NCBI RefSeq assembly: GCF_001583495.1
Contig: NZ_LQAQ01000093.1
Coordinates: 434,001 to 498,000 of the forward strand
Reading direction: 5' to 3'
Length of the DNA: 64,000 bases
Source: Flammeovirga sp. SJP92
GTDB taxonomy: Bacteria; Bacteroidota; Bacteroidia; Cytophagales; Flammeovirgaceae
This document shows positions 1 through 64,000 of this stretch, piece by piece; positions within the stretch are counted from its first letter, which is position 1; every line of letters begins with the position of its first letter. Both the position numbers and the translations under genes were made by a program. The notes beneath the pieces were generated by a model that ran no database searches, was not told where the DNA came from, and saw only the letters and a program-made list of their open reading frames with translations.

Positions 1-211
1 CACCTACTAGCATTGCACCAATGATCCATAAGTAGTTGTTATCTCCCGTTTCAGGAGCAAATAATGATATAACGATGGCCATACCCATACCCAAAGCTGC
101 TACTTGGTTACCCTTACGAGCAGATTCTGGATGCGAAAGACCTTTTAAACCAATAATAAATACGATGATACTTACTAAGTATAGTAAGTCGATTATATTC
201 GAGTAATCCAT
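1..211 (-). CDS. pntB: NAD(P) transhydrogenase beta subunit, N-terminal part (cut by window edge)
   Basis: The minus strand reads from an ATG at 209-211 and stays open to base 1, giving about 70 residues starting MDYSNIIDLLYLVSI. The start is hydrophobic, continues with GLKGLSHPESARKGN and then another hydrophobic stretch, which is the N-terminus of the membrane-embedded beta subunit of proton-translocating NAD(P) transhydrogenase. This subunit binds NADP(H) in its C-terminal domain (outside the window) and forms half of the proton channel. It follows the two alpha parts with a 34-base gap, so it is the third gene of one operon. Identity rests on sequence and gene order together. Confidence 0.9.
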   Translation of the reverse strand, partial: MDYSNIIDLLYLVSIIVFIIGLKGLSHPESARKGNQVAALGMGMAIVISLFAPETGDNNYLWIIGAMLVG

Positions 212-245
212 TTGTTTACGAATCTAATTTCAGGTGAATAAGTAA

Positions 246-566
246 TTAATTTTTACGTTCTTTTTTCTTGAACATATCTAACATTCTGTTGGTTACTGCA
301 AAACCACCTACAACGTTGATCATTGCAAGGGCAATACCGATAAAACCAAGCACTAATGTTAAGTAATCTGTAGCATCAGCTCTTCTGATTAGAATAATCG
401 CACCGATTACTACGACACCTGAAATTGCGTTAGCTCCTGACATAAGAGGAGTATGTAAAACTGTTGGTACTTTTCCGATAATCTCCATTCCTAAAAATGA
501 AGAAAGTACTAGTAACGACAACATGGCTAAAGTGTTATCGTCTAAGAAATTTATAATTTGTTCCAT
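246..566 (-). CDS. pntAB: NAD(P) transhydrogenase alpha subunit part 2 (membrane domain)
   Basis: A 106-residue protein with three to four hydrophobic segments (roughly residues 13-28, 36-60, 68-95) and a short charged tail ending KKKERKN. This is the separate membrane part of the alpha subunit in organisms with the three-gene transhydrogenase layout (as in Rhodospirillum). It anchors the NAD-binding subunit and contributes helices to the proton path that couples hydride transfer from NADH to NADP+ with proton entry. It lies between the alpha-1 gene (32-base gap) and pntB (34-base gap), all on the minus strand, as expected for one transcript. Confidence 0.92.
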   Translation of the reverse strand: MEQIINFLDDNTLAMLSLLVLSSFLGMEIIGKVPTVLHTPLMSGANAISGVVVIGAIILIRRADATDYLTLVLGFIGIALAMINVVGGFAVTNRMLDMFKKKERKN

Positions 567-598
567 ATTAGTATCGACTTGTTTGTTGTTAGTTTAGC

Positions 599-1753
599 TT
601 ACGCTTCTACACTTTCCTCTACTTTCGCAGGAGGAACTAATTGCTTTTGTTTTTCTTCGTTTCCATAGACAACGTCTCCTTTGTAAACGATACAGCTTTG
701 AAGAATGATCTCATCGTTGAAATCGAAATCAAAACCTTCTTTTGTTAAGAACAATTTCATGTAGTTCTGAATGTTCTTGCTGTATAAAACAGAAGCTTGC
801 TCACTAATATCCGCAGCTAAATTAGAGTTACCGATGATCGTTACACCGTGTGCTCTTACAACTTCTTTATCTTTAGTCAAAGCACAGTTACCACCTGTTG
901 ATGATGCTAAGTCAACGATTACAGAACCTGCTTTCATTGTCTTCACTGCCTCTTCAGTCACAAGTGTTGGAGCTGGTCTACCTCTTAATTGTGCAGTTGT
1001 AATTACTACGTCCGCTTTTTCAACTTTCTGAGCGATCAACTCTGCCTGTCTTTTCTTGTACTCTTCAGTTTGCTCTACAGCATAACCACCAGCGGATGTA
1101 TCATCAGTAGCACCTTCTACTTCTACAAACTTAGCACCTAACGACATTACCTCTTCTTTTGCAGCGGCACGCGTATCGAATGCTTCCACTTGAGCACCTA
1201 AACGTTTTGCTGTTGCAATAGCTTGAAGACCTGCTACACCTGCACCCATTACTAACACCTTAGATGGAGGTACTGTACCAGCTGCCGTTGATAACATTGG
1301 CATATAACGTGGCAAATAGTCAGTTGCTTTCAATACTGCTTTATAACCTGAGATTGAAGCCATAGACGATAGAATGTCCATTGACTGAGCAATTGTAGTT
1401 CTTGGAATCATGTCAAAGCTAAAAGCTGAGATCCCTTTTGTAGCATACACTTCACAGATTGAAGCGTCTTGGAAAGGTTGGAAAGAGGAGAATAAGAAAG
1501 TTCCCTCAGCCAATTTCGCAACATCTTCCTTGCTTAATGGATCTAAAGTAATTAATACATTAGATGAGCTTAATACCTCTTCTCTACTTTTTGACTTTGC
1601 TCCGATACCTTCGTATAGTTCGTCGCTAATAAAAGCACTTTCGCCAGCGCCTTTTTCGTAAATAACCTCATGCCCCTCAGAAATGAATTTCTTCGCTAAT
1701 TCTGGAGTAACGGACACACGTTGATCTTGTTCTTTTAAAATTCCAAATAGCAT
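599..1753 (-). CDS. pntAA: NAD(P) transhydrogenase alpha subunit part 1 (NAD-binding domain)
   Basis: A 384-residue soluble protein starting MLFGILKEQDQRVSVTPELA, the alanine-dehydrogenase/transhydrogenase N-terminal fold. The Rossmann motif GAGVAGLQAIATAKRLGAQV begins near residue 170, followed by EAFDTRAAAKEEV, which binds the adenosine ribose of NAD(H). It exchanges hydride with pntB and is first gene of the operon. Upstream are a TATATTTG -7 element (1866-1873) and a perfect palindrome between promoter and start codon, which suggests regulated expression. Full length for the family; no anomaly seen. In Bacteroidota the enzyme is expected to supply NADPH. Confidence 0.95.
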   Translation of the reverse strand: MLFGILKEQDQRVSVTPELAKKFISEGHEVIYEKGAGESAFISDELYEGIGAKSKSREEVLSSSNVLITLDPLSKEDVAKLAEGTFLFSSFQPFQDASICEVYATKGISAFSFDMIPRTTIAQSMDILSSMASISGYKAVLKATDYLPRYMPMLSTAAGTVPPSKVLVMGAGVAGLQAIATAKRLGAQVEAFDTRAAAKEEVMSLGAKFVEVEGATDDTSAGGYAVEQTEEYKKRQAELIAQKVEKADVVITTAQLRGRPAPTLVTEEAVKTMKAGSVIVDLASSTGGNCALTKDKEVVRAHGVTIIGNSNLAADISEQASVLYSKNIQNYMKLFLTKEGFDFDFNDEIILQSCIVYKGDVVYGNEEKQKQLVPPAKVEESVEA

Positions 1754-1791
1754 ACCTATGCGATTTTAAATAGTAATATATTCCGTATTCA

Positions 1792-1811
1792 ATAGGATAA
1801 CCTTATCCTAT
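1792..1811. promoter_or_regulatory. Perfect 9-bp-arm palindrome in the pnt leader (operator candidate)
   Basis: The sequence ATAGGATAACCTTATCCTAT has 9-base arms that are exact reverse complements around a CC centre. It lies 38 bases before the pntAA start codon and about 55 bases inside the predicted -7 element, so a bound dimeric regulator would block transcription. The bases next to it (TATTCA and CATTTG) are not complementary. It could instead form an RNA hairpin, but there is no T-run on the minus strand to make it a terminator. Confidence 0.5.
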
Positions 1812-1865
1812 CATTTGTTAGTTAGTTTGTTAATAAAACATTCAACTTTAAGCCGAACGTTTTAG

Positions 1866-1873
1866 CAAATATA
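1866..1873 (-). promoter_or_regulatory. Predicted -7 promoter element of the pnt operon
   Basis: On the minus strand this reads TATATTTG, an exact match to the Bacteroidota -7 consensus TAnnTTTG. Transcription would begin near 1860, giving a leader of about 105 bases before pntAA. No TTTG (-33 element) is present at the usual distance, so the call rests on the -7 box and position alone. Confidence 0.5.
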
Positions 1874-2290
1874 CAATAAAAATATCGTTTTTTTATAATA
1901 ACAATAATCATCCTTTGGTTGTATTAAAAAAGTTTCAAAAATACACTTATTTTTATTCACTTTTATTTACCATGATAAAGTGCAAATTCAAGAAGGAAGC
2001 ATTCAGTTATAAACTATACAGATATATAACACGTAGTTTAAAATAACACAAAACATTTGTTAATTAACTTCTATCTCTTTCAGATCGAAGATGGGTATAA
2101 AATTAAACGTGAATTAAACAGTTACAAATCAGTATTAGAAAAGTACAATTTTATATTTTAATCGAAGCTAAAGTACTGATAGAAAGAAAATTGAAAAAAT
2201 ATTTACTCAATTATGAAAAAATAGCTAAATCATTAAAAAAAGGGGCTTTTTAAATACGAAATCCAAACTTTCTCACTCCAAAAAGAGTAC

Positions 2291-2323
2291 AAAAAAAGCC
2301 CCTCATCTTGCGATGAAGGGCTC
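2291..2323 (-). terminator. Intrinsic terminator of rpoC
   Basis: On the minus strand AGCCCTTCATC, a GCAA tetraloop and GATGAGGGGCT form an 11-bp stem with one G-U pair, followed by seven T. It starts 22 bases after the rpoC stop codon. Confidence 0.9.
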
Positions 2324-2344
2324 TATTAAACCGCTTGCAAATTT

Positions 2345-5300
2345 TTAGAATCCTGTAGTCAGGTGTCTTTCTCTAGAATCAATTAGTGCTTCATACTCTT
2401 CTTTAGAGCCAACACGAAGTGTTTCATAGTCACGAAGACCTGTACCCGCAGGAATCAAGTGGCCCACGATAACGTTTTCTTTCAATCCAACTAGTTCATC
2501 ACGCTTACCTCTAATAGAAGCTTCACTTAATACTTTAGTTGTCTCTTGGAAAGAGGCTGCTGAAATAAACGATTTCGTATCCAATGACGCTTGAGTGATA
2601 CCTTGAAGCGTAGGTCTTGAAATTGCTGGCTGTGCATCACGAACCTTCATTTCTTTCATATCTCTACGTTTCAACGATGAATTTTCATCACGCATCTCAC
2701 GGAATGAGATTAACGCACCCGCCTTGAATCTCGCTGAGTCACCTGCATCCGTAACGATCTTCATGCTAAGCACTTTATCGTTTTCTTCACGGAATGTGAA
2801 TTTCTCAACTACTTGACCAGGCAAGAATGTTGTATCACCATTATCTTCGATAACGACTTTTTGCATCATTTGACGTACAATTACCTCAATGTGCTTATCG
2901 TTAATTTTTACACCTTGTAGACGGTATACATCTTGAATTTCATTTACCAAGTACTCTTGTACAGCAGTTGGTCCTTTAATTTTCAAGATATCTGCAGGAG
3001 TGATTGCACCATCTGAAAGTGGCATACCCGCTCTCACATAGTCATTCTCTTGAACTAGGATGTGCTTCGATAAGTTCACCATATAACGACGTTTCACACC
3101 GTCACGTGACTCAACGAATAACTCACGGTTAGCACGTTTTACCGCACCATAAGTCACAATACCATCAATTTCAGATACTACAGCCGGAGATGATGGGTTA
3201 CGTGCTTCGAATAATTCCGTTACACGAGGAAGACCACCGGTAATATCTCGTGATTTACCAGCAGAACGAGGGATTTTCACTAGAATATCACCTGCCTTCA
3301 CTTTTTGACCATCTTCAACAGTTAAACGAGCATCTGTTGGTAAGTTGGATGCTACTGACTCACCGTTGTCACCCGCGATATGGATGATTGGGTTTTTAGT
3401 TTTATCCTTAGTATCGATAATTACTTTCTCTTCGTAGCCCGTCATTTCATCCGTTTCTACGCGGTAAGTAATATCTCTTTCGATTGATTCGAATTCAGTT
3501 ACACCGTTGTATTGTGCAAGGATTACGGCGTTGAATGGATCCCATGAACAAATCACGTCACCTTCTTCAACCATATCACCTTCTTTCACACTTAGGTATG
3601 AACCGTACTGAATATGAGCATTGAATAATACTTTGCCCTCGTCGTCTAAGATGTTTAATTCAGCTGTACGAGCCATTACTACATCTTTAGCGTCACCTTG
3701 AGGGTCAGTACTCTTCACTGACTTCATTTCAATAAATTCTACTTTACCAGCTTTCTTCGCTTTCAATGAAGCATCAGTTGCAATGTGGGATGCCACACCA
3801 CCGACGTGGAATGTACGTAGTGTAAGCTGAGTACCTGGCTCACCAATTGATTGTGCAGCAATTACACCTACTGATTCACCTTTTCCTGCTACGCCACCTG
3901 TTGCCAAGTTTTTACCGTAACATTTCTCACAAACACCCTTACGAGTTTCACAAGTCAATACTGATCTTACTTCAACTTCCTCGATACCTGCTTCTTCAAT
4001 TTCCTGAGCAATTTCTGGAGTAATAGCACCAGTTGCAGGAACGATGATTTCGCCAGTTTCAGGATGTTCTACATCGTTCAATGAAGTACGTCCTTCGATT
4101 CTGTCTGATAAAGCTTCTTTGATCTCATCGTTCTCTTTCAATGGAGTTACTGTAAGACCACGTAAAGTACCACAGTCTACTTCAGTAACAACCACGTCTT
4201 GAGCAACGTCTACCAAACGACGAGTTAGGTAACCCGCATCGGCAGTTTTCAAGGCTGTATCGGCTAGACCTTTACGAGCACCGTGAGTTGAGATAAAGTA
4301 TTCCAATACATCCAAACCTTCTTTAAAGTTTGAAAGAATTGGGTTTTCAATAATGTTCGCACCTGAAGCTCCACCTAAGTTTTTCTGAGGCTTAGCCATT
4401 AGACCCCTCATACCTCCTAACTGACGAATCTGCTCTCTCGAACCACGGGCTCCTGAGTGCATCATCATATAGATAGAGTTGAAACCTTGGTTATCCTCTT
4501 CCATTTGCGTCATTACAGTAGACGTCAACATGTTGTTTGTCTTCGTCCAAACGTCAATCACTTGGTTATAACGTTCGTTATCAGTGATAAGACCCATCAT
4601 GAAGTTGTTACGAATGATATCTACTTCACCTTTCGCTTCTTCAATTAATTCTGCTTTTTCTTTAGGGATAATGATTTCATCCAAACCGAATGAAAGACCA
4701 CCTTTATAGGCCATCTGGAAACCTTCGTGTTTGATATCATCCAAGAACTGAGCAGCACGAGCCATACCTACGATATCTACCACTTTCGCGATAATCACCT
4801 GTAATGCTTTCTTAGAAAGTAGTTCGTTTACGAAACCTACTTCTTCAGGAACGTGTTGGTTGAATAATACACGACCAGCTACTGTCTCGATGAATTTCTC
4901 CTCAAGCTCACCAGTCTCATCATTCAATTCTTTTCCTTTTACGAAGATCCATGCGTGACGAGAGATTGCTCCTTCGTTCAATGCAATGATCACTTCTTCT
5001 GACGAGTAGAATGTCATACCTTCACCTTTCACGATTTCCGTGTCAGTAGTACGACGTCCTTTTGTCATATAATATAGACCTAATACCATATCCTGAGAAG
5101 GTACGGCGATAGGTTTACCATTGGCTGGGTTTAGGATGTTATGCGATGCTAACATCAATAGAGATGCCTCTAATACAGCTTCATGTCCAAGAGGAACGTG
5201 AACGGCCATCTGGTCACCATCGAAATCGGCGTTGAAGGCTGTTGTTACTAATGGGTGTAATTGGATCGCTTTACCTTCGATTAGTTTCGGTTGGAAAGCT

Positions 5301-6646
5301 TGGATACCCAATCTGTGAAGTGTAGGGGCACGGTTTAGTAGTACAGGATGACCTTTCAATACGTTTTCAAGGATATCCCAAACTACTGGATCTTTACGGT
5401 CAACGATTTTCTTCGCTGATTTTACCGTTTTTACGATACCACGCTCGATCAACTTACGAATAATGAACGGCTTGAATAATTCAGCTGCCATATTCTTAGG
5501 AAGACCACACTCGTGTAATTTAAGCTCTGGACCTACTACAATTACAGAACGACCTGAGTAGTCCACACGCTTACCTAATAAGTTTTGACGGAAACGACCT
5601 TGCTTACCTTTCAACATATCTGAAAGTGATTTCAATGGACGGTTACCATCAGAACGCACTGCATTAACTTTACGTGAGTTGTCAAATAATGAATCAACTG
5701 CTTCTTGAAGCATACGCTTCTCGTTACGTAAGATAACTTCTGGTGCTTTAATATCAATCAGACGCTTCAGACGGTTGTTACGGATGATTACTCTTCTGTA
5801 CAAGTCGTTCAAGTCTGACGTTGCAAAACGGCCACCATCTAGAGGTACCAATGGACGTAATTCTGGTGGAATTACAGGAACCATACGGATTACCATCCAT
5901 TCAGGGCGGTTTTCAATTCTAGTTTTCGCATCACGGAATGCTTCCACTACACGAAGACGCTTTAATGCTTCTGCCTTACGTTGTTGCGAAGTATCGTTGT
6001 TCGCTTGGTCACGTAATGCTGCAGCCATATCTTCCAGTTTAGTACGAGCTAAAAGCATTTCTAATGCCTCAGCACCCATCTTAGCAATGAACTTGTCTGG
6101 ATGATCGTCTTCTAATTGTCGGTTTTCGCTTGGTAGCTTATCCATGATGTCAAGATATTCATCCTCTGTAAGGAAGTCCATCTTTGCGATGCCGTCGGCT
6201 TCTTTTACACCTGCTTGGATTACTACATAGCGCTCGTAGTAAATGATTTGATCAAGTTTCTTCGTTGGTAAACCTAATAGGTAACCAATCTTGTTCGGTA
6301 ACGAACGGAAGTACCAGATGTGAGCAACAGGAACAACTAATTGGATGTGTCCCATTCTTTCACGACGCACCTTCTTTTCTGTTACCTCAACACCACAACG
6401 GTCACAGATAATACCTTTGTAACGGATACGTTTGTATTTACCACAGTGGCATTCCCAGTCCTTTACAGGTCCGAAGATACGCTCACAGAACAAACCTCCC
6501 ATTTCCGGCTTATACGTACGGTAGTTGATGGTTTCTGGTTGAGTCACTTCACCGTGAGAGCTTTCCAAAATTGATTCTGGAGAGGCCAAACTCACTGTTA
6601 CTGAAGTGAAATCGTTATTGATCTTTTTGTTTTTTCTAAACGACAT
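2345..6646 (-). CDS. rpoC: DNA-directed RNA polymerase beta-prime subunit
   Basis: The clamp and catalytic subunit of RNA polymerase. The N-terminal zinc ribbon is [19 protein letters not shown]. The catalytic magnesium loop [12 protein letters not shown] is present. The bridge helix with [17 protein letters not shown] is followed by [18 protein letters not shown], and a second zinc site includes [11 protein letters not shown]. An in-frame ATG at 6676 would add ten residues, but it lies inside the predicted -7 box (6674-6681). The ATG at 6644-6646, giving [12 protein letters not shown], is chosen (1433 residues). Unusually, the upstream neighbour is not rpoB but an unrelated regulator gene, so rpoC is a single-gene unit with its own promoter and terminator. 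Confidence 0.97.
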
Positions 6647-6673
6647 TTGCAATTTGCGGTTTTCTTGAATCTG

Positions 6674-6681
6674 CAAATATA
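6674..6681 (-). promoter_or_regulatory. rpoC: Predicted -7 promoter element of rpoC
   Basis: On the minus strand this reads TATATTTG, an exact TAnnTTTG match. It sits 28 bases before the chosen ATG at 6646, implying a leader near 20 bases. It supports both the shorter rpoC start and independent transcription of rpoC. No well-spaced TTTG -33 box is visible. Confidence 0.6.
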
Positions 6682-6857
6682 GAAACTAATAAGCAAAAAT
6701 TCCATTATACACAAAGAAAATAGCTCTAATTTTTTAAATTATAAAAATTAAAATTATAACATACTGAAAATCAATCAGTTTAGAAGTGAGTGTGATTTCA
6801 TAATTTTCTTTAACAGAACAAGTTCGGGTTGGGTTTCACTTACTACTCTATTACAGT

Positions 6858-6923
6858 TCTATGAAAATAACTCTTTTATTACCAACTATTCATCAATTAT
6901 CTATTTAATTTTCAACTTTTTAT
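6858..6923 (+). repeat. 66-bp direct repeat, copy A
   Basis: Hand alignment with 12727-12791 gives 53 identical positions out of 65 and one single-base gap. Long exact blocks are shared: AAAATAACTCT, TATTCATCAAT, TTTAATT and AACTTTTTAT. Both copies have the same orientation. Copy A lies between the rpoC promoter and the 3' end of the regulator gene; copy B lies after the fucosidase gene. Together they bracket the regulator/GH2/GH29 cassette. Confidence 0.6.
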
Positions 6924-6967
6924 ACTCTCGCCTCTTCTACATTACAATGGACTTTTACCTCTTTTCA

Positions 6968-8140
6968 CTAAAAAGTAACTACTAATTCCTCTTTCAGACT
7001 TAAGTTGATTCTTTCCTTTCCCTCAGCAATAAAAACTGCTGTAAAATTTTGCTCTCCGATAGCATAACGCTTATCGAAAGTTTTAAGAGAATCTGTGTTT
7101 GTGAAAAATTCAACAGAAGCCATTACACCAATGTCATGATTTGAAAAAAAGAAAAACTGTGTTCTTCCTTGAGAAGTTTTAATTTTAGAGACAATAGTAA
7201 AGTCGTTTATCAAATCTTGGCTGTTAGTTTCATAACTGTTTTCGATCCCTGTTTCTTTATTTGTGTAAATCAAATGTTTGTCCTTGATTTTAAAATAGGG
7301 GTTGTATTGGTTAAATAGATAGACAAAATCGCTTTGATTGTAAAAACGACCTACATAAATAAGGTTGCCATTTTTAATGTTAGTGAAAGAGGTATTGGTC
7401 GCATACTTTATTAAGAGTTCTTCATTCCATTTCTGAAAGTACCGTCCTAAATCATATGTTGCGTGTTCAGCCATTCTTGTTGAATAATAAAGATCGGTCA
7501 TCCTCGTCTTTTCTTTTAGTTCCGGCTTATCCTCTATCAAACCCAAATAATCTTCAACATTATTGATATTAAAATCACGTGTCCATCCTTCGTTTCCAGA
7601 AATAGTTTTACCTCTATATCCAAAGGCATCACCTATATATAAATGTGTAGGTTGTTTACTTTGTATAATTTTTTGCCATAAGGGAGAAACTGATTCAGGT
7701 GCATTCCATAAATAACTGAGTAATGCAATCAAAAGCAATCCTATATATGGTATAAATTTAGAATCCCATCGAAATAGATTGATTAGAGATACATTTTTTG
7801 ATGGCTGACTCGTATTTTTTCTGAACTTCACACCATATTGTCCCTTTTCAATCATCAACTCCCAATCGTCATCAGCACCCTCAGTCGAATAATAGTTTGT
7901 CAACTTTTTTCTCAAATTGTACACATTTACTCTCACCCTTGAATTCGATTTACCATCAGGATCCCCTCTAAAGAATTCCATTTCGATCACCCCTTCCTTC
8001 AAAGGAGTATTATTATATGTAGCTTCAAAAAGATACTTCAACAAAGCAATTGAAGTCGGTGCATTCTTAAAAGTGTCACTCTGTAGTATAGCGTCAACAA
8101 TCTGTTGCTTCTGTGTTATGGTAAGTTTTTGTTCCCTCAT
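6968..8140 (-). CDS. Membrane-tethered transcription regulator with periplasmic sensor domain
   Basis: A 390-residue protein in three parts. Residues about 10-115 form a DNA-binding-like domain. Its pattern is LLKYLFEATYNNTPLKEG, then RVRVNVYNLRKKLTNYYSTE, then a closing ELMIEKGQYGVKF strand, and it resembles winged-helix effector domains with a YY...G.Y.V.F ending. One membrane helix follows at about 130-147 (YIGLLLIALLSYLW). Residues 150-390 form a C-terminal domain expected in the periplasm, with no family I recognise. The layout is that of a ToxR/CadC-type one-component regulator, although the domain may be a distinct family. It is divergent from the GH2 gene across 145 bases holding a direct repeat, so control of the two glycosidases is inferred. 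The start at 8140 is the only sensible ATG. Confidence 0.65.
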   Translation of the reverse strand: MREQKLTITQKQQIVDAILQSDTFKNAPTSIALLKYLFEATYNNTPLKEGVIEMEFFRGDPDGKSNSRVRVNVYNLRKKLTNYYSTEGADDDWELMIEKGQYGVKFRKNTSQPSKNVSLINLFRWDSKFIPYIGLLLIALLSYLWNAPESVSPLWQKIIQSKQPTHLYIGDAFGYRGKTISGNEGWTRDFNINNVEDYLGLIEDKPELKEKTRMTDLYYSTRMAEHATYDLGRYFQKWNEELLIKYATNTSFTNIKNGNLIYVGRFYNQSDFVYLFNQYNPYFKIKDKHLIYTNKETGIENSYETNSQDLINDFTIVSKIKTSQGRTQFFFFSNHDIGVMASVEFFTNTDSLKTFDKRYAIGEQNFTAVFIAEGKERINLSLKEELVVTF

Positions 8141-8200
8141 CTAAAAAGTATAAAATGATTAAAAAATAGGGGGCGAAAGGCTTTTGTAACGATCATTTTA

Positions 8201-8219
8201 ACCGTTATAGAGACCGTTA
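8201..8219. promoter_or_regulatory. Direct heptamer repeat in the regulator/GH2 divergent region
   Basis: ACCGTTA occurs at 8201-8207 and again at 8213-8219, a 12-base period close to one helical turn. It lies 66-85 bases before the GH2 start and 60-80 bases before the regulator start. Winged-helix regulators commonly bind such tandem half-sites. No clear -7 box was found in this short region. Confidence 0.4.
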
Positions 8220-8285
8220 ATGTGATGTTTCAGATATAGAATTCCTTCCACAAGCCTGTTATTTGAAATCAAATCACAAAGTATT

Positions 8286-11141
8286 ATGAAGGTAAAACAA
8301 CAAATGAATTTCAAGAGACAGATAGTTTCTTTTTTGAGTCTATTTATAATTTACTCCCTATTTTTCTTAGGATCTACAACTGCTCAAAATAGTCAGCAAA
8401 CAGAAAAAAGATATATAACAGGAACGGATAAAGACAATACTGTGACTTGGGACTTCTACTGTTCCGCAGGTCAGAATAGTAAAAAGTGGACTACTATTGA
8501 AACACCATCTTGCTGGGAAATTCAAGGATTTGGTCACTATAATTACGGTCATGATCCATTTGAGAAAAGAGTCAATGAATATGGGTTATACAAGCATAAG
8601 TTTTCCGTACCTAAGGATTGGAAAAATAAAACAGTCAAAATCGTTTTTGAGGGTGTAATGACCGATGCTGAAGTAAAGGTTAATGGTAAACTCGCAGGAC
8701 CTATTCATCAAGGTGCTTTTTATGAATTTAAATACGACATTACAAACCTGCTTAAATATGGAAATGAAAACCTTATTGAAGTCAAAGTAAATAAAGCTTC
8801 AGCCAATGAATCCATCAATCATGCGGAACGTAAAGCAGACTTCTGGATTTTTGGGGGAATTTATCGTCCCGTTTATCTTGAAGCTCTTCCAAAACAGCAT
8901 ATCGAAAGAGTAGCAATTGATGCGAAAGCGAATGGACATATTACAGCGGATGTATTTCTTTCAAAGAAAACAGAAGGTGATATAAAAGCTCGATTACTAG
9001 ATATTCAAGGAAACCTAGTTCAAGACTTAAATCTTGAGACTTCAAAAGCTAATCAAAAATGGAGATTAAAAACTAAAGCTTATAACATTAAAACATGGAA
9101 CCCAGAATTTCCTCACCTTTATCAACTTGAACTTTCATTACTCAATAAAAAAGGTCAGTTACAACATCAAATCAAACAACGTATTGGTTTTAGAACTGTA
9201 GAACTATTAGAGGGAGACGGAATATATGTCAATGGAGAACGGATTAAGTTCAAAGGTGTAAACCGACATTCTTTTTTCCCTTCTTCAGGCAGAACTACGA
9301 GTAAAGCTTTGAGCATTGAACATGTGGAAATGATGAAAGACATGAACATGAACGCAGTTCGAATGTCGCATTATCCACCTGATGTTCATTTTTTAGATGT
9401 CTGTGACTCCCTTGGGCTTTTTGTGATTGATGAGGTTTGTACTTGGCATTCCCCTGCCTTAGACACAGAAGTTGGAGAGAAGATCGTCAAAGAAACAGTA
9501 GTTCGAGATGTGAATCATCCTTCGATTTTACTTTGGGCTAATGGAAATGAATCTGGTTGGAATACTGAATTGGATGATGATTATGCACTTTGGGATATTC
9601 AGCAACGTGAAGTTATTCATCCATGGAATATTTTCAATAAAACCAATACGCTTCATTATTTCCATTTCCATGGTTTAGCAAATGACGGCCCTGCCACAGA
9701 TAAAATCTTTTTCCCTACGGAATTTCTTCATGGTTTATATGATGGTGGACATGGTGCTGGTTTGGAAGATTATTGGGAAAAGATGTGGAATATGCCAAAT
9801 AGTGCTGGTGGATTTCTTTGGGATTTTGCTGATGAAGCCGTCGTTAGAACGGATAAAAACGGCATTTTAGATACCGACGGCAATCATGCTTCTGATGGTA
9901 TTGTAGGACCTTATGGAGAAAAAGAAGCTAGCTATTTTACCATCAAAGAAATATGGTCTCCTATTTATATTGAAGATCGTACCATCAAAAGTGACTTTAA
10001 TGGAATCTTCAGAATAGAAAATCGATACCATTATACTTCTCTGGCTTCTTGCAAAATGATCGCTAAACTTGTTAGTTTCCAAGAAAACAAAGTAACAGTA
10101 TTAGAAGAAAAACCTGTTGAGCTTCCTCCTTTATCTCCTAATCAAAAAGGAATATTTAAGGTCAATAAAACTCCACTTTGGGAAAAAGCAGACGCACTTC
10201 ACCTTACCGCTTATAATCCTTATGGAAAAGAAATATTTACTTGGTCTTATGCGATTGAAAGTCCTAAAATTATTTCAAAAAAATTACTAGCTCAAACTCC
10301 AAATAAATCAAAGAGGACATTACAGTTAAAGCATGAAAAAGACAATATCATCGTAGCTTCTGATGAATGCGAGTTTACTTTTTCGAATAAAACCGGTGTA
10401 TTAAAAAAGGTCATTAAAAACAATCAAATTATCCCATTATCAAACGGTCCTGTTATCCTTGGTAATAAGAATAAAGTAGATACCGTCAAAGTCATCCAAC
10501 AGGAGAATTACATTGATATAATCGCTGTTTTTGAGCCTAAGAATAAAATGCCGGAATGGACGAAAATAGTAGTGCTAAGTTCTGATAGTATAAAGTGGAG
10601 AGTTCATCAAAATGGATTATTGGATCTTGACGCTGAGTTTAAAGGAAAGAAAAGGACGAAAGACGTTTTAGGCATCACATTTAATTATGATGAAGGTGAT
10701 GTAGCAGGTATGAAATGGCTTGGAGATGGTCCTTACAGAGTTTGGAGAAATAGAACCAAAGGGACTCGTTTTCAAGTTTGGGAAAATGATTACAACAACA
10801 CTATCACCGGTGAATCAGGCTTTGTCTATCCTGAGTTCAAAGGCTACTTCTCACATTTGTATTGGGTAGAATTAAAAAGTAAATCGACTGATGGTTTTAA
10901 AGTTTATTGTCACTCTCCTTATGTTTTCTTAAGAATGCTTACTCCTGAAAAACCAAGTGGTGATCCAAAAGGCAGAGTCACTCCATTTTTCCCAAAAGGT
11001 GATATTTCATTCGTGTATAATATCCCTGGTATTGGCACCAAGTTCCAAGAGTCAAACAGTACCGGCCCTCATGGCAATGACGAAATCTACTACGGGAATA
11101 GTGACGAGCCTTTGAAAATTGCATTGACTTTCCAATTCTAA
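8286..11141 (+). CDS. Secreted glycoside hydrolase family 2 enzyme (beta-galactosidase-like)
   Basis: A 951-residue protein with an N-terminal signal segment (about residues 11-34, ending STTAQ). A jelly-roll sugar-binding domain covers about 60-200, an immunoglobulin-like domain 205-305 and a TIM barrel about 306-580, followed by C-terminal beta domains as in LacZ. The proposed acid/base is Glu422 in LLWANGNESG and the nucleophile Glu479 in FPTEF. The FLWDFADE motif after it matches the FVWDWVD region of LacZ. It likely removes beta-linked galactose or a similar sugar from an algal or host glycan in the periplasm or at the surface. The GH29 gene follows 12 bases later in the same operon. Substrate cannot be fixed from sequence; beta-glucuronidase or another GH2 activity is possible. 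Confidence 0.88.
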   Translation: MKVKQQMNFKRQIVSFLSLFIIYSLFFLGSTTAQNSQQTEKRYITGTDKDNTVTWDFYCSAGQNSKKWTTIETPSCWEIQGFGHYNYGHDPFEKRVNEYGLYKHKFSVPKDWKNKTVKIVFEGVMTDAEVKVNGKLAGPIHQGAFYEFKYDITNLLKYGNENLIEVKVNKASANESINHAERKADFWIFGGIYRPVYLEALPKQHIERVAIDAKANGHITADVFLSKKTEGDIKARLLDIQGNLVQDLNLETSKANQKWRLKTKAYNIKTWNPEFPHLYQLELSLLNKKGQLQHQIKQRIGFRTVELLEGDGIYVNGERIKFKGVNRHSFFPSSGRTTSKALSIEHVEMMKDMNMNAVRMSHYPPDVHFLDVCDSLGLFVIDEVCTWHSPALDTEVGEKIVKETVVRDVNHPSILLWANGNESGWNTELDDDYALWDIQQREVIHPWNIFNKTNTLHYFHFHGLANDGPATDKIFFPTEFLHGLYDGGHGAGLEDYWEKMWNMPNSAGGFLWDFADEAVVRTDKNGILDTDGNHASDGIVGPYGEKEASYFTIKEIWSPIYIEDRTIKSDFNGIFRIENRYHYTSLASCKMIAKLVSFQENKVTVLEEKPVELPPLSPNQKGIFKVNKTPLWEKADALHLTAYNPYGKEIFTWSYAIESPKIISKKLLAQTPNKSKRTLQLKHEKDNIIVASDECEFTFSNKTGVLKKVIKNNQIIPLSNGPVILGNKNKVDTVKVIQQENYIDIIAVFEPKNKMPEWTKIVVLSSDSIKWRVHQNGLLDLDAEFKGKKRTKDVLGITFNYDEGDVAGMKWLGDGPYRVWRNRTKGTRFQVWENDYNNTITGESGFVYPEFKGYFSHLYWVELKSKSTDGFKVYCHSPYVFLRMLTPEKPSGDPKGRVTPFFPKGDISFVYNIPGIGTKFQESNSTGPHGNDEIYYGNSDEPLKIALTFQF

Positions 11142-11153
11142 ACCAACAATGAA

Positions 11154-12671
11154 ATGAATATACTATCAAAAATTACAGGCTTAATCCTAGTTACAGGGAT
11201 TGCTTTTGGCTGTACAAACAGTACTGCTGATGATCCAGAAAAATATGAAGCAACTTGGGAATCTTTAGCAAAACATGATGCTACTCCCGAATGGTTTCAA
11301 GATGCAAAATTCGGTATCTACTTCCACTGGGGACCTTATAGCGTTCCGGCTTATGGTAGTGCTTGGTACCCTTGTAATATGTATATCAAAGGGTCTAATG
11401 TCAATAAATTCCATGAAGAGAATTTTGGTGATATAAACGAATTCGGATACCAAGATTTTATTCCAATGTTTACCGCTGAGTATTTTGACCCGGAAGATTG
11501 GGCAGAACTTTTTTCACAAGCAGGTGCAAAGTTTGCAGGCCCGGTAGCACAGCATCATGATGGATTTGCGATGTGGAATAGTCAGGTGAATCCTTGGAAT
11601 GCTCAAGTAATGGGACCAAAAAGGGATATTTTGGGTGATATGTTTCAAGCTTTGAAAAAGAGGAATATGAAAACATTGGCTACATTTCACCATGCTCGCA
11701 ATGGACAAAGAAATGCTTCAATACCTGAAAATTGGGGCCGTAATGGATTCAACTCCCATTATCCCTATCATCCTGATTTACCTACAGCTACAAAAGATCC
11801 AAAACTAAAAATGCTGTTTGGTAATTTTGATACGGAAGAGGAGTTCAATCAGTATTGGCTTCAGCAAGTCAACGAAGTGGTAGATCAATACCAACCTGAT
11901 ATGATTTGGTTTGACTCTTGGTTGAATTTCATCCCTGCCTCTTACCGAAAAGAAATGTTAGCTCATTTTTTCAATGAAGGTGCTAAAAATGGACAAGAAG
12001 TAGTCAGTTGTCATAAGCAAAATGACTTACCGATGGAATCTAGTGTTTTGGATTTTGAGCAAGGAGGAAGAAGAGACATCTACCCTATTCCCTGGATGAC
12101 TGATATTACATTGGGGGAACATAAATGGATGTATGTGGAAGGACACCCTTACAAATCTTCATCATTGGTTCTTAGAAACATGATTGATGTTTGGAGTAAA
12201 AATGGCATTGTACTTCTTAATGTTTCTCCAAAAGCAAATGGCATTATCAATCAAGAACAAAGAAGTATACTAAAAGACATTGGTGATTGGTTTAAGATCT
12301 ATGGAGAAGCAGTATACGGTACTCGCCCCTATTATGTGTTTGGATACGGTAATGCAAAGCCTTCTCAAAGCTCACATGATGGTCAATCCGCTAAAGTTAA
12401 ATATACTGCCAATGATGTTCGTTTTACTATTTCAAAAGACAATAAATCGGTGTATTTGTTTATACTCGGAAAACCAAAAACGGAAAAAAAAATGAAGGTA
12501 AGACCTTTAGGCTTACATAGAAACTGCACTCCTACTCCTATAAAAAGAATGATTGATTTAGGCACAGGTAAAGAGGTAAAGTGGGAAATGAAAACAGATA
12601 ATTTTTATTTTACAATTCCAGACGCTGATCATAATTTGATGGCAAATGTGTATAAACTGGAATTAGAATAA
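11154..12671 (+). CDS. GH29 alpha-L-fucosidase-like lipoprotein
   Basis: A 505-residue protein with a lipoprotein signal (GIAFGC, lipid-attached Cys20). The GH29 barrel shows FGIYFHWGPYSVPAYGSAWY (about 53-72), VAQHHDGFAMW (131-141) and PDMIWFDSW, where Asp254 is the expected nucleophile. VLLNVSPKANG near 353 is also a family hallmark. GH29 enzymes release alpha-L-fucose, and some act on related alpha-L-galactose-type linkages. It is downstream of the GH2 gene with a 12-base gap. Together they look like an exo-acting pair trimming one glycan, under the divergent membrane regulator. The acid/base residue was not assigned. Confidence 0.88.
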   Translation: MNILSKITGLILVTGIAFGCTNSTADDPEKYEATWESLAKHDATPEWFQDAKFGIYFHWGPYSVPAYGSAWYPCNMYIKGSNVNKFHEENFGDINEFGYQDFIPMFTAEYFDPEDWAELFSQAGAKFAGPVAQHHDGFAMWNSQVNPWNAQVMGPKRDILGDMFQALKKRNMKTLATFHHARNGQRNASIPENWGRNGFNSHYPYHPDLPTATKDPKLKMLFGNFDTEEEFNQYWLQQVNEVVDQYQPDMIWFDSWLNFIPASYRKEMLAHFFNEGAKNGQEVVSCHKQNDLPMESSVLDFEQGGRRDIYPIPWMTDITLGEHKWMYVEGHPYKSSSLVLRNMIDVWSKNGIVLLNVSPKANGIINQEQRSILKDIGDWFKIYGEAVYGTRPYYVFGYGNAKPSQSSHDGQSAKVKYTANDVRFTISKDNKSVYLFILGKPKTEKKMKVRPLGLHRNCTPTPIKRMIDLGTGKEVKWEMKTDNFYFTIPDADHNLMANVYKLELE

Positions 12672-12726
12672 ATTCAATCAATATTAGAAACTGAAAAAGA
12701 TTTTGTCTACTCTCACATTTCAATTT

Positions 12727-12791
12727 TCTATAAAATAACTCTACTATTGTCAAGTATTCATCAATAAGACGTTTAATTCTTAACTTTTTAT
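12727..12791 (+). repeat. 66-bp direct repeat, copy B
   Basis: Partner of copy A (6858-6923), about 82 percent identical by hand alignment and in the same orientation. It begins 56 bases after the fucosidase stop and ends 35 bases before the -7 box of the next gene. No hairpin or reading frame explains the conservation. Confidence 0.6.
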
Positions 12792-12825
12792 TCTTGAGGT
12801 TATTTTCTTACTACTCATATTGATC

Positions 12826-12833
12826 TATATTTG
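12826..12833 (+). promoter_or_regulatory. Predicted -7 promoter element of the 12877 gene
   Basis: TATATTTG is an exact match to TAnnTTTG, 43 bases before the ATG at 12877. It implies a leader of about 37 bases. No TTTG -33 box is seen at the right spacing. Confidence 0.5.
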
Positions 12834-12876
12834 AATAGATTTTTGAAATGTGTCTTTTTAATTAATCAATTACAAA

Positions 12877-13569
12877 ATGAAAAAAATCAATCTCTTTTTC
12901 TGTTTCCTATTTTTTAGTTTATACACTTTTGGACAAGGAACAGGTATTCCCGGAAACTTCTATTTAGATTTTGGAGCTACAATGTGGCAAGATGATAAAG
13001 GACTAGAATTAGAAACACAATCTAGATCGGTATCACTTTCTTACATGTATGAATTAGTTTTGGATAAAAACGGTCAGTTTACCTTCAACCCTGGCGTTGG
13101 ATATACAGCTGACAATTATTTCATGAAAAACGGTGTAACAATTTATAATAATGGAAATAACACATTACCTGTAGACGCTGTAAGTGGTGATCAGAGATTA
13201 AGAAAAAGCAAGTTTGTAGGAAATTATGTTGATGTACCATTAGAATTCCGTTTCAGAAATCACCCAGGTAGAAATGCTTTTCGTTTTGCTGTTGGTGCAA
13301 AATTGAGTGTGCTGGTAGACAGTCATACCAAAGTGAAATACGAAGACGAATATGGCAATGTCCGTGTTTCAAAAGATAAAGGAAATTTGAATATGAACGT
13401 TTTCAAAGCCGGATTAGTAGGTAGAATTGGTTACGGATGGATCAACTTTTTCTGCTACTATGGCCTTACAAATACTTTTGAAAGTGATAAATTATTAAAT
13501 ACAGATGGAGTTGCATTTACAGGTACTGACAGACCTATAACTATTGGTATTACAGTTTCGAATTTCTAA
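12877..13569 (+). CDS. Probable outer-membrane beta-barrel protein
   Basis: A 230-residue protein with a signal peptide (about residues 1-19, FSLYTFGQ) and alternating hydrophobic/polar strands rich in aromatic residues and glycine. Examples are VSLSYMYELVL, FTFNPGVGYTADNYF, NYVDVPLEFRFRN and FRFAVGAKLSV. It ends ITIGITVSNF, with the terminal Phe typical of outer-membrane barrels. It resembles the PorT/OmpA-barrel type widespread in Bacteroidota. The specific role is unknown. It is a single-gene unit with its own -7 box and a strong terminator. A small porin-like or assembly role is possible, but nothing in the context decides. Confidence 0.6.
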   Translation: MKKINLFFCFLFFSLYTFGQGTGIPGNFYLDFGATMWQDDKGLELETQSRSVSLSYMYELVLDKNGQFTFNPGVGYTADNYFMKNGVTIYNNGNNTLPVDAVSGDQRLRKSKFVGNYVDVPLEFRFRNHPGRNAFRFAVGAKLSVLVDSHTKVKYEDEYGNVRVSKDKGNLNMNVFKAGLVGRIGYGWINFFCYYGLTNTFESDKLLNTDGVAFTGTDRPITIGITVSNF

Positions 13570-13587
13570 GAAAAATACATATTACAG

Positions 13588-13629
13588 AAAGGCTACTTCG
13601 TTAAATAATAGACGAAGTAGCCTTTTTTA
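13588..13629 (+). terminator. Intrinsic terminator after the 12877 gene
   Basis: AAAGGCTACTTCG (13588-13600) pairs perfectly with CGAAGTAGCCTTT (13613-13625), followed by a T-run. It starts 19 bases after the stop codon. Confidence 0.92.
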
Positions 13630-13741
13630 TTTGGTGTACACTATAATTATCATAAGATTATAACCACAAAAAGAATAATTTAAATAAATTCGTTACTGAA
13701 CCTGTACTATAAAACCGTCAAATGATTTATATTTACTAAAC

Positions 13742-14179
13742 ATGAGTTCTAAAGAGTTGGTAATCAAAACAAACAGCATAGATGATTTAGCATCGGCAGC
13801 TCAACAAGTAATTGACTTTACTAAAGGCAAATCCAATGTCTGGCTTTTTCATGGCGAAATGGGAGCCGGAAAAACAACTTTCATCAAAAGCATTTGTGAA
13901 GTTTTAGGCGTTATGGATCACGTAAACAGCCCCACATTTGCTTTGGTCAATGAATATATGACAGATCAAGCCGATACTATCTATCACTTTGATATGTATA
14001 GAATCAAAGATGAAACGGAAGCATTTGATATAGGTTTTGAAGAGTATATATACAGCAAAAATCTTTGCTTGATTGAGTGGCCTTCAAAAGTAGAAAGACT
14101 ATTACCAGAAGACTGCATTGATATAGACATCAAAGTCTTAGACGAACACTCAAGGGAAATTTCTATTAGATTAAATTAA
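13742..14179 (+). CDS. tsaE: tRNA threonylcarbamoyladenosine biosynthesis ATPase TsaE
   Basis: A 145-residue P-loop protein with Walker A GEMGAGKTT (residues 38-46) and the family motifs SPTFALVNEY and HFDMYRI. IEWPSKVERLLP near the C-terminus is also diagnostic. TsaE is the ATPase that works with TsaB and TsaD to place the t6A modification on position 37 of ANN-decoding tRNAs. The length is normal. The alanine dehydrogenase gene follows after 21 bases, so the two are probably cotranscribed. Confidence 0.95.
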   Translation: MSSKELVIKTNSIDDLASAAQQVIDFTKGKSNVWLFHGEMGAGKTTFIKSICEVLGVMDHVNSPTFALVNEYMTDQADTIYHFDMYRIKDETEAFDIGFEEYIYSKNLCLIEWPSKVERLLPEDCIDIDIKVLDEHSREISIRLN

Positions 14180-14200
14180 ACTTTCTTCTCTAGATAACAT

Positions 14201-15433
14201 ATGGCAAAGCAACGTGAAGGCTTCGAGAAAGCTACCGAAAGTTATTTTCAATTTCACCCTCAAGAGGTAATGGAGGGACCTGTCAGTAAAAAAGGATCTC
14301 CTCTGAAAATTGGTTTACCTAAAGAGCTAAATCCCGACGAGAAAAGGTGTGCATTGAGACCTGGTGCTGTTTCTATATTAGTCAACAATGGGATTGAAGT
14401 ATTAGTGGAGTCTAAAACTGGTCAACATGTAAATCACCTTGACCAGGAATATGCAGACGCTGGTGCTACTATAGTTTATACACATAAGGAAGCCATGGAA
14501 GCTGATCTTGTGGTAAAAATAGCCTCTCCTACAGTAGAAGAAGTTTCTTATATGAAGAAACATAAAGCCATCATTTCGGCTATTCATATGAGAGATATTC
14601 AAAAAAGTGTATTAACAGCTTTGAATGATAAAAAAATCACAGCTTTAGGTTTTGAATTACTTGAAGACAAAGTAGGTGGTTTGCCATTAGTAAGAGCAAT
14701 GAGTGAAATTGCAGGCAGCACTGTAATGCTGATTGCCGCAGAATATCTAAGCAGTTATAACGGAGGGAAAGGAATTATTCTTGGAGGTATTACGGGTGTT
14801 CCACCTTCAAAAGTAGTGATTCTTGGAGCAGGAACAGTAGCCGAATATGCTGCTAGAAATGCTATCGGTATGGGAGCGGAAGTGAAAGTTTTTGACAATG
14901 CCATTTATAAGCTTCGAAGACTTAAAAAAGAGCTTAACCTTCCTCACTTATTTACATCCGCTTTTGATAGTACTTCTATTCAAGAAGCTCTGAGCAGAGC
15001 AGATATTGTAATTGGAGCGGTACATACACACGGCACAAGAACACCTTCTATCGTTACGGAAGAAATGGTGGCAAGTATGAGGGAAAATTCTATCATCATT
15101 GATGTATGTATTGATCAAGGAGGATGCTTTGAAACTTCGGAGCCTACCAATCATAGACATCCTGTTTACAAGAAGCACGGAGTAATTCATTATTGTGTCC
15201 CTAACATTGCGTCAAGAGTATCAAGAACTGCAACTGCTGCTATCAGTAATATCTTCACCACTACTTTGATGAAATTAAATGATGAAGGTAGTGTTGATAC
15301 CATGATGAGAAGACACTCTTGGTTTACCAAAGGCGTTTACACGTATAGAGGTTGTGTGACGAATCAAATGATAGCGGAAAAGTTTGATCTTCCATTAAAG
15401 AATCTGGATTTGATTCTTGCAGCTGGAATTTAG
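14201..15433 (+). CDS. ald: Alanine dehydrogenase
   Basis: A 410-residue protein of the alanine dehydrogenase/transhydrogenase fold. The N-terminal LKIGLPKELNPDEKRCALRP holds the substrate-binding part and AIHMRD matches the conserved active-site histidine region. VVILGAGTVAEYAARNAIGMGAEVKVFD is the NAD-binding Rossmann motif near residue 205. It interconverts L-alanine and pyruvate with ammonia and NAD+. It is about 40 residues longer than Bacillus Ald, with an N-terminal extension of about 35 residues. It lacks the domain order of PntA, and GGITGVPPSKV is distinctive. Cotranscription with tsaE is likely. Confidence 0.85.
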   Translation: MAKQREGFEKATESYFQFHPQEVMEGPVSKKGSPLKIGLPKELNPDEKRCALRPGAVSILVNNGIEVLVESKTGQHVNHLDQEYADAGATIVYTHKEAMEADLVVKIASPTVEEVSYMKKHKAIISAIHMRDIQKSVLTALNDKKITALGFELLEDKVGGLPLVRAMSEIAGSTVMLIAAEYLSSYNGGKGIILGGITGVPPSKVVILGAGTVAEYAARNAIGMGAEVKVFDNAIYKLRRLKKELNLPHLFTSAFDSTSIQEALSRADIVIGAVHTHGTRTPSIVTEEMVASMRENSIIIDVCIDQGGCFETSEPTNHRHPVYKKHGVIHYCVPNIASRVSRTATAAISNIFTTTLMKLNDEGSVDTMMRRHSWFTKGVYTYRGCVTNQMIAEKFDLPLKNLDLILAAGI

Positions 15434-15455
15434 ATAAAAAAGGAATAAATATCCT

Positions 15456-15557
15456 TTGGAACTACAAGAAAATATTTTCGAACAATTTCTTCAAACTGCT
15501 GAAATTGGAGAAATGGCAGTTGGTGAAAATGAAACGGCATCTAACCTTAAAAATTAG
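15456..15557 (+). CDS. Possible 33-residue small protein after ald
   Basis: Reading from a TTG at 15456 gives a 33-residue peptide, MELQENIFEQFLQTAEIGEM followed by AVGENETASNLKN, then TAG. It looks protein-like, an acidic helix followed by a polar tail. An AAGGA stretch about ten bases ahead could serve as ribosome binding site. It has no ATG start, and its stop codon falls inside the terminator stem at 15536-15562. It may instead be the remnant C-terminus of a lost gene. Evidence is weak: one frame, unusual start, no homology known to me. Confidence 0.22.
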   Translation: MELQENIFEQFLQTAEIGEMAVGENETASNLKN

Positions 15558-15571
15558 ATGCCATATTCTTT
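15536..15571. terminator. Terminator between ald and the macroglobulin gene
   Basis: GGCATCTAA (15536-15544) pairs perfectly with TTAGATGCC (15554-15562), followed on the plus strand by CATATTCTTTTT. It sits between convergent genes and could serve both, but the T-rich side favours the plus strand. Confidence 0.75.
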
Positions 15572-18500
15572 TTACTGAATTCCCACTTCCTTCAACTCAT
15601 TATTACCGTAAAAAGTTGGGAAATACATCAATTCTGCTTTTGCAGGGTTGAGGTGATATTCCCCAGTATACCTTGGTAATAGTTCTACTGTGAAAGTATA
15701 ATTTCCTTTATTTAGTTTTTTACAGAAGATCGCTACTTCATTTTTGAAATATTCTCTATGTACTTCATAATATAATCCTTGTTTTTTAGATGCATAAGAA
15801 CAACCGGCTGGAATTGGCACATTTACCATTACATAATCTGCATTCTTTTTCACATCTACTTCTACCACCAAGTTTATTTTCTCTCCTGATTTTAAAGTTT
15901 GAGTATTTTGATCTTCAAAATAAGTATTCACCTCAAAGTGATCACTCTTTTCTAGAGGAGAGCTTTCCCAATAGTTGCTGTACTGCGTAAGGTAAATAGG
16001 AAAATCTCCCTTTTTTGAAATTGTCAATTCCTCGCCCTTTTGTAGGTCTAACTCCAATGGGAATTGCGTTATGGTTCCATTTTTACTGCCTGAAAGTATC
16101 AGCGTAGAAGAAGTTGCTTGCCCATTGTGTTTGATTACATCTGGCAATATGGTTTCTATCACTTTCGAAGAAGTATAAGTATTATTCCAATACCCTGCTT
16201 TTCTTTTTTCTAAAAGATAGTTTCTCATTTTCCTCATTTCATTCTCATTATGATAAAGAGAATCATCTCTGTATATCTGATAAACTAAGAGTGTATTTTG
16301 AAGAGCATTATCTGTTATACGGTTGCTCCATACTCCTACTCTACCTTTTTCTTCATTTTCGAAGTAGATATTCCCAAACATAGTTTCTTGTCGATACCTT
16401 TTGATACTATCCATTTCAATTGACAACCCTGCTTTTTGTTTCATTCGCATCAATTGTAATTGCTCATAAAAGGTGAAGGTTTTAATCTTATCGAGGTCAT
16501 GAACCTGTTTTTGATAATTCCCTTGAGGGTCCAAAGCATAAACCAATTGAAGGGTTTTCAACTTTTGAGTCGAAAGTGTGTCAGATTGAAAACTTACTAA
16601 TAACCTTTCAATCGTTTCTGTAGTGTTTATTGGAACTATAAAGCCTAGCTCTCTTGCTTGTGCTAAAGCTTCCAAGACATGAATCGAGATCCAATTAGAA
16701 GTAGAATTTCCTTCCCACCATCCCCAGAGTTGAGCTTCATTTCTTTTTTTGGATAGCTTCGTAAGCAATTTCTCTATTTGGGCAGTATTTTCATATTTCT
16801 GCTCTTTATACTGGCTAATGGTATAAGCAGACAGATGAGCTTTAAGCTTTGAAGCCAACTGTTCGTTACACAAATAACGATAACGGACAACATGTTCTAT
16901 TTCACTTTCTAAAGCACCTAAATAACTTGACTTTGCATACAGTTTTGTTGGACCGTCGTTACTTTGAAGTTGAATTGTGGTATCATTTTCTAAAACATAA
17001 AAATCTCCTTTAGCCACTTCTAGGCCTAATGGATAAACAGGAATAGTACGTTCCTCCCCATCAAAAAAGCCATTTTGAGAATTGACAGTATAACTTAATG
17101 CCACACTGTCATTGGTTGAAGTAAAAGTTAAAGTATCGATATGCACATCTGAAATGATTACAGATTTTTCCCATTGTTTCTTCTTATCAATAGAAAATAC
17201 AATATCAGATTGTAGAGTATCTCCCATATAATTCAATGACTTACCAACAGCTTTTACTTGATCAGAAGCTACTAGGAATCTTGGCAAATTAACTTGTCCT
17301 GTGAGTGGCATATAAGATTTTATATTTTCTTCAGCATATCCTGATTGCTTTTTACCATTCATAGCCAAGAAATGAGTGTCCCACTTTGTAATATCATCAG
17401 GGAAAGTCACCTCAAACTTTACTTTACCATTTTTATCTGACTTTAATTTTGGTTGCCAAAAAGCATCATCTTTAAAGTTATTTCTAATTGATGTTCTCTT
17501 TTGAGCTTGTGCCATAAAGTCATTTGTAACCTCTGCATTCCCGCCTAATTTCAATCCTAGCTTTTCAATTGATGATGATGACATTTCAATAAGGACTACA
17601 CCGTTTGCACCTCTTGATCCATAAATACTCGTGCTTCTAGCGTCTCTCAGTATTGAATACTTTTGAATAAGATTAGGGTCAATTTTAGATACATCACCTG
17701 TGTAGATTTTTCCATTAATTACATATAAAGGTGCAGGAACTCCTTCGATACTATTCACTTCTTTGATCTTTAAACCTGTAGATGTTTCATCGATTGTTAT
17801 CCCCGAAACCTGGGCATGGACAGGTATTGCCGCATTAGAAGGAAATCTTTTTCTCGTAGTACCATATCCAATCACAACAACCTCTTCTAATGATTCCTGG
17901 TCGTAAAACATTTCTACTTCTATAAAATCTCCATCCACTAGTACTGTTTTACTTTCATATCCTATAGATTTAAAAATTAGGTTATTGATAGCTTTAGGCA
18001 TTGATAAAGAAAAGTATCCTTGAAAATCAGTGATGGTCTCATGAGTAGTTCCTTCTACCATTACTGTTACTCCTGGGATCGGTCCAACTTGACTATCTGT
18101 AACAATTCCTTGAACAATTTTCCCATCACTTCGAGAGCTAAAGGTTTCTCTAAATGAATTTTGTATTTCTTTCCACTCCTCCGTTTTATCAAGATCATCC
18201 GTTTCTGTTGGGTAAATCAACTTTTCAATAATTTTAGAAAATTTCTTCCCAAATTCGTCTTGTTTATACTCTTGAGGACAATCAACAATAAAGTGATTAG
18301 TTCCTCTCTCTTGAACTTTAAGAGAATCTTCTATATGGTAACGGTTTTCTGAATAGAAATAGATTAACTGATAATAGCCACTATCTAATGCATGAAAAAC
18401 GGTCGTATTTCCAGGATAAACTCTCATAAATTGAGGATCATCCAGTTTCACCAATAATTTATTGAGCGGGTTATCTTTTTGTTTCAGTGTAGACCTAAAA

Positions 18501-21496
18501 CTCACTTTCAACTTCCCTTGGTGCTCTTCCGTTGATTCAGGGAAAACATATACTGGTTGTATTCTTCGTTTTTCATATAGATCTTCTTCCCAGTATTGCT
18601 TAACCTTTTCTTCTGTTAGTATTTCTTCATAAAAACCCCTAGCTGAAATATTTTTTTCCAATAATTGACTATTGAAATCAAAGGATTTCATTTTAATATA
18701 TTCTTCTGAAAACTCGTATAAATAATTTGGTTCAAACTGAAAACTTCGTTCATATTCTCCCAGTACTTTTAATGTAGTTGTATCAATTACTGGCCCTGCA
18801 AATTGATATTGCTGTGCAGATGTTGGACTCAATAGATAAACATCTTTATTTTCTTCTAGCAGATAAGCATAACTTTTAAAATCATTCTTATAAATCATCG
18901 TGTATTTTGACCACCATCTTAACTCACTTTCTGTATAATAAGGTGACTTATCCATTACTGACATATTAGGAACTGAGTAAGAACGGTCTACGCTCAATAT
19001 AGTTTTTTTACCTTCTTCAAATTCATAATCTTTTAAAGTGACCTCATGCTTTGCTGTTCTCAATCTTACATTATGCTTACCACTTGCTACTCTTATAGAA
19101 TAGGGCTTCGAAATTGTTGTCCAGCCAAAATAAACTGGTACATGATCAATATATATCACATGTATTGGTTCAATTTCACCTTTATAAACCACATAGGGAA
19201 TGAATTGAGTAATTTGACTTTCGGTTGAATACGTAGCCTGGTATATCTTATTTTCCGGGTACAAGAAATTATAATAAGGAATACTATCCAACCCTGCCAA
19301 TACTTTCCAAGTAGCATAATCCAGCATAAAGTCACTACTTATTAATTGTTCATGATCTAGACTAAAATTATTGATTAATGATTTCCCTCTCTTTTTCTTT
19401 TTAGAAAATGATGGTGTTTTTTGTGGGGTATATTTAAACTTATTGGTAATGCCCAATGCTGTAATATCAACTCCTTCTACTGGTTTTCCTTTATAATCTG
19501 TGACTTGCACTTCAAAAGTTGCTTTTTGACCCGGAGTGACTAGTTTTGGTACGTTAACTTTCAGGTCGAGTTGTAGCTCATTAGGAGATGGTATCAAATA
19601 ATTTTCTGTCTTAAGTTCACCTGCCCACAGATAATTTACTGTCAAGTAATAATTCTTCTTGTTTTTAACTTCTCTATTAAAAGAAAGTGTTTGTCCGTAT
19701 CCTTTTTCTTGAACTTTATTGATTTTGTATAGGGTATAGTTAAAAGGAAGATTCCTAGGATTGTCTACTTTTACCTTGATAGAATCAGCTGTCCTTTCTG
19801 TAAAAACTTGTAGAGAAGATTTTAAAGTTCTCATTGCAACCTGCTCTTGAAATCCATCACTTGTTTCAACAAGATACTTTCTGTAATAAGGAGTCACAGG
19901 AACCTGAAATGGCAATGCTCCTTTTTGTTCTAAAGTTTTATTTCCGAAGGCATCAATGCCATAGACCTTACCTTCCTGCTGTATGACCTCACCGTTCACT
20001 AAATAGTTCAACGATAAATTCTCCCCTTCTAGGTTTGATGTGATTTCTTTATGATTATAGAAATAATTAACTTTCTCTTTTTGGATTTTCACCTCATTAT
20101 CTGAAGTTCTCATTTTTACACTTACCTCATATTCAAAATCTGCCTTAGGAAAGGACTGATCCGAAAGAAGAAGTTCAGTTTCTCCACTAGAAGATAACTT
20201 TTTATTTATTTTGTATAGAGTATTAGGTACAAAAACACTATCAGCATGATACTTATCTACAGCATTTGAAGTTAAGGTAACCTCAACAGTGGCATCCTTT
20301 AAATTAAGATCATTTTCATCTGTTCCTTTTACAAAAAGTTTGAAGTCTTTATTTCTGTAATGTTGATGATTATCTACTCTCACTTCCAATTGATTTTTCC
20401 CTAATTCATACTCCTCATAACTAAAGAACCCAGAAGTAACCGTTCTACCTTTTCTATCCCTAAGTTCTATACTATATCTTTTATCTAATTTTAATTCCAA
20501 TGAATCTGATAAATCAAACTCAAAAGAGTACCCTCCCTTCTCGTAAGGCATTATTTCTCCCAAGTCAATTTCTTTACCATAACCATATAAATAAGCAGTC
20601 AACACTTTACTATAAGGCTTCCCATTTTTCTTATTAACTATATATGCTTTGAACCTTACCTTTTCAGCAGGTTTATATATGGGTTTATTGAATACAAAGT
20701 ATCCATTATATTTATTGTAATAATTATGATTATTATTACGGTAATTGCCATCAAAGCAACGGGCAACTTTATCAGCTGTTTTTATTGCAAATTCTTTTGT
20801 TCGATAAATAGTTCCTCGTGGATAATTGTATTTTATGGATTTCACTCCATCAATCGGTAAATGAACTACATAACGTACTGGTAAATAAACCACATAATAA
20901 ATAGGAAAATACACATACTTCAATGGTGTTCCATTGACCACTTTTCGCCACCCTCTTTTGAATACTGAGTTACCCACCCTCCTATTCAAATGTCTATAAC
21001 TAACATACCCATCATAAGATACTTTCAGTAATCCTTTTTTATTTGATTTTTTATCAATGTAAGCTTTCCTTTCCTCATCAAACCGAAGTGTTTTATTATT
21101 TACCTTTACCGTTGCACCTTCAATACAATTTCCTTTAAGATCATACACTTGTACTACCAAATCTTTATCATTATTCAATACAAAAACCTCCAAGGATTCC
21201 TCAGAATATAGCTCTACATACTGTTCATTACCGACGATTTCTGTTATCAAATAATGACCTAAAGGAAGGTATAAGTCGTTTGGAAAAGAGTCTGATGCTA
21301 TTGAGTCAATCAAAGTATGATAAAAAGATTGATCCACTACATAAATACCATCTTGATAAATTTTTTCAGCCTCTTGATTGGTGATTTTGTAGATATAAGT
21401 ATAGTAACTTGACCTACGTGAATTCAATAAATCCTGAGAAAAAACGGATATAGAAATACATAAAAAGAAAAGTAAAAGCTTCAGTTTGCTTGTCAT
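15572..21496 (-). CDS. Giant secreted alpha-2-macroglobulin-like protein with internal SusC-type plug segment
   Basis: 1974 residues from the ATG at 21496, where MTSKLKLLLFFLCISISVFS forms a signal peptide. A longer frame from 21631 starts upstream of the predicted promoter and is rejected. Macroglobulin-type beta domains include a KPIYKPAEKVRFKAY segment near 270 typical of MG2. The A2M segment TFPDDITKWDTHFLAMN lies near 1360. The motif C1543-N-E-Q1546 matches the thioester CxEQ, so covalent trapping chemistry may be intact. At about 1120-1305 sits a carboxypeptidase-regulatory-like domain (GIVTDSQVGPIPGVTVMVEG), then EEVVVIGYGT and a plug-like segment ending RSTSIYGSRGANGVVLIEMS, the N-terminal layout of SusC proteins. 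No beta-barrel follows. Family role: protease trapping or envelope defence; the use of the plug part is unknown. Confidence 0.8.
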   Translation of the reverse strand: MTSKLKLLLFFLCISISVFSQDLLNSRRSSYYTYIYKITNQEAEKIYQDGIYVVDQSFYHTLIDSIASDSFPNDLYLPLGHYLITEIVGNEQYVELYSEESLEVFVLNNDKDLVVQVYDLKGNCIEGATVKVNNKTLRFDEERKAYIDKKSNKKGLLKVSYDGYVSYRHLNRRVGNSVFKRGWRKVVNGTPLKYVYFPIYYVVYLPVRYVVHLPIDGVKSIKYNYPRGTIYRTKEFAIKTADKVARCFDGNYRNNNHNYYNKYNGYFVFNKPIYKPAEKVRFKAYIVNKKNGKPYSKVLTAYLYGYGKEIDLGEIMPYEKGGYSFEFDLSDSLELKLDKRYSIELRDRKGRTVTSGFFSYEEYELGKNQLEVRVDNHQHYRNKDFKLFVKGTDENDLNLKDATVEVTLTSNAVDKYHADSVFVPNTLYKINKKLSSSGETELLLSDQSFPKADFEYEVSVKMRTSDNEVKIQKEKVNYFYNHKEITSNLEGENLSLNYLVNGEVIQQEGKVYGIDAFGNKTLEQKGALPFQVPVTPYYRKYLVETSDGFQEQVAMRTLKSSLQVFTERTADSIKVKVDNPRNLPFNYTLYKINKVQEKGYGQTLSFNREVKNKKNYYLTVNYLWAGELKTENYLIPSPNELQLDLKVNVPKLVTPGQKATFEVQVTDYKGKPVEGVDITALGITNKFKYTPQKTPSFSKKKKRGKSLINNFSLDHEQLISSDFMLDYATWKVLAGLDSIPYYNFLYPENKIYQATYSTESQITQFIPYVVYKGEIEPIHVIYIDHVPVYFGWTTISKPYSIRVASGKHNVRLRTAKHEVTLKDYEFEEGKKTILSVDRSYSVPNMSVMDKSPYYTESELRWWSKYTMIYKNDFKSYAYLLEENKDVYLLSPTSAQQYQFAGPVIDTTTLKVLGEYERSFQFEPNYLYEFSEEYIKMKSFDFNSQLLEKNISARGFYEEILTEEKVKQYWEEDLYEKRRIQPVYVFPESTEEHQGKLKVSFRSTLKQKDNPLNKLLVKLDDPQFMRVYPGNTTVFHALDSGYYQLIYFYSENRYHIEDSLKVQERGTNHFIVDCPQEYKQDEFGKKFSKIIEKLIYPTETDDLDKTEEWKEIQNSFRETFSSRSDGKIVQGIVTDSQVGPIPGVTVMVEGTTHETITDFQGYFSLSMPKAINNLIFKSIGYESKTVLVDGDFIEVEMFYDQESLEEVVVIGYGTTRKRFPSNAAIPVHAQVSGITIDETSTGLKIKEVNSIEGVPAPLYVINGKIYTGDVSKIDPNLIQKYSILRDARSTSIYGSRGANGVVLIEMSSSSIEKLGLKLGGNAEVTNDFMAQAQKRTSIRNNFKDDAFWQPKLKSDKNGKVKFEVTFPDDITKWDTHFLAMNGKKQSGYAEENIKSYMPLTGQVNLPRFLVASDQVKAVGKSLNYMGDTLQSDIVFSIDKKKQWEKSVIISDVHIDTLTFTSTNDSVALSYTVNSQNGFFDGEERTIPVYPLGLEVAKGDFYVLENDTTIQLQSNDGPTKLYAKSSYLGALESEIEHVVRYRYLCNEQLASKLKAHLSAYTISQYKEQKYENTAQIEKLLTKLSKKRNEAQLWGWWEGNSTSNWISIHVLEALAQARELGFIVPINTTETIERLLVSFQSDTLSTQKLKTLQLVYALDPQGNYQKQVHDLDKIKTFTFYEQLQLMRMKQKAGLSIEMDSIKRYRQETMFGNIYFENEEKGRVGVWSNRITDNALQNTLLVYQIYRDDSLYHNENEMRKMRNYLLEKRKAGYWNNTYTSSKVIETILPDVIKHNGQATSSTLILSGSKNGTITQFPLELDLQKGEELTISKKGDFPIYLTQYSNYWESSPLEKSDHFEVNTYFEDQNTQTLKSGEKINLVVEVDVKKNADYVMVNVPIPAGCSYASKKQGLYYEVHREYFKNEVAIFCKKLNKGNYTFTVELLPRYTGEYHLNPAKAELMYFPTFYGNNELKEVGIQ

Positions 21497-21563
21497 TGTA
21501 ATAGAATAATTAATGTTGTTAGTTCTTATCATTAAATATAAAGGTAGAGATTTTTCACCTAAA

Positions 21564-21571
21564 CAAATATA
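21564..21571 (-). promoter_or_regulatory. Predicted -7 promoter element of the macroglobulin gene
   Basis: On the minus strand this reads TATATTTG, an exact TAnnTTTG match. It lies 68 bases before the ATG at 21496 and downstream of the longer alternative start at 21631, which argues against that longer start. Confidence 0.5.
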
Positions 21572-21679
21572 ATCTTCACAACTGATGAATTCGCAGATTA
21601 TTTTATCCAATTGGTAGAGTTTATTACCCATTCTATTATGTGATTCTTAATTTTATTCTTATCAAAAATAACCTACGAA

Positions 21680-23020
21680 ATGAAAAAAATATATATAATC
21701 CTATTGGTGGCATTGAGTATTTTAGGCTCCGCTTACACCATCAACCGTCAATCAAAAGACAACTTGAAATATCCTATTGTTGGGACTAATCAGAGCAAAG
21801 CTTTTGATAATAAAAAAGAAATAAAATTGCCTAAGGAAGGTGATTCGTTTTATGGTCAAAATGCCAATTTCCTGGGGAACACTCCAAAGTATAAAAACAA
21901 TGGCGATGGTACTGTCACTGATTTGGTTACAGGGTTGATGTGGCAAAATTCATTGGATCATAATGGTGATGGTAAAATTGATGTAAATGATAAACTATCT
22001 TATAAAGACCTTCTGAAACAAGTGAAAAAGGAGAATACGGGAGGCTATACAGATTGGCGATTACCTACCATTAAGGAACTGTATTCATTGATTATGTTTA
22101 GTGGGCAAGACATCAATCCTCAAGCGAAAAGTGTAAACGGTAATCAGCCTTTTATCAATACTGATTATTTTGATTTTGCTTATGGTGATACTGATGCTGG
22201 CGAACGACTTATTGATCAGCAATGTGCAACGAGCACGATCTATTACGGTGAACAGGAATTGGTATTTGGGGTAAATTTTGCTGATGGACGAATCAAAGGT
22301 TATGGAAAGAAGCTACGTAATAAGGAAAAACTTTTTGGTTACTTTCTAGTAAGAGGAAATGCAGATTATGGTACCAATGATTTTAAGGATAACGGGGACG
22401 GAACTGTTTCAGATTTGAACACAGGTTTAATGTGGATGAAAGCCGACTCTAAAAAGGGAATGAACTGGGAAGAGGCTTTAAAATATGCCCAAGAAAATAC
22501 TACCGGCAATCACTCTGATTGGAGATTACCTGATGCTAAAGAACTGGAATCTATTGTAGACTATGAGAGAGTAGCCAAGAATGATGACCACCCAGCCATT
22601 GACCCTATCTTTGAGATTTCTTCTATCCAAAATGAAAGGGGAGAAAATGACTTTGCTTTTTATTGGTCCAACACCACTCATGAAAATAGTGGTAGAAATG
22701 GTGGTGGTACAGCAGTCTATGTAGCCTTTGGAAAATCACTTGGGAATATGCCGGCTAGACCTGAAAGAGGTCATGGAAATGGACAACGACCTATGGGACC
22801 TCCTCCTGGCGGTAGACCTCCACAAGGTCAAGGACAGCAAGGCCCTTCTATGAGACAAAGTAACAGTAATCAAGCTCCTAACTGGATTGATATTCATGGA
22901 GCCGGCAGTCAAAGAAGTGACCCAAAATCTGGTGATCCTTCAAAATATAAAAATGGTAGAGGACCTCAAGGAGATGCAATCCGAATCAACAATTATGTTC
23001 GTTTAGTTAGAAATATTTGA
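21680..23020 (+). CDS. Exported protein with two DUF1566 (Lcl C-terminal-like) domains
   Basis: 446 residues with an N-terminal hydrophobic export segment (about 4-19). Two copies of the DUF1566 module are seen: NNGDGTVTDLVTGLMWQNS with YTDWRLPTIKELYSLI, and DNGDGTVSDLNTGLMWMKA with HSDWRLPDAKELESIV. The first copy carries an EF-hand-like DHNGDGKIDVND, suggesting calcium binding. A Pro/Gly/Gln-rich stretch at about 350-395 (RPMGPPPGGRPPQGQGQQGP) is a flexible insertion inside the second module, which closes with NNYVRLVRNI. Function is unknown; relatives are surface proteins. It is divergent from the macroglobulin gene, 183 bases apart. Confidence 0.7.
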   Translation: MKKIYIILLVALSILGSAYTINRQSKDNLKYPIVGTNQSKAFDNKKEIKLPKEGDSFYGQNANFLGNTPKYKNNGDGTVTDLVTGLMWQNSLDHNGDGKIDVNDKLSYKDLLKQVKKENTGGYTDWRLPTIKELYSLIMFSGQDINPQAKSVNGNQPFINTDYFDFAYGDTDAGERLIDQQCATSTIYYGEQELVFGVNFADGRIKGYGKKLRNKEKLFGYFLVRGNADYGTNDFKDNGDGTVSDLNTGLMWMKADSKKGMNWEEALKYAQENTTGNHSDWRLPDAKELESIVDYERVAKNDDHPAIDPIFEISSIQNERGENDFAFYWSNTTHENSGRNGGGTAVYVAFGKSLGNMPARPERGHGNGQRPMGPPPGGRPPQGQGQQGPSMRQSNSNQAPNWIDIHGAGSQRSDPKSGDPSKYKNGRGPQGDAIRINNYVRLVRNI

Positions 23021-23026
23021 TATAAA

Positions 23027-23056
23027 AATAGCCTTCACAAAATCTTGAAGGCTATT
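23027..23056. terminator. Terminator between the DUF1566 gene and the nitroreductase gene
   Basis: AATAGCCTTCA (23027-23037) and TGAAGGCTATT (23046-23056) form an 11-bp perfect stem. On the minus strand it is followed by TTTTATA, so it mainly serves the nitroreductase gene, but it can act for both convergent genes. Confidence 0.85.
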
Positions 23057-23089
23057 ACTCATCTATCATTTATTATACAACTTCGGAGG

Positions 23090-23689
23090 TTAGACTAACT
23101 CAACCACCTCTTGCATTTCTAGTCTTTGTTTTGAAGTTTTAGAAGGTTGGTTACCGTCTTCCTCATCTCTGTAACCAATCATAACAGCTACAAGTGGCTG
23201 ATATCCTTCCAAACCTAAAATCTCTTTATACTTATCATTTTCAATACCTTCCATTGGTGTAGAATCAATATCCATAGAAGCGATTGCTGACAAGAAATAA
23301 CCTACTGCAAGGTACACTTGTTCAGACATCCAAGTTTTGATTTTTTCTTCACCTTGAGGTTTTAAGAAATTATTGTAGTACCAAACTGCACCTTCTGCTA
23401 AGTAAGACTCCATTTTGCCTTCAAACTTCGCCAAATCATCCACTACACTAAATACTACAACGTGACTTCCTTCTACTAATTTCTCCTCATTGAAATACGA
23501 AGCTTTCCCTAATTTCTCTTTTACTTCTTGATCACCGACAATCGTAAATTTCCAAGGTTGAGAATTGATTGAAGAGGGGCTGTATTGAAGGATTTCTTTG
23601 ATTTTTTCAATATCAACTGCACTTACTTTTTTAGAGGCGTCGTATTTTTTTGTAGTGTATCTCGATTTTGCTACTTCTAAGAATTCCAT
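23090..23689 (-). CDS. NAD(P)H-dependent nitroreductase family flavoprotein
   Basis: A 199-residue FMN-binding nitroreductase of the NfsB type. It starts MEFLEVAKSRYTTKKYDASK and contains YSPSSINSQPWKFTIV, which contacts the flavin phosphate. It also has VYLAVGYFLSAIASMDIDSTPMEG and the C-terminal KTSKQRLEMQEVVE. It reduces quinones or nitroaromatics in the cytoplasm. The divergent HxlR regulator gene (198 bases apart) and an operator-like dyad over its start site suggest induction by electrophiles. The natural substrate is not decided by sequence. Confidence 0.9.
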   Translation of the reverse strand: MEFLEVAKSRYTTKKYDASKKVSAVDIEKIKEILQYSPSSINSQPWKFTIVGDQEVKEKLGKASYFNEEKLVEGSHVVVFSVVDDLAKFEGKMESYLAEGAVWYYNNFLKPQGEEKIKTWMSEQVYLAVGYFLSAIASMDIDSTPMEGIENDKYKEILGLEGYQPLVAVMIGYRDEEDGNQPSKTSKQRLEMQEVVELV

Positions 23690-23780
23690 AATGTTTTTTT
23701 ATTGTTTGATTTTCTGAACTTTAAATTGAAAAGTAGTTGCTAATAATTCTGTTTTAGAATAAGTATCTAAATAAATTTTA

Positions 23781-23803
23781 GTAACTTTACTTTTGATAGT
23801 TAC
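23781..23803. promoter_or_regulatory. Inverted repeat at the nitroreductase transcription start (HxlR operator candidate)
   Basis: GTAACT (23781-23786) and AGTTAC (23798-23803) are exact reverse complements with an 11-base spacer. The site directly follows the predicted -7 box on the minus strand, so a bound repressor would cover the start point. Confidence 0.5.
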
Positions 23804-23810
23804 AAACATA
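23803..23810 (-). promoter_or_regulatory. Predicted -7 promoter element of the nitroreductase gene
   Basis: On the minus strand this reads TATGTTTG, matching TAnnTTTG. The leader would be about 105 bases. One base overlaps the operator-like dyad. Confidence 0.45.
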
Positions 23811-23887
23811 ATTAGTGTTGTCATAGAAATCAATAACGGGCAAAAATGTAAGTATCTATTTTTAACGTTTATTTAATAAAAACAAGC

Positions 23888-24247
23888 ATGAAATTTAAGG
23901 TAGACGGAAAAGAGTACCCTTGTTGTACAAGCTTGACCATGAAATATATAGGTGGCAAATGGAAGTCAGTGATTTTGATTCATCTAAAAAATGGTACTTT
24001 AAGGTATAATGAGATTCGAAAATTAATTCCTACGGTAAGTGAAAGGACATTAAGCCTTCAACTGAAGCAATTGGAAGAGGATGGACTGATTGAAAGGAAT
24101 GTGATCCCTACTGACAAACCTCCTTTGAGAGTAGAATACAGCATGACAGATTTCGGGAAAACACTTATTCCTTTATTAGTAACGATTTCTGAATGGGGTG
24201 AAGAAGCGGTAAAATGGGATCCGAAAGTTGAAGAAATTGAGGAATAG
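23888..24247 (+). CDS. HxlR-family winged-helix transcriptional regulator
   Basis: A 119-residue protein with the HxlR signature CTSLTMKYIGGKWKSVILIHL, then LRYNEIRKLIPTVSERTLSLQLKQLEEDGLI and RVEYSMTDFGKTLIPLL. The domain is a dimeric winged helix. An N-terminal Cys12-Cys13 pair sits where redox-sensing cysteines occur in YodB/HypR-type members, so it probably senses quinone or thiol stress. It is divergent from a nitroreductase gene, its likely target. Length and start are normal. Confidence 0.93.
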   Translation: MKFKVDGKEYPCCTSLTMKYIGGKWKSVILIHLKNGTLRYNEIRKLIPTVSERTLSLQLKQLEEDGLIERNVIPTDKPPLRVEYSMTDFGKTLIPLLVTISEWGEEAVKWDPKVEEIEE

Positions 24248-24278
24248 AAAAGGTGAGCCTTTTGACTCACCTTTTCTC
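24248..24278 (+). terminator. Intrinsic terminator after the HxlR gene
   Basis: AAAAGGTGAG (24248-24257) pairs with CTCACCTTTT (24266-24275), starting at the stop codon of the regulator gene. Confidence 0.88.
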
Positions 24279-24422
24279 ATTTCAAAATACTGCTCATAAA
24301 ATATATCCCTTCTGTATTAATAATAGATAAATTCCATACTCAATCTCAAAAAATATTTTCAATCACTATAAAATTGAATTAATATTGCACTTCCTAAAAC
24401 AAAATAATATTTTGTTAAACCC

Positions 24423-25655
24423 ATGAAAAATTTCGAAGAGAAATACAATTTAATAGTTAAAATAGGAAATGCACTTCATAAATTTGGATGTTCTTCACTT
24501 AGAGTAGAAACTTACATTCAAGATGTCGCCAAACATATTGGTGTAGAAGTTTCCTGTCAAGTGACTACGAATACCCTCAATTATCAAATTGAAGATCCAC
24601 GGACCAAAGAGCGTCAAGTCCTCCTGCAATATATTCCATTAGGAAGCAACAACCTGGGAAAATTGGCCGACCTCCACAAGCAAATCAGAACGGCTTTTAT
24701 GGAGGGACATGATTATGAAACAATTACTCAAAACATTGATAAGGTCATTCAGAAAAAGAAGATCTACAACGAGTTCACTTTAGCATTAGCATATACTATT
24801 ATTCCTCCCTCTTTTTTGGGGTTGATTGGTGCTAGCTGGGTGACTTTTATATTTAGTTTTCTGATGGGTTTTATTGGCTATTTGATCGCAAAGAGTGTGA
24901 GCAGGTTTAATACTTCCCGCTATACAGTAGAGTTTTATACTGCATTTGTATGCTCTTTTATAGGTTGCTGGTGTAAATATTATATTCCTGATTTAGATGT
25001 CATAGAACTCAGTTTGGCCTCAGTGATCTTATACGTTCCGGGATTGACAATTTCCATTGCACTGGAAGAAATTTCTTTCAATCAATTCAACTCCGGGTCA
25101 GGTTTCCTCTTTAATGCCATTATGATTTTCCTCAAACTCTTTATTGGAGTCTATCTAGGCATGGCATTAGGTCACTTTATTTTTGGACTAGAAGAAGATG
25201 TCTATATTAATGAAATTCCACAATGGATGCATTTTATAGCATTGCCAGTATTATCTATAGGACTCGGAATTGTATTCAACACCAAACCCAACGATCTCTT
25301 TATTGGTTTATTTTTAGCTGTTATTGCCTTTTGGGGACCTATGATTTTTCAAGAAAATATAGGGTGGATTTTTGGAACTTTTATTAGTGCATTCTTGATT
25401 ACTTTTTTGAGTATATTATTGAGTAAATGGAGAAATGTACCGCCTTCAGTTTATCTCTTACAAGGTATAGTTATTCTCGTTCCAGGAAGTCGACTATTTA
25501 TGGGGCTGTCCCATCAATTCAGAAATGATCCCATAATTGATAACCCAAGTATTGGTACTTCAGGACTCTTAATGTTTTGTGCTATTGTAGTAGGTATGCT
25601 TGTCGCTTACAGCATGTACTATCCTAATCTAGACAATAGAGAAAATGTCATATAA
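24423..25655 (+). CDS. Threonine/serine exporter (ThrE) family membrane protein
   Basis: A 410-residue protein. Residues 1-120 form a soluble domain with KIGNALHKFGCSSLRVE and TTNTLNYQI, typical of the ThrE N-terminal half. About ten membrane helices follow, with VPGLTISIALEEI near 205 and the second half containing ILVPGSRLFMGL near 360. ThrE proteins export threonine and serine using the proton gradient. Here both the N-terminal (ThrE) and C-terminal (ThrE_2-like) membrane parts are in one chain, as in actinobacterial ThrE. It is a single-gene unit with a terminator behind it. The substrate is inferred from the family. Confidence 0.85.
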   Translation: MKNFEEKYNLIVKIGNALHKFGCSSLRVETYIQDVAKHIGVEVSCQVTTNTLNYQIEDPRTKERQVLLQYIPLGSNNLGKLADLHKQIRTAFMEGHDYETITQNIDKVIQKKKIYNEFTLALAYTIIPPSFLGLIGASWVTFIFSFLMGFIGYLIAKSVSRFNTSRYTVEFYTAFVCSFIGCWCKYYIPDLDVIELSLASVILYVPGLTISIALEEISFNQFNSGSGFLFNAIMIFLKLFIGVYLGMALGHFIFGLEEDVYINEIPQWMHFIALPVLSIGLGIVFNTKPNDLFIGLFLAVIAFWGPMIFQENIGWIFGTFISAFLITFLSILLSKWRNVPPSVYLLQGIVILVPGSRLFMGLSHQFRNDPIIDNPSIGTSGLLMFCAIVVGMLVAYSMYYPNLDNRENVI

Positions 25656-25691
25656 AAAAAGCATCGAATAGAATCAACTACTCGATGCTTT
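25654..25691. terminator. Bidirectional terminator between the exporter and DUF4136 genes
   Basis: AAAAGCATCGA and TCGATGCTTT (25682-25691) form a 10-bp stem with a 13-base loop. Seven A on the left give a T-run for the minus strand, serving the DUF4136 gene; the plus strand gets only TTTC. Confidence 0.8.
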
Positions 25692-25715
25692 CAAGTTAAC
25701 ACGTTTCCTCTTTTA

Positions 25716-26270
25716 CTATTTTGCAGGGTATTTATTGAAAATACTCTTCACAAAACGGTTTATATTTCTTTCTCTGACTACTGGGCTTTCCTGCTTTTCA
25801 GTCAATGTACTTACCGCTGCTGCTTCCCAAAGTAGTTTTCTTGCATTAGTATCAAAAATATCTATTACAAAAGTCCCTTCTGTGTATTCATACTCAGAGT
25901 AGTGAGTAGCACCCATACCCCAAGGGCCGTACCATCCACCGTATCCAGCATTATAAGAAGTTACGCTTTTCTTTTCTTTTGTAGTGAATACCATACCCAC
26001 TTGCAAGTCGGCAGTTGTATCCTGCTCAGAATAAGTATATCCTAAGTTTTGCATGTTAGCAATGACTGCATTTTTTACTCTTTCGCGGTCAAACTGATTA
26101 ATTTTCGCGTTTGTCTTTTGGAAAGGTAAAAGACTAAAAGTTTGGTATGCATTGAAGTTTGTCCCAGGATTATAATCTGTCACAATTTTCGTTGATGAAC
26201 AAGACGTTACTAAAAATGTAACACTGATCAACATTGCAGCCGATAATAATAATTTTTTGAGGTTTTTCAT
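25716..26270 (-). CDS. DUF4136 lipoprotein
   Basis: A 184-residue protein with a lipoprotein signal (VTFLVTSC, lipid-attached Cys24). It has the DUF4136 pattern: an N-terminal DYNPGTNFNAYQTFSLLP strand-helix unit, AVIANMQNLGYTYSEQDTTADLQVGM in the middle, and FVIDIFDTNARKLLWEAAAVSTL near the end. A Gly/Trp/Tyr-rich insertion (GYGGWYGPWGMG) lies near 108-121. The function of the family is unknown; members are envelope lipoproteins. It is monocistronic, with terminators on both sides. Confidence 0.85.
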   Translation of the reverse strand: MKNLKKLLLSAAMLISVTFLVTSCSSTKIVTDYNPGTNFNAYQTFSLLPFQKTNAKINQFDRERVKNAVIANMQNLGYTYSEQDTTADLQVGMVFTTKEKKSVTSYNAGYGGWYGPWGMGATHYSEYEYTEGTFVIDIFDTNARKLLWEAAAVSTLTEKQESPVVRERNINRFVKSIFNKYPAK

Positions 26271-26477
26271 GATGATAATATTTTGATTGTTTAGAACGAA
26301 ATAAAATCGAGTATCTCATTTTATACGTAAATATTATAAATACTCACGAATTCTTTATTAAAGTTTACTGATTAAGCGTTAGCAAGTTTTAAGACCTAAC
26401 AATCTTTAAGCGGTTATATACTATTTTAACTTAACAACATTAAACATTTTAATCGGAAATTATCATAGATCAAGAAC

Positions 26478-26507
26478 AAAAAAAGACGCTACTTCTGTAA
26501 CGTCTTT
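26478..26507 (-). terminator. Distal terminator downstream of susCD
   Basis: On the minus strand AAAGACGTTAC and GTAGCGTCTTT form an 11-bp stem with one mismatch, followed by seven T. With the hairpin at 26573-26603 it forms a tandem stop behind susD. The remaining part of the 387-base gap (26271-26477 and 26508-26572) shows nothing further. Confidence 0.75.
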
Positions 26508-26572
26508 CTTTATTTTTTGAAAAAGTCTAAGTACTATCTTTTAAGGACAGTGTACTCACAAGAACAATTTTG

Positions 26573-26603
26573 AAAAACAGGCAGAGGAGAAAATTTCCTC
26601 TGC
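26573..26603 (-). terminator. Proximal terminator downstream of susCD
   Basis: GCAGAGGA (26581-26588) pairs with TCCTCTGC (26596-26603). On the minus strand the hairpin is followed by CTGTTTTTC. It starts 55 bases after the susD stop codon. Confidence 0.75.
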
Positions 26604-26657
26604 TTGTACTTAATTCATTGTCCGTTATATTATTATTCACCTAAATTCAAAAATTGA

Positions 26658-28262
26658 CTAGTCTACGTCCCACCATAGAGGTGATCCACCAGTGTCACCT
26701 GTAGCTTTAGCGTTTTCAGCTTTTAATGCTTCAACACCTGCATTGTAGGCCTGTACGTTGTTTACAGCTTCACCATCAGGATATCTTAAACGTTTGATAT
26801 AATCGCCCGCTGGAACGTCACCATTACTCTTGTTGTATTTCACAGGGAAAATGTGAGGGTATCCTGTTCTTCTGAACTCAGACCATGCTTCCATTCCTTC
26901 TGGGAACATTGCAATCCACTTTTGAGTAATGATCTGCTCTAATGCTTTTGAAGCATCATAATTAATTGTTACATCACTTACTGCTGCAGTAGAGTAATCA
27001 GTACCATAAGTTGCATCAGAAACATCTACATAATCTGCAGGAACACTTGTATCATCCATTAAGTAAGCATCAGCTTTGTCTGCAACACCATGTTGAGCAA
27101 ATGATTGTCTCACACCTTCTTCATAAAGTGCTTGAGCTCCACCGCCTGCATTCCATCCATTCAATGCTGCTTCAGCTCTTAAGAAATAAACCTCTGCAGA
27201 AGTCATCAATACGATCGGCGTTGTTTGGTTAATAAACTCAGTATTAATTCTTGAATAGTACTGATAGTCACCTCTACCGTCTGGTAAATCAATACCAGAA
27301 CGTACACCTGCAAAACCTTCTTTAATTGGGTCTCCATCTTCTGGTCCACCTGCTTGTGTGAAATAAACACCAGCACGAGGGTCATTCAAACCTGTCAAGA
27401 TTGATTCCATATCAGCACCCATTTTAATATCACCCCATCCTTCAGAGATCGTAGCAAGTGGGTTAACGATTGGCGATACTCCTACACCTACTGAAGCAAT
27501 ATCACTTCCTTCAAATACACCTGTTGCAATCGCTTCTTCTGCATATTGCTTTGCTTTTGTAGGATTGACATTAGAAATTCTCATTGCTAATCTCAACTTT
27601 AATGAAGCCGCTAACTTCTTCCACATTACAAAATCACCTTGGTAAAGGTCATCTACTGCTGAGAAAGTTGGTACAGGCTCTGTATTTTCTAAGTTAGCAA
27701 TGGCTAAATCTAACTCCGCAAAGAATTTGTCATATACAGCCTCTTGAGCATCATAAGTCACTTCTGAAGTACCAAATTTCACGTAAGGAATTGGACCATA
27801 GATATCTGAAACTCTGTGCATACCTAACACTTTCAATACCAATGCTGGCGCATATAATCTTGGTGTTAAGTCTTCCCCTAATTGGTCAATTGCATTGGCT
27901 GGAGACATGATGTTTTCATATCCTAAAGACCAAGGCCATAAGTTCCAAATTAAGTTGTAGTGTGTTGCGTTAGAGTTACCAGCAAAAGGTGTTGGAGGTG
28001 CCATGTACCCTGAGAATACATCACCGTTCAAGTTTTGCTGTACCTGCCATTTCCAGTTTGAGTTATCAAAGTTGAAATAAACAGAACGTGATAATTGAGG
28101 GAAGAAACCATTGATCAGGTTACCATCCGCCAACAAATCTTCATTTGTTGGACGGTTTGGATCATTATTAATTTCTTCAAAGTTACTTGTACATGCTGTA
28201 AACATACCTGCAGCAAGTACAGTAGGTAAAATATATTTTTTTACTATTGATTTCATTGTCAT
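26658..28262 (-). CDS. SusD/RagB-family nutrient-binding outer-membrane lipoprotein
   Basis: 534 residues with a lipoprotein signal (AAGMFTAC, lipid-attached Cys24). The sequence FEEINNDPNRPT directly after the lipid site is a hallmark of the SusD-like_2 group. The TPR-like region includes LYAPALVLKVLGMHRVSDIYGPIPY near 135-160 and FAELDLAIANLE. EGMEAWSEFRRTGYPHIFPV near 470 is also diagnostic. The protein caps the SusC channel and captures substrate at the cell surface. Two Met codons (28262 and 28256) are possible starts. It begins 13 bases after susC and belongs to the same operon. No glycosidase is adjacent, so the substrate is unknown and may be a peptide or oligosaccharide. Confidence 0.92.
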   Translation of the reverse strand: MTMKSIVKKYILPTVLAAGMFTACTSNFEEINNDPNRPTNEDLLADGNLINGFFPQLSRSVYFNFDNSNWKWQVQQNLNGDVFSGYMAPPTPFAGNSNATHYNLIWNLWPWSLGYENIMSPANAIDQLGEDLTPRLYAPALVLKVLGMHRVSDIYGPIPYVKFGTSEVTYDAQEAVYDKFFAELDLAIANLENTEPVPTFSAVDDLYQGDFVMWKKLAASLKLRLAMRISNVNPTKAKQYAEEAIATGVFEGSDIASVGVGVSPIVNPLATISEGWGDIKMGADMESILTGLNDPRAGVYFTQAGGPEDGDPIKEGFAGVRSGIDLPDGRGDYQYYSRINTEFINQTTPIVLMTSAEVYFLRAEAALNGWNAGGGAQALYEEGVRQSFAQHGVADKADAYLMDDTSVPADYVDVSDATYGTDYSTAAVSDVTINYDASKALEQIITQKWIAMFPEGMEAWSEFRRTGYPHIFPVKYNKSNGDVPAGDYIKRLRYPDGEAVNNVQAYNAGVEALKAENAKATGDTGGSPLWWDVD

Positions 28263-28275
28263 TGATCGTTTAGAA

Positions 28276-31200
28276 TTAGAAGTTAACTCTCAAGTTTAAA
28301 CCTAAGCTTCTTGTTGTTGGCAAGCCGAAGAAGTTAAGACCTTGAACACCTGCACCTGTTGACATTACTACGTCTGGATCAAATGGAGCTGCATTGTAGA
28401 AGAAGAATAAGTTTCTACCTACTGCTGATAATGTAACATCATTTAAAGGACCTACGCTACCAAAAGTATATCCGACAGATAATTCTCTCAATCTGATGTT
28501 TGTTTGATCATATAAGTATTGAGAAGTAACATTAGATCTACCTGCTGTAGCTCTTAAGTATCCTAGAGGATCAAATTCGTTACCTTCTACTACTACTTTT
28601 CCAGTGTTTTCAACTGCATCTGCAAATTCTTTTGAAGTACCTTCCGCATCCATGTAAGAGTTTGTTAAAGAAAGAGTCTGACCTCCAAATTTACCATCAA
28701 TTACCATGTTTAAGATGAAGCCTTTGTACTTCAATGTGTTCGTCCAACCTGCAATTAAGTTAGGGTTAGAGTTCGATTTCACTGCAGTTTCAGGATCAAT
28801 ACCAGCAGCACTTGGTAAACCATCATCTCCAACTGCGATTGTTCCGTCAGCATTTCTTGCAAAATCAGCTGTCCAGATTTCACCAATTGCACCGCCTTTT
28901 CTTAATACTTGCATGTAGTTGATGTTACCACCGTTTGTTACGATATCAAATTCTGCTTCTGTTCCATCCGCACGAGTATATAACTCTTTGATTTCGTTCA
29001 CGTTTCTTGCAAAGTTTAATGTAGTACTCCAAGTTAAATCACCTTGAGAGATTGGCATTGCTGAGATTGATAATTCAAAACCTCTGTTTTCTACGTCACC
29101 TGCGTTTACAAAGCTATATTGGTATCCTGAAGAACCTGTTGGGTTAGCCACTCTAAACAACTGGTTAACAGTGTTTGTCTTGTAGAAGTTGGCATCCAAG
29201 TAAAGTAATCCGTTGAATAATTCTAACTCTGCACCGAATTCAATTGAAGTTGAAAGCTCTGGCTTAAGATTAGCTGCTGGCTCTGTATCTGCGAATAATA
29301 AGTTTCCGTTAAAATCTACCTGATGTTGTAAAGTTGTCACACCTGGCTGAGCATCATTACCTAACACTGTGTAGTTACCTCTAACTTTTGCTAATGAAAT
29401 TACTTCTGGTAAAGTCATCATCTTGTTAAGTACTGCTGTTAAACCTACTGAAGGATAGAAGTAAGAGTTGTTGTCTAATGGAAGAGTAGAAGACCAGTCA
29501 TTACGTCCTGCCACGTCTAAATAAACCATTTCTTTGTATCCTAATGTTGCTGATGCAAATACTGATTGTACTTGACGACGGTTCAATGTTTCTGTTGGTA
29601 CCATTCCTTCAGGTAAACCTGCTGGAGTAAATACGTTAGTGTAACGAATCGAACGTTTATCAGATGTTACTCTTTGGAATGAATTATTCTCATCACGAAT
29701 TGAAGAACCTAATAAAGCTGTAACACTTAAGTCGTTGAATGTCTTGTTGAAGTTTAAGATCGCATCAGCGTAGATCATTGTATTTGAGAAGTCATCTCTA
29801 AAGTAACCGCCGTTTGACAAACCAGTTACAGGGTCTGCTGCAATGTTGATTGGGTTAGTAGTAGCATGTGCTTTTCTTTCCCAAAGATCTTGCGTTGCAT
29901 CCACATTTGCACGTCCTTGTAATGATAAGAACTCGTTGAAGTTATACTTCGCTGAACCTGATAACATGAAACGGTTACGAATATCTTCAGTTTGAGCTTT
30001 ATTCAATAACCAGTATGGGTTCTCGTTACCAATTTCAGATCTAACTGCTGCAGGGTAATTTTGCTCGTAGATATTTCTACTAGAATTCCAAGTTTGGTAG
30101 TTATTCTTTAATTCATCATGTGAAATTGTTCTTGATGATAAATATGAACTGTAAATAGGGTTCATATAAGCACCTGCAGTTGGTCTGTTTTCACCTTTTT
30201 GGTTGATGTAGTTGGCTGAAGCTCTCAACTCTAATTTATCATTCAATCCTTTAGATGTAGTATTAAATGAGAAGTTATGCTTATTGAAAGTGTTTGTTGG
30301 CATTACACCAGCTGCTGTTGTGTTAGCATATGATGCATAAAATTGTGATTTTTCAGAACCTTGAGTATAAGAGATTGAATTTACCCAAGTTGTACCAGTC
30401 TTGTAGAAATCATCCGCTGTATGACCTGTTACGTTTACTGCATCTCCATTAAGATCGTATTTAGTTTGCATTTCAGGGTATTGGTAAGCTTGCTCAGCCA
30501 TAAAGTTTGACGAGAAGCTTAAGCTTGAGTGACCCGGACGTCCTTTCTTAGTCGTAATCATGATTACACCGTTTGCCGCTTGTGAACCATAAAGTACTGA
30601 AGCTGCTGCACCTTTTAAGATGTTGATTGACTCAATATCTTCTGGGTTAAGGTTTGAGATACCGTCACCACCGTCACGACCAGGGTTTTCAATTTCACCC
30701 GGCTGACCTGCACCTTGACCGGCCATTGGCACACCGTCAATTACATATAACGGAGAACTATCCCCTTTAGCCGAACGGTTACCACGTAAGTTGATCTTTA
30801 CTGACCCACCTGCACCAGAACCACTTCTTGATAACTGTAAACCAGCAACACGACCAGAAAGTGAGTTCATTAAGTTAGGGTCTTTAGCAGTAACTAAGTC
30901 TTCTGAACTTACAGATTGTGTTGAGTAAGTTAAGCTTTCTGCTGATCTTTCGACACCTAACGCTGTTACGACAACTTCTTCTAGTTGTTCTGCGTCAACT
31001 TCTAAAGAAATGTCTAATGATGATTGGTTTTCGACAAGTACTTCCTGTGAGATAAAACCAATATAAGAAAAGACTAATGTTGTTCCTTTCTCTACTGATA
31101 AGGCAAACTCACCATTGAAATCGGTTGTTGTACCTACAGATGTACCTTTAACTAATACGTTAACACCTGGTAATGGCTCTCCTGTGCCATTTTCTTTTAC

Positions 31201-31287
31201 TGTACCTTTCACAAGTGACTCTTGTGCTTGAAGGAAATTTGTCATTAGTAGTAGGCTAACGACGAATGTTAGTAGTCTGAATTTCAT
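28276..31287 (-). CDS. SusC/RagA-family TonB-dependent outer-membrane receptor
   Basis: 1003 residues: signal peptide 1-22, then the carboxypeptidase-regulatory-like domain VKGTVKENGTGEPLPGVNV. The SusC linker EEVVVTALGVERSAESL comes next, then the plug domain with NLMNSLSGRVAGLQL, SSPLYVIDGVPM and GAAASVLYGSQAANGVIMI. The large beta-barrel ends GLNLRVNF with the terminal Phe. It imports a nutrient with energy from TonB/ExbBD. susD follows directly. The 304-base upstream region is shared with a divergent LytS-type kinase and contains paired LytTR-like sites oriented toward this gene. Confidence 0.96.
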   Translation of the reverse strand: MKFRLLTFVVSLLLMTNFLQAQESLVKGTVKENGTGEPLPGVNVLVKGTSVGTTTDFNGEFALSVEKGTTLVFSYIGFISQEVLVENQSSLDISLEVDAEQLEEVVVTALGVERSAESLTYSTQSVSSEDLVTAKDPNLMNSLSGRVAGLQLSRSGSGAGGSVKINLRGNRSAKGDSSPLYVIDGVPMAGQGAGQPGEIENPGRDGGDGISNLNPEDIESINILKGAAASVLYGSQAANGVIMITTKKGRPGHSSLSFSSNFMAEQAYQYPEMQTKYDLNGDAVNVTGHTADDFYKTGTTWVNSISYTQGSEKSQFYASYANTTAAGVMPTNTFNKHNFSFNTTSKGLNDKLELRASANYINQKGENRPTAGAYMNPIYSSYLSSRTISHDELKNNYQTWNSSRNIYEQNYPAAVRSEIGNENPYWLLNKAQTEDIRNRFMLSGSAKYNFNEFLSLQGRANVDATQDLWERKAHATTNPINIAADPVTGLSNGGYFRDDFSNTMIYADAILNFNKTFNDLSVTALLGSSIRDENNSFQRVTSDKRSIRYTNVFTPAGLPEGMVPTETLNRRQVQSVFASATLGYKEMVYLDVAGRNDWSSTLPLDNNSYFYPSVGLTAVLNKMMTLPEVISLAKVRGNYTVLGNDAQPGVTTLQHQVDFNGNLLFADTEPAANLKPELSTSIEFGAELELFNGLLYLDANFYKTNTVNQLFRVANPTGSSGYQYSFVNAGDVENRGFELSISAMPISQGDLTWSTTLNFARNVNEIKELYTRADGTEAEFDIVTNGGNINYMQVLRKGGAIGEIWTADFARNADGTIAVGDDGLPSAAGIDPETAVKSNSNPNLIAGWTNTLKYKGFILNMVIDGKFGGQTLSLTNSYMDAEGTSKEFADAVENTGKVVVEGNEFDPLGYLRATAGRSNVTSQYLYDQTNIRLRELSVGYTFGSVGPLNDVTLSAVGRNLFFFYNAAPFDPDVVMSTGAGVQGLNFFGLPTTRSLGLNLRVNF

Positions 31288-31316
31288 ATTGAACTGAAGG
31301 TTAGATGAACAGACGA

Positions 31317-31350
31317 TGTGAGCAGAGAGTAATTAGTAATTTCGCTCACA
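31317..31350 (-). promoter_or_regulatory. Inverted repeat in the susC leader
   Basis: TGTGAGC (31317-31323) and GCTCACA (31344-31350) are exact reverse complements with a 20-base spacer, 30-63 bases before the susC start codon. If transcribed it forms a stem-loop in the leader; as DNA it could be a wide dyad. The spacer is too long for a classical CRP-type site. Confidence 0.4.
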
Positions 31351-31466
31351 AGCAAAGGAAACACTCCCTTGCATTTTCTTGATATCGTAAATGTATAACA
31401 GACACTTAAGGAATTTTAAAAAAATAGATTAACAGTGATTAACTTATGTTATACAACATTAATTAG

Positions 31467-31496
31467 AGGATAAACTGCATTCATCTAAGGATAAAC
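31467..31496 (-). promoter_or_regulatory. Paired LytTR-like binding sites upstream of susC
   Basis: AGGATAAAC occurs at 31467-31475 and again at 31488-31496, a period of exactly 21 bases. On the minus strand the sites read GCAGTTTAT and GACGTTTAT, each matching eight of nine positions of the LytTR consensus (TA)(AC)(CA)GTTN(AG)(TG). They point toward susC, 180 bases away, and also lie just before the -7 box of the kinase gene. The adjacent LytTR regulator is the obvious candidate. Confidence 0.6.
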
Positions 31497-31508
31497 GTCA
31501 TAAAATCC

Positions 31509-31516
31509 TATATTTG
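31509..31516 (+). promoter_or_regulatory. Predicted -7 promoter element of the LytS/LytTR operon
   Basis: TATATTTG is an exact TAnnTTTG match, 76 bases before the kinase ATG. The paired LytTR-like sites end 13 bases upstream, a position suited to autoregulation. Confidence 0.5.
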
Positions 31517-31591
31517 TAACATAAATCTAAATTAATTGTCCCATTGACATTTAACATATAATTAGTAGATATAATTAAACTTTAGTTAACA

Positions 31592-32743
31592 ATGGCTATA
31601 TCTACTAATAAAAATAAGTTCAATGAGCCAGTAAACTTTTTTGAACATATCCCCGAAGTGATGACGCTTAAATTGCAGAAGCCTATATTACATCATACCA
31701 TCTTTTGGTTGATTTATTTTGTTCTGAATGGATTGAGATGGGGAAGCTACTATGATGACTACATTTATTCTTTTCAATCTAATATAATAGGTTTTGCGAT
31801 TCATATCCCCCTTACGTACTATCACGCGTATTATTTACTTCCAAAATTCATCCCTTCGAAGAAATATTTCCTTTATTTACTAAATCTCGCTGGTGCTTTG
31901 GTAGTAATGATGTATGTCAAAGTATTTATGACACAGCAATTTTTATTACCTGTATGGCCTGAAGCAGGAACACAGGCAGAGATTTTTAGTGTCAATCATG
32001 TGGTAGCCATTATTACAGGGGAATTGTATGTGTTGGGGATTACTACTTCCATTGCTTTAACTAGAAACTGGATTATCAATCAGAAACGTACACGTGAGTT
32101 GGAAAAACAAAATATGATGACTGAGTTGAACTTACTGAAGTCACAAATTCAGCCTCACTTTCTATTCAATACATTAAACAATATCTATTCTCTTACCTTA
32201 GACAAAAGTGATGATGCACCTGATGCAGTTATCAAGCTTTCTGAATTAATGAGTTATATGCTTTATCAAAAAGCCTCAAGGGTGCTTCTTTCTGATGAGC
32301 TTTATTATATGCAGAATTACCTTGATCTTGAAAAATTACGTTTCGGTAATAGACTCAACCTAACGTTTGAGATAGAAGGTGATGATGATGGAGTAAGAGT
32401 TCCTCAGTTATTATTATTGCCATTTATTGAAAATACCTTTAAACATGGCACCAAGAATAAATTAAATGAAATAGATATCTCACTTCACTTGAAGATCTCA
32501 GAGGATTTTATCACATTTGAAGTAGAAAATCCTAACATTGACCAAACCCCTCTGCCGTTTAATCTTACTACTGATTCACAAAAGAAACCTAAAACCGGTG
32601 GGTTTGGGCTAGAAAACGCTAGAAGAAGATTAGGCTTGCTATATGGCGACCTCTATTCTTTGGATATTAACGATGGGGAGAAGATTTTTAAAGTAACACT
32701 TAAAATTCCAAGAGATGAGCAAAATAAAATGCCTAATCATTGA
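31592..32743 (+). CDS. LytS/YehU-type membrane sensor histidine kinase
   Basis: 383 residues. Four hydrophobic segments at about 35-165 form the membrane input domain. A coiled linker leads to the His_kinase box KSQIQPHFLFNTLNNIYSL with phospho-acceptor His189, then the N-box LLLPFIENTFKHGTKN and the G-box GGFGLENARRRLGLLY. Such kinases phosphorylate LytTR-type response regulators. Its 3' end overlaps the response regulator gene by 29 bases, ensuring coupled translation. It is divergent from susC, implying control of nutrient uptake. The signal sensed is unknown. Confidence 0.92.
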   Translation: MAISTNKNKFNEPVNFFEHIPEVMTLKLQKPILHHTIFWLIYFVLNGLRWGSYYDDYIYSFQSNIIGFAIHIPLTYYHAYYLLPKFIPSKKYFLYLLNLAGALVVMMYVKVFMTQQFLLPVWPEAGTQAEIFSVNHVVAIITGELYVLGITTSIALTRNWIINQKRTRELEKQNMMTELNLLKSQIQPHFLFNTLNNIYSLTLDKSDDAPDAVIKLSELMSYMLYQKASRVLLSDELYYMQNYLDLEKLRFGNRLNLTFEIEGDDDGVRVPQLLLLPFIENTFKHGTKNKLNEIDISLHLKISEDFITFEVENPNIDQTPLPFNLTTDSQKKPKTGGFGLENARRRLGLLYGDLYSLDINDGEKIFKVTLKIPRDEQNKMPNH

Positions 32744-33479
32744 TGATGAGCCTTTAGCAATAAAAGTGATTGAAAATTATCTACTGCGTCTCAATGAATT
32801 TGAAATTGTAGCAAAATGTGAAAGTGCCATTGAGGCCTTCAATATATTACAGAACAATAAAATTGACTTGCTGTTTTTGGACATTAATATGCCAATGCTG
32901 ACCGGTATTGACTTTGTGAAGTCTCTAGAGCAAAAGCCGGAAGTTATTCTTACTACTGCACACCGAGAGTATGCTTTAGAAGGTTTTGAAATTTCAGCTT
33001 TGGATTATCTATTAAAGCCCATTTCTTTTCAGCGCTTCTTAAAGGCGGCCAATAAAGCTTCACAATTCATACATACAAAAGAAGCCGCTAAAACTCCTGC
33101 TAAGGCAATGACTGCACCTGTTTCGACATCAAGTAACAATGATGAAGAACGTTTTATTTTCTTGAAAGTAGAAAAGAAAATGCTGAAGGTATTTCTTGAT
33201 GACATCATTTATATGGAAAGTCTGAAAGATTACTTGAGAATCTACACTAAAGAAAAAGAAATGGTGGTCCATTATACACTTACCAAAATATTGGAAAATC
33301 TTCCTGAGGATGAATTCATAAGAATACACCGCTCTTATGCTATTTCACTTAAGAAGGTGAATGCCATTGAAGGAAATCAAGTAGAATTGAAGAATGGAAA
33401 AATGTTACCTATTGGTAGACTTTATCAGCAAACGGTTAAAGATACAATCTACAGCAAAGGCATTATGCCCAATTCTTAA
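32715..33479 (+). CDS. LytTR-family response regulator
   Basis: 254 residues. The receiver domain starts MSKIKCLIIDDEPLAIKVIE, with phospho-acceptor Asp56 in LLFLDINMPML and Lys in LDYLLKPISF. A C-terminal LytTR DNA-binding domain (about 145-250) includes YMESLKDYLRIYTKEKEMVVHYTL and FIRIHRSYAISLKKV. It overlaps the kinase gene by 29 bases. LytTR domains bind two direct 9-bp repeats 21 bases apart, which are found upstream of susC at 31467-31496. The hydrolase gene follows after 17 bases. Confidence 0.94.
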   Translation: MSKIKCLIIDDEPLAIKVIENYLLRLNEFEIVAKCESAIEAFNILQNNKIDLLFLDINMPMLTGIDFVKSLEQKPEVILTTAHREYALEGFEISALDYLLKPISFQRFLKAANKASQFIHTKEAAKTPAKAMTAPVSTSSNNDEERFIFLKVEKKMLKVFLDDIIYMESLKDYLRIYTKEKEMVVHYTLTKILENLPEDEFIRIHRSYAISLKKVNAIEGNQVELKNGKMLPIGRLYQQTVKDTIYSKGIMPNS

Positions 33480-33496
33480 AACATAAAGTGTGAGTA

Positions 33497-34282
33497 ATGT
33501 TTACTTTTAAACCTGCAGTACAAAAAAAATCGAAACACCCTCTTATACTCATACATGGAGCTTTGTTCAATGGAGAGGCTTGGAGGGGTAACTTTTTAGA
33601 CTTTTTTGCGGAACTTGGTTATGACACCTACGCCATTCACCTGAGTGGCCACCGTGACAATGAAAGTAAACTCTTTTTGAACCTATATGGTTTAGATCAA
33701 TACACTGAAGACGTTATTAAGCTGATCACCTCATTTGATGAAAAACCAATTCTTATTGGTCATTCTATGGGCGGTCTTGTTACCCAGCTTGTAGGTCAAA
33801 AAATTTCTCTTCAAGCCGCTGTTTTATTGGCGGCAGTTCCTCCTTTTGGTGTTTTCAGATCGATGTCAGAATTTTTCCTAACAGCACCATTGAGTTGGAG
33901 TAAATTTGCCGTTTCAGCGATATTCCCAATTGGAAAATACTTTGATACGGAACCTCCCGAAGGGATTTACACAACTATGCCTTCTCTTGAAGTCAGACAA
34001 CACGTCAGCAAAAATATGCAAGGAGAATCAATACGTGCTTTACTTGAAATGATATGGAGAGACTTTGAAATCGATGCTTCCAAAGCACATTTCCCAATGG
34101 CTCATATTGGTTTTAGAGATGATAAAATTATTTTTCCTGAAGACGTAGAAAAAACGGCCGAATTTTACGGTCAAAAAGCAAAAATATTCGAAAATCGAGC
34201 ACATGCTTTTATGTTTGAGCCTAATTGGAAAGAGGTTGGAGATTACATTAAAGAATGGCTTGATGAAAATAACGAAGCATAA
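33497..34282 (+). CDS. Alpha/beta-hydrolase fold protein
   Basis: 261 residues with the alpha/beta hydrolase pattern: HPLILIHGALFNGEAW (oxyanion-hole region, residues 14-29), nucleophile Ser90 in LIGHSMGGLV, and a likely catalytic His in FENRAHAFMFEP near 240. An acidic residue in FRDDKIIFPEDVEK probably completes the triad. There is no signal peptide, so it acts in the cytoplasm. The substrate is unknown; esterase or lipase-like activity is likely. It follows the response regulator by 17 bases and may share its transcript. Confidence 0.82.
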   Translation: MFTFKPAVQKKSKHPLILIHGALFNGEAWRGNFLDFFAELGYDTYAIHLSGHRDNESKLFLNLYGLDQYTEDVIKLITSFDEKPILIGHSMGGLVTQLVGQKISLQAAVLLAAVPPFGVFRSMSEFFLTAPLSWSKFAVSAIFPIGKYFDTEPPEGIYTTMPSLEVRQHVSKNMQGESIRALLEMIWRDFEIDASKAHFPMAHIGFRDDKIIFPEDVEKTAEFYGQKAKIFENRAHAFMFEPNWKEVGDYIKEWLDENNEA

Positions 34283-34321
34283 TAAAATTGTATCATAGAC
34301 CTGTCTATATTCAAACTTACT

Positions 34322-35170
34322 TTAATTCATTATTTCTTCCAATCCATTATAATAATCAACGATTTGAATAAGATCTTCTCTAATTTTATACTGAAGGCCT
34401 GATTTTCTCATAAAATCATTGAGTTCATCCTCCTTTTCTCCAAAAATCTTTAAGAAAGACTTTCTTTTGATATTCAAATCAAAAATTACATTCCCTTCCA
34501 ATACTAAATACAGTCTTTCCTTAAGTTTATAACTATAATATACATCAGCTTGGTTTCCTCGGTAAGAATGGACATTATTTTCCATTTCTCGTCTCCTATC
34601 AGGATCAAAATGAGGGTTGGTTCTATGAATCGTTTTCAATAAATAGGGGTAAGCAATAATCCCTACTTTTCCTTCTGTCACAATTTCAAATATTCCTGTA
34701 GCAGGGTGTTCATCTCTATAATAACGCTCCGCATTTACAAAATGATGAGGTACTGTAATCTCCTGTTCGTTTTCATCTACAGTGTGAGCAATAAAATCAA
34801 ACTCTTCAATTTCATGTTGTTCAAAAATTAAAGTAGTAGTATCTTTCATACCTTCCCCTCCATACAACTCAATATCTTCAATCTGTAAGACTTCCACCTG
34901 ATCTCTCTCTAGATCATAAAGCAAAGAAACACCTTTGAAAGCCTTCCCATTTTTCAACAACAGATTGCCAACCTCCCACTCTGAATGATAAAAAACCATA
35001 CTGTCTCTCTCATTCTGAGATTGATTTTCCAAGTCTTTTGTAGCAGCATGAATCATGTCGTTCTTCTTTTTTTTCTCTTTTTTCTGAGCAAAAAGAAGGG
35101 TGCCTGATACTAAAAATAACAATGTGAATATAGAGAGTCTGTACATTTTTGAATTAAGTCTTGGTTTCAT
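34322..35170 (-). CDS. Exported protein of unknown function
   Basis: About 282 residues from the ATG at 35170, whose N-terminus MKPRLNSKMYRLSIFTLLFL makes a good signal peptide ending LLFAQ. The ATGs at 35197 and 35146 are alternatives. After a lysine-rich stretch (KKEKKKKND) the chain is a mixed alpha/beta domain with LLKNGKAFKGVSLLYDLERDQVEVL and a C-terminal helical part (IREDLIQIVDYYNGLEEIMN). I recognise no family. It probably resides in the periplasm. Convergent with the hydrolase gene; tpiA is upstream on the same strand but separated by a terminator. Confidence 0.65.
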   Translation of the reverse strand: MKPRLNSKMYRLSIFTLLFLVSGTLLFAQKKEKKKKNDMIHAATKDLENQSQNERDSMVFYHSEWEVGNLLLKNGKAFKGVSLLYDLERDQVEVLQIEDIELYGGEGMKDTTTLIFEQHEIEEFDFIAHTVDENEQEITVPHHFVNAERYYRDEHPATGIFEIVTEGKVGIIAYPYLLKTIHRTNPHFDPDRRREMENNVHSYRGNQADVYYSYKLKERLYLVLEGNVIFDLNIKRKSFLKIFGEKEDELNDFMRKSGLQYKIREDLIQIVDYYNGLEEIMN

Positions 35171-35253
35171 TTCAATAGTAGCCACCGTTTCCGGCAATTG
35201 GCTGAATCACATTATTAATATACTGAAGATAGGGAAGAAAACAAGTTTTTGGA

Positions 35254-35290
35254 CAAAAAAAAGAGGTTGAACTATGAATAGAACAACCCC
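35254..35290 (-). terminator. Intrinsic terminator of tpiA
   Basis: On the minus strand GGGGTTG (35284-35290) pairs with CAACCTC (35263-35269) including one G-U pair, followed by eight T. It starts 81 bases after the tpiA stop. Confidence 0.7.
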
Positions 35291-35370
35291 CTTAAACACG
35301 TTTATCTTCAATGCGTAACGTGAGCAAAGAGAAAAGGTATTTCTCTGTACTTTAACGCTTCGAGTCTAAA

Positions 35371-36132
35371 TTAGTATGATTTTGAGATTTCGATGAAGTC
35401 TCTAGCTACTAATGAAGCACCACCGATCAAACCACCGTCAACGTCAGGTTGAGCGAATAATTCTTGAGCGTTGCTTGGTTTAGCAGAACCACCATATAAG
35501 ATAGAAGTAGCATCAGCAACTTCTTGACCATATTTAGCAGCAATCATATCACGGATATCTTTGTGCATTTCTTGAGCTTGTGCAGATGTAGCTGTTTTAC
35601 CAGTACCGATTGCCCAAACTGGCTCGTATGCTAAAACTACTTTACCGAAGTCCTCAGCAGAAAGGTGGAATAAACCTTCTGATAATTGCTTCTCTACAAC
35701 TTCTTTTTGAGTACCTGCTTCACGCTCCTCTAATACTTCACCGATACAGAAGATAGGCAACATACCGTTAGCGATTACCGCATCAGTTTTAGTAGCTAAC
35801 ATAGCATTAGACTCACCAAAATACTCACGACGCTCAGAGTGACCCAAAATCACGTAATCAATACCATAAGAAGCTAATTGCTGTGCAGAAATTTCTCCTG
35901 TGTAAGCACCTTTTGGCTCTGTGTAGCAGTTTTGAGCACCAACAAATACATTAGCAGTATCACCTACCAATGACTTTACCTTGCTTAAATGAATGAAAGG
36001 AGTACACATAATAACTTTAACGTCTGACGGAGTCTCGTCTCTTGCGATATTCACTACTTCTGATGCTAAAGATTCAGCGTCTTCCTTAAGAAGATTCATT
36101 TTCCAGTTACCTGCAACAATTTTTTGTCTCAT
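35371..36132 (-). CDS. tpiA: Triosephosphate isomerase
   Basis: 253 residues with every hallmark: substrate-binding Lys11 in AGNWKMN, His98 in [13 protein letters not shown], catalytic Glu170 in [12 protein letters not shown], and the phosphate-binding C-terminal part [14 protein letters not shown]...GLIGGASL. It interconverts dihydroxyacetone phosphate and glyceraldehyde 3-phosphate in glycolysis. It is a single-gene unit with its own terminator and a -7-like box at 36175-36182. No anomaly. Confidence 0.98.
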
Positions 36133-36174
36133 GATGTAAATTTTCTTTTATAAGATGAATTTTATAATCAGTCG

Positions 36175-36182
36175 CGAATATA
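36175..36182 (-). promoter_or_regulatory. tpiA: Predicted -7 element of tpiA
   Basis: On the minus strand this reads TATATTCG, seven of eight positions matching TATATTTG, 43 bases before the tpiA start codon. Confidence 0.4.
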
Positions 36183-36295
36183 CATACCTAGAGCTATTTT
36201 GAAAATGAGTTTCGTCATACTCAGGTAGATAGTTGAGGGTGGATTTAGTGAATTATTCTGAATAAAAATGAATTTCAATATTCTAATTCGGTTAT

Positions 36296-36359
36296 TTTTC
36301 CATATTATGGAAAATATGTTTCATTTTGAAACTTAAAAATATGCCAAAAAACATATTTT
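36296..36359. promoter_or_regulatory. Overlapping palindromes upstream of the small RNA candidate
   Basis: TTTTCCATA (36296-36304) and TATGGAAAA (36306-36314) form a perfect 19-base palindrome. It overlaps a second dyad, AAAATATGTTT (36311-36321) with AAACATATTTT (36349-36359), also perfect over 11 bases. Inside that lies GTTTCA with TGAAAC. They sit 46-115 bases before the RNA candidate and 164 bases before tpiA. They may be operators for either, or a structured element. Confidence 0.5.
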
Positions 36360-36404
36360 AACTCATAAATAACTGATTATTAATAATTTAACTAATTTTT
36401 CATT

Positions 36405-36536
36405 TTATGGCACAGTAAGTGAATAAAGATTAATGGGTAAAGAAACATAGGTTAGTCACCTATTGTATGGCATGATACACCAGTAACATTAACCAGCTGT
36501 GGAAAGACACTTGAAATATTTCAAGTGTTTTTTTTT
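36405..36536 (+). ncRNA. Candidate structured small RNA, family unknown
   Basis: An orphan terminator here follows no gene on its strand, and the bases before it fold in a nested way. CACAG (36411-36415) pairs with CTGTG (36497-36501), and TTAATG (36430-36435) with CATTAA (36487-36492). Inside are hairpins ATAGGT/ACCTAT (36447-36463) and TGTAT/ATACA (36464-36479). The terminator hairpin ACACTTGAA/TTCAAGTGT with nine T follows six bases later. Frames inside stop after three to five codons, so it is not coding. It lacks the signatures of SRP RNA, tmRNA and RNase P RNA. A 6S-like RNA cannot be excluded. The 5' end is estimated. Confidence 0.55.
36507..36536 (+). terminator. Strong orphan intrinsic terminator
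   Basis: ACACTTGAA, a four-base loop (ATAT) and TTCAAGTGT form a perfect stem followed by nine T. The minus strand lacks a T-run, so it works on the plus strand, where the only thing upstream is the RNA candidate. Confidence 0.9.
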
Positions 36537-36634
36537 ATCCTAATTTTTTGAAAGATAAGACATTTAGAAAAAGATGTAAAGTTGAAGCCTTAAAAGATAA
36601 AGACATACTACGCCTCCTTCTACACAATCTGCCC

Positions 36635-36716
36635 AAACAAAAAAAGGCCATCCATCGGATAACCTTTTTCACTATATAATCTAACTACTGTCTATACTAC
36701 TTTTTCATTCTATCTA
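36635..36716 (-). repeat. Intergenic repeat R1 ending in a terminator-like hairpin
   Basis: It aligns with 43823-43908 over about 85 bases in the same orientation. The shared block CTAACTACTGTCTATACTAC is identical, and both share AAACAAAAAAAGGC, ATCC and GGATAACCT. The GGCCATCC/GGATAACC part forms a hairpin which on the minus strand is followed by seven T. Each copy may thus be the conserved 3' end of a minus-strand transcript. The region 36540-36634 shows nothing. Confidence 0.6.
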
Positions 36717-36816
36717 TCTCTAAAAACGGCAGTTAGTGATCTTCGACTTTCAAATTCTTACTATAAAGTATTAAAATCTGACTTTTTCATTTATAATCTA
36801 ACAAAATACACAACTC

Positions 36817-36847
36817 AAAAAAAAGGCTTCACTTTTTAAGTGAAACC
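36817..36847 (-). terminator. Terminator downstream of the decayed gene
   Basis: On the minus strand GGTTTCACTT (36838-36847) pairs with AAGTGAAGCC (36825-36834) with one mismatch, followed by eight T. It lies 21 bases after the last stop of the pseudogene at 36868. Confidence 0.75.
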
Positions 36848-36867
36848 TCATTACATCTCTCTGTTGT

Positions 36868-37202
36868 CTAATTTACTGGATCAATATTTTTGAGAGTGTT
36901 TTTCTGTCCCATTTTGGATCCATAAAATTTAGATGCCACTATCATGATACGCTGGGACAGAATATATTGGGTTGGTCTGGTTAGCTTCTATTTCAATTGC
37001 ATAAACAATGTCAACTGACGTATTCATCAGATCATCTTTTCTGTTGAACTAGAAGCGTGAGGGGTATTCATCATGATATTTATATTCTCATTAGTTGAAA
37101 CCAATGTTGGATATTCTTTCATAGCATTCACAGTGATTTTAATTTCTATCCATCAAAATCAATCTGAACGAGTTGGATGTAGGACCTAACACAATATTAG
37201 GT
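36868..37202 (-). pseudogene. Decayed protein-coding remnant
   Basis: The minus strand shows protein-like pieces in changing frames: PNIVLGPTSNS, then EIKITVNAMKEYPTLVSTNE with NINIMMNTPHASSSTEKMI. MNTSVDIVYAIEIEANQTNP with IYSVPAYHDSGI follows, then ASKFYGSKMGQKNTLKNIDP ending at TAG. Each is cut by a stop or frameshift. A good terminator follows 21 bases downstream. I read this as the C-terminal remnant of a lost gene of unknown family. The remaining gap up to 37372 contains nothing clear. Confidence 0.4.
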
Positions 37203-37372
37203 TTTAATCACGCACACTATAAAAACAGACATGGGTAGGTTTTAGTTCATTTCAACAGAATTTAAATTGAAAAAATTATTTTTTTATTGATTACCTACAG
37301 AAATAATTCACATATCAAACAACCTTTTAAAGCGGTAAAAGCTCTATGATAAGTAGTATAATGAGGGAATAT

Positions 37373-37391
37373 GGCTTATTTAAGCCGTTTT
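37373..37391 (+). terminator. Weak hairpin with T-run before the second kinase gene
   Basis: GGCTTA (37373-37378) and TAAGCC (37381-37386) enclose two T and are followed by GTTTTTAT. The loop is tight, so GGCTT/AAGCC may be the real stem. It sits 55 bases before the kinase ATG and could be a leader attenuator or the end of an upstream transcript. Confidence 0.35.
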
Positions 37392-37440
37392 TATCAAGGC
37401 TTTAGCTCTTTAAAAAGTTTCTTTTTCTTACTTTACTCAC

Positions 37441-38505
37441 ATGAATAAGTTTGTTTCCAAAAAGCTTCAATTGCGTGAATTGGTGAAAATGGCACTAATT
37501 ACCTCACCTATCATAGCTGTGTACACTATCAGCCCAATGGTGATGCATATTGTATCTATTCCTTCTTTAGAAAAAAGTTTAACAACGCTGAATCACTTCA
37601 ATCTAATGAAAGCACTGATAGGAGTATCAGTAGTCATCTTGATGCTGTGGATGCTAAATATCTGGCTTTTTCACTTTTTAGATGATCAGCTCAATAGAAA
37701 AATCAATAAAAACTTGAAGTACTTATTTTCATTTTCTATCATGTTCCTTTTTTTTATTCTGCTTAAAGAAAAACGGGCACAGCACAATACCATTGACTTT
37801 GGCGTATTTGGCTACTATCCTTTAATAGTCACCACCGCCAATAATACTTTTATCTTGATTCTTTACCGATTGATAACCGGAAAGCATGAGAAAGCGAGGT
37901 TAGAATTAGACAAAACACGTTTGGAATTAGCACAATACGTTACACAGCAGGAGCAATTGAAAAATAAAATTCATCCCCACTTTATTTTTAATGCCTTGAA
38001 TACTCTGAAACTTTTAATTAAAAAAGAAGAGAAAGTGGCTGAAGATTATCTGGTCCGTTTGTCTGCTTACCTAAGATTTTCCATCACAGAAACCGCCAAA
38101 GATCAAGCACTGATAAAAAATGAATTGGAGTTCTGTAAAAATTATATCGAGCTACAAAAAGTAAGGTTTGCCAACTCTATTCAGTTTCAAAACCTTCTTC
38201 CAACTGAAGTTATTAATAACGAGTACCTGCCGGTAGTCACACTTCAATCTTTGGCTGAAAATGCCATAAAACATAATGCCTTCACAAAGCACAACCCGCT
38301 GATCATACAAATACAGCAGAATGAGGACCACTCCATCTCTTTCATTAATAATCTTATTCCGAAGAGAAACAATGAAACGACCACAGGCACAGGCTTGAAT
38401 AACCTTAAAAAGCGGTTTAAGCTCTTAGGAAATGATGAACCTGTTGTACTTCATAACATCAAAGACAAGCAGTTTGAAGTGACTTTTAACACATTGAAAA
38501 AATGA
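37441..38505 (+). CDS. LytS-type membrane sensor histidine kinase (second locus)
   Basis: 354 residues. Four membrane helices (about 18-38, 50-72, 88-105, 118-143) precede a coiled-coil linker. The phospho-acceptor box is KNKIHPHFIFNALNTLKLLI with His180. The N-box SLAENAIKHNAFTK and the G-box GTGLNNLKKRFKLLG complete the ATPase part. The stop codon overlaps the start of the response regulator gene by four bases (ATGA). The two are translationally coupled and precede a TonB receptor operon that they probably control. The ligand is unknown. Confidence 0.92.
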   Translation: MNKFVSKKLQLRELVKMALITSPIIAVYTISPMVMHIVSIPSLEKSLTTLNHFNLMKALIGVSVVILMLWMLNIWLFHFLDDQLNRKINKNLKYLFSFSIMFLFFILLKEKRAQHNTIDFGVFGYYPLIVTTANNTFILILYRLITGKHEKARLELDKTRLELAQYVTQQEQLKNKIHPHFIFNALNTLKLLIKKEEKVAEDYLVRLSAYLRFSITETAKDQALIKNELEFCKNYIELQKVRFANSIQFQNLLPTEVINNEYLPVVTLQSLAENAIKHNAFTKHNPLIIQIQQNEDHSISFINNLIPKRNNETTTGTGLNNLKKRFKLLGNDEPVVLHNIKDKQFEVTFNTLKK

Positions 38506-39257
38506 ATATTGTAATTATAGAAGACGAGTATTTGATGGCTGATGAACTTGAATCTTTAATCTTAGAATACAGTTCAGAACATACTATTGTCACAAAACTC
38601 ACAACAGTTGATGAATCAATTGAGTACCTCAAAAGTAACCCAATGCCTGATTTATTCTTCTCGGATATACAGCTTCCTGATGGGCTAAGTTTTGAGATTT
38701 TTCAAGAAATAAAATGCGAGGTTCCAATTGTTTTCTGCACCGCATACGATGAATATGCTTTAGAAGCTTTCAAAGTCAATGGCATTGACTACATACTTAA
38801 ACCCTTTGACAATAATACTATTATTGAAACCCTTCGTAAAGTGGACCGGATCATCAATCACCATGTCCCACAGGATTTTAATTCTATTATTGCTGAACTT
38901 TCGGGTACTCCAAAAAAGAACATCAAAAAGAATATTCTCATTTTTAAAGGAGAAAAAATTATTCCTGTTAACACCCAACAAATCGCATTAATTCATCTAG
39001 ATTCAAGCGTGACTTATATCTATACTTTTGATGGAGAAAAATATGCATCTGACCAGTCTTTGGATACCTTGGAATCTAATTTGAATGCTGATTTCTATAG
39101 AATCAACAGGCAATTTTTAGTCAATAGAAATGCCATCAATCATGTATCAAAATACTTTGCACGGAAACTGCTGGTAGAAACTCAAATTGAAATTCATGAA
39201 GACATCATTGTGAGTAAAGCAAAAGCAAGCGATTTTTTAAAATGGCTACAGGACTAA
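38502..39257 (+). CDS. LytTR-family response regulator (second locus)
   Basis: 251 residues. Receiver domain MNIVIIEDEYLMADELESLI with Asp55 in LFFSDIQLPDG and Lys in IDYILKPFDNN. The LytTR domain (about 145-250) carries IALIHLDSSVTYIYTFDGEKY and FYRINRQFLVNRNAINHV. The gene overlaps the kinase gene by four bases. Between its stop and the receptor gene are two CCCGTTT sites spaced 21 bases, the spacing used by LytTR proteins, so this regulator likely drives the downstream receptor. Confidence 0.94.
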   Translation: MNIVIIEDEYLMADELESLILEYSSEHTIVTKLTTVDESIEYLKSNPMPDLFFSDIQLPDGLSFEIFQEIKCEVPIVFCTAYDEYALEAFKVNGIDYILKPFDNNTIIETLRKVDRIINHHVPQDFNSIIAELSGTPKKNIKKNILIFKGEKIIPVNTQQIALIHLDSSVTYIYTFDGEKYASDQSLDTLESNLNADFYRINRQFLVNRNAINHVSKYFARKLLVETQIEIHEDIIVSKAKASDFLKWLQD

Positions 39258-39283
39258 ATAGGTTTTCCATTTACAAATTGCCC

Positions 39284-39313
39284 TGCCCGTTTAAAGTATA
39301 AAATTGCCCGTTT
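39284..39313 (+). promoter_or_regulatory. Paired LytTR-like binding sites upstream of the TonB receptor
   Basis: TGCCCGTTT occurs at 39284-39292 and 39305-39313, a period of exactly 21 bases. The windows CCCGTTTAA and CCCGTTTGA each match seven of nine positions of the LytTR consensus (TA)(AC)(CA)GTTN(AG)(TG). They point toward the receptor gene, 72 bases away, with a TATTTG-type -7 box (39351-39358) in between. Confidence 0.6.
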
Positions 39314-39325
39314 GACCTCTTTTTT

Positions 39326-39344
39326 TCTCACACCCGCTGTGAGA
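39326..39344. promoter_or_regulatory. Inverted repeat in the TonB receptor promoter region
   Basis: TCTCACA (39326-39332) and TGTGAGA (39338-39344) are exact reverse complements with a CCCGC spacer. The dyad lies between the LytTR-like sites and a near-consensus -7 box (AATATTTG, 39351-39358), where it could bind a second regulator. Confidence 0.45.
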
Positions 39345-39384
39345 GAAGTTAATATTTGTATCTAAATCATAACTTAATTTTAGT

Positions 39385-41709
39385 ATGAATATTAATTCTT
39401 TCTTAACTATCATCTTACTTACCATCTCATCGATCTCTCTTGGCCAGACTAAATACACCCTAAGTGGTCAGATCAAAGATGCTTCAAATGGAGAAGACCT
39501 CCCATTTGCTACGGTAACAGTAAAAGAACTAAAAGGAGTTGGTGTAACCGCCAACACTTACGGGTATTATTCATTGAGCTTGCCTGAAGGAAATTATACC
39601 GTTATTTATCAATACATTGGATATGATGTGATTGAAAAATCCATTGAACTCAATAAAAACATTACAATCTCTTTGGAACTTCCTACATCTGCTCAAAACT
39701 TGGAGGAAGTGGTTGTCACTGCCGAAAGAGAAGACCGAAATATCACTTCAAATGAGGGAAGTGTGACCAAAATTGACACTAAAGCCATCAGAGAGTTACC
39801 CACTTTTGGTGGTGAGGTTGACATTATAAAAGTAATGCAAACACAGCCAGGTGTTAAAGCTTCAGGCGAAGGTGGATCAGGCTTTTATGTACGTGGAGGT
39901 GGATTGGACCAAAACCTTGTACTTCTTGATGAAGCACCTGTTTATAACCCTTCGCACCTTTTAGGTTTCTTTTCTGTTTTCAATGGAGATGCCATCAAAG
40001 GGGCCACAATGTACAAAGGGGGTATGATGCCCGAATATGGCGGACGTACTTCTTCTGTTTTAGACATTAGAATGAAAGATGGAAATGCTAAAGACCTCTC
40101 TGTGACAGGTGGAATTGGTACCATTGCCTCAAGATTGACGGTCGAAGGTCCTATTGTAAAAGACAAGGGATCATTCATGATTTCTGGCCGAAGAACCTAT
40201 GCAGATTTATTTCTTGGCCTTTCCAATGATCCTAGTTTCAGTAATTCGAGTCTTTATTTTTATGATCTCAACCTAAAGGCCAACTATAGAATTACTGAAA
40301 AAGATAGAATTTTCATTTCAGGTTATTTTGGCCAAGATAAATTAGGAATGGATGGCTCGGTCAATATGGACTATGGCAATGCAACAGGAACACTGCGCTG
40401 GAATCACGTTTTTTCTAGTAAACTGTTTTCCAACACTTCCTTTATATATAGCAATTATAATTACGAATTTGGTTTTGGTGCAGATGAAGACAAAATTGGT
40501 TTGGAATCGATCATTAAAGACATCAACATCAAACAAGATTTCTCTTTTTATGCTTCCACAAAACATACAATCAAGTTTGGATTCAATGCTATTCACCACA
40601 CCATAGAACCAGGTAACCTTTCTGCGGGATCTAACACAGGCATTAACCCTCAAGATTCTGAAAAAAAATACGGTATCGAAGGTGCTATTTATATTCAAGA
40701 TGAATTTAAAATCTCAAACCGATTAAGTATCAATTACGGTCTTCGTTATTCATTATTCCAAGGTATTGGAACAGGTACAGAATATCAATTCAATGATAAA
40801 GGTGAAGTGATTGGGGCGAAAGAATATGGTGATGGTGAAACAATGCAATATTATGGTGGTTTTGAGCCTCGTTTATCAGCCAACTATATCATCAATCCTA
40901 AAAGTTCTGTGAAATTAGGTTACAACAAGAATTACCAATACTTGCATATGCTGAGTAATTCAACTTCTTCTTCCCCAACAGACACATGGATCATGAGCTC
41001 TAATAATGTGAAACCACAGGAAGCTGAGCAAATTTCATTGGGTTATTTCAGAAACTTCAAAGACAATACTTTTGAAACTTCAGTGGAAGCGTACTACAAA
41101 GACATGAAAAATGTTATTGATTATAAAACAGGTGCCAATGTTTTCTTAAACGATCAGTTAGAAGGTGATTTAGTTTATGGCAAAGGAAGAGCGTATGGTG
41201 TGGAATTTATGATCAAAAAGAACAAAGGCCGACTTACAGGATGGTTAGGATACACATTATCAAGGTCTGAAAAGCAATTTGATGAAATCAATAACGGTGA
41301 CTGGTTCGCCGCCAGACAAGATAGAATTCATGATATCAACTTGGTGGCCATCTACAAGATCAATCCTAAATTGACCTTATCGGGTAACTTCATTTACTAT
41401 ACTGGAGATGCAATAACATTCCCTTCTGGAAGATATGAAGTGGATGGAAAAGTGATTCCTTATTACACTGAAAGAAACGGTTATAGAATGCCTGATTATC
41501 ATCGTTTAGACTTAGCTTTGACATGGATCAGAAAGAAAACAGATAAGTTTGAATCCAGCTGGAACTTCTCCATTTACAATGTTTATGGAAGAGAAAATGC
41601 CTACACCATCAGCTTTGAACCAAGCGAGGAAGATCCAAATACCACAGAAGCTGTACAATTAGCCTTATTCAAATGGGTTCCTTCGGTTACTTACAACTTT
41701 AAATTTTAA
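39385..41709 (+). CDS. TonB-dependent outer-membrane receptor with carboxypeptidase-regulatory-like domain
   Basis: 774 residues. Signal peptide about 1-20 (SISLGQ), then the regulatory-like domain TLSGQIKDASNGEDLPFATV. The plug includes LEEVVVTAERED, PGVKASGEGGSGFYVRGGG, NLVLLDEAPVYNPSHLLGFF and KGGMMPEYGGRTSSVLDIRM. The barrel runs to the C-terminal VPSVTYNFKF ending in Phe. It imports a ligand that cannot be named from sequence; the family includes siderophore and other small-molecule receptors. A DUF4249 lipoprotein gene follows after 14 bases, a pairing common in Bacteroidota. Control by the preceding LytTR system is likely. Confidence 0.93.
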   Translation: MNINSFLTIILLTISSISLGQTKYTLSGQIKDASNGEDLPFATVTVKELKGVGVTANTYGYYSLSLPEGNYTVIYQYIGYDVIEKSIELNKNITISLELPTSAQNLEEVVVTAEREDRNITSNEGSVTKIDTKAIRELPTFGGEVDIIKVMQTQPGVKASGEGGSGFYVRGGGLDQNLVLLDEAPVYNPSHLLGFFSVFNGDAIKGATMYKGGMMPEYGGRTSSVLDIRMKDGNAKDLSVTGGIGTIASRLTVEGPIVKDKGSFMISGRRTYADLFLGLSNDPSFSNSSLYFYDLNLKANYRITEKDRIFISGYFGQDKLGMDGSVNMDYGNATGTLRWNHVFSSKLFSNTSFIYSNYNYEFGFGADEDKIGLESIIKDINIKQDFSFYASTKHTIKFGFNAIHHTIEPGNLSAGSNTGINPQDSEKKYGIEGAIYIQDEFKISNRLSINYGLRYSLFQGIGTGTEYQFNDKGEVIGAKEYGDGETMQYYGGFEPRLSANYIINPKSSVKLGYNKNYQYLHMLSNSTSSSPTDTWIMSSNNVKPQEAEQISLGYFRNFKDNTFETSVEAYYKDMKNVIDYKTGANVFLNDQLEGDLVYGKGRAYGVEFMIKKNKGRLTGWLGYTLSRSEKQFDEINNGDWFAARQDRIHDINLVAIYKINPKLTLSGNFIYYTGDAITFPSGRYEVDGKVIPYYTERNGYRMPDYHRLDLALTWIRKKTDKFESSWNFSIYNVYGRENAYTISFEPSEEDPNTTEAVQLALFKWVPSVTYNFKF

Positions 41710-41723
41710 AAGACTGCTTAATT

Positions 41724-42533
41724 ATGAAATCAATACAACTTATCGTTTCTGCAATTATTATTGCTTTTCTGGTCACCGCTTGTGAAAAAGTGATTGATGT
41801 GGATCTAAAAGATGCGGCTCCCAGTATTGTCATTGAAGCCGTACTGATGGAAGGTGAAAATGACTTTGTAGTAAAAATCTCTAAAACGGCTCCCTATTTT
41901 GACAACTCTCCATCGGAAAAGATTGACCATGCCAATGTTACGTTAAAATTTAATGATGAAGAAATTGATATTCCTAATTCTGGAAATGGCATTTATTCTT
42001 TGCCTGTCAATGCTCTCATCAATACAGAGTATCATCTAGAAGTCAATGTTGATAATGAAACCTACAATGCGTCAACCACAATGCTTGATAAAGTAATGAT
42101 CGATACCATTTATTCTGAATTTGAAGAAGGTTTCGGCCCTAGAGAATCGGGTTATTATGTCTACATCAAGTATACTGATCCAGGAGATGTTGAGAACTTT
42201 TATCGATTAACGCATTCTTTAAACGGAGAATACCAAAATACTGAAAGCGATCTGAGAGTTTTCAATGATCTAAGAAACAACGGTAACCAGCCAAAAACTT
42301 CTCTAGGATTTAAAGTATTTGAAGAAGGAGATGTAGTAGACGTAAACCTGATTCATTTTGATGAGTCCTCTTATGATTACTTCAGTTCCTTAAATGATAT
42401 TATTGGTGGCAATGGAGGACCAAGTGGAGGTGCTGCCGCGCCAGGCAATCCCTTATCCAACTGGTCGAATAATGCACTAGGTTATTTTTCTGCCTATAAT
42501 TACGATACTGCCACCATCATTATTGGCGAATAA
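41724..42533 (+). CDS. DUF4249 lipoprotein, partner of the TonB receptor
   Basis: 269 residues with a lipoprotein signal (AFLVTAC, lipid-attached Cys20). The DUF4249 signature is CEKVIDVDLKDAAPSIVIEAVL, then a beta-sandwich part with VVKISKTAPYFDNSPSEKI and NEYHLEVN-like strands. DPGDVENFYRLTHSLNG lies in the middle. A Gly/Ala-rich loop (GGNGGPSGGAAAPGNPLSN) precedes LGYFSAYNYDTATIIIG. The protein is expected on the outer membrane beside the receptor 14 bases upstream, probably helping ligand capture. Function is inferred from pairing only. Confidence 0.88.
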   Translation: MKSIQLIVSAIIIAFLVTACEKVIDVDLKDAAPSIVIEAVLMEGENDFVVKISKTAPYFDNSPSEKIDHANVTLKFNDEEIDIPNSGNGIYSLPVNALINTEYHLEVNVDNETYNASTTMLDKVMIDTIYSEFEEGFGPRESGYYVYIKYTDPGDVENFYRLTHSLNGEYQNTESDLRVFNDLRNNGNQPKTSLGFKVFEEGDVVDVNLIHFDESSYDYFSSLNDIIGGNGGPSGGAAAPGNPLSNWSNNALGYFSAYNYDTATIIIGE

Positions 42534-42539
42534 CATAAA

Positions 42540-42561
42540 GGGTAGGCCATTGTGTCTACCC
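42540..42561. terminator. Hairpin between convergent DUF4249 and MFS genes
   Basis: GGGTAG (42540-42545) and CTACCC (42556-42561) form a 6-bp stem. The T content after it is modest on both strands, so it is a weak bidirectional terminator. Confidence 0.5.
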
Positions 42562-42566
42562 GTCTT

Positions 42567-43730
42567 CTAATGTTCTTTTATTAATGCCCTCAGTCCCACA
42601 AGAGGCCCCAAGACCAATATCAAGAATAGATAAGTCACTGCTACTTTTGTTTGCATTACGGTCAACAACTGTATGCTGACAATAGTAATAGCAAAACCAA
42701 TACAGTTGACAATCGTCAAAGCTGTACCCTTCAATTCAACGGGTGCATTTTGAGCTACTAATGTGGAGAAAAGTGGAGAATCTGCAATAACAAACATTCC
42801 CCAAATAACGAGAAAACTGATAAACAGTAATTCAGAACCGATGCTAAAAAACAATGGAGAAAGCAAACAACAAACCCCTGATAAAGTCAACGACAATTGG
42901 GCTGTTTTCTTCACTCCTATCATTTGAGAAATATACCCTCCAACAACACAAGCTAAACCTCCTACTGCTATAATAATAAATGAAAGCAATGGTATATTCA
43001 ATGCATCAATAGCATGTAGTTGCTGATAAGATTGAAGCATTACAGGCACAAAAGCCCAAAATGTATACAACTCCCACATATGACCAAAATAACCAAAGGC
43101 GGATGCTCTGAAAGTGGGCTTTTTGAAAATATCTTTGATGGCATAAAAACTGAAAGAAGAAGAAGGCTTCCTATGAGGGCCATCCGGTACAAATAGAACA
43201 ATCAAGAAAGCTCCAATTGTGGCCAGAACCGATGTAGATACAATCACATATTTCCATGGAAAAGCATTGGTCAGTACTTTTAATAAATGTGGAAAGGCAG
43301 TTCCTAATACCAATGCTCCTACTAAAAAAGAGAGTGATTTCCCTAATCCTTTTTCAAAGTAATCTGCTGCTATCTTCATTCCCACTGGATACACACCCGA
43401 AAGAAAAAAGCCTGTTAAGAATCGGAATAATAGCAATGTATTCAAACTATTTCCCTCCCAGATTACTCCTATGTTGAACAAGGCACCAAGTATTGAGGAA
43501 ACGAAAAATACTTTTGAAGGAGAAAAACGGTCTGTGATTGTCAATACCGCAAACGTGAGTGTACCAATGATAAAACCAAACTGCACAACTGAAGTCAGTG
43601 CTCCCAAGGCATTTGATTGTAAATGAAGGCTGTCTACTAAATCATTCATTACGGCATTACCCGCAAACCAGAGTGAAGTACAGCAAAACTGAGAAGTAAC
43701 AATAAGAGGGAGCGTAAATTTATTTTTCAT
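42567..43730 (-). CDS. Major facilitator superfamily transporter
   Basis: 387 residues and about 12 membrane helices. The N-terminal half includes TSLWFAGNAVMNDLV and ITDRFSPSKVFFVSSILGALFNIG, the loop-2 region; the second half contains GGLACVVGGYISQMIGVKK. It has the look of the NNP/CynX-like or related MFS group found in Bacteroidota; the substrate cannot be inferred. It is convergent with the receptor operon. A complete-looking promoter (TTTG, 21-base spacer, TAATTTTG) precedes it, so it is a separate unit. Confidence 0.88.
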   Translation of the reverse strand: MKNKFTLPLIVTSQFCCTSLWFAGNAVMNDLVDSLHLQSNALGALTSVVQFGFIIGTLTFAVLTITDRFSPSKVFFVSSILGALFNIGVIWEGNSLNTLLLFRFLTGFFLSGVYPVGMKIAADYFEKGLGKSLSFLVGALVLGTAFPHLLKVLTNAFPWKYVIVSTSVLATIGAFLIVLFVPDGPHRKPSSSFSFYAIKDIFKKPTFRASAFGYFGHMWELYTFWAFVPVMLQSYQQLHAIDALNIPLLSFIIIAVGGLACVVGGYISQMIGVKKTAQLSLTLSGVCCLLSPLFFSIGSELLFISFLVIWGMFVIADSPLFSTLVAQNAPVELKGTALTIVNCIGFAITIVSIQLLTVMQTKVAVTYLFLILVLGPLVGLRALIKEH

Positions 43731-43756
43731 GAAGTGTTTGTTAATTGTGATCTATG

Positions 43757-43789
43757 CAAAATTACTTTGCAAAGGGATGTATAAACAAA
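43757..43789 (-). promoter_or_regulatory. Complete Bacteroidota-type promoter of the MFS gene
   Basis: On the minus strand TTTG (43789-43786) is followed after 21 bases by TAATTTTG (43764-43757), matching the -33 TTTG and -7 TAnnTTTG consensus with normal spacing. Transcription would start about 20 bases before the ATG at 43730. Confidence 0.65.
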
Positions 43790-43822
43790 AGTAACTTTTC
43801 TCCCTCACTCCAATAAGGGAAT

Positions 43823-43908
43823 AAACAAAAAAAGGCTATCCACTGGATAACCTCTTTCAATTTTTTTAATCTAACTACTGTCTATACTACGTTTTTATCA
43901 TTCTATCT
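43823..43908 (-). repeat. Intergenic repeat R2
   Basis: Second copy of the repeat at 36635-36716. The hairpin GGCTATCC/GGATAACC is better matched here (one mismatch), and on the minus strand is followed by seven T. It lies in the 324-base gap between the MFS and DoxX genes, which otherwise holds the MFS promoter and the DoxX terminator. Confidence 0.6.
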
Positions 43909-43986
43909 ACAGCTTGTTTAACGACTGTGTTTGAAGATATTACTGATAAAAAGTGCTTTTTGAGTGTCAAAAAATGGTTATCCACC

Positions 43987-44016
43987 AAAAAAGAGTAACC
44001 AAAGGGCTACTCTTTT
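43987..44016 (-). terminator. Terminator of the DoxX-like gene
   Basis: On the minus strand AAAAGAGTAGCC and GGTTACTCTTTT form a 12-bp stem with one mismatch, followed by T. It starts 39 bases after the stop codon. Confidence 0.8.
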
Positions 44017-44054
44017 AATGGGTTAAAAACTTCAAGTCTAATTTTTATAGTATA

Positions 44055-44465
44055 TTATCTAAAGAGTGGGGCAAATTTTGATCTATATGCATACGCTAAA
44101 TATATAACCATTCCAAGAAAAAATATTGCTCCTCCAATACCCGCTGGGTCAAGAGTTGCATGGAATAAGAAAGCATTAAAACCAATTGCACCTAGCACAA
44201 CCAAAGTGGCAGGTACAGCTTTCTTGATGGCCAACATCACACCTCCTACTACCTCAAGGATACCAACTACTGGAAGTATCCCCATCAGCATTAATGAACC
44301 AAAAACTTGTGAAACTTCATCATTTGCAGGTGGCATTGGTATAAAATTCAGAAATTTATTTAATCCAAATACGACCATCATCAGTGCAAGTAAAAATCTT
44401 ACTACTATTGTAACTTTACCTTCTGAAACTACGGCCTGATCCTGCACTAATGTTTGGTTTTCCAT
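44055..44465 (-). CDS. DoxX-like small membrane protein
   Basis: 136 residues with four hydrophobic helices (about 20-45, 52-75, 82-105, 108-128). The pattern RFLLALMMVVFGLNKFLNFIP at the first helix, PVVGILEVVGGVMLA at the second and NAFLFHATLDPAG at the third matches DoxX family proteins. The biochemical role of the family is poorly defined; some members are linked to redox stress. It is divergent from the chalcone-isomerase-like gene across 256 bases with two TTTGTT-based dyads. Confidence 0.75.
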   Translation of the reverse strand: MENQTLVQDQAVVSEGKVTIVVRFLLALMMVVFGLNKFLNFIPMPPANDEVSQVFGSLMLMGILPVVGILEVVGGVMLAIKKAVPATLVVLGAIGFNAFLFHATLDPAGIGGAIFFLGMVIYLAYAYRSKFAPLFR

Positions 44466-44547
44466 GATGTATGAGTGTTTAAAATCTGATTTCTAATCAA
44501 TAGTGGATAATGGATATTTTACAAACTCAATAATTGTGATTACTTTA

Positions 44548-44607
44548 TTTGTTGAAACAAACTTAGAATAATGAAATTACAATTCAAAAAATAGAACAAA
44601 ATTTGTT
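44548..44607. promoter_or_regulatory. Two dyads with the same TTTGTT half-site in the DoxX/CHI divergent region
   Basis: TTTGTT-GA-AACAAA (44548-44561) and AACAAA-A-TTTGTT (44595-44607) share one half-site in opposite arrangement, 34 bases apart. They could be operators for a regulator controlling either flanking gene. AT-richness makes chance occurrence possible. Confidence 0.35.
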
Positions 44608-44721
44608 TAAACAGATAACAACATTAACACTATTATCAAACTTTTTCTTTGAATAGTTATATAATGTTTAGTATTTTGATGAAAGATTAACATCAATAAT
44701 TAAATAAAAAGTAAACTTCCT

Positions 44722-45441
44722 ATGAAAAAGGTTTATCGTATTAACTTATTAAGCATTGTATTTTTATTAGTTACCCTTAACATCCAAGCACAGAACCAAC
44801 CTACTTTCAAAACTAATTTTTTTAACGAGGTTGAATTTCCAGAAAATGTCACTATTTCAAGTCAGTCGCTGAAAAGCAATGGCTATGGTGCTTTGTCGAA
44901 AGGGCTGAAAAAAGTCTTTTCTTGTGCTTTATATGTAGAACACCCAACAGATGATGCAATCAGTTTGATTTACAGTGATGATCTCAAAGTAATTGACTTA
45001 GTAATGACTTCAAATTATCTACAATCTGAAGCTACTGTCAAAAAAATCAAAGAAGCGTATGCGAAAGATTTGAAGGCAGACATTAATGCAACAGAGGAGG
45101 ATAAGCAATTTGTTGCCTCTTTAAGAAAGCATGACAAAATCATTACTTCTCAGATTATAACTGTTGAAAAACTGTTTGGAGAGGCTTTTAATAAGTCGAA
45201 CTTGGGTAATGTGGATGCTATCAGTGCGGACATTAAAGAGTATATCGCATCTTTCTCAGATTTGATTGAAGGTGGCGATCACTTCAGAATCATCAGCAAG
45301 AATAATTCTGTAACGCTTTTTAAAAACGGTAAGGAACTATTCGAGACAGATAACAAAGCTTTCAAAAAAGCACTTATGAACATCTACTTAGGGAATACCC
45401 CTATTGATGCTTCATTAAAAAATGATCTTCTTTCTTTGTAA
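44722..45441 (+). CDS. Chalcone-isomerase-like exported protein
   Basis: 239 residues with a signal peptide ending NIQAQ (about 1-24). The core follows the chalcone isomerase-like pattern of bacterial proteins: GYGALSKGLKKVFSCALYVEH, then a middle helical part and FSDLIEGGDHFRIIS. The closing motif ALMNIYLGNTPIDASLKNDLL is characteristic. Bacterial members lack proven chalcone isomerase activity and may bind fatty acids. It is exported, probably to the periplasm. It is a single-gene unit with a good terminator. Confidence 0.8.
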   Translation: MKKVYRINLLSIVFLLVTLNIQAQNQPTFKTNFFNEVEFPENVTISSQSLKSNGYGALSKGLKKVFSCALYVEHPTDDAISLIYSDDLKVIDLVMTSNYLQSEATVKKIKEAYAKDLKADINATEEDKQFVASLRKHDKIITSQIITVEKLFGEAFNKSNLGNVDAISADIKEYIASFSDLIEGGDHFRIISKNNSVTLFKNGKELFETDNKAFKKALMNIYLGNTPIDASLKNDLLSL

Positions 45442-45460
45442 GAAAGAAAAAACATCACTT

Positions 45461-45495
45461 AAAGGTCGGTTATTGAAAAATAATCGGCCTTTTTT
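45461..45495 (+). terminator. Terminator after the chalcone-isomerase-like gene
   Basis: AAAGGTCGGTTATT (45461-45474) pairs with AATAATCGGCCTTT with two G-U pairs, followed by TTTTT. It starts 20 bases after the stop codon. Confidence 0.88.
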
Positions 45496-45596
45496 ATTTA
45501 TTTAAAAACCTAAAAATAAGCCATTTGCAAAATAATTAGATTTTTTTTCAAAAAAGAATAGGGGTAAACTCAAGAGTGCGGGTCATTATACCGGAA

Positions 45597-45650
45597 GCGG
45601 GAGAAACAGTGATTTCTACTAATGACGTCAAGTGAAATCCTCTCTCCTGC
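45597..45650 (+). promoter_or_regulatory. Structured leader upstream of the repeat-protein gene
   Basis: GCGGGAGA (45597-45604) pairs with TCTCCTGC (45643-45650) with one G-U pair. Inside it GATTTC-ACT (45611-45620) pairs with AGTGAAATC (45631-45639) with one bulged T, around the loop AATGACGTCA. The stretch is GC-richer than its surroundings and ends 45 bases before the ATG. It is a candidate cis-regulatory RNA; no known riboswitch class is recognised. Confidence 0.45.
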
Positions 45651-45695
45651 TCTAATCAAAATTGAATTAAAAAAATTATCTAATTATATAATCAA

Positions 45696-46763
45696 ATGAA
45701 AAAATTAATTTTCAACCTTTTCGCACTTTTATTGATCTCATTATCAGTTATCGCTCAAGAGAAAGAATCAAGACCTTTTCAAGTTTCATTTTTATATCCT
45801 TTAGGAATTAATGGTACAAATACTCAGGTGGCCAGCGATGGATCTTTCAACGTTCTTTGGGGTGTTAACGGAGGTGTAAATTATTTTGAATTAGGCGGTA
45901 TTGCCAACGTCAATAACGGTAACGTAACTGGTGGTCAAATAGCTGGTATTACTAACGTAACAAAAGGTGAAAGTAATGGTATTATCGTTTCTGGTATTAC
46001 CAACTTCAACAGCTCTTCTGCAAAAGGATTACAATTAGCAGGTATCAACAATTATACAAACAATGAAGTAAACGGTGCTCAAATATCAGGTATTTCTAAT
46101 ATTTCTGGAGGTGATATGAATGGTGCACAAATTGGTTTAATCAACACAGTGAGAGGTAAAATGACAGGTGGTCAAGTGGGGTTGATCAACTATACTGACA
46201 GCTTAAGCGGTACTCAAGTAGGATTAATCAATGTGGTAAAAGATGGAGCGAAAGGAACACCAATCGGTTTGATCAACGTAGTGAAAAATGGCTATTATGC
46301 AGTTGAAGTTGGTGTAAGTGAAACCATCTGGGGCAATGTAAACTTCAAAATGGGTACACAACAATTCTACACTATTTTCAAAGGTGGTTATACTCAATAC
46401 AACGACAAAGATGTGACTACATTTGGTGCTGGTTTTGGTACTTCGTTCCAATTAGCAAAAAGAGTAAACCTTGCATTGGACCTTTCTGCCAACCAAATTG
46501 TTTATGATGGAAAATTAGCAGATACAGGCTTGAACTTATTGAATAAAGCTGATCTGAATATTCAAGTGAAACTGGCCAAAAACATCGGTATCTACGTGGG
46601 TCCTTCATTGAATGTATACACAACAGATTACAAACTTGATGGAAATGAAATGGCCGGTACTTTGGATATTCCTGAACATACTTTTTATGATGAAACTTCA
46701 AAACATGGTACAAGAACTGCCATTTGGATTGGTGGTCAAGCAGGTTTGAATTTCACATTCTAA
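45696..46763 (+). CDS. Exported protein with nine short surface repeats and a barrel-like C-terminus
   Basis: 355 residues with a signal peptide ending SVIAQ (about 1-20). Residues about 65-210 consist of nine repeats of 14-16 residues with the core QIxGIxNxxxGxxxGx, for example QIAGITNVTKGESNGI and QVGLINVVKDGAKGT, likely a beta-solenoid. The C-terminal half has amphipathic strands and ends GGQAGLNFTF with a terminal Phe, suggesting outer-membrane location. It resembles the LA_2272-type surface-repeat proteins of Bacteroidota and Leptospira; function unknown. A structured leader precedes it and a terminator follows. Confidence 0.65.
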   Translation: MKKLIFNLFALLLISLSVIAQEKESRPFQVSFLYPLGINGTNTQVASDGSFNVLWGVNGGVNYFELGGIANVNNGNVTGGQIAGITNVTKGESNGIIVSGITNFNSSSAKGLQLAGINNYTNNEVNGAQISGISNISGGDMNGAQIGLINTVRGKMTGGQVGLINYTDSLSGTQVGLINVVKDGAKGTPIGLINVVKNGYYAVEVGVSETIWGNVNFKMGTQQFYTIFKGGYTQYNDKDVTTFGAGFGTSFQLAKRVNLALDLSANQIVYDGKLADTGLNLLNKADLNIQVKLAKNIGIYVGPSLNVYTTDYKLDGNEMAGTLDIPEHTFYDETSKHGTRTAIWIGGQAGLNFTF

Positions 46764-46786
46764 TAACTTTACAATTAGAAATATTA

Positions 46787-46821
46787 AAAAGGAGAGGCTC
46801 AAAAAGTCTCTCCTTTTGTTT
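46787..46821 (+). terminator. Terminator after the repeat-protein gene
   Basis: AAAAGGAGAG (46787-46796) pairs with CTCTCCTTTT (46808-46817), followed by GTTTT. Confidence 0.88.
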
Positions 46822-46910
46822 TACTCAATATTATATTATCAATTTTAGTATCCATTTTTTAAAAGTCACTTTGGACACTAGAAATACTAAGACAATTGTT
46901 TTTGGGAGGT

Positions 46911-46933
46911 AAAAATCATAGTTAAGTACTATG
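46911..46933 (-). terminator. Terminator of the DUF1254 gene
   Basis: On the minus strand CATAGT (46933-46928 side) and ACTATG (46922-46917) form a short stem followed by ATTTTTACC, starting 11 bases after the stop codon. The stem is only 6 bp. Confidence 0.5.
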
Positions 46934-46943
46934 TCGCTTCACT

Positions 46944-48452
46944 TTACTTGCTTAAACCAGTATTCACCACTTCCCAGTCGCTTAATTGGAAAGACTTATT
47001 GAAAAATTCTTCTCTTGGGGCATAAAGTCGGAAATAGATAAACCATCCATCATTCCCCACCGTTTTCAGATAATTTGCAGGGTTTACATCTTTGGGACAT
47101 TCCGCACCTATATAGAGATCAATCGAACCATCTTGATTGTACGTTACATCTGTTCTTCTTGAATTAATTCCTATATCCGAAATATTTTCACCACCATTAT
47201 CATAAGGTCTACGTGTATTTTCTGAGTACAATGTCACCGACCAAAATTGATCTACAGGAACATGAGCAGGTACATGCAGTTTATAAGTTTTATCTGCTCT
47301 CAGTAAGTCTCCATTTTCATCTCTTTTAGAAGTCATATAAACTTGACCATAACCTGGAGAAGGCTCTACCATCCCCTTTGTCGAACTTACCGCCTCATAA
47401 TACCATACAGCTCTTTCATCTAGATATACCATCATTTCATTACTTTGAGGAATATTGAAATCAAATGATTTGTACCAGTTCGTTCCTTCCCAATAAGGCA
47501 CAGTAAAACGGGGATTGGTTTGAAGATTTCTCAACATCAGTTCTCCCATATTTCCACCTTTCACTAATAAGTCTTTTTGTTTTTCGGTAGGTTGGAAAGG
47601 TTTTCCGATCTCAACACCAAGCGGTTTTAACATCGCAATCCAAGCCTTATCCTGTTCTCTCACAGGTTCTTCATTGATAATGGTATGCAGGGTTTCCCAA
47701 TATGCCAATCCCCTTGGTGCTGTAGCGGACCATTCTATATTTTTGTCTTCAGCAAACGTAGCCTTCCTCAATTCACTTCCCACTCTTCCTAGTTTCAAGG
47801 CTTTTTTGAAGCTGGCTTCCGCCTGTGGGTCTGCTTCCAAAATTCTCAAACCAATAAAGAAGTTGTTAGTCTCAGATTGAACGACAAAATCGGCCTTTCC
47901 TTCATACAATTTTGGATCATCATTGGGACCACAAATAATATAAGTTCCTCCCTTCCCTTTATCAGGGCCTGTCAATCCTAAGTCTGCAACAGGCCTTTGC
48001 CATAGATCAAGAAAAGCTCCGGCAGTCATTCCTTTTGGATATTCTAACTTCACCGCTCCTTCTTTTAAATTAGAAAAAGTGAAAATGTAAGGAGTCGTTA
48101 GGTTGCCGGTCACAATACCCCTTTTCTCTTTTAATGATTTTAATACCACAAAGTTTTCGAGTCCAGCCACATCATAAGCTTGGTCTTCTTGCTGTCCCCA
48201 AGTTTTCATAGAAACAATTGGAGTAGACCATATATATGCCTGAGAAGCACGTTGAAAATCCATAATATCGAATAATTCTTGCTCTCCTTTGGCTATGAAA
48301 TGATGTTCTAACTCAATATTTCCATAAACTGTTTCAATAACTTCATCCCCTTCTAAAGTAGCTTCTGATAGGGGAACCTGAGCAAATGCAGATTGAATTC
48401 CTGACTGTAGTAACAATGCGGTACCTAATACCTCAAGTATTTTCTTTTTCAT
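46944..48452 (-). CDS. Exported DUF1254/DUF1214 protein
   Basis: 502 residues with a signal peptide ending SAFAQ (about 1-25). The N-terminal DUF1254 region shows VYGNIELEHHFIAKG and a conserved STPIVSMKTWGQQ segment; the C-terminal DUF1214 region has KTYKLHVPAHVPVDQFWSVTLYSENTRRPYDN and DGSIDLYIGAECP, then GWFIYFRLYAPREEFFN. Proteins of this two-domain family are periplasmic or outer-membrane and of unknown function. It is divergent from an AraC regulator, 156 bases apart, which may control it. Confidence 0.88.
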   Translation of the reverse strand: MKKKILEVLGTALLLQSGIQSAFAQVPLSEATLEGDEVIETVYGNIELEHHFIAKGEQELFDIMDFQRASQAYIWSTPIVSMKTWGQQEDQAYDVAGLENFVVLKSLKEKRGIVTGNLTTPYIFTFSNLKEGAVKLEYPKGMTAGAFLDLWQRPVADLGLTGPDKGKGGTYIICGPNDDPKLYEGKADFVVQSETNNFFIGLRILEADPQAEASFKKALKLGRVGSELRKATFAEDKNIEWSATAPRGLAYWETLHTIINEEPVREQDKAWIAMLKPLGVEIGKPFQPTEKQKDLLVKGGNMGELMLRNLQTNPRFTVPYWEGTNWYKSFDFNIPQSNEMMVYLDERAVWYYEAVSSTKGMVEPSPGYGQVYMTSKRDENGDLLRADKTYKLHVPAHVPVDQFWSVTLYSENTRRPYDNGGENISDIGINSRRTDVTYNQDGSIDLYIGAECPKDVNPANYLKTVGNDGWFIYFRLYAPREEFFNKSFQLSDWEVVNTGLSK

Positions 48453-48608
48453 TTTAATATTGGATTGATTTACATTCTACTTAAACCGTTCAATCATCCC
48501 ATTAGATTACTTTCATTAGTTCAAAGGGTATCGCAGTTAGTTCAATTGTTATTGATCTCTGTTTTTTTATCGTAATTTCATATTGAATCATTAATTCGTT
48601 GCTCATCT

Positions 48609-49601
48609 ATGGAAAAAATCACAATACATACAGGGTCCGTTGAAAGTGTTGCTGAACAGCTTGGATCTATTCTTGGCAAAGAGCCGTCAAGAGAAAATAC
48701 TTTAATCATCAACAATCATTTAGTGGAATTAGATTATGAATGGTTTTTTCCTTACGACGGTGTTGAAATTGGGATTCATAGAGTGAAATATAAAAATGAT
48801 TTGGAAGTAGATATACTAAGTGATACTAATGAAAAAAAATACATTTACTTTCAGTTTGAATACAAAGGGAATGTTTCTCCCAAAACACCGGAGGAAAACA
48901 GCAATATCACTCAGCTTGTCACGATGATGAGTATGCAAAGCACAAGTATTTTTCTTAATATGAAAGCTCAAAAGGGAGACCAAAGCCAATGGATTACATT
49001 AAGGCTTTCTGAAGAGTACTTCAATCGTTATATGTCTCATATGAAAGTACACATCGGAAAAGTATTTGATCCGTCAAACCCTTGGGTGATTTATGAAATC
49101 ATTCCACCAAAAATCAATCTTCTTATTGCTGACCTGTTCTCTTTGAATGAGGAAATGACTCCTCCATTGAAAAACAGTTTGATCATTGCTAGAACTACAG
49201 AGGCTGTTGGGTTATTTCTTGATCAGATCATCAGAAGAGAACATCAAACTCAAAGAAACAACAACCTGCATATTGAGGATATCAAAAGAATGCAGATGAT
49301 CAAAGATGAACTGATCTGTCTATATGACAAAACGCCGTCTTTGCCAACTATTGCAGAGAAATACGGTGTTTCTGTATCAAAACTTAAAAGAGATTTCGGA
49401 AGTGTATTTGGCACTACAATTCCTCGTTTTCATTCCAATTATAGACTTGAACTCGCTTATAAAATGCTGGAATCACAACAGATCTCTGTTACTGAGGTAG
49501 CAAGGCATTTTGGATACAAAAGCTTATCCAATTTTTCAGAGAACTTTAAAGAAAAATTCGATATCACACCGAAAGAAATATCGATAAGATATAATGTTTA
49601 A
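48609..49601 (+). CDS. AraC-family transcriptional regulator
   Basis: 330 residues. The C-terminal domain (about 230-328) has two helix-turn-helix units, PSLPTIAEKYGVSVSKLKRDF and ISVTEVARHFGYKSLSNFSE, with the family ending FKEKFDITPKEISIRY. The N-terminal 220 residues form a ligand- or dimer-type domain that I do not recognise. It probably controls the divergent DUF1254 gene. Typical length; the start at 48609 is the first ATG. Confidence 0.92.
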   Translation: MEKITIHTGSVESVAEQLGSILGKEPSRENTLIINNHLVELDYEWFFPYDGVEIGIHRVKYKNDLEVDILSDTNEKKYIYFQFEYKGNVSPKTPEENSNITQLVTMMSMQSTSIFLNMKAQKGDQSQWITLRLSEEYFNRYMSHMKVHIGKVFDPSNPWVIYEIIPPKINLLIADLFSLNEEMTPPLKNSLIIARTTEAVGLFLDQIIRREHQTQRNNNLHIEDIKRMQMIKDELICLYDKTPSLPTIAEKYGVSVSKLKRDFGSVFGTTIPRFHSNYRLELAYKMLESQQISVTEVARHFGYKSLSNFSENFKEKFDITPKEISIRYNV

Positions 49602-49727
49602 AAGATAAATTTTCACATTGTAATTAATTCGGAACTTTAACCTTTCTACAGCAAAAGATTCTTTTCCAATCTTATTATATTAATCACAACTATTTCTCAG
49701 TTACTATTAATAAACCAATTAAATACC

Positions 49728-50168
49728 ATGTATTGTCTATGCTATGTAAGCACACGTAAGCTATCATTAGATGATGATGTGTTGCGTGAGATACTTGTTT
49801 TGAGTAGAAAAAACAATGTTCTCAAAAACCTCACTGGATTGTTGATCTTATTGGAAGATAAATTTATTCAGGTACTTGAAGGGGATGAACAAGAAGTAGA
49901 AGAGCTGTATGCTAAAATCAAAAGAGATGACAGGCACAGCTATGTACAAAAGGTCTATGCAGGTGATATTGAACAACGTAATTTCAATACCTGGTCTATG
50001 GCTTTCAAGGAGATTCACTGGGACGACTTAGAAGATGCCGGATTCATCAAAGAGTATGATAAAAGCTTACCACTTGAAACCTATTTGAAAGATAAAAATC
50101 ACTATGTTATAGAATTACTTAAAACATATCAGGGGGTTTCTGAGTTAAGGATAAACCTACCAAATTAA
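49728..50168 (+). CDS. BLUF-domain blue-light photoreceptor
   Basis: 146 residues, a short single-domain BLUF protein binding FAD. Key residues are present: Tyr6 in LCYVSTRKLS, Asn30 in SRKNNVLKNLTGLLI, Gln48 in KFIQVLEGDEQEVEELY, and Trp89/Met91 in NFNTWSMAF. The RDDRH motif sits at 66-70. Residues 100-146 form the C-terminal helices seen in short BLUF proteins. Light switches a hydrogen-bond network around the flavin and the signal passes to a partner protein. No output domain is fused, so an external partner is required. The gene follows the AraC regulator by 126 bases. Confidence 0.93.
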   Translation: MYCLCYVSTRKLSLDDDVLREILVLSRKNNVLKNLTGLLILLEDKFIQVLEGDEQEVEELYAKIKRDDRHSYVQKVYAGDIEQRNFNTWSMAFKEIHWDDLEDAGFIKEYDKSLPLETYLKDKNHYVIELLKTYQGVSELRINLPN

Positions 50169-50193
50169 TTTATATGAATAGAAATAATGACTG

Positions 50194-50230
50194 AACTCCT
50201 TTAAGAGAAATTCCTTAAAGGAGTTTTTAT
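50194..50230 (+). terminator. Terminator after the BLUF gene
   Basis: AACTCCTTTAAG (50194-50205) pairs perfectly with CTTAAAGGAGTT (50214-50225), followed by TTTAT. Confidence 0.9.
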
Positions 50231-50236
50231 TTTGAC

Positions 50237-50857
50237 TTACTTCTTTCTAAAACAACAGAATACAAAATTCTGAAAGGTATCAAAAGGTGTTTTATGATCT
50301 ATAGTTTGAGTATTGACTAATTCAAAGTCTTCTTCAAAAACCTTTGTCAAACGCTCTGGAGAATATTGTTGTATTGGAATGCCACTGCACTTCGTTGGGC
50401 CTTTTTCTGAAAAAGTACCAATAAGCAAAACCCCATCAGGTTTGACACAACAAGCAACTACTTTTCTGTAATTTTCAATATCAATAGGATCTGTCAAAAA
50501 ATGAAAAGCGGCTCTGTCGTGCCAGAAGGCAAACTGCTCGTCTGACTCAAAACGAGATGCATCTGCAACAACCCATTTCACTTTTGATGCCTTTGCACCT
50601 AACCTTTCCTTTGCTCTGTCAAGGGCTTTTTTAGAAATATCTAAAACCGTAATATCTTTATAGCCTTTTTCCAGCAAATGATCCACTAAAAAACTATCTC
50701 CTCCACCCACATCTATGATCTTATCATCAGGTGCTAGAATAGATCGTTCTACAAAAGCCAAAGAAGTTTCAGGTACTGGCTGATACCAACTTACGTTTTC
50801 TAATGGTTTTGTTGAATATATATTTTCCCAATGTTCTTTTTTATTGAATTCAGACAT
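50237..50857 (-). CDS. Class I SAM-dependent methyltransferase
   Basis: 206 residues. It starts KKEHWENIYSTKPLENVSWYQP, a common head in a bacterial methyltransferase group. Motif I is IIDVGGGDSF (47-56), followed by ITVLDISKKALDRAKERLG and KVKWVVADASRF, then WHDRAAFHFL. A Rossmann-type fold binding S-adenosylmethionine is expected. The substrate is unknown; small-molecule methylation (thiopurine or metalloid type) is one option. It is convergent with the BLUF gene. The 297 bases to the next gene hold nothing specific that I can identify. Confidence 0.85.
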   Translation of the reverse strand: MSEFNKKEHWENIYSTKPLENVSWYQPVPETSLAFVERSILAPDDKIIDVGGGDSFLVDHLLEKGYKDITVLDISKKALDRAKERLGAKASKVKWVVADASRFESDEQFAFWHDRAAFHFLTDPIDIENYRKVVACCVKPDGVLLIGTFSEKGPTKCSGIPIQQYSPERLTKVFEEDFELVNTQTIDHKTPFDTFQNFVFCCFRKK

Positions 50858-51154
50858 TCTCTATGCGTTTTAAATAATGGATTTGGAACAATAAAAGTAT
50901 TCGAAAAACGAATCAACATCAAATTGTGTTAAGTGTTATATAAAGTACTATTTTGAATGGTATAACGACTAAAAACCAATAAAAACCTCTCTTTTTGACT
51001 TAACTATTAACTTGGTATTCAAAAAGCTTAACGTAAATCATCGTATTTCAGGATAAAAATTATGTTTATTTGTAATCCGTAGTATGAACATACCCTATTA
51101 TTAGACATAAATTTCAATTCTTAAGTACTGCTGTACTTATCCACAACGAACCAT

Positions 51155-52918
51155 ATGAAACCAACAAGAGTTTTTGATTTTATTGAACAGCAAAAACGTA
51201 AATACAACGGTATTGACGTCTGCTTGGCTGCTAAAGAAAAAGGAACATGGAAAACTTATTCAACTGATGATGTTCTTCAAATCATCAATCAAGTAAGTAA
51301 TTCTCTATTGCGATATGGTATTCAAAAAGGGGATAAAATAGCTATTGTTTCTGAAAACAGGCCTGAATGGAACTTCATCGATCTGGCTTGTTCTCAGATT
51401 GGAGCAGTGGCTGTACCAATTTACCCTACTATTACAATTGAAGACTACAATTATATTTTCAATCACGCTGAGATTAAAATTGCTTTCATTGAAACGAATG
51501 CTCTTGTCAAAAAGATCAAGTCTATTCAAGAAAAACTGCCAGCATTAGAAGCTATTTTCTCTTTTGAAGAGGTTGAAAATATTGAATCATGGAAGACTTT
51601 CTTGAAAGATATCTCTGAGGAGGAAGACCGTAATCTTTCTGAAGTCAAACAAAATATAGATGTTGAAGACCTTTATACAATTGTGTATACTTCTGGTACT
51701 ACAGGCCCTCCAAAAGGGGTAATGCTCACACATAAAAACGTGGTATCAAATGCATTGGCGGCAGCTCAAACACTTCCTGTTGAAGAAGGAAAAGGAAAAG
51801 CACTTAGCTTCCTCCCTCTTTCACATGTTTATGAACGTACAAGTGTTTTCTCTTACGTGAGTAATTCTACATCAGTGTACTATGCTGAAAGCGTGGCCAA
51901 AATAGGTGAAGCCATGAAAGAAGTGAAACCTGATGTTTTCTGTACTGTCCCAAGATTACTGGAAAAAGTATATGATACTATTGTTGGAAAAGGAATGGAG
52001 ACAAAAGGGCTTAAAAAGGCCATTTTCTTCTGGGCTTTAAACTTAGGTTTGAAATATGATCCAAGAGAAAAACAGTCGTTCTGGCAGAAAATACAACATA
52101 AAATTGCTGATACATTAGTATTCAGTAAATGGCGTGAAGCATTGGGTGGCAACATCAAAAATATGAACGTAGGCGCTGCTGCGCTTCAACCAAGATTGAT
52201 CCGTTCATTCTGGGCTGCAGGAATTAAAGTATGTGAAGGTTATGGCATGTCTGAAGCCTCACCTGTAGTTTGTGTCAACCGTATCACTCCAGACAATATG
52301 ATGGTGGGAACCGTTGGGCCTACTTTGGAAGGTATTGAGGTGAAAATTGCCAGTGATGGTGAGATCCTTATCAAAGGCCCTAACATTATGAAAGGTTATT
52401 ATAAGCAACCTGAATTAACAGCTGAAACGGTTGTAGATGGCTGGTTACATACTGGTGATATTGGAGAGTTAGTAGATGGGAAATTCTTAAAAATTACTGA
52501 TCGTAAAAAAGAATTATTCAAAACTTCAGCCGGCAAATACATCGCTCCTCAACTTTTAGAAAATAAACTGAAGGAGTCGTTCTTCATAGAACAAGTAGCC
52601 GTTATTGGCAGTAACCAAAAATTCGCTTCTGCATTGATTGTTCCAAACTTTGAAGCTTTGGAAAGATGGTCTCAAGAACAGCAAATTGCTTTTGACACCA
52701 AGCAGGAACTGATCAAAAATAATCAGGTTTTCAATAAGTTCAAGAAGGAAATTCAAAAAGCGAATATTGATTTTGCCCGTTGGGAAAAGATTCAAAAGTT
52801 CAAATTATTGGAAAATGAATGGACGGTTGAAACAGGAGAGGTCACACCTACTCTAAAACCAAAAAGGAAGATCATCAATAAAAAATATGAAAGTGAAATC
52901 AATGAGATTTATACTTAA
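51155..52918 (+). CDS. fadD: Long-chain acyl-CoA synthetase (AMP-forming)
   Basis: 587 residues of the acyl-adenylate-forming superfamily. The P-loop YTSGTTGPPKGVMLTHKN starts at Tyr178, and the acyl-binding/A5 region is EGYGMSEASPVVC. A7 is GWLHTGDIGEL with DRKKELFKTSAGKYIAP, and a C-terminal lysine lies in TPTLKPKRKIINKKY. It activates long-chain fatty acids to CoA thioesters. The length of nearly 590 fits the FadD15-like group. No neighbour points to a special role; a strong terminator follows. Confidence 0.93.
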   Translation: MKPTRVFDFIEQQKRKYNGIDVCLAAKEKGTWKTYSTDDVLQIINQVSNSLLRYGIQKGDKIAIVSENRPEWNFIDLACSQIGAVAVPIYPTITIEDYNYIFNHAEIKIAFIETNALVKKIKSIQEKLPALEAIFSFEEVENIESWKTFLKDISEEEDRNLSEVKQNIDVEDLYTIVYTSGTTGPPKGVMLTHKNVVSNALAAAQTLPVEEGKGKALSFLPLSHVYERTSVFSYVSNSTSVYYAESVAKIGEAMKEVKPDVFCTVPRLLEKVYDTIVGKGMETKGLKKAIFFWALNLGLKYDPREKQSFWQKIQHKIADTLVFSKWREALGGNIKNMNVGAAALQPRLIRSFWAAGIKVCEGYGMSEASPVVCVNRITPDNMMVGTVGPTLEGIEVKIASDGEILIKGPNIMKGYYKQPELTAETVVDGWLHTGDIGELVDGKFLKITDRKKELFKTSAGKYIAPQLLENKLKESFFIEQVAVIGSNQKFASALIVPNFEALERWSQEQQIAFDTKQELIKNNQVFNKFKKEIQKANIDFARWEKIQKFKLLENEWTVETGEVTPTLKPKRKIINKKYESEINEIYT

Positions 52919-52960
52919 TTCGTTTCACTTTCATACTTCATATAAAATCTCAATTTTAAT

Positions 52961-52999
52961 AAATGGCCTCATTAGTAAAAACTGATGAGGTCATTTTTC
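52961..52999 (+). terminator. Terminator after the acyl-CoA synthetase gene
   Basis: AAATGGCCTCATTAGT (52961-52976) pairs with ACTGATGAGGTCATTT (52981-52996) with two G-U pairs, followed by TTTCTT. Confidence 0.9.
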
Positions 53000-53065
53000 T
53001 TTAAAATGATGCTTTTTATTTCTATTTTCGTTGAGTAAATCATCACAGTACAAAACTATTTTAGC

Positions 53066-53581
53066 ATGCGACATATTTCCTTTTTTTCTATTCTTTGTTT
53101 ATTAATTTTTTCTTGTGAAAAAAAGCAAGTTTCATTGGTTTCTGAAGATCTCACTTCAAAAGTGATTAAACCCAGTGAAACTCCTCAACTTAGTTTCAAA
53201 GAGAAATATTATGTGGCGGCGTATTCTGATTTATATTATCAGGAAGGCAACGATAAATTTCAGTGTACCGTGATTTTGAGTTTAAGAAATGTAAGTACCA
53301 CAGACACACTTTATTTCACAACTGCCGATTATTATGACAGCAACGGAAAACTCCTTCGAAATTACTTAAAGGGTGAAACTCTAGAGTTGAAGCCGTTAGA
53401 ATCTGCTGAGTACATTGTAGAGAAAAGAGAAAGTTTAGGAGGTGTAGGAGCCAATTTTATTGTAGAATATGGCACAACCTCCACTCCAAAAAACAAAGCA
53501 TTAATTGAAGCAATCAATATTGGCAACTTCAGCCAGCACGGCTTTTCTTTCAAATCAAGAGCTATTTTGATTAATGAATAA
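53066..53581 (+). CDS. DUF3124 lipoprotein
   Basis: 171 residues with a lipoprotein signal (LLIFSC, lipid-attached Cys17). The DUF3124 domain is clear: YYVAAYSDLYYQEGNDKFQC, then ILSLRNVSTTDTLYFTTADYYDS and GGVGANFIVEYGT. The domain closes with EAINIGNFSQHGFSFKSRA. It is a beta-rich domain of unknown function that occurs mainly in envelope lipoproteins. No operon partner is evident. Confidence 0.88.
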   Translation: MRHISFFSILCLLIFSCEKKQVSLVSEDLTSKVIKPSETPQLSFKEKYYVAAYSDLYYQEGNDKFQCTVILSLRNVSTTDTLYFTTADYYDSNGKLLRNYLKGETLELKPLESAEYIVEKRESLGGVGANFIVEYGTTSTPKNKALIEAINIGNFSQHGFSFKSRAILINE

Positions 53582-53706
53582 GTCAATCTTATTTCACAAA
53601 ATCACTCCTTTTCAAATCCATCAAAATATTTATTCTTTTTTCTCTCAACACTGCAACCTACTGACTTTAAATAGCGTATCACAAGCTCTCAATATATTCA
53701 TATAAA

Positions 53707-54654
53707 ATGGCAAGTGATAAATTTGTTCTTTTAGGAACAGAAATCAAGAAAGGTAAAGGTGCTGTCCTTGAGCTTGAAGTGGCTAAACTACATACACGCA
53801 ATAGTTTGAAAGTGCCTGTAATTGTTGAAAGAGGAAAAAAAGACGGTCCCGTACTTTTACTCTTGGGAGGTGTGCATGGTGATGAATCCAATGGTGTTGC
53901 TATAGTTCGTGATATTATCAGAAAGAAATACCACAAACCTAAAAGCGGTACTGTGATTTGTATCCCAGTGTTCAACGTTTTTGGCTATCTCAATTTAACG
54001 CGGGCTTTTCCTGATGGCAGAGACCTCAATAGAATGTTTCCGGGAACAAAAAATGGTTCTTTGGCAAGTCAGTTTGCCTATACTTTCACTAAAGAAATTG
54101 CCCCTGTAGTAGATTATGTAGTGGACTTCCATACTGGAGGTGCTGACCGAAGCAACTTCCCTAACATCAGGTGTGATTTTAATGAAAAGGAAGAATTTGA
54201 ATTGGCCAAAGCATTTGGAGCGCCTTATGTTATGCATTCAAAATATATTCATAAATCCATCCGTGAAACAATCCATAAAATGGGTAAACCTATCATTCTT
54301 TTTGAAGGTGGAAAATCGCTTCATTTGGAAAATGATGTCATCGATATAGGTGTCAATGGTGCTTTGAATGTTATGAAATACCTCAAAATGCACGAAGGTG
54401 AACCTGAGTTCAAGCAAGGTCCTATTTATATCAAAAAAAGTAAATGGTTAAGAGCGCCTTATTCAGGGATTTTTGAATCTACAGTGAAAAATGGGGAGCA
54501 AGTCACCAAGAAACAATTGATTGGTAGAATTTCTGACCCTTTTGGAGAGTTTGAAAAGAAAATTTACGCTCCTTCTAATTCTGCAATTTTTGGATTAAAT
54601 ACTGCTCCAAACGTCAATAAGGGAGATGCTATTTTTCATGTAAGCGTGAAGTAG
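53707..54654 (+). CDS. Succinylglutamate desuccinylase/aspartoacylase-family zinc deacylase
   Basis: 315 residues. The zinc site is His57 and Glu60 in LLGGVHGDESNG and His142 in VVDFHTGGADRSN. RDLNRMFPG near 105 binds the substrate carboxylate. A C-terminal beta-rich part starts at about 225 with KKSKWLRAPYSGIFES. The family removes N-acyl groups from amino acids or acts on related amides. Members of this subgroup often neighbour RimK-type ligases, but none is present here. A cytoplasmic location is likely, as no signal peptide is seen. Confidence 0.87.
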   Translation: MASDKFVLLGTEIKKGKGAVLELEVAKLHTRNSLKVPVIVERGKKDGPVLLLLGGVHGDESNGVAIVRDIIRKKYHKPKSGTVICIPVFNVFGYLNLTRAFPDGRDLNRMFPGTKNGSLASQFAYTFTKEIAPVVDYVVDFHTGGADRSNFPNIRCDFNEKEEFELAKAFGAPYVMHSKYIHKSIRETIHKMGKPIILFEGGKSLHLENDVIDIGVNGALNVMKYLKMHEGEPEFKQGPIYIKKSKWLRAPYSGIFESTVKNGEQVTKKQLIGRISDPFGEFEKKIYAPSNSAIFGLNTAPNVNKGDAIFHVSVK

Positions 54655-54803
54655 TTTTTGAAAGAAAAAATGGTTCTATATCACAGGTGTTAAGACAATA
54701 ACTGTCACTTGTATCTCTATTTTGAGGGAGTACGTTGGTTCGAAAGTCGGGAATTTCCCCGATTGTTAGATACAAATACAGGCTTAACACTTGCACTAGA
54801 AAG

Positions 54804-54918
54804 GGGAAACTCTTTCCCCTATACATGGGAAAGGGTTTCCCATATAGAGGGGACACCTTTTCCCATTACTATGAGACAACCTTTCCCATAAGTATGGGAC
54901 CACTCCTTCTTGTAGATC
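54804..54918. repeat. Tandem array of 23-bp units (GGGAnA...TTTCCCAT)
   Basis: Four contiguous units of exactly 23 bases start at 54804, 54827, 54850 and 54873, each with the plan GGGAnAnCnTTTCCCATAnnTAT. A fifth, decayed unit runs from 54896 to 54918. Most units contain GGGAAA and TTTCCC as a small dyad, and a related near-palindrome TCGGGAATTTCCCCGA stands alone at 54747-54762. The array lies in a 500-base gap. The decamer TGCACTAGA-type motif repeats on either side (54792-54800, 54928-54936). The rest of the gap, to 55154, shows nothing. Confidence 0.75.
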
Positions 54919-55154
54919 CAAAAAGCATTGCACTAGACAACCCCAGCACCTTTATTAGTATTACACGATGAAAACGATAACTGACAAGAGAAAAGCGTAA
55001 AAAAATGGTAGCCAAACATTATGCATGAATGGCTACACGAGATAGTTTATTAATAAACTTCTCAATATCTTCTATATATAAGAACATACTTGAAACATGG
55101 TAATTTTCTTACCATATTGATAGGTTCCGCGACAGAAACATACAGGAAACTTTT

Positions 55155-56762
55155 TTAATTCGTCGCCTTATAAGCTATTGAAATCGTATTATCAGAAAAC
55201 TGTTCGATGACATGTTGTGCAAAACCTTTTCCGGCTTCTCTATATACGTTATAAACGGCATCCATTCCTTCCGATTTCAATTGTTCAATCTGATCAGAAT
55301 ATTCAACAATTGCAGCTGTTTTCCCTCTAAAATTCAAATGCTTCAGCTGTCTAAAAGCTAGGTCGTTGGAATGATGGTGAGGCATGGCAAATAAAATCAT
55401 TTCAAATTGATTAATATCTCTGATTCTATGCCAGAAATCCCAATCAATGGCATCACCTAAAATAGCTCTTCTGCCTTCTTCCAACTGAGACTCAACAGCT
55501 CCTTCTTTCACATCTACACCCAATACCTGCCCTTCGTAAACTTTATTGATTTCATCATAAATACCTGTACCAATACGCCCCATTCCTAAAATCAAAATCT
55601 TTGATTTTCCAGTTTTCAGCATCTGATCCATTTTATTCAAACGGCTGTTCTCCTTCTTTATTTTAGCCAATAATTGATACACTTCATTACTCCAATTATT
55701 GATAGGAGAAGCAATGATAAATGATAGAGATACGGCAACAGCAATACTCACTAGAAGCTCACCTGAAATCCATCCAAACTTATAGCCGAGTCCCCCTACA
55801 ATCAATCCAAACTCACTATAATTCATCAGAGTTAAGGCACTGAAAACAGATGTTCTTACTCTAAAATTGAATAGGTCGAAGATTCTGAAATACAGCCAGC
55901 CTTTTAAAGGCAACAATAAAACAAGAACAAATGCAAAGATAATTGCAGATGTACTTAATGAAGTTGACAGACCAATATCTAAGAAGAAGCAAACCAGCAA
56001 TAGTTCTTTGATGTTGAATAAAGACTTTGACAATTCAGATGCTTTGGGATGACCTGATAGCAATACCCCAATAATCAATGCTCCTAAATCAGGCTTTAAA
56101 CCTGCTTCTGCAAACAGTCCTGATCCCATTACAAAACACATGAAAATGCCGAATATCACCAACATTTCACCGTGCTCAACAATATCCATCACTTTATAAA
56201 ACAGCGGTCTTAACAGCGGTAATCCAAATAGTAAAAAGGCCCAGATTTCAGGCACTTTCCCTGTACTAATCGTCATAAAAACTACCGCAAATATATCTTG
56301 CATTACAAGTACACCAATAGACAAAGCACCATAAATGGCATTCATCACCCCTTTTTCCTGAAGGGTTTTAATAGCGAAAACAGTACTTGAAAATGATAAC
56401 GCAAAAGCTACTAATAGCAGTTCTACATAACCTAATGATGCTAGTAATGATATTCCCATTATTTGAAGTCCCCACAGTGCAAGAAAGAAATAAAGGGTAG
56501 TCCCAAGGTTATGAATTAAAGCACTCAACCAAATATGCTTTCCAATCAGCATTTTGATATCTAATTTCAACCCAATTGTAAAAAGCAAAAGGGTCACTCC
56601 CGTATCTGCTAGCCACTGAATGATTTCATTGCTTTCCACACCAAAAGCATGCAATGCAAAACCTGCAATCAGGAAGCCTACTAAAGGAGGAAATTTTGAT
56701 TTGAAGGCAATGAAACCTGTTACAAAAGTAGTGAGTATGATTAGTATAATCTCTTCGGTCAT
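55155..56762 (-). CDS. KefB-type potassium/proton antiporter (CPA2 family) with TrkA-N domain
   Basis: 535 residues. About 12 membrane helices fill residues 1-370, with VGFLIAGFALHAFGVES and GVTLLLFTIGLKLDIKML typical of the CPA2 exchanger. A cytoplasmic TrkA-N nucleotide-binding domain (about 390-510) carries the Rossmann motif ILILGMGRIGTGIYDEI, and GVDVKEGAVESQLEEGRRAILGD follows. Such proteins exchange potassium or sodium for protons and are gated by a nucleotide or thiol ligand. A -7-like box and a 12-bp inverted repeat precede it. Confidence 0.9.
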   Translation of the reverse strand: MTEEIILIILTTFVTGFIAFKSKFPPLVGFLIAGFALHAFGVESNEIIQWLADTGVTLLLFTIGLKLDIKMLIGKHIWLSALIHNLGTTLYFFLALWGLQIMGISLLASLGYVELLLVAFALSFSSTVFAIKTLQEKGVMNAIYGALSIGVLVMQDIFAVVFMTISTGKVPEIWAFLLFGLPLLRPLFYKVMDIVEHGEMLVIFGIFMCFVMGSGLFAEAGLKPDLGALIIGVLLSGHPKASELSKSLFNIKELLLVCFFLDIGLSTSLSTSAIIFAFVLVLLLPLKGWLYFRIFDLFNFRVRTSVFSALTLMNYSEFGLIVGGLGYKFGWISGELLVSIAVAVSLSFIIASPINNWSNEVYQLLAKIKKENSRLNKMDQMLKTGKSKILILGMGRIGTGIYDEINKVYEGQVLGVDVKEGAVESQLEEGRRAILGDAIDWDFWHRIRDINQFEMILFAMPHHHSNDLAFRQLKHLNFRGKTAAIVEYSDQIEQLKSEGMDAVYNVYREAGKGFAQHVIEQFSDNTISIAYKATN

Positions 56763-56893
56763 ATAACGTCTTTAGTTTTGACAGTTGGTTACTGTATGTT
56801 GTTAATCAATCGCATTCTTATTGCGGAAATAAATTAAGCATATAAAATGATTTATGAGAGTATTGAGCCGTTAAAATTGCTTATGTGCATTAA

Positions 56894-56981
56894 TTATAAG
56901 TACTAGAACAAAAATAATTGATCGTTTTTTAAAGGAAGTAATTGCAATTAGTATTCAATACGTTTGACTTAGTACTTATAA
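56894..56981. repeat. 12-bp perfect inverted repeat around the antiporter promoter
   Basis: TTATAAGTACTA (56894-56905) and TAGTACTTATAA (56970-56981) are exact reverse complements with 64 bases between them. That spacer holds the perfect palindrome TAATTGCAATTA (56939-56950) and the -7 box at 56909-56916. Either a looping operator pair or a small mobile element with terminal repeats would fit. The remainder of the 362-base gap has only the iolE terminator. Confidence 0.55.
56909..56916 (-). promoter_or_regulatory. Predicted -7 promoter element of the antiporter gene
   Basis: On the minus strand this reads TATTTTTG, matching TAnnTTTG. The start point near 56902 would fall inside the left arm of the inverted repeat. 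The leader would be about 140 bases. Confidence 0.4.
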
Positions 56982-57015
56982 AAAACTCCCCACAAGAAAA
57001 ATTCTAGTGAGGAGT
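56979..57015 (-). terminator. Terminator after iolE
   Basis: On the minus strand ACTCCTCAC (57015-57007) pairs with GTGGGGAGT (56993-56985) with one mismatch, followed by six T. It ends the operon that runs from 64 kb. Confidence 0.8.
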
Positions 57016-57124
57016 CCAATATAATCATACACAATAAGTCATCATCGTAATGACGCTAAACCCGTAATTAATATAATACAGTGTATTCAGTTTGAGTGTA
57101 AAAAGTGTTTAGTGCAATCAGATA

Positions 57125-58036
57125 TTAGATACCTGTTACTTTTCTGATGTACTCTCTACCCATTTTAGCATATTTCAAAGGGTAAGCGTTAGCAGGATTC
57201 TGTTCTGCTTCAACCACTAACCAACCTTCGAAATTATTTTCAGCTAATGTTTCAAAAATAGGTTCAAAGTCAATGCAACCTTCTTCATCACCAGGAACCG
57301 TGAAAATGCCCTCTTCAATTGATTCTTTGAATGACATTCCTTGCTCATCTGACTGATTCATGATTGGTTGACGAATATTTTTCAGGTGAACGTGTTTGAT
57401 ACGATGTGCATAGTCCATCGCCATTTCTAATGGATCTCCACCTGCAAAACGAATGTGTCCTGTATCAAATAATAAATGAACAAATGCTGGGTTTGTCATT
57501 TCCATCAAACGGTCTACTTCAGGTCTTGTCATCACACCTGTTCCCATATGATGGTGATAGCATAAGTTCATACCATTGTCAGTAGCAATTTTACCAATGT
57601 GGTTCAATCCGTCTGCCAATGCTTGCCATTGCTCATCATTAAATACAGCTTTGTTGGCTTTCAATGCGATAGGCTGTTGATGTGAGGAGCCCCCTAATTC
57701 AGCAACAACTATATCCGTTCCCCCCATAGACTTGATAAACTCTAATGATTTATTAAAGTCCTCTACCGTTTTATCATACATATCTTTGATGGTAAAGTAG
57801 GTACTTGTCCAAGGTTCAGAAACACGAAGTCCTCTAATGTCTAAAGCATATTTCAATACTTCAGGGTCCTTAGGGTATTTGTGCCCCACACTACAACCTT
57901 CATAGCCAGCCAAAGCCATTTCAGATACACATTGTTCAAATGGAATTCCAATATCGATGTCTAAAAAGTCATCGTTCCACCATGATGTAGGAGTAATTCC
58001 TATATATACTTTTTCTTTATTGAATGGAGTTTTCAT
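57125..58036 (-). CDS. iolE: Inosose dehydratase (IolE-type)
   Basis: 303 residues, a TIM-barrel enzyme of the xylose-isomerase-like group. The head GITPTSWWNDDFLDIDIG, the stretch NLCYHHHMGTGVMTRPEVDRLM and the tail IKHVHLKNIRQ...FTVPGDEEGCIDFEPIFE with GWLVVEAEQNPANAYPLKYA follow the Bacillus IolE sequence closely. IolE removes water from 2-keto-myo-inositol (scyllo-inosose) in inositol catabolism. It ends an operon starting with an FG-GAP protein and two glucosidases, 8 bases after the GH63-like gene. No other iol gene is in the window, so a related keto-sugar substrate is possible. Confidence 0.82.
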   Translation of the reverse strand: MKTPFNKEKVYIGITPTSWWNDDFLDIDIGIPFEQCVSEMALAGYEGCSVGHKYPKDPEVLKYALDIRGLRVSEPWTSTYFTIKDMYDKTVEDFNKSLEFIKSMGGTDIVVAELGGSSHQQPIALKANKAVFNDEQWQALADGLNHIGKIATDNGMNLCYHHHMGTGVMTRPEVDRLMEMTNPAFVHLLFDTGHIRFAGGDPLEMAMDYAHRIKHVHLKNIRQPIMNQSDEQGMSFKESIEEGIFTVPGDEEGCIDFEPIFETLAENNFEGWLVVEAEQNPANAYPLKYAKMGREYIRKVTGI

Positions 58037-58044
58037 TGTTTTCG

Positions 58045-60744
58045 TTATTTAAGAGTTTGAAGTAATTCAGCGACCAGACCTGTCCAGCCTGTTTGATGTG
58101 ATGCACCGATACCTGCACCGATATCACCATGGAAATATTCATAGAAAAGAATATTGTTGTTCCATCTTTCATCTTTTTGGAAGGTCTGATTTCCTCCAAA
58201 TACTGGACGGTTGCCATTTTGATCTTTTTCAAAAATGCCAATCAAACGCTTCGAAAGATCTTTGGCGATATCGCCAAGATGCATCATATTTCCTGACTTC
58301 GAAGGGTATTCCACTTTGAAATCTTCCCCTAAGAATTCATTGTATTTTAATAGTGTTTCAATCAATAAGAAGTTGATAGGGAACCATACAGGACCTCTCC
58401 AATTGGAGTTACCACCAAACGCTTGATTCAGAGATTCAGCTGGTGCATATTGTTCTTGCAACGTCACATTATTACGTTGTAAATCTAATGTATACGGATT
58501 GTCTTCATATACCTTTGAAATACCACGGATACCATGTGGGCTTAAGAATTCTAGCTCATCAAATACTCTTAATAGTATTTTCACGAGCCTTTCTGGATTC
58601 ACAAAGGACAAAAGCATTTTATCCTCATCACTTTTAGAAGTAGTTTTAACTTGTTCTAAAAGTTCTGGATGCTTGTCTAAGAACCAATCCAATCTCTCTT
58701 TTAAAGACTGAGCACTATGAGCTTCTAACTTTGTAAAATCAACTGTAGCTACTGGGAATAAAGCAATCACTCCTACCAACGACCTTAATTTCACTGAATG
58801 ATACTTGGTTGGCTGTTCATAAACCGTCAAGAAATCATAGTAGAACTGATCTTCATCGTCCCATAGGTTGATATTACACTCGGTTCTATTCATATTCATA
58901 GCGTCTGCTACAAATACAAAGTGTTGGAAAAACTTACTAACCAAATGTGAATATTCTGAGTGGTTCTCAAGACTCAGTACATTCGCAATGTCCATCATTT
59001 TCAGACAAAACATTCCCACCCAACTTGTACCGTCAGATTGGTTCATATTCACTCCAACACCTAATCGTTGCTCAAGGTTAGAAAGGTCACTTCTGTTGAT
59101 GATAGAGATATTATCCAAACCTAAGAATCCACCTTCAAACAAGTTGTTGTTGTCCTTATCCACTTGATTTACCCACCAAGTAAAATTCATCAAACAGTGT
59201 CTAAAAATATCCGCTAAAAAGTCAGTATCCGCTTTATCACCATTCAGTTCCTTATCTATCTCATAGATTTTCAGTGCAGCCCACGCATGTAGTGGAGGGT
59301 TGATATCACTAAATGACCATTCATAAGCAGGAATGGCACCTTTCGGCGACATGTACCACTCATGTGATAAGAAGAGTAATTGCTTCTTCGCAAACTCAAT
59401 ATCCACTCTTGAGAACACCACTGTTTGGAAACATAAATCCCAAGCAGCAAACCAAGGGTATTCCCATTTATCAGGCATCGTTAAGATGTTATCTGCATAA
59501 AAGTGGCTCCACTCTTTATTTCTATTTCTACTTTCTGGAGGTGTAGGTCCAACAGGATCTCCTTTTAACCAATCAGAAACTACATACAAGTAATACTGCT
59601 TACTCCACAACATACCTGCATAAGCTTGACGCTGGATCATCTTCTGCTCATCCGATAAAGTGGCAGGAGAAATATTTTCATAGAAAATATCTGCTTCCGC
59701 AATTCTATCTGTAAATACTTTTTCGAAAGCATCACCAAATGGAGCTTGGTTATCCATATCTGCAGTAAATCTTAAATTGATTTCTTGCGTTGCTCCGCTT
59801 TCAAGATCAAAATAATAGTAGGCACTTGATTTAGATCCTTTCAATTCAGGATTCACCGATTCAGTACCATAAATCAAATGATCATTGATACCATCTTTAG
59901 GATACTGTGTTTTATTTTCAGAATTGAAAAGCTTCTGATTGTTGGTCTCATTATCTACAAAGAACAGTTTCTCAGGGTTTTCACAGTACAAAGCCATTTC
60001 GTCTGTGCTTCCATCCGCATCAGAACTCGCTTTTAATACACCAATATTCCCTTGTGTAGCACCTTCAATCACTGGTGTTTTTACATCAAAAAACCATGAC
60101 CAAGTATTTCTAAACCATAAGGTTGGCAAAAGGTGAATTGGTGCTTTATCAGGACCATGATTCGTTACTTTTATCTTTACCAATACATCTGTTGGAGATG
60201 ATTTCGCATACTCCACTTGTACATCAAAGTAACGGTCTTCATCAAAAATACCTGTATCAATCAGCTCATACTCCATAGAGTGAGGAAACTGCTTTCGTCT
60301 CGCATTTTCATCCACTAAATCTTGATAAGGAAATGCCTTTTGAGGGTATTTATACAACCACTTCATATAACTATGAGTAGGTGTATTATCTTGATAGAAA
60401 TAATATTCTTTTACATCCTCTCCATGGTTCCCTTCACTGTTGGTCAGGCCAAACAATCTTTCTTTCAGAATAGGATCATTACCATTCCAAAGACTTAAGG
60501 CAAAACATAGTTTCTGTTTTGGATCTGAAATCCCTGCCAATCCATCTTCCCCCCAGCGGTAAGCTCTTGACCTTGCCTGATCATGCGGAAAGTAATCCCA
60601 AGCATTACCATCAGAACTATAATCTTCTCTTACAGTTCCCCATTGACGTTCGGATAAATATGGTCCCCACTCCAACCAATCTTCATGATCTTGTTTATTG
60701 GAGTAGGCTTTTGCTAGTCTTTCTTGTTCTTTATTTAATGTCAT
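58045..60744 (-). CDS. GH63-like glucosidase (MGH1-type)
   Basis: 899 residues, no signal peptide, so cytoplasmic. The head DWLEWGPYLSERQWGTVREDYS with WDYFPHDQARSRAYRWGEDG is the hallmark of a bacterial GH63-related group. Further landmarks are WEYPWFAAWDLCFQ near 437 and FGGNSNWRGPVWFPINFLLI near 775, which are (alpha/alpha)6-barrel motifs. Family members release glucose from alpha-glucosides; shorter relatives hydrolyse mannosyl- or glucosylglycerate. Its start overlaps the stop of the debranching gene by four bases and iolE follows after 8 bases. The substrate is inferred, not shown. Confidence 0.82.
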   Translation of the reverse strand: MTLNKEQERLAKAYSNKQDHEDWLEWGPYLSERQWGTVREDYSSDGNAWDYFPHDQARSRAYRWGEDGLAGISDPKQKLCFALSLWNGNDPILKERLFGLTNSEGNHGEDVKEYYFYQDNTPTHSYMKWLYKYPQKAFPYQDLVDENARRKQFPHSMEYELIDTGIFDEDRYFDVQVEYAKSSPTDVLVKIKVTNHGPDKAPIHLLPTLWFRNTWSWFFDVKTPVIEGATQGNIGVLKASSDADGSTDEMALYCENPEKLFFVDNETNNQKLFNSENKTQYPKDGINDHLIYGTESVNPELKGSKSSAYYYFDLESGATQEINLRFTADMDNQAPFGDAFEKVFTDRIAEADIFYENISPATLSDEQKMIQRQAYAGMLWSKQYYLYVVSDWLKGDPVGPTPPESRNRNKEWSHFYADNILTMPDKWEYPWFAAWDLCFQTVVFSRVDIEFAKKQLLFLSHEWYMSPKGAIPAYEWSFSDINPPLHAWAALKIYEIDKELNGDKADTDFLADIFRHCLMNFTWWVNQVDKDNNNLFEGGFLGLDNISIINRSDLSNLEQRLGVGVNMNQSDGTSWVGMFCLKMMDIANVLSLENHSEYSHLVSKFFQHFVFVADAMNMNRTECNINLWDDEDQFYYDFLTVYEQPTKYHSVKLRSLVGVIALFPVATVDFTKLEAHSAQSLKERLDWFLDKHPELLEQVKTTSKSDEDKMLLSFVNPERLVKILLRVFDELEFLSPHGIRGISKVYEDNPYTLDLQRNNVTLQEQYAPAESLNQAFGGNSNWRGPVWFPINFLLIETLLKYNEFLGEDFKVEYPSKSGNMMHLGDIAKDLSKRLIGIFEKDQNGNRPVFGGNQTFQKDERWNNNILFYEYFHGDIGAGIGASHQTGWTGLVAELLQTLK

Positions 60745-62762
60745 GCTGATACTAAATTTTGTTGAGATTGAGACGTAGTGGTTAAGGTTTCAATAGCATG
60801 AAACGCTTCAATAATCTGCGCAACACTCCAAGCCTGTGCAATACAGCCTTTGGGTGTGAAAGGAGCATCTCCATCAAAAATTTCACTTATAGTACCCAAG
60901 CCAGATGTATTTAAATGATCTGAGATTGGCATAAGGAAATCATAGGCTCTGTCCTTATCTTGATAAACTTTTAGATGTGCTCTTACAAATGGTCCCAACA
61001 ACCACCCCCAAACAGTACCTTGATGATAGGCACTGTCTCGGTGGAATTGATCACCTCCATAGAAACCAATAAATTCCTTTTCAAAAGGAGCCAATGAACG
61101 AAGCCCAAAAGAAGTGAGTAAATGCTCGGCAGAGACATCTACCACTTTCTTTTGTTGTTCTTCGTTCAATGGAGTATCTGGTAAAGAAACAGCAAATAGT
61201 TGGTTGGGTCTAAGTAAATCTTCATGTCCATTTGGACCATCTAATACATCAAAAAGGTATTGCTTGTCTTCATTCCAGAAACGTTGAAACCCTTGTTTGA
61301 TATTATCAGCTAATGTATTGTAAGTTGATTCTTGGTCATTTAAAAGCTTTGCAAAACGATCCATCACACAAATGGCATTGTACCAAAGTGCATTGACTTC
61401 AACGGGCTTCCCAATTCTTGGTGTTACAACGTGATCTCCCACTTTTGCATCCATCCAAGTCAATTGGACGCCATCTTGACCGCCACTTAATAAGTGATCT
61501 TGAGGGTCCATTTTGATATTATACCTTGTACCTTGAATATGCCAATGCACCACATCCTGCAACTTTGGATATAGCTCTTTAATCAGTGCTAAATCTGAGG
61601 TCTTTTCATAGTAATTATGAATAGCTTGAAAATACCAAAGTGTAGCATCAATGGTATTGTACTCAGGTGTGTCGCTTACATCAGGAAAACGGTTCGGTAA
61701 CATTCCTTCATTAAGATATAAAGCAAATGTCTTCAGAATTTTTGATGCATCATCAAACCTTCCTGTCTCTAATGTCAAGCCTGTAAGGCTGATCATTGTA
61801 TCTCTGCCCCAATCTTCAAACCAATGGTAACCTGCAATGACACTTCTGCCATTTTGATCATTTTGGCTCACTCTATTGACCACAAACTGATCTGAAGCTA
61901 AAACCAATTGTTTCATCCAGTCAGAAACCTGATTTTTCTTAAGCTTTTGTGTTTTCAACCACTTCTTCACCACCGCTTCATCTCTTTGAACTCTTTCAGA
62001 AAGTTCATTTCCATCAGCCGTTGCATTTTCTTCTGTAGAAGCTACAAAAGTGATGCGTTGACCTTTTGAAAGCTGAAGTTGAAAAGTAGCAGGGTGTACG
62101 TGTGAATCCGTATCATTCAACCCTCTTTTCAGTTCTTCTTCTAAATGAAAATTCTGATACAATTCATTGAAAATAGTACAAGAACTGTTTTCCAGCTTTA
62201 AGAAAAGCGGTAAATCAGAAGAATTATTGGAAGTGATTTTTACACCTGATGGAATAGCTGAAACATTCACAGGCCATTCCACTTGTCCTGTATTATGAAA
62301 AATTCTGTTGTCTACAATTGCACTGATTTGGAGTTCAACCACTTCATCCGCTTCAAGTACTTCATAAGACACATACGTTGTATTTTCTCCATATTTCATC
62401 CATACTTTCTTTTCTATCAAAGCATCCGCACAAGCATATTGCCAGGTCGGGATCGAGCTTTCAAGAGCGAAAGTCTGAATGTTTTTATACCCCTCTGGGG
62501 CTACGGCACCGTTTTGCCATCTATTGGAAGTCAATGCAAAGGCTGTCCCTCTGTATGTAATTGTTTCTTCCAACTTGGCAAGCATTAATCGACGGTCTAT
62601 TGGCGGTCTTAAAGAAGACACCAAAAGCCCGTGGTATCCACGAGTAAGTGAACCGGCTACTGTTCCTGAACAGTAGCCGCCAATACCATTTGTCACTAGA
62701 AACTCTCTTTCTTCAGCCGTTTCTAGACTTCCGGTAATGTCACGTCCGAAGTGAACCGCCAT
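60741..62762 (-). CDS. Glycogen-debranching-type amylo-alpha-1,6-glucosidase (GH133-like)
   Basis: 673 residues, cytoplasmic. The N-terminal GDE_N domain shows LVTNGIGGYCSGTVAGSLTRGYHGLLVSS. The catalytic (alpha/alpha)6 barrel has GYHWFEDWGRDTMISLTGL near 318 and EGMLPNRFPDVSDTPEYNTIDATLWYFQA, the conserved acid cluster of the family. FHRDSAYHQGTVWGWLLGPF lies near 592. It cleaves alpha-1,6-glucose branches or small alpha-glucosides. It starts 2 bases after the FG-GAP gene and overlaps the GH63-like gene by 4 bases, so the enzymes are co-produced. Confidence 0.88.
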   Translation of the reverse strand: MAVHFGRDITGSLETAEEREFLVTNGIGGYCSGTVAGSLTRGYHGLLVSSLRPPIDRRLMLAKLEETITYRGTAFALTSNRWQNGAVAPEGYKNIQTFALESSIPTWQYACADALIEKKVWMKYGENTTYVSYEVLEADEVVELQISAIVDNRIFHNTGQVEWPVNVSAIPSGVKITSNNSSDLPLFLKLENSSCTIFNELYQNFHLEEELKRGLNDTDSHVHPATFQLQLSKGQRITFVASTEENATADGNELSERVQRDEAVVKKWLKTQKLKKNQVSDWMKQLVLASDQFVVNRVSQNDQNGRSVIAGYHWFEDWGRDTMISLTGLTLETGRFDDASKILKTFALYLNEGMLPNRFPDVSDTPEYNTIDATLWYFQAIHNYYEKTSDLALIKELYPKLQDVVHWHIQGTRYNIKMDPQDHLLSGGQDGVQLTWMDAKVGDHVVTPRIGKPVEVNALWYNAICVMDRFAKLLNDQESTYNTLADNIKQGFQRFWNEDKQYLFDVLDGPNGHEDLLRPNQLFAVSLPDTPLNEEQQKKVVDVSAEHLLTSFGLRSLAPFEKEFIGFYGGDQFHRDSAYHQGTVWGWLLGPFVRAHLKVYQDKDRAYDFLMPISDHLNTSGLGTISEIFDGDAPFTPKGCIAQAWSVAQIIEAFHAIETLTTTSQSQQNLVSA

Positions 62763-62764
62763 GA

Positions 62765-64000
62765 CTATGCAAAATCGTTAATGAAAACGTTCACTTGAGC
62801 ATTGTCACATAGGAAAAATCCTGGTGTGTAATAACTCGTTGTTGCAAAGTCTAAACGACCATCTCCGTTGAAATCACCGATTACAATTAATGAAGCTGAT
62901 GCAGTGGATACTCTCCATCTTTCAATCAATCCCTGCTCCAAGTCAATTACTTTATAGTAATAAACGCCTTGATTTGGCATAGGACCTCTTAGTGCGACTA
63001 AGAATTCGTCATCACCGTCTCCATCAAAATCCGCACAGATCACATGGTGAGTAGCTCCTTGTCCATGAGCATCAAAATCGCCGTAAGTGTCAATCACTTT
63101 ACGTGTCCAAGGTCCATCAGCAATACCGCCTTTATTTCTTCTTGTGTAAAGTGCCAATTTGTTACCATGGAATGGATCTAATGATACCATATAGCCATAA
63201 GGATCATCGCCTAATTTTCCGTAAGCGATGTTTGAACAACCTGTGAATCCGATGTCTTCATATTCACGATCACCTTCTGATAATGGAGCCGAATCCCACT
63301 TTCCAGTTTCAATATTGTAGTAGAACCAAGTCAATCCTTCCTCACTACAAATCAACATAGAGTCGTGCTTCTCACCAGAATAACCACCATATTTTCCTAA
63401 AAGAACATCATGTACTAAACGGAAATCTGTATCATTAACCACTCTTCCTTTCCACTCTCCTGCGTTTACAGGATCTTTGGGACGATCAAAAAGTGTCATG
63501 GCAATCGGCTGATGAATTCCTTCTCCGTAAGGCTTACAACCTACTACAGGAATACCCAGAAGTTCTAAGTTTTCAGACTGCGTGAAATAACCTAGTTTTA
63601 CTCTGTGCGTTGCTAATAGATCACTTACGAAGTGACGTTTCCAAGGTGTATTTTCTTTGTACTCACCTGGATTTTCTAGCCATGAAATCTTACCATCTTC
63701 AGGACGGCACCAGAAAGCACACGTTCCGAAGTTGTGAGAGATCACCAAATCTTTACGACCGTTGCCTGCAATATCAGCAACGTCAATCGCTACAGGTTCA
63801 GGGAATTTTGCAATAAGATGCTTTTCCCAAGTAGGGTTTTCATACCAAACTACCTCACCTTCAGCAAGACCAGAAGTGACAATATCCAGTTTTCCATTGC
63901 CATTTATATCAATCGCAGAAATCCAATATCCATCTTTTTGATTTTCTGCTAACGTGATTTTCTTAAACTTCGGAATCTTTACAGTTCCATCATTTAAGTA
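62765..64000 (-). CDS. FG-GAP/VCBS repeat protein, C-terminal part (cut by window edge)
   Basis: The minus-strand frame is open from base 64000 to the stop at 62765, so the N-terminus lies outside (at least 411 residues seen). FG-GAP-type repeats of the seven-bladed propeller kind recur: DINGNGKLDIVTSG, DIAGNGRKDLVISHN, DFDGDGDDEFLVALRG and DFNGDGRLDFATTSY, each with a DxDGDG-like calcium loop. A TTG at 63748 is not a real start. Such propellers bind carbohydrate or other proteins; here the gene leads a glucosidase/iolE operon, so a role in binding or splitting the same substrate is plausible. Export cannot be judged without the N-terminus. Confidence 0.8.
   Translation of the reverse strand, partial: YLNDGTVKIPKFKKITLAENQKDGYWISAIDINGNGKLDIVTSGLAEGEVVWYENPTWEKHLIAKFPEPVAIDVADIAGNGRKDLVISHNFGTCAFWCRPEDGKISWLENPGEYKENTPWKRHFVSDLLATHRVKLGYFTQSENLELLGIPVVGCKPYGEGIHQPIAMTLFDRPKDPVNAGEWKGRVVNDTDFRLVHDVLLGKYGGYSGEKHDSMLICSEEGLTWFYYNIETGKWDSAPLSEGDREYEDIGFTGCSNIAYGKLGDDPYGYMVSLDPFHGNKLALYTRRNKGGIADGPWTRKVIDTYGDFDAHGQGATHHVICADFDGDGDDEFLVALRGPMPNQGVYYYKVIDLEQGLIERWRVSTASASLIVIGDFNGDGRLDFATTSYYTPGFFLCDNAQVNVFINDFA

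Follow-up and report, generated by a model that had tools for sequence, protein, structure and literature searches.

A free-standing gene of about 100 nucleotides in Flammeovirga most likely encodes an undescribed regulatory RNA, one of a family of three

Background

To our knowledge, the biology of small RNAs (sRNAs) in the Bacteroidota is known mostly from gut Bacteroides. In Escherichia coli, OmrA and OmrB are neighbouring paralogues that have the same 5' end and different 3' parts, and both use Hfq. The Qrr RNAs of Vibrio are stand-alone sRNAs with a TGGCA-N7-TG element and activator sites upstream; the qrr1 gene of V. fischeri, for instance, has TGGCA-N7-TGC together with LuxO sites (PMC10162802). 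Several Qrr paralogues are found in some species, and the same is true of Pxr, an sRNA of about 108 nt in Myxococcus and its relatives that apparently has a sigma-54 promoter (PMC5568312). The FopS/GibS RNAs of Bacteroides are multicopy sRNAs with no long open frame, a conserved 5' part, and a terminator at the end; FopS/GibS works with RbpB, and according to the paper the FopS structure has been deposited in Rfam (PMC11697453).

The stretch of DNA analysed here (the window, 64,000 nt) comprises positions 434001-498000 of contig C93 of Flammeovirga sp. SJP92 (genome G000, 8.49 Mb, rated 100% complete). It contains what is most likely an undescribed, free-standing gene for a regulatory RNA of about 100 letters; this gene, copy A, is one of a three-member family (A, B, and C) in Flammeovirga. 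Copy A resembles Qrr in standing alone and in having a TGGCA-N7-TG element with putative activator sites upstream, and the family resembles it in its paralogues. However, the element of A is without the final C and is present in copy A only, no Rfam model matches, no Hfq has been found, and the phylum is another one. With Pxr, copy A has in common its approximate length, a sigma-54-like element, and paralogues, but Pxr lies beside a sigma-54-dependent regulator and has three stem-loops, whereas A lies beside tpiA and has one small hairpin and a terminator. Like FopS/GibS, the copies are multicopy Bacteroidota sRNAs that lack a long open frame and have a conserved 5' part and an end terminator. 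FopS, however, has 14 copies rather than three, and its promoters are of the housekeeping type; A, in turn, carries a 40-nt block and an additional hairpin at the 5' end. (That A, B, and C give 0 Rfam matches sets them apart from FopS only if FopS is among the 4227 models used.) Finally, A and C recall OmrA/OmrB in their common 5' end and different 3' parts, but OmrA and OmrB are neighbours and Hfq users, whereas the Flammeovirga copies lie at three sites. The family is taken here as a new one within a known kind, the multicopy sRNAs.

Three loci with fixed neighbours

A preliminary description of the window had called the locus an orphan. It is not: BLASTN within G000 finds two sister loci, copy B on contig C99 (87% identity over 103 nt) and copy C on contig C37 (97% over 31 nt), the other match being that of the terminator to itself, inverted. 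Each of the three copies is present in 9/9 Flammeovirga genomes, and a motif search for the 5' module returns 31 places, which are the 27 A, B, and C loci and 4 others. The neighbouring genes were followed across the 9 genomes using the G000 copies as queries. The gene tpiA is divergent from A in 9/9 genomes; B is flanked in 9/9 by an ArsR-family gene and, directly downstream on the same strand, by a gene that we take to be hemC; and C is flanked in 9/9 by a dprA-like gene and a GNAT gene, the gene after C being on the opposite strand. Pfam searches with the G000 neighbour proteins support the TIM, ArsR, DprA, and GNAT assignments.

Among the nine A copies, mean pairwise identity is 0.98 in module 1, 1.00 in module 2, and 0.91 in the terminator (these parts are listed in Table 1), whereas the spacer upstream has a value of 0.51 and the downstream sequence one of 0.39. 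For TGGCACAGTNNNTG the value is 0.86, and for the two dyads of the control region it is 0.90 and 0.87.

Copy A lies, as the preliminary description had it, in a gene-poor stretch with no same-strand gene ahead of its terminator: the interval 34282-37441 contains no + strand ORF of at least 80 aa, and 36132-37441 contains none of this size on either strand. The first ORF that lies 3' of A on its own strand begins about 900 nt away in G000. A histidine kinase (PF06580) and a LytTR response regulator are encoded as a pair at 37441-39257, and the genes after this pair encode a TonB-dependent receptor (39385-41709) and a DUF4249 protein (41724-42533). LytS/LytTR was considered as a partner of A and rejected, a LytS-type kinase being encoded in the examined A flank in just 4/9 genomes.

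The frames within the RNA are short in all nine A copies, which bears out the earlier remark that they soon stop. A small ORF in copy A was considered and rejected, since no closed frame in the nine copies exceeds 7 codons and the longest frame that stays open, of 13 codons with a GTG start, runs into the terminator. In the 40-nt block of the A and B copies, silent change is not in excess. Judged from their sequences, the copies are genes that apparently do not code for protein; their ends and modules are conserved, and they have their own terminator and no conserved coding frame.

The arrangement at B raises a different explanation, namely a cis-acting leader (an attenuator or riboswitch) that ends transcription ahead of a gene, with B as the leader of hemC. 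In 9/9 genomes B, which ends in a terminator, does immediately precede hemC in the same orientation. However, neither A nor C has a conserved same-strand gene directly downstream: the next ORF is distant and the LytS-type gene inconstant at A, and the gene that follows C has the opposite orientation. In addition, inspection of the sequences gave no alternative antiterminator pairing. We consider a cis-acting leader very unlikely, and the copies are treated below as free-standing genes.

Table 1. Features of copy A and its control region (window coordinates)
Feature	Positions	Strand	Remarks
Dyad 1, TTTTCCATATTATGGAAAA	36296..36314		putative activator (enhancer) site
Dyad 2, GTTTCATTTTGAAAC	36318..36332		putative activator (enhancer) site
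Putative sigma-54 -24/-12 promoter element, TGGCACAGTAAGTGA	36408..36422	+	TGGCA-N7-TG in 9/9 A copies
sRNA gene, copy A (predicted transcript)	36434..36536	+	start predicted; end is the T-run
Module 1: 5' GGGTAAAGA and hairpin	36435..36463	+	ATAGGT (36447-36452) / ACCTAT (36458-36463); common to A, B, and C
Module 2: 40-nt block	36466..36505	+	39/40 positions identical among the 18 copies of A and B; C is without the block
Intrinsic terminator	36504..36536	+	stem 36504-36516 / 36519-36531; T-run 36528-36536

Anatomy of the RNA

The homology of copy A to B and C begins at about 36434, which would be the 5' end of the RNA; the left end of 36405 given in the preliminary description should be moved to this position. 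Model R1 matches copy A at 104/104 positions, over G000:C93:470432-470536 (window 36432-36536). Module 1 consists of the 5' end GGUAAAGA, which is present in 27/27 copies, and a short 6-bp hairpin; GGTAAAGA is likewise found in 27/27 copies. All 18 copies of A and C have one and the same hairpin sequence. The stem of B is longer, and the B copies of three genomes (G002, G007, and G008) have an altered hairpin in which pairing is kept; double changes that keep the pairs are found in G007 and G008. The sole variable site of module 2 distinguishes A, which has C there, from B, which has T. This block is a candidate target- or protein-binding region; its predicted accessibility is mixed, not uniformly single-stranded.

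The 3' half of copy C is different, with its own hairpin and terminator, and in G000 the predicted fold of this copy (L047:2000-2098, contig C37) is much more stable than the folds of its shuffles (z -7.19). Beyond module 1, C has a second hairpin and a strong terminator, and its 3' end faces the convergent GNAT gene. GACTAA, which occurs within the 3' strand of this second hairpin in G000, is the complement of TTAGTC in the loop region of module 1; this complementarity is kept in part only in other species.

The preliminary description had reported a nine-T intrinsic terminator preceded by helices in nested order. The terminator is there, its hairpin (36504-36531) leading into nine T, and 36503-36536 folded alone gives a z of -5.85, with 0/200 shuffles as good. 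The nested multi-helix fold fails on conservation and on fold statistics. From the predicted start to the terminator (36435-36502) z is +0.70, with 156/200 shuffles as good, and with the proposed outer helix included (36411-36502) it is -0.64, with 43/200 as good. The z of -2.62 obtained for 36405-36540 is mostly that of the terminator, because the body without it is not unusually stable. Among the proposed helices, TTAATG/CATTAA is complete in 4/9 A copies (one of the four has an additional T within it) and has lost at least one pair in 5/9; CACAG/CTGTG is complete in 8/9. In neither helix is there a double change that compensates. The predicted start is downstream of the left arm of CACAG/CTGTG, and CACAG is part of the conserved TGGCACAGTnnnTG element, which resembles a sigma-54 promoter. 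As for the two inner hairpins, the first (ATAGGT/ACCTAT) is borne out by the paired changes in the B copies of two genomes. The second is invariant among the A copies, which consequently are no test of it, and a G-C pair of this hairpin reads A.C in the B copies.

When the first hairpin and the terminator are taken together, 98.4% of cells in the alignment pair (shuffled mean 92.3%), figures that are flattered by a structure drawn from the same sequences; sliding the partners lowers pairing to 36-54%. Both sides have changed in 7/21 pairs (shuffled mean 3.6), the hairpin covariation resting on the B copies of G007 and G008, and there are 29 double-changed cells (shuffled mean 11.1), which represent fewer independent events because the terminator signal is in large part a single A/B split. 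The hairpin and terminator have no excess of additional standard pair types (14 vs 13.9). An alternative fold, GGUUA/UAACC, is the predicted minimum in some A copies; it is broken in the B copies of G007 and G008 and was rejected.

These data bear on the question of whether the locus is a mere terminator or a decayed repeat, with no RNA function. It could be argued in favour of this idea that the hairpin at 36504-36531 is not in the output of a simple terminator scan. However, the complete identity of module 2 against 0.39-0.51 around it, the fixed synteny, and the paired changes are unexpected for neutral DNA, and exactly three fixed copies are unlike a mobile repeat. A functionless terminator or repeat is extremely improbable.

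Promoters and control region

The distance from TGGCA-N7-TG to GGG is 27 bp in 8/9 A copies and 28 bp in 1/9. In the usual sigma-54 numbering, which relates the -24/-12 element to +1, this spacing would place +1 at 36434-36435, where the homology to B and C begins. Against a sigma-54 promoter, the final C of the -12 TTGC is found in 0/9 A copies, and exact TGGCACN5TTGC is not enriched in genome G000 (2 places vs 6 for the reversed control). The sigma-54 consensus is given as TGGCAC and TGC with 5-7 nt between them (PMC12316311). The gene rpoN is present in 9/9 Flammeovirga genomes. In some A loci a second TGGCACA (L008, L012) or an inverted TGCCA (L001, L011) lies between the dyads and the promoter; given these extra copies, TGGCAC could be an operator half-site instead of a sigma-54 box.

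The two dyads are positioned about 75 bp upstream of the promoter element, about 100-140 bp before the predicted start, and they look like enhancer sites. They are 22 bp apart, start to start, in 9/9 genomes, and the distance from dyad 2 to TGGCA is 89 bp (7/9) or 91 bp (2/9); in a single genome (L009) dyad 2 is imperfect. For dyad 1, exact TTTTCCA-N5-TGGAAAA is found once, at A, in 7/9 genomes and nowhere in the other 2. Both dyads together, in exact form, are found in 6/9 genomes and only at A.

Other promoter-like elements precede the sister copies: TANNNTTG in 9/9 B copies and TATATTG in 9/9 C copies, each ending 4-5 nt ahead of GG(G)TAAAG. The housekeeping -7 element of Bacteroidota is TAnnTTTG, and the putative B and C elements resemble it.

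Identity and range

The preliminary description had thought of an undescribed regulatory RNA and had named an Rfam covariance search as a check. That search covered the window and five further loci with A, B, or C copies and found no family at its gathering score; this result stands beside the three syntenic paralogues in 9/9 genomes and the paired changes in support of the idea. Five weak Rfam matches, all below gathering scores, were taken as chance. In the titles and abstract openings of the papers listed as matches in a literature search on Flammeovirga, sigma-54, and Bacteroidota sRNAs, this RNA is not described.

A second suggestion had been a divergent 6S RNA, which binds RNA polymerase. 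Like A, 6S RNA has a stand-alone stable RNA gene, and in G000 none is recognised by either RF00013 (control positive in 5/14 genomes) or RF01685 (a weak negative, the control being silent), so that the seat of 6S RNA in this genome appears empty. Nevertheless, A, B, and C match no covariance model, form several paralogues, and carry, in A and B, a 40-nt block that is fixed by sequence. Moreover, the supported structure, a short hairpin followed by a long near-invariant stretch and a terminator, lacks the long, rod-like hairpin with a central bubble. The probability that the locus is a 6S RNA is close to nil.

When 291 genomes of the order were searched with the model, 18 contained matches with E up to 0.1, and nine of these 18 are Flammeovirga; as far as sequence comparison can tell, the family is clearly found only in these 9 Flammeovirga genomes. 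The nine matches outside the genus agree with the block at 15-22/40 positions, while shuffles of the best of them (n=200) agree at a mean of 17.7/40 and a maximum of 21; L067 has 12 nt and L072 10 nt in common with module 1. The nine are read as terminators with chance matches. The best of them, L064 (G190:C1:1383-1486), comes from another family of the order and has an E of 2.6e-5, better than that of some C copies, with agreement at 22/40 block positions; at this locus TTAACCAGC and GGAAAG precede a terminator that closely follows a coding frame. This borderline match is probably chance and possibly a distant relative. In a collection of 84,980 species, the exact 19-mer CACCAGTAACATTAACCAG of the block is found in 13 stretches, 8 from Flammeovirga and 5 from unrelated taxa; the one of these five that was inspected, from Aquimarina, is without flanking similarity on reading. 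With regard to phage carriage, two exact patterns gave 0 stretches in a viral contig collection.

Mode of action

We think it rather probable that A, B, and C form a family of trans-acting sRNAs in a genome with no detectable Hfq, with A predicted to depend on sigma-54 and an activator and B and C on the housekeeping sigma factor. Copy A would be transcribed from 36434-36435 by sigma-54 RNA polymerase, and an activator bound to the two dyads, about 100-140 bp upstream, would restrict its synthesis to one signal. B and C would be transcribed constitutively by RNAP with the housekeeping sigma factor. The RNAs would then act in trans: they would pair with mRNAs through the common GGUAAAGA end and through the 40-nt block, and this pairing, with no help from Hfq, would change the translation or stability of the mRNAs. 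Targets would be common to A and B, and C, whose 3' half is different, would have in common with them just those that are reached via the 5' end. The Hfq model PF17209 is found in 0/1 in G000 (control positive in 5/14 genomes), and any chaperone would therefore be another protein, perhaps one like RbpB of Bacteroides (PMC11697453). Ordinary seeds are shorter than a stretch of 40 almost invariant nt, and this counts against the explanation, as does the mixed accessibility predicted for the block.

A search for the antisense of one 15-nt segment, with at most 2 mismatches, gave 184 places in the 9 genomes vs 244 for the reversed control among the matches listed; 18 of the 184 are the sRNAs themselves. 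In G001 alone the search gave 33 vs 16 for the control, again among the matches listed. G000 and G005 have an antisense match of 18 nt, some 455 nt into a coding frame that is common to the two, and it was judged to be chance.

The length and near-invariance of the block, together with the lack of an antisense excess for this one 15-nt segment, would also suit a protein-binding site, such that the RNAs titrate an RNA-binding regulator in the manner of CsrB and do not pair with mRNAs. Titrating RNAs usually carry a repeated motif, but none is apparent on reading inside this RNA, and C has the 5' module without the block. Protein titration is unlikely.

A bolder possibility, somewhat less likely than not, is a circuit of the Qrr type in a member of the Bacteroidota that has no Hfq. 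In such a circuit A would be gated by sigma-54 and by a dedicated activator with an exact site at A only, while its sisters would be made constitutively, and the signal would shift the balance of the RNAs. If this possibility is true, RNAs with the same 5' end would compete for the same targets or for the same RNA-binding protein.

Implications

The family is compact and genus-wide, with clear modules, near-invariant sequence, and three different putative promoters, and this would make it tractable for the study of Hfq-free sRNA action. It also lets one ask whether sigma-54 and enhancers control sRNAs in Bacteroidota. The three loci are short and lie in a culturable marine bacterium, where they can be deleted and their roles tested.
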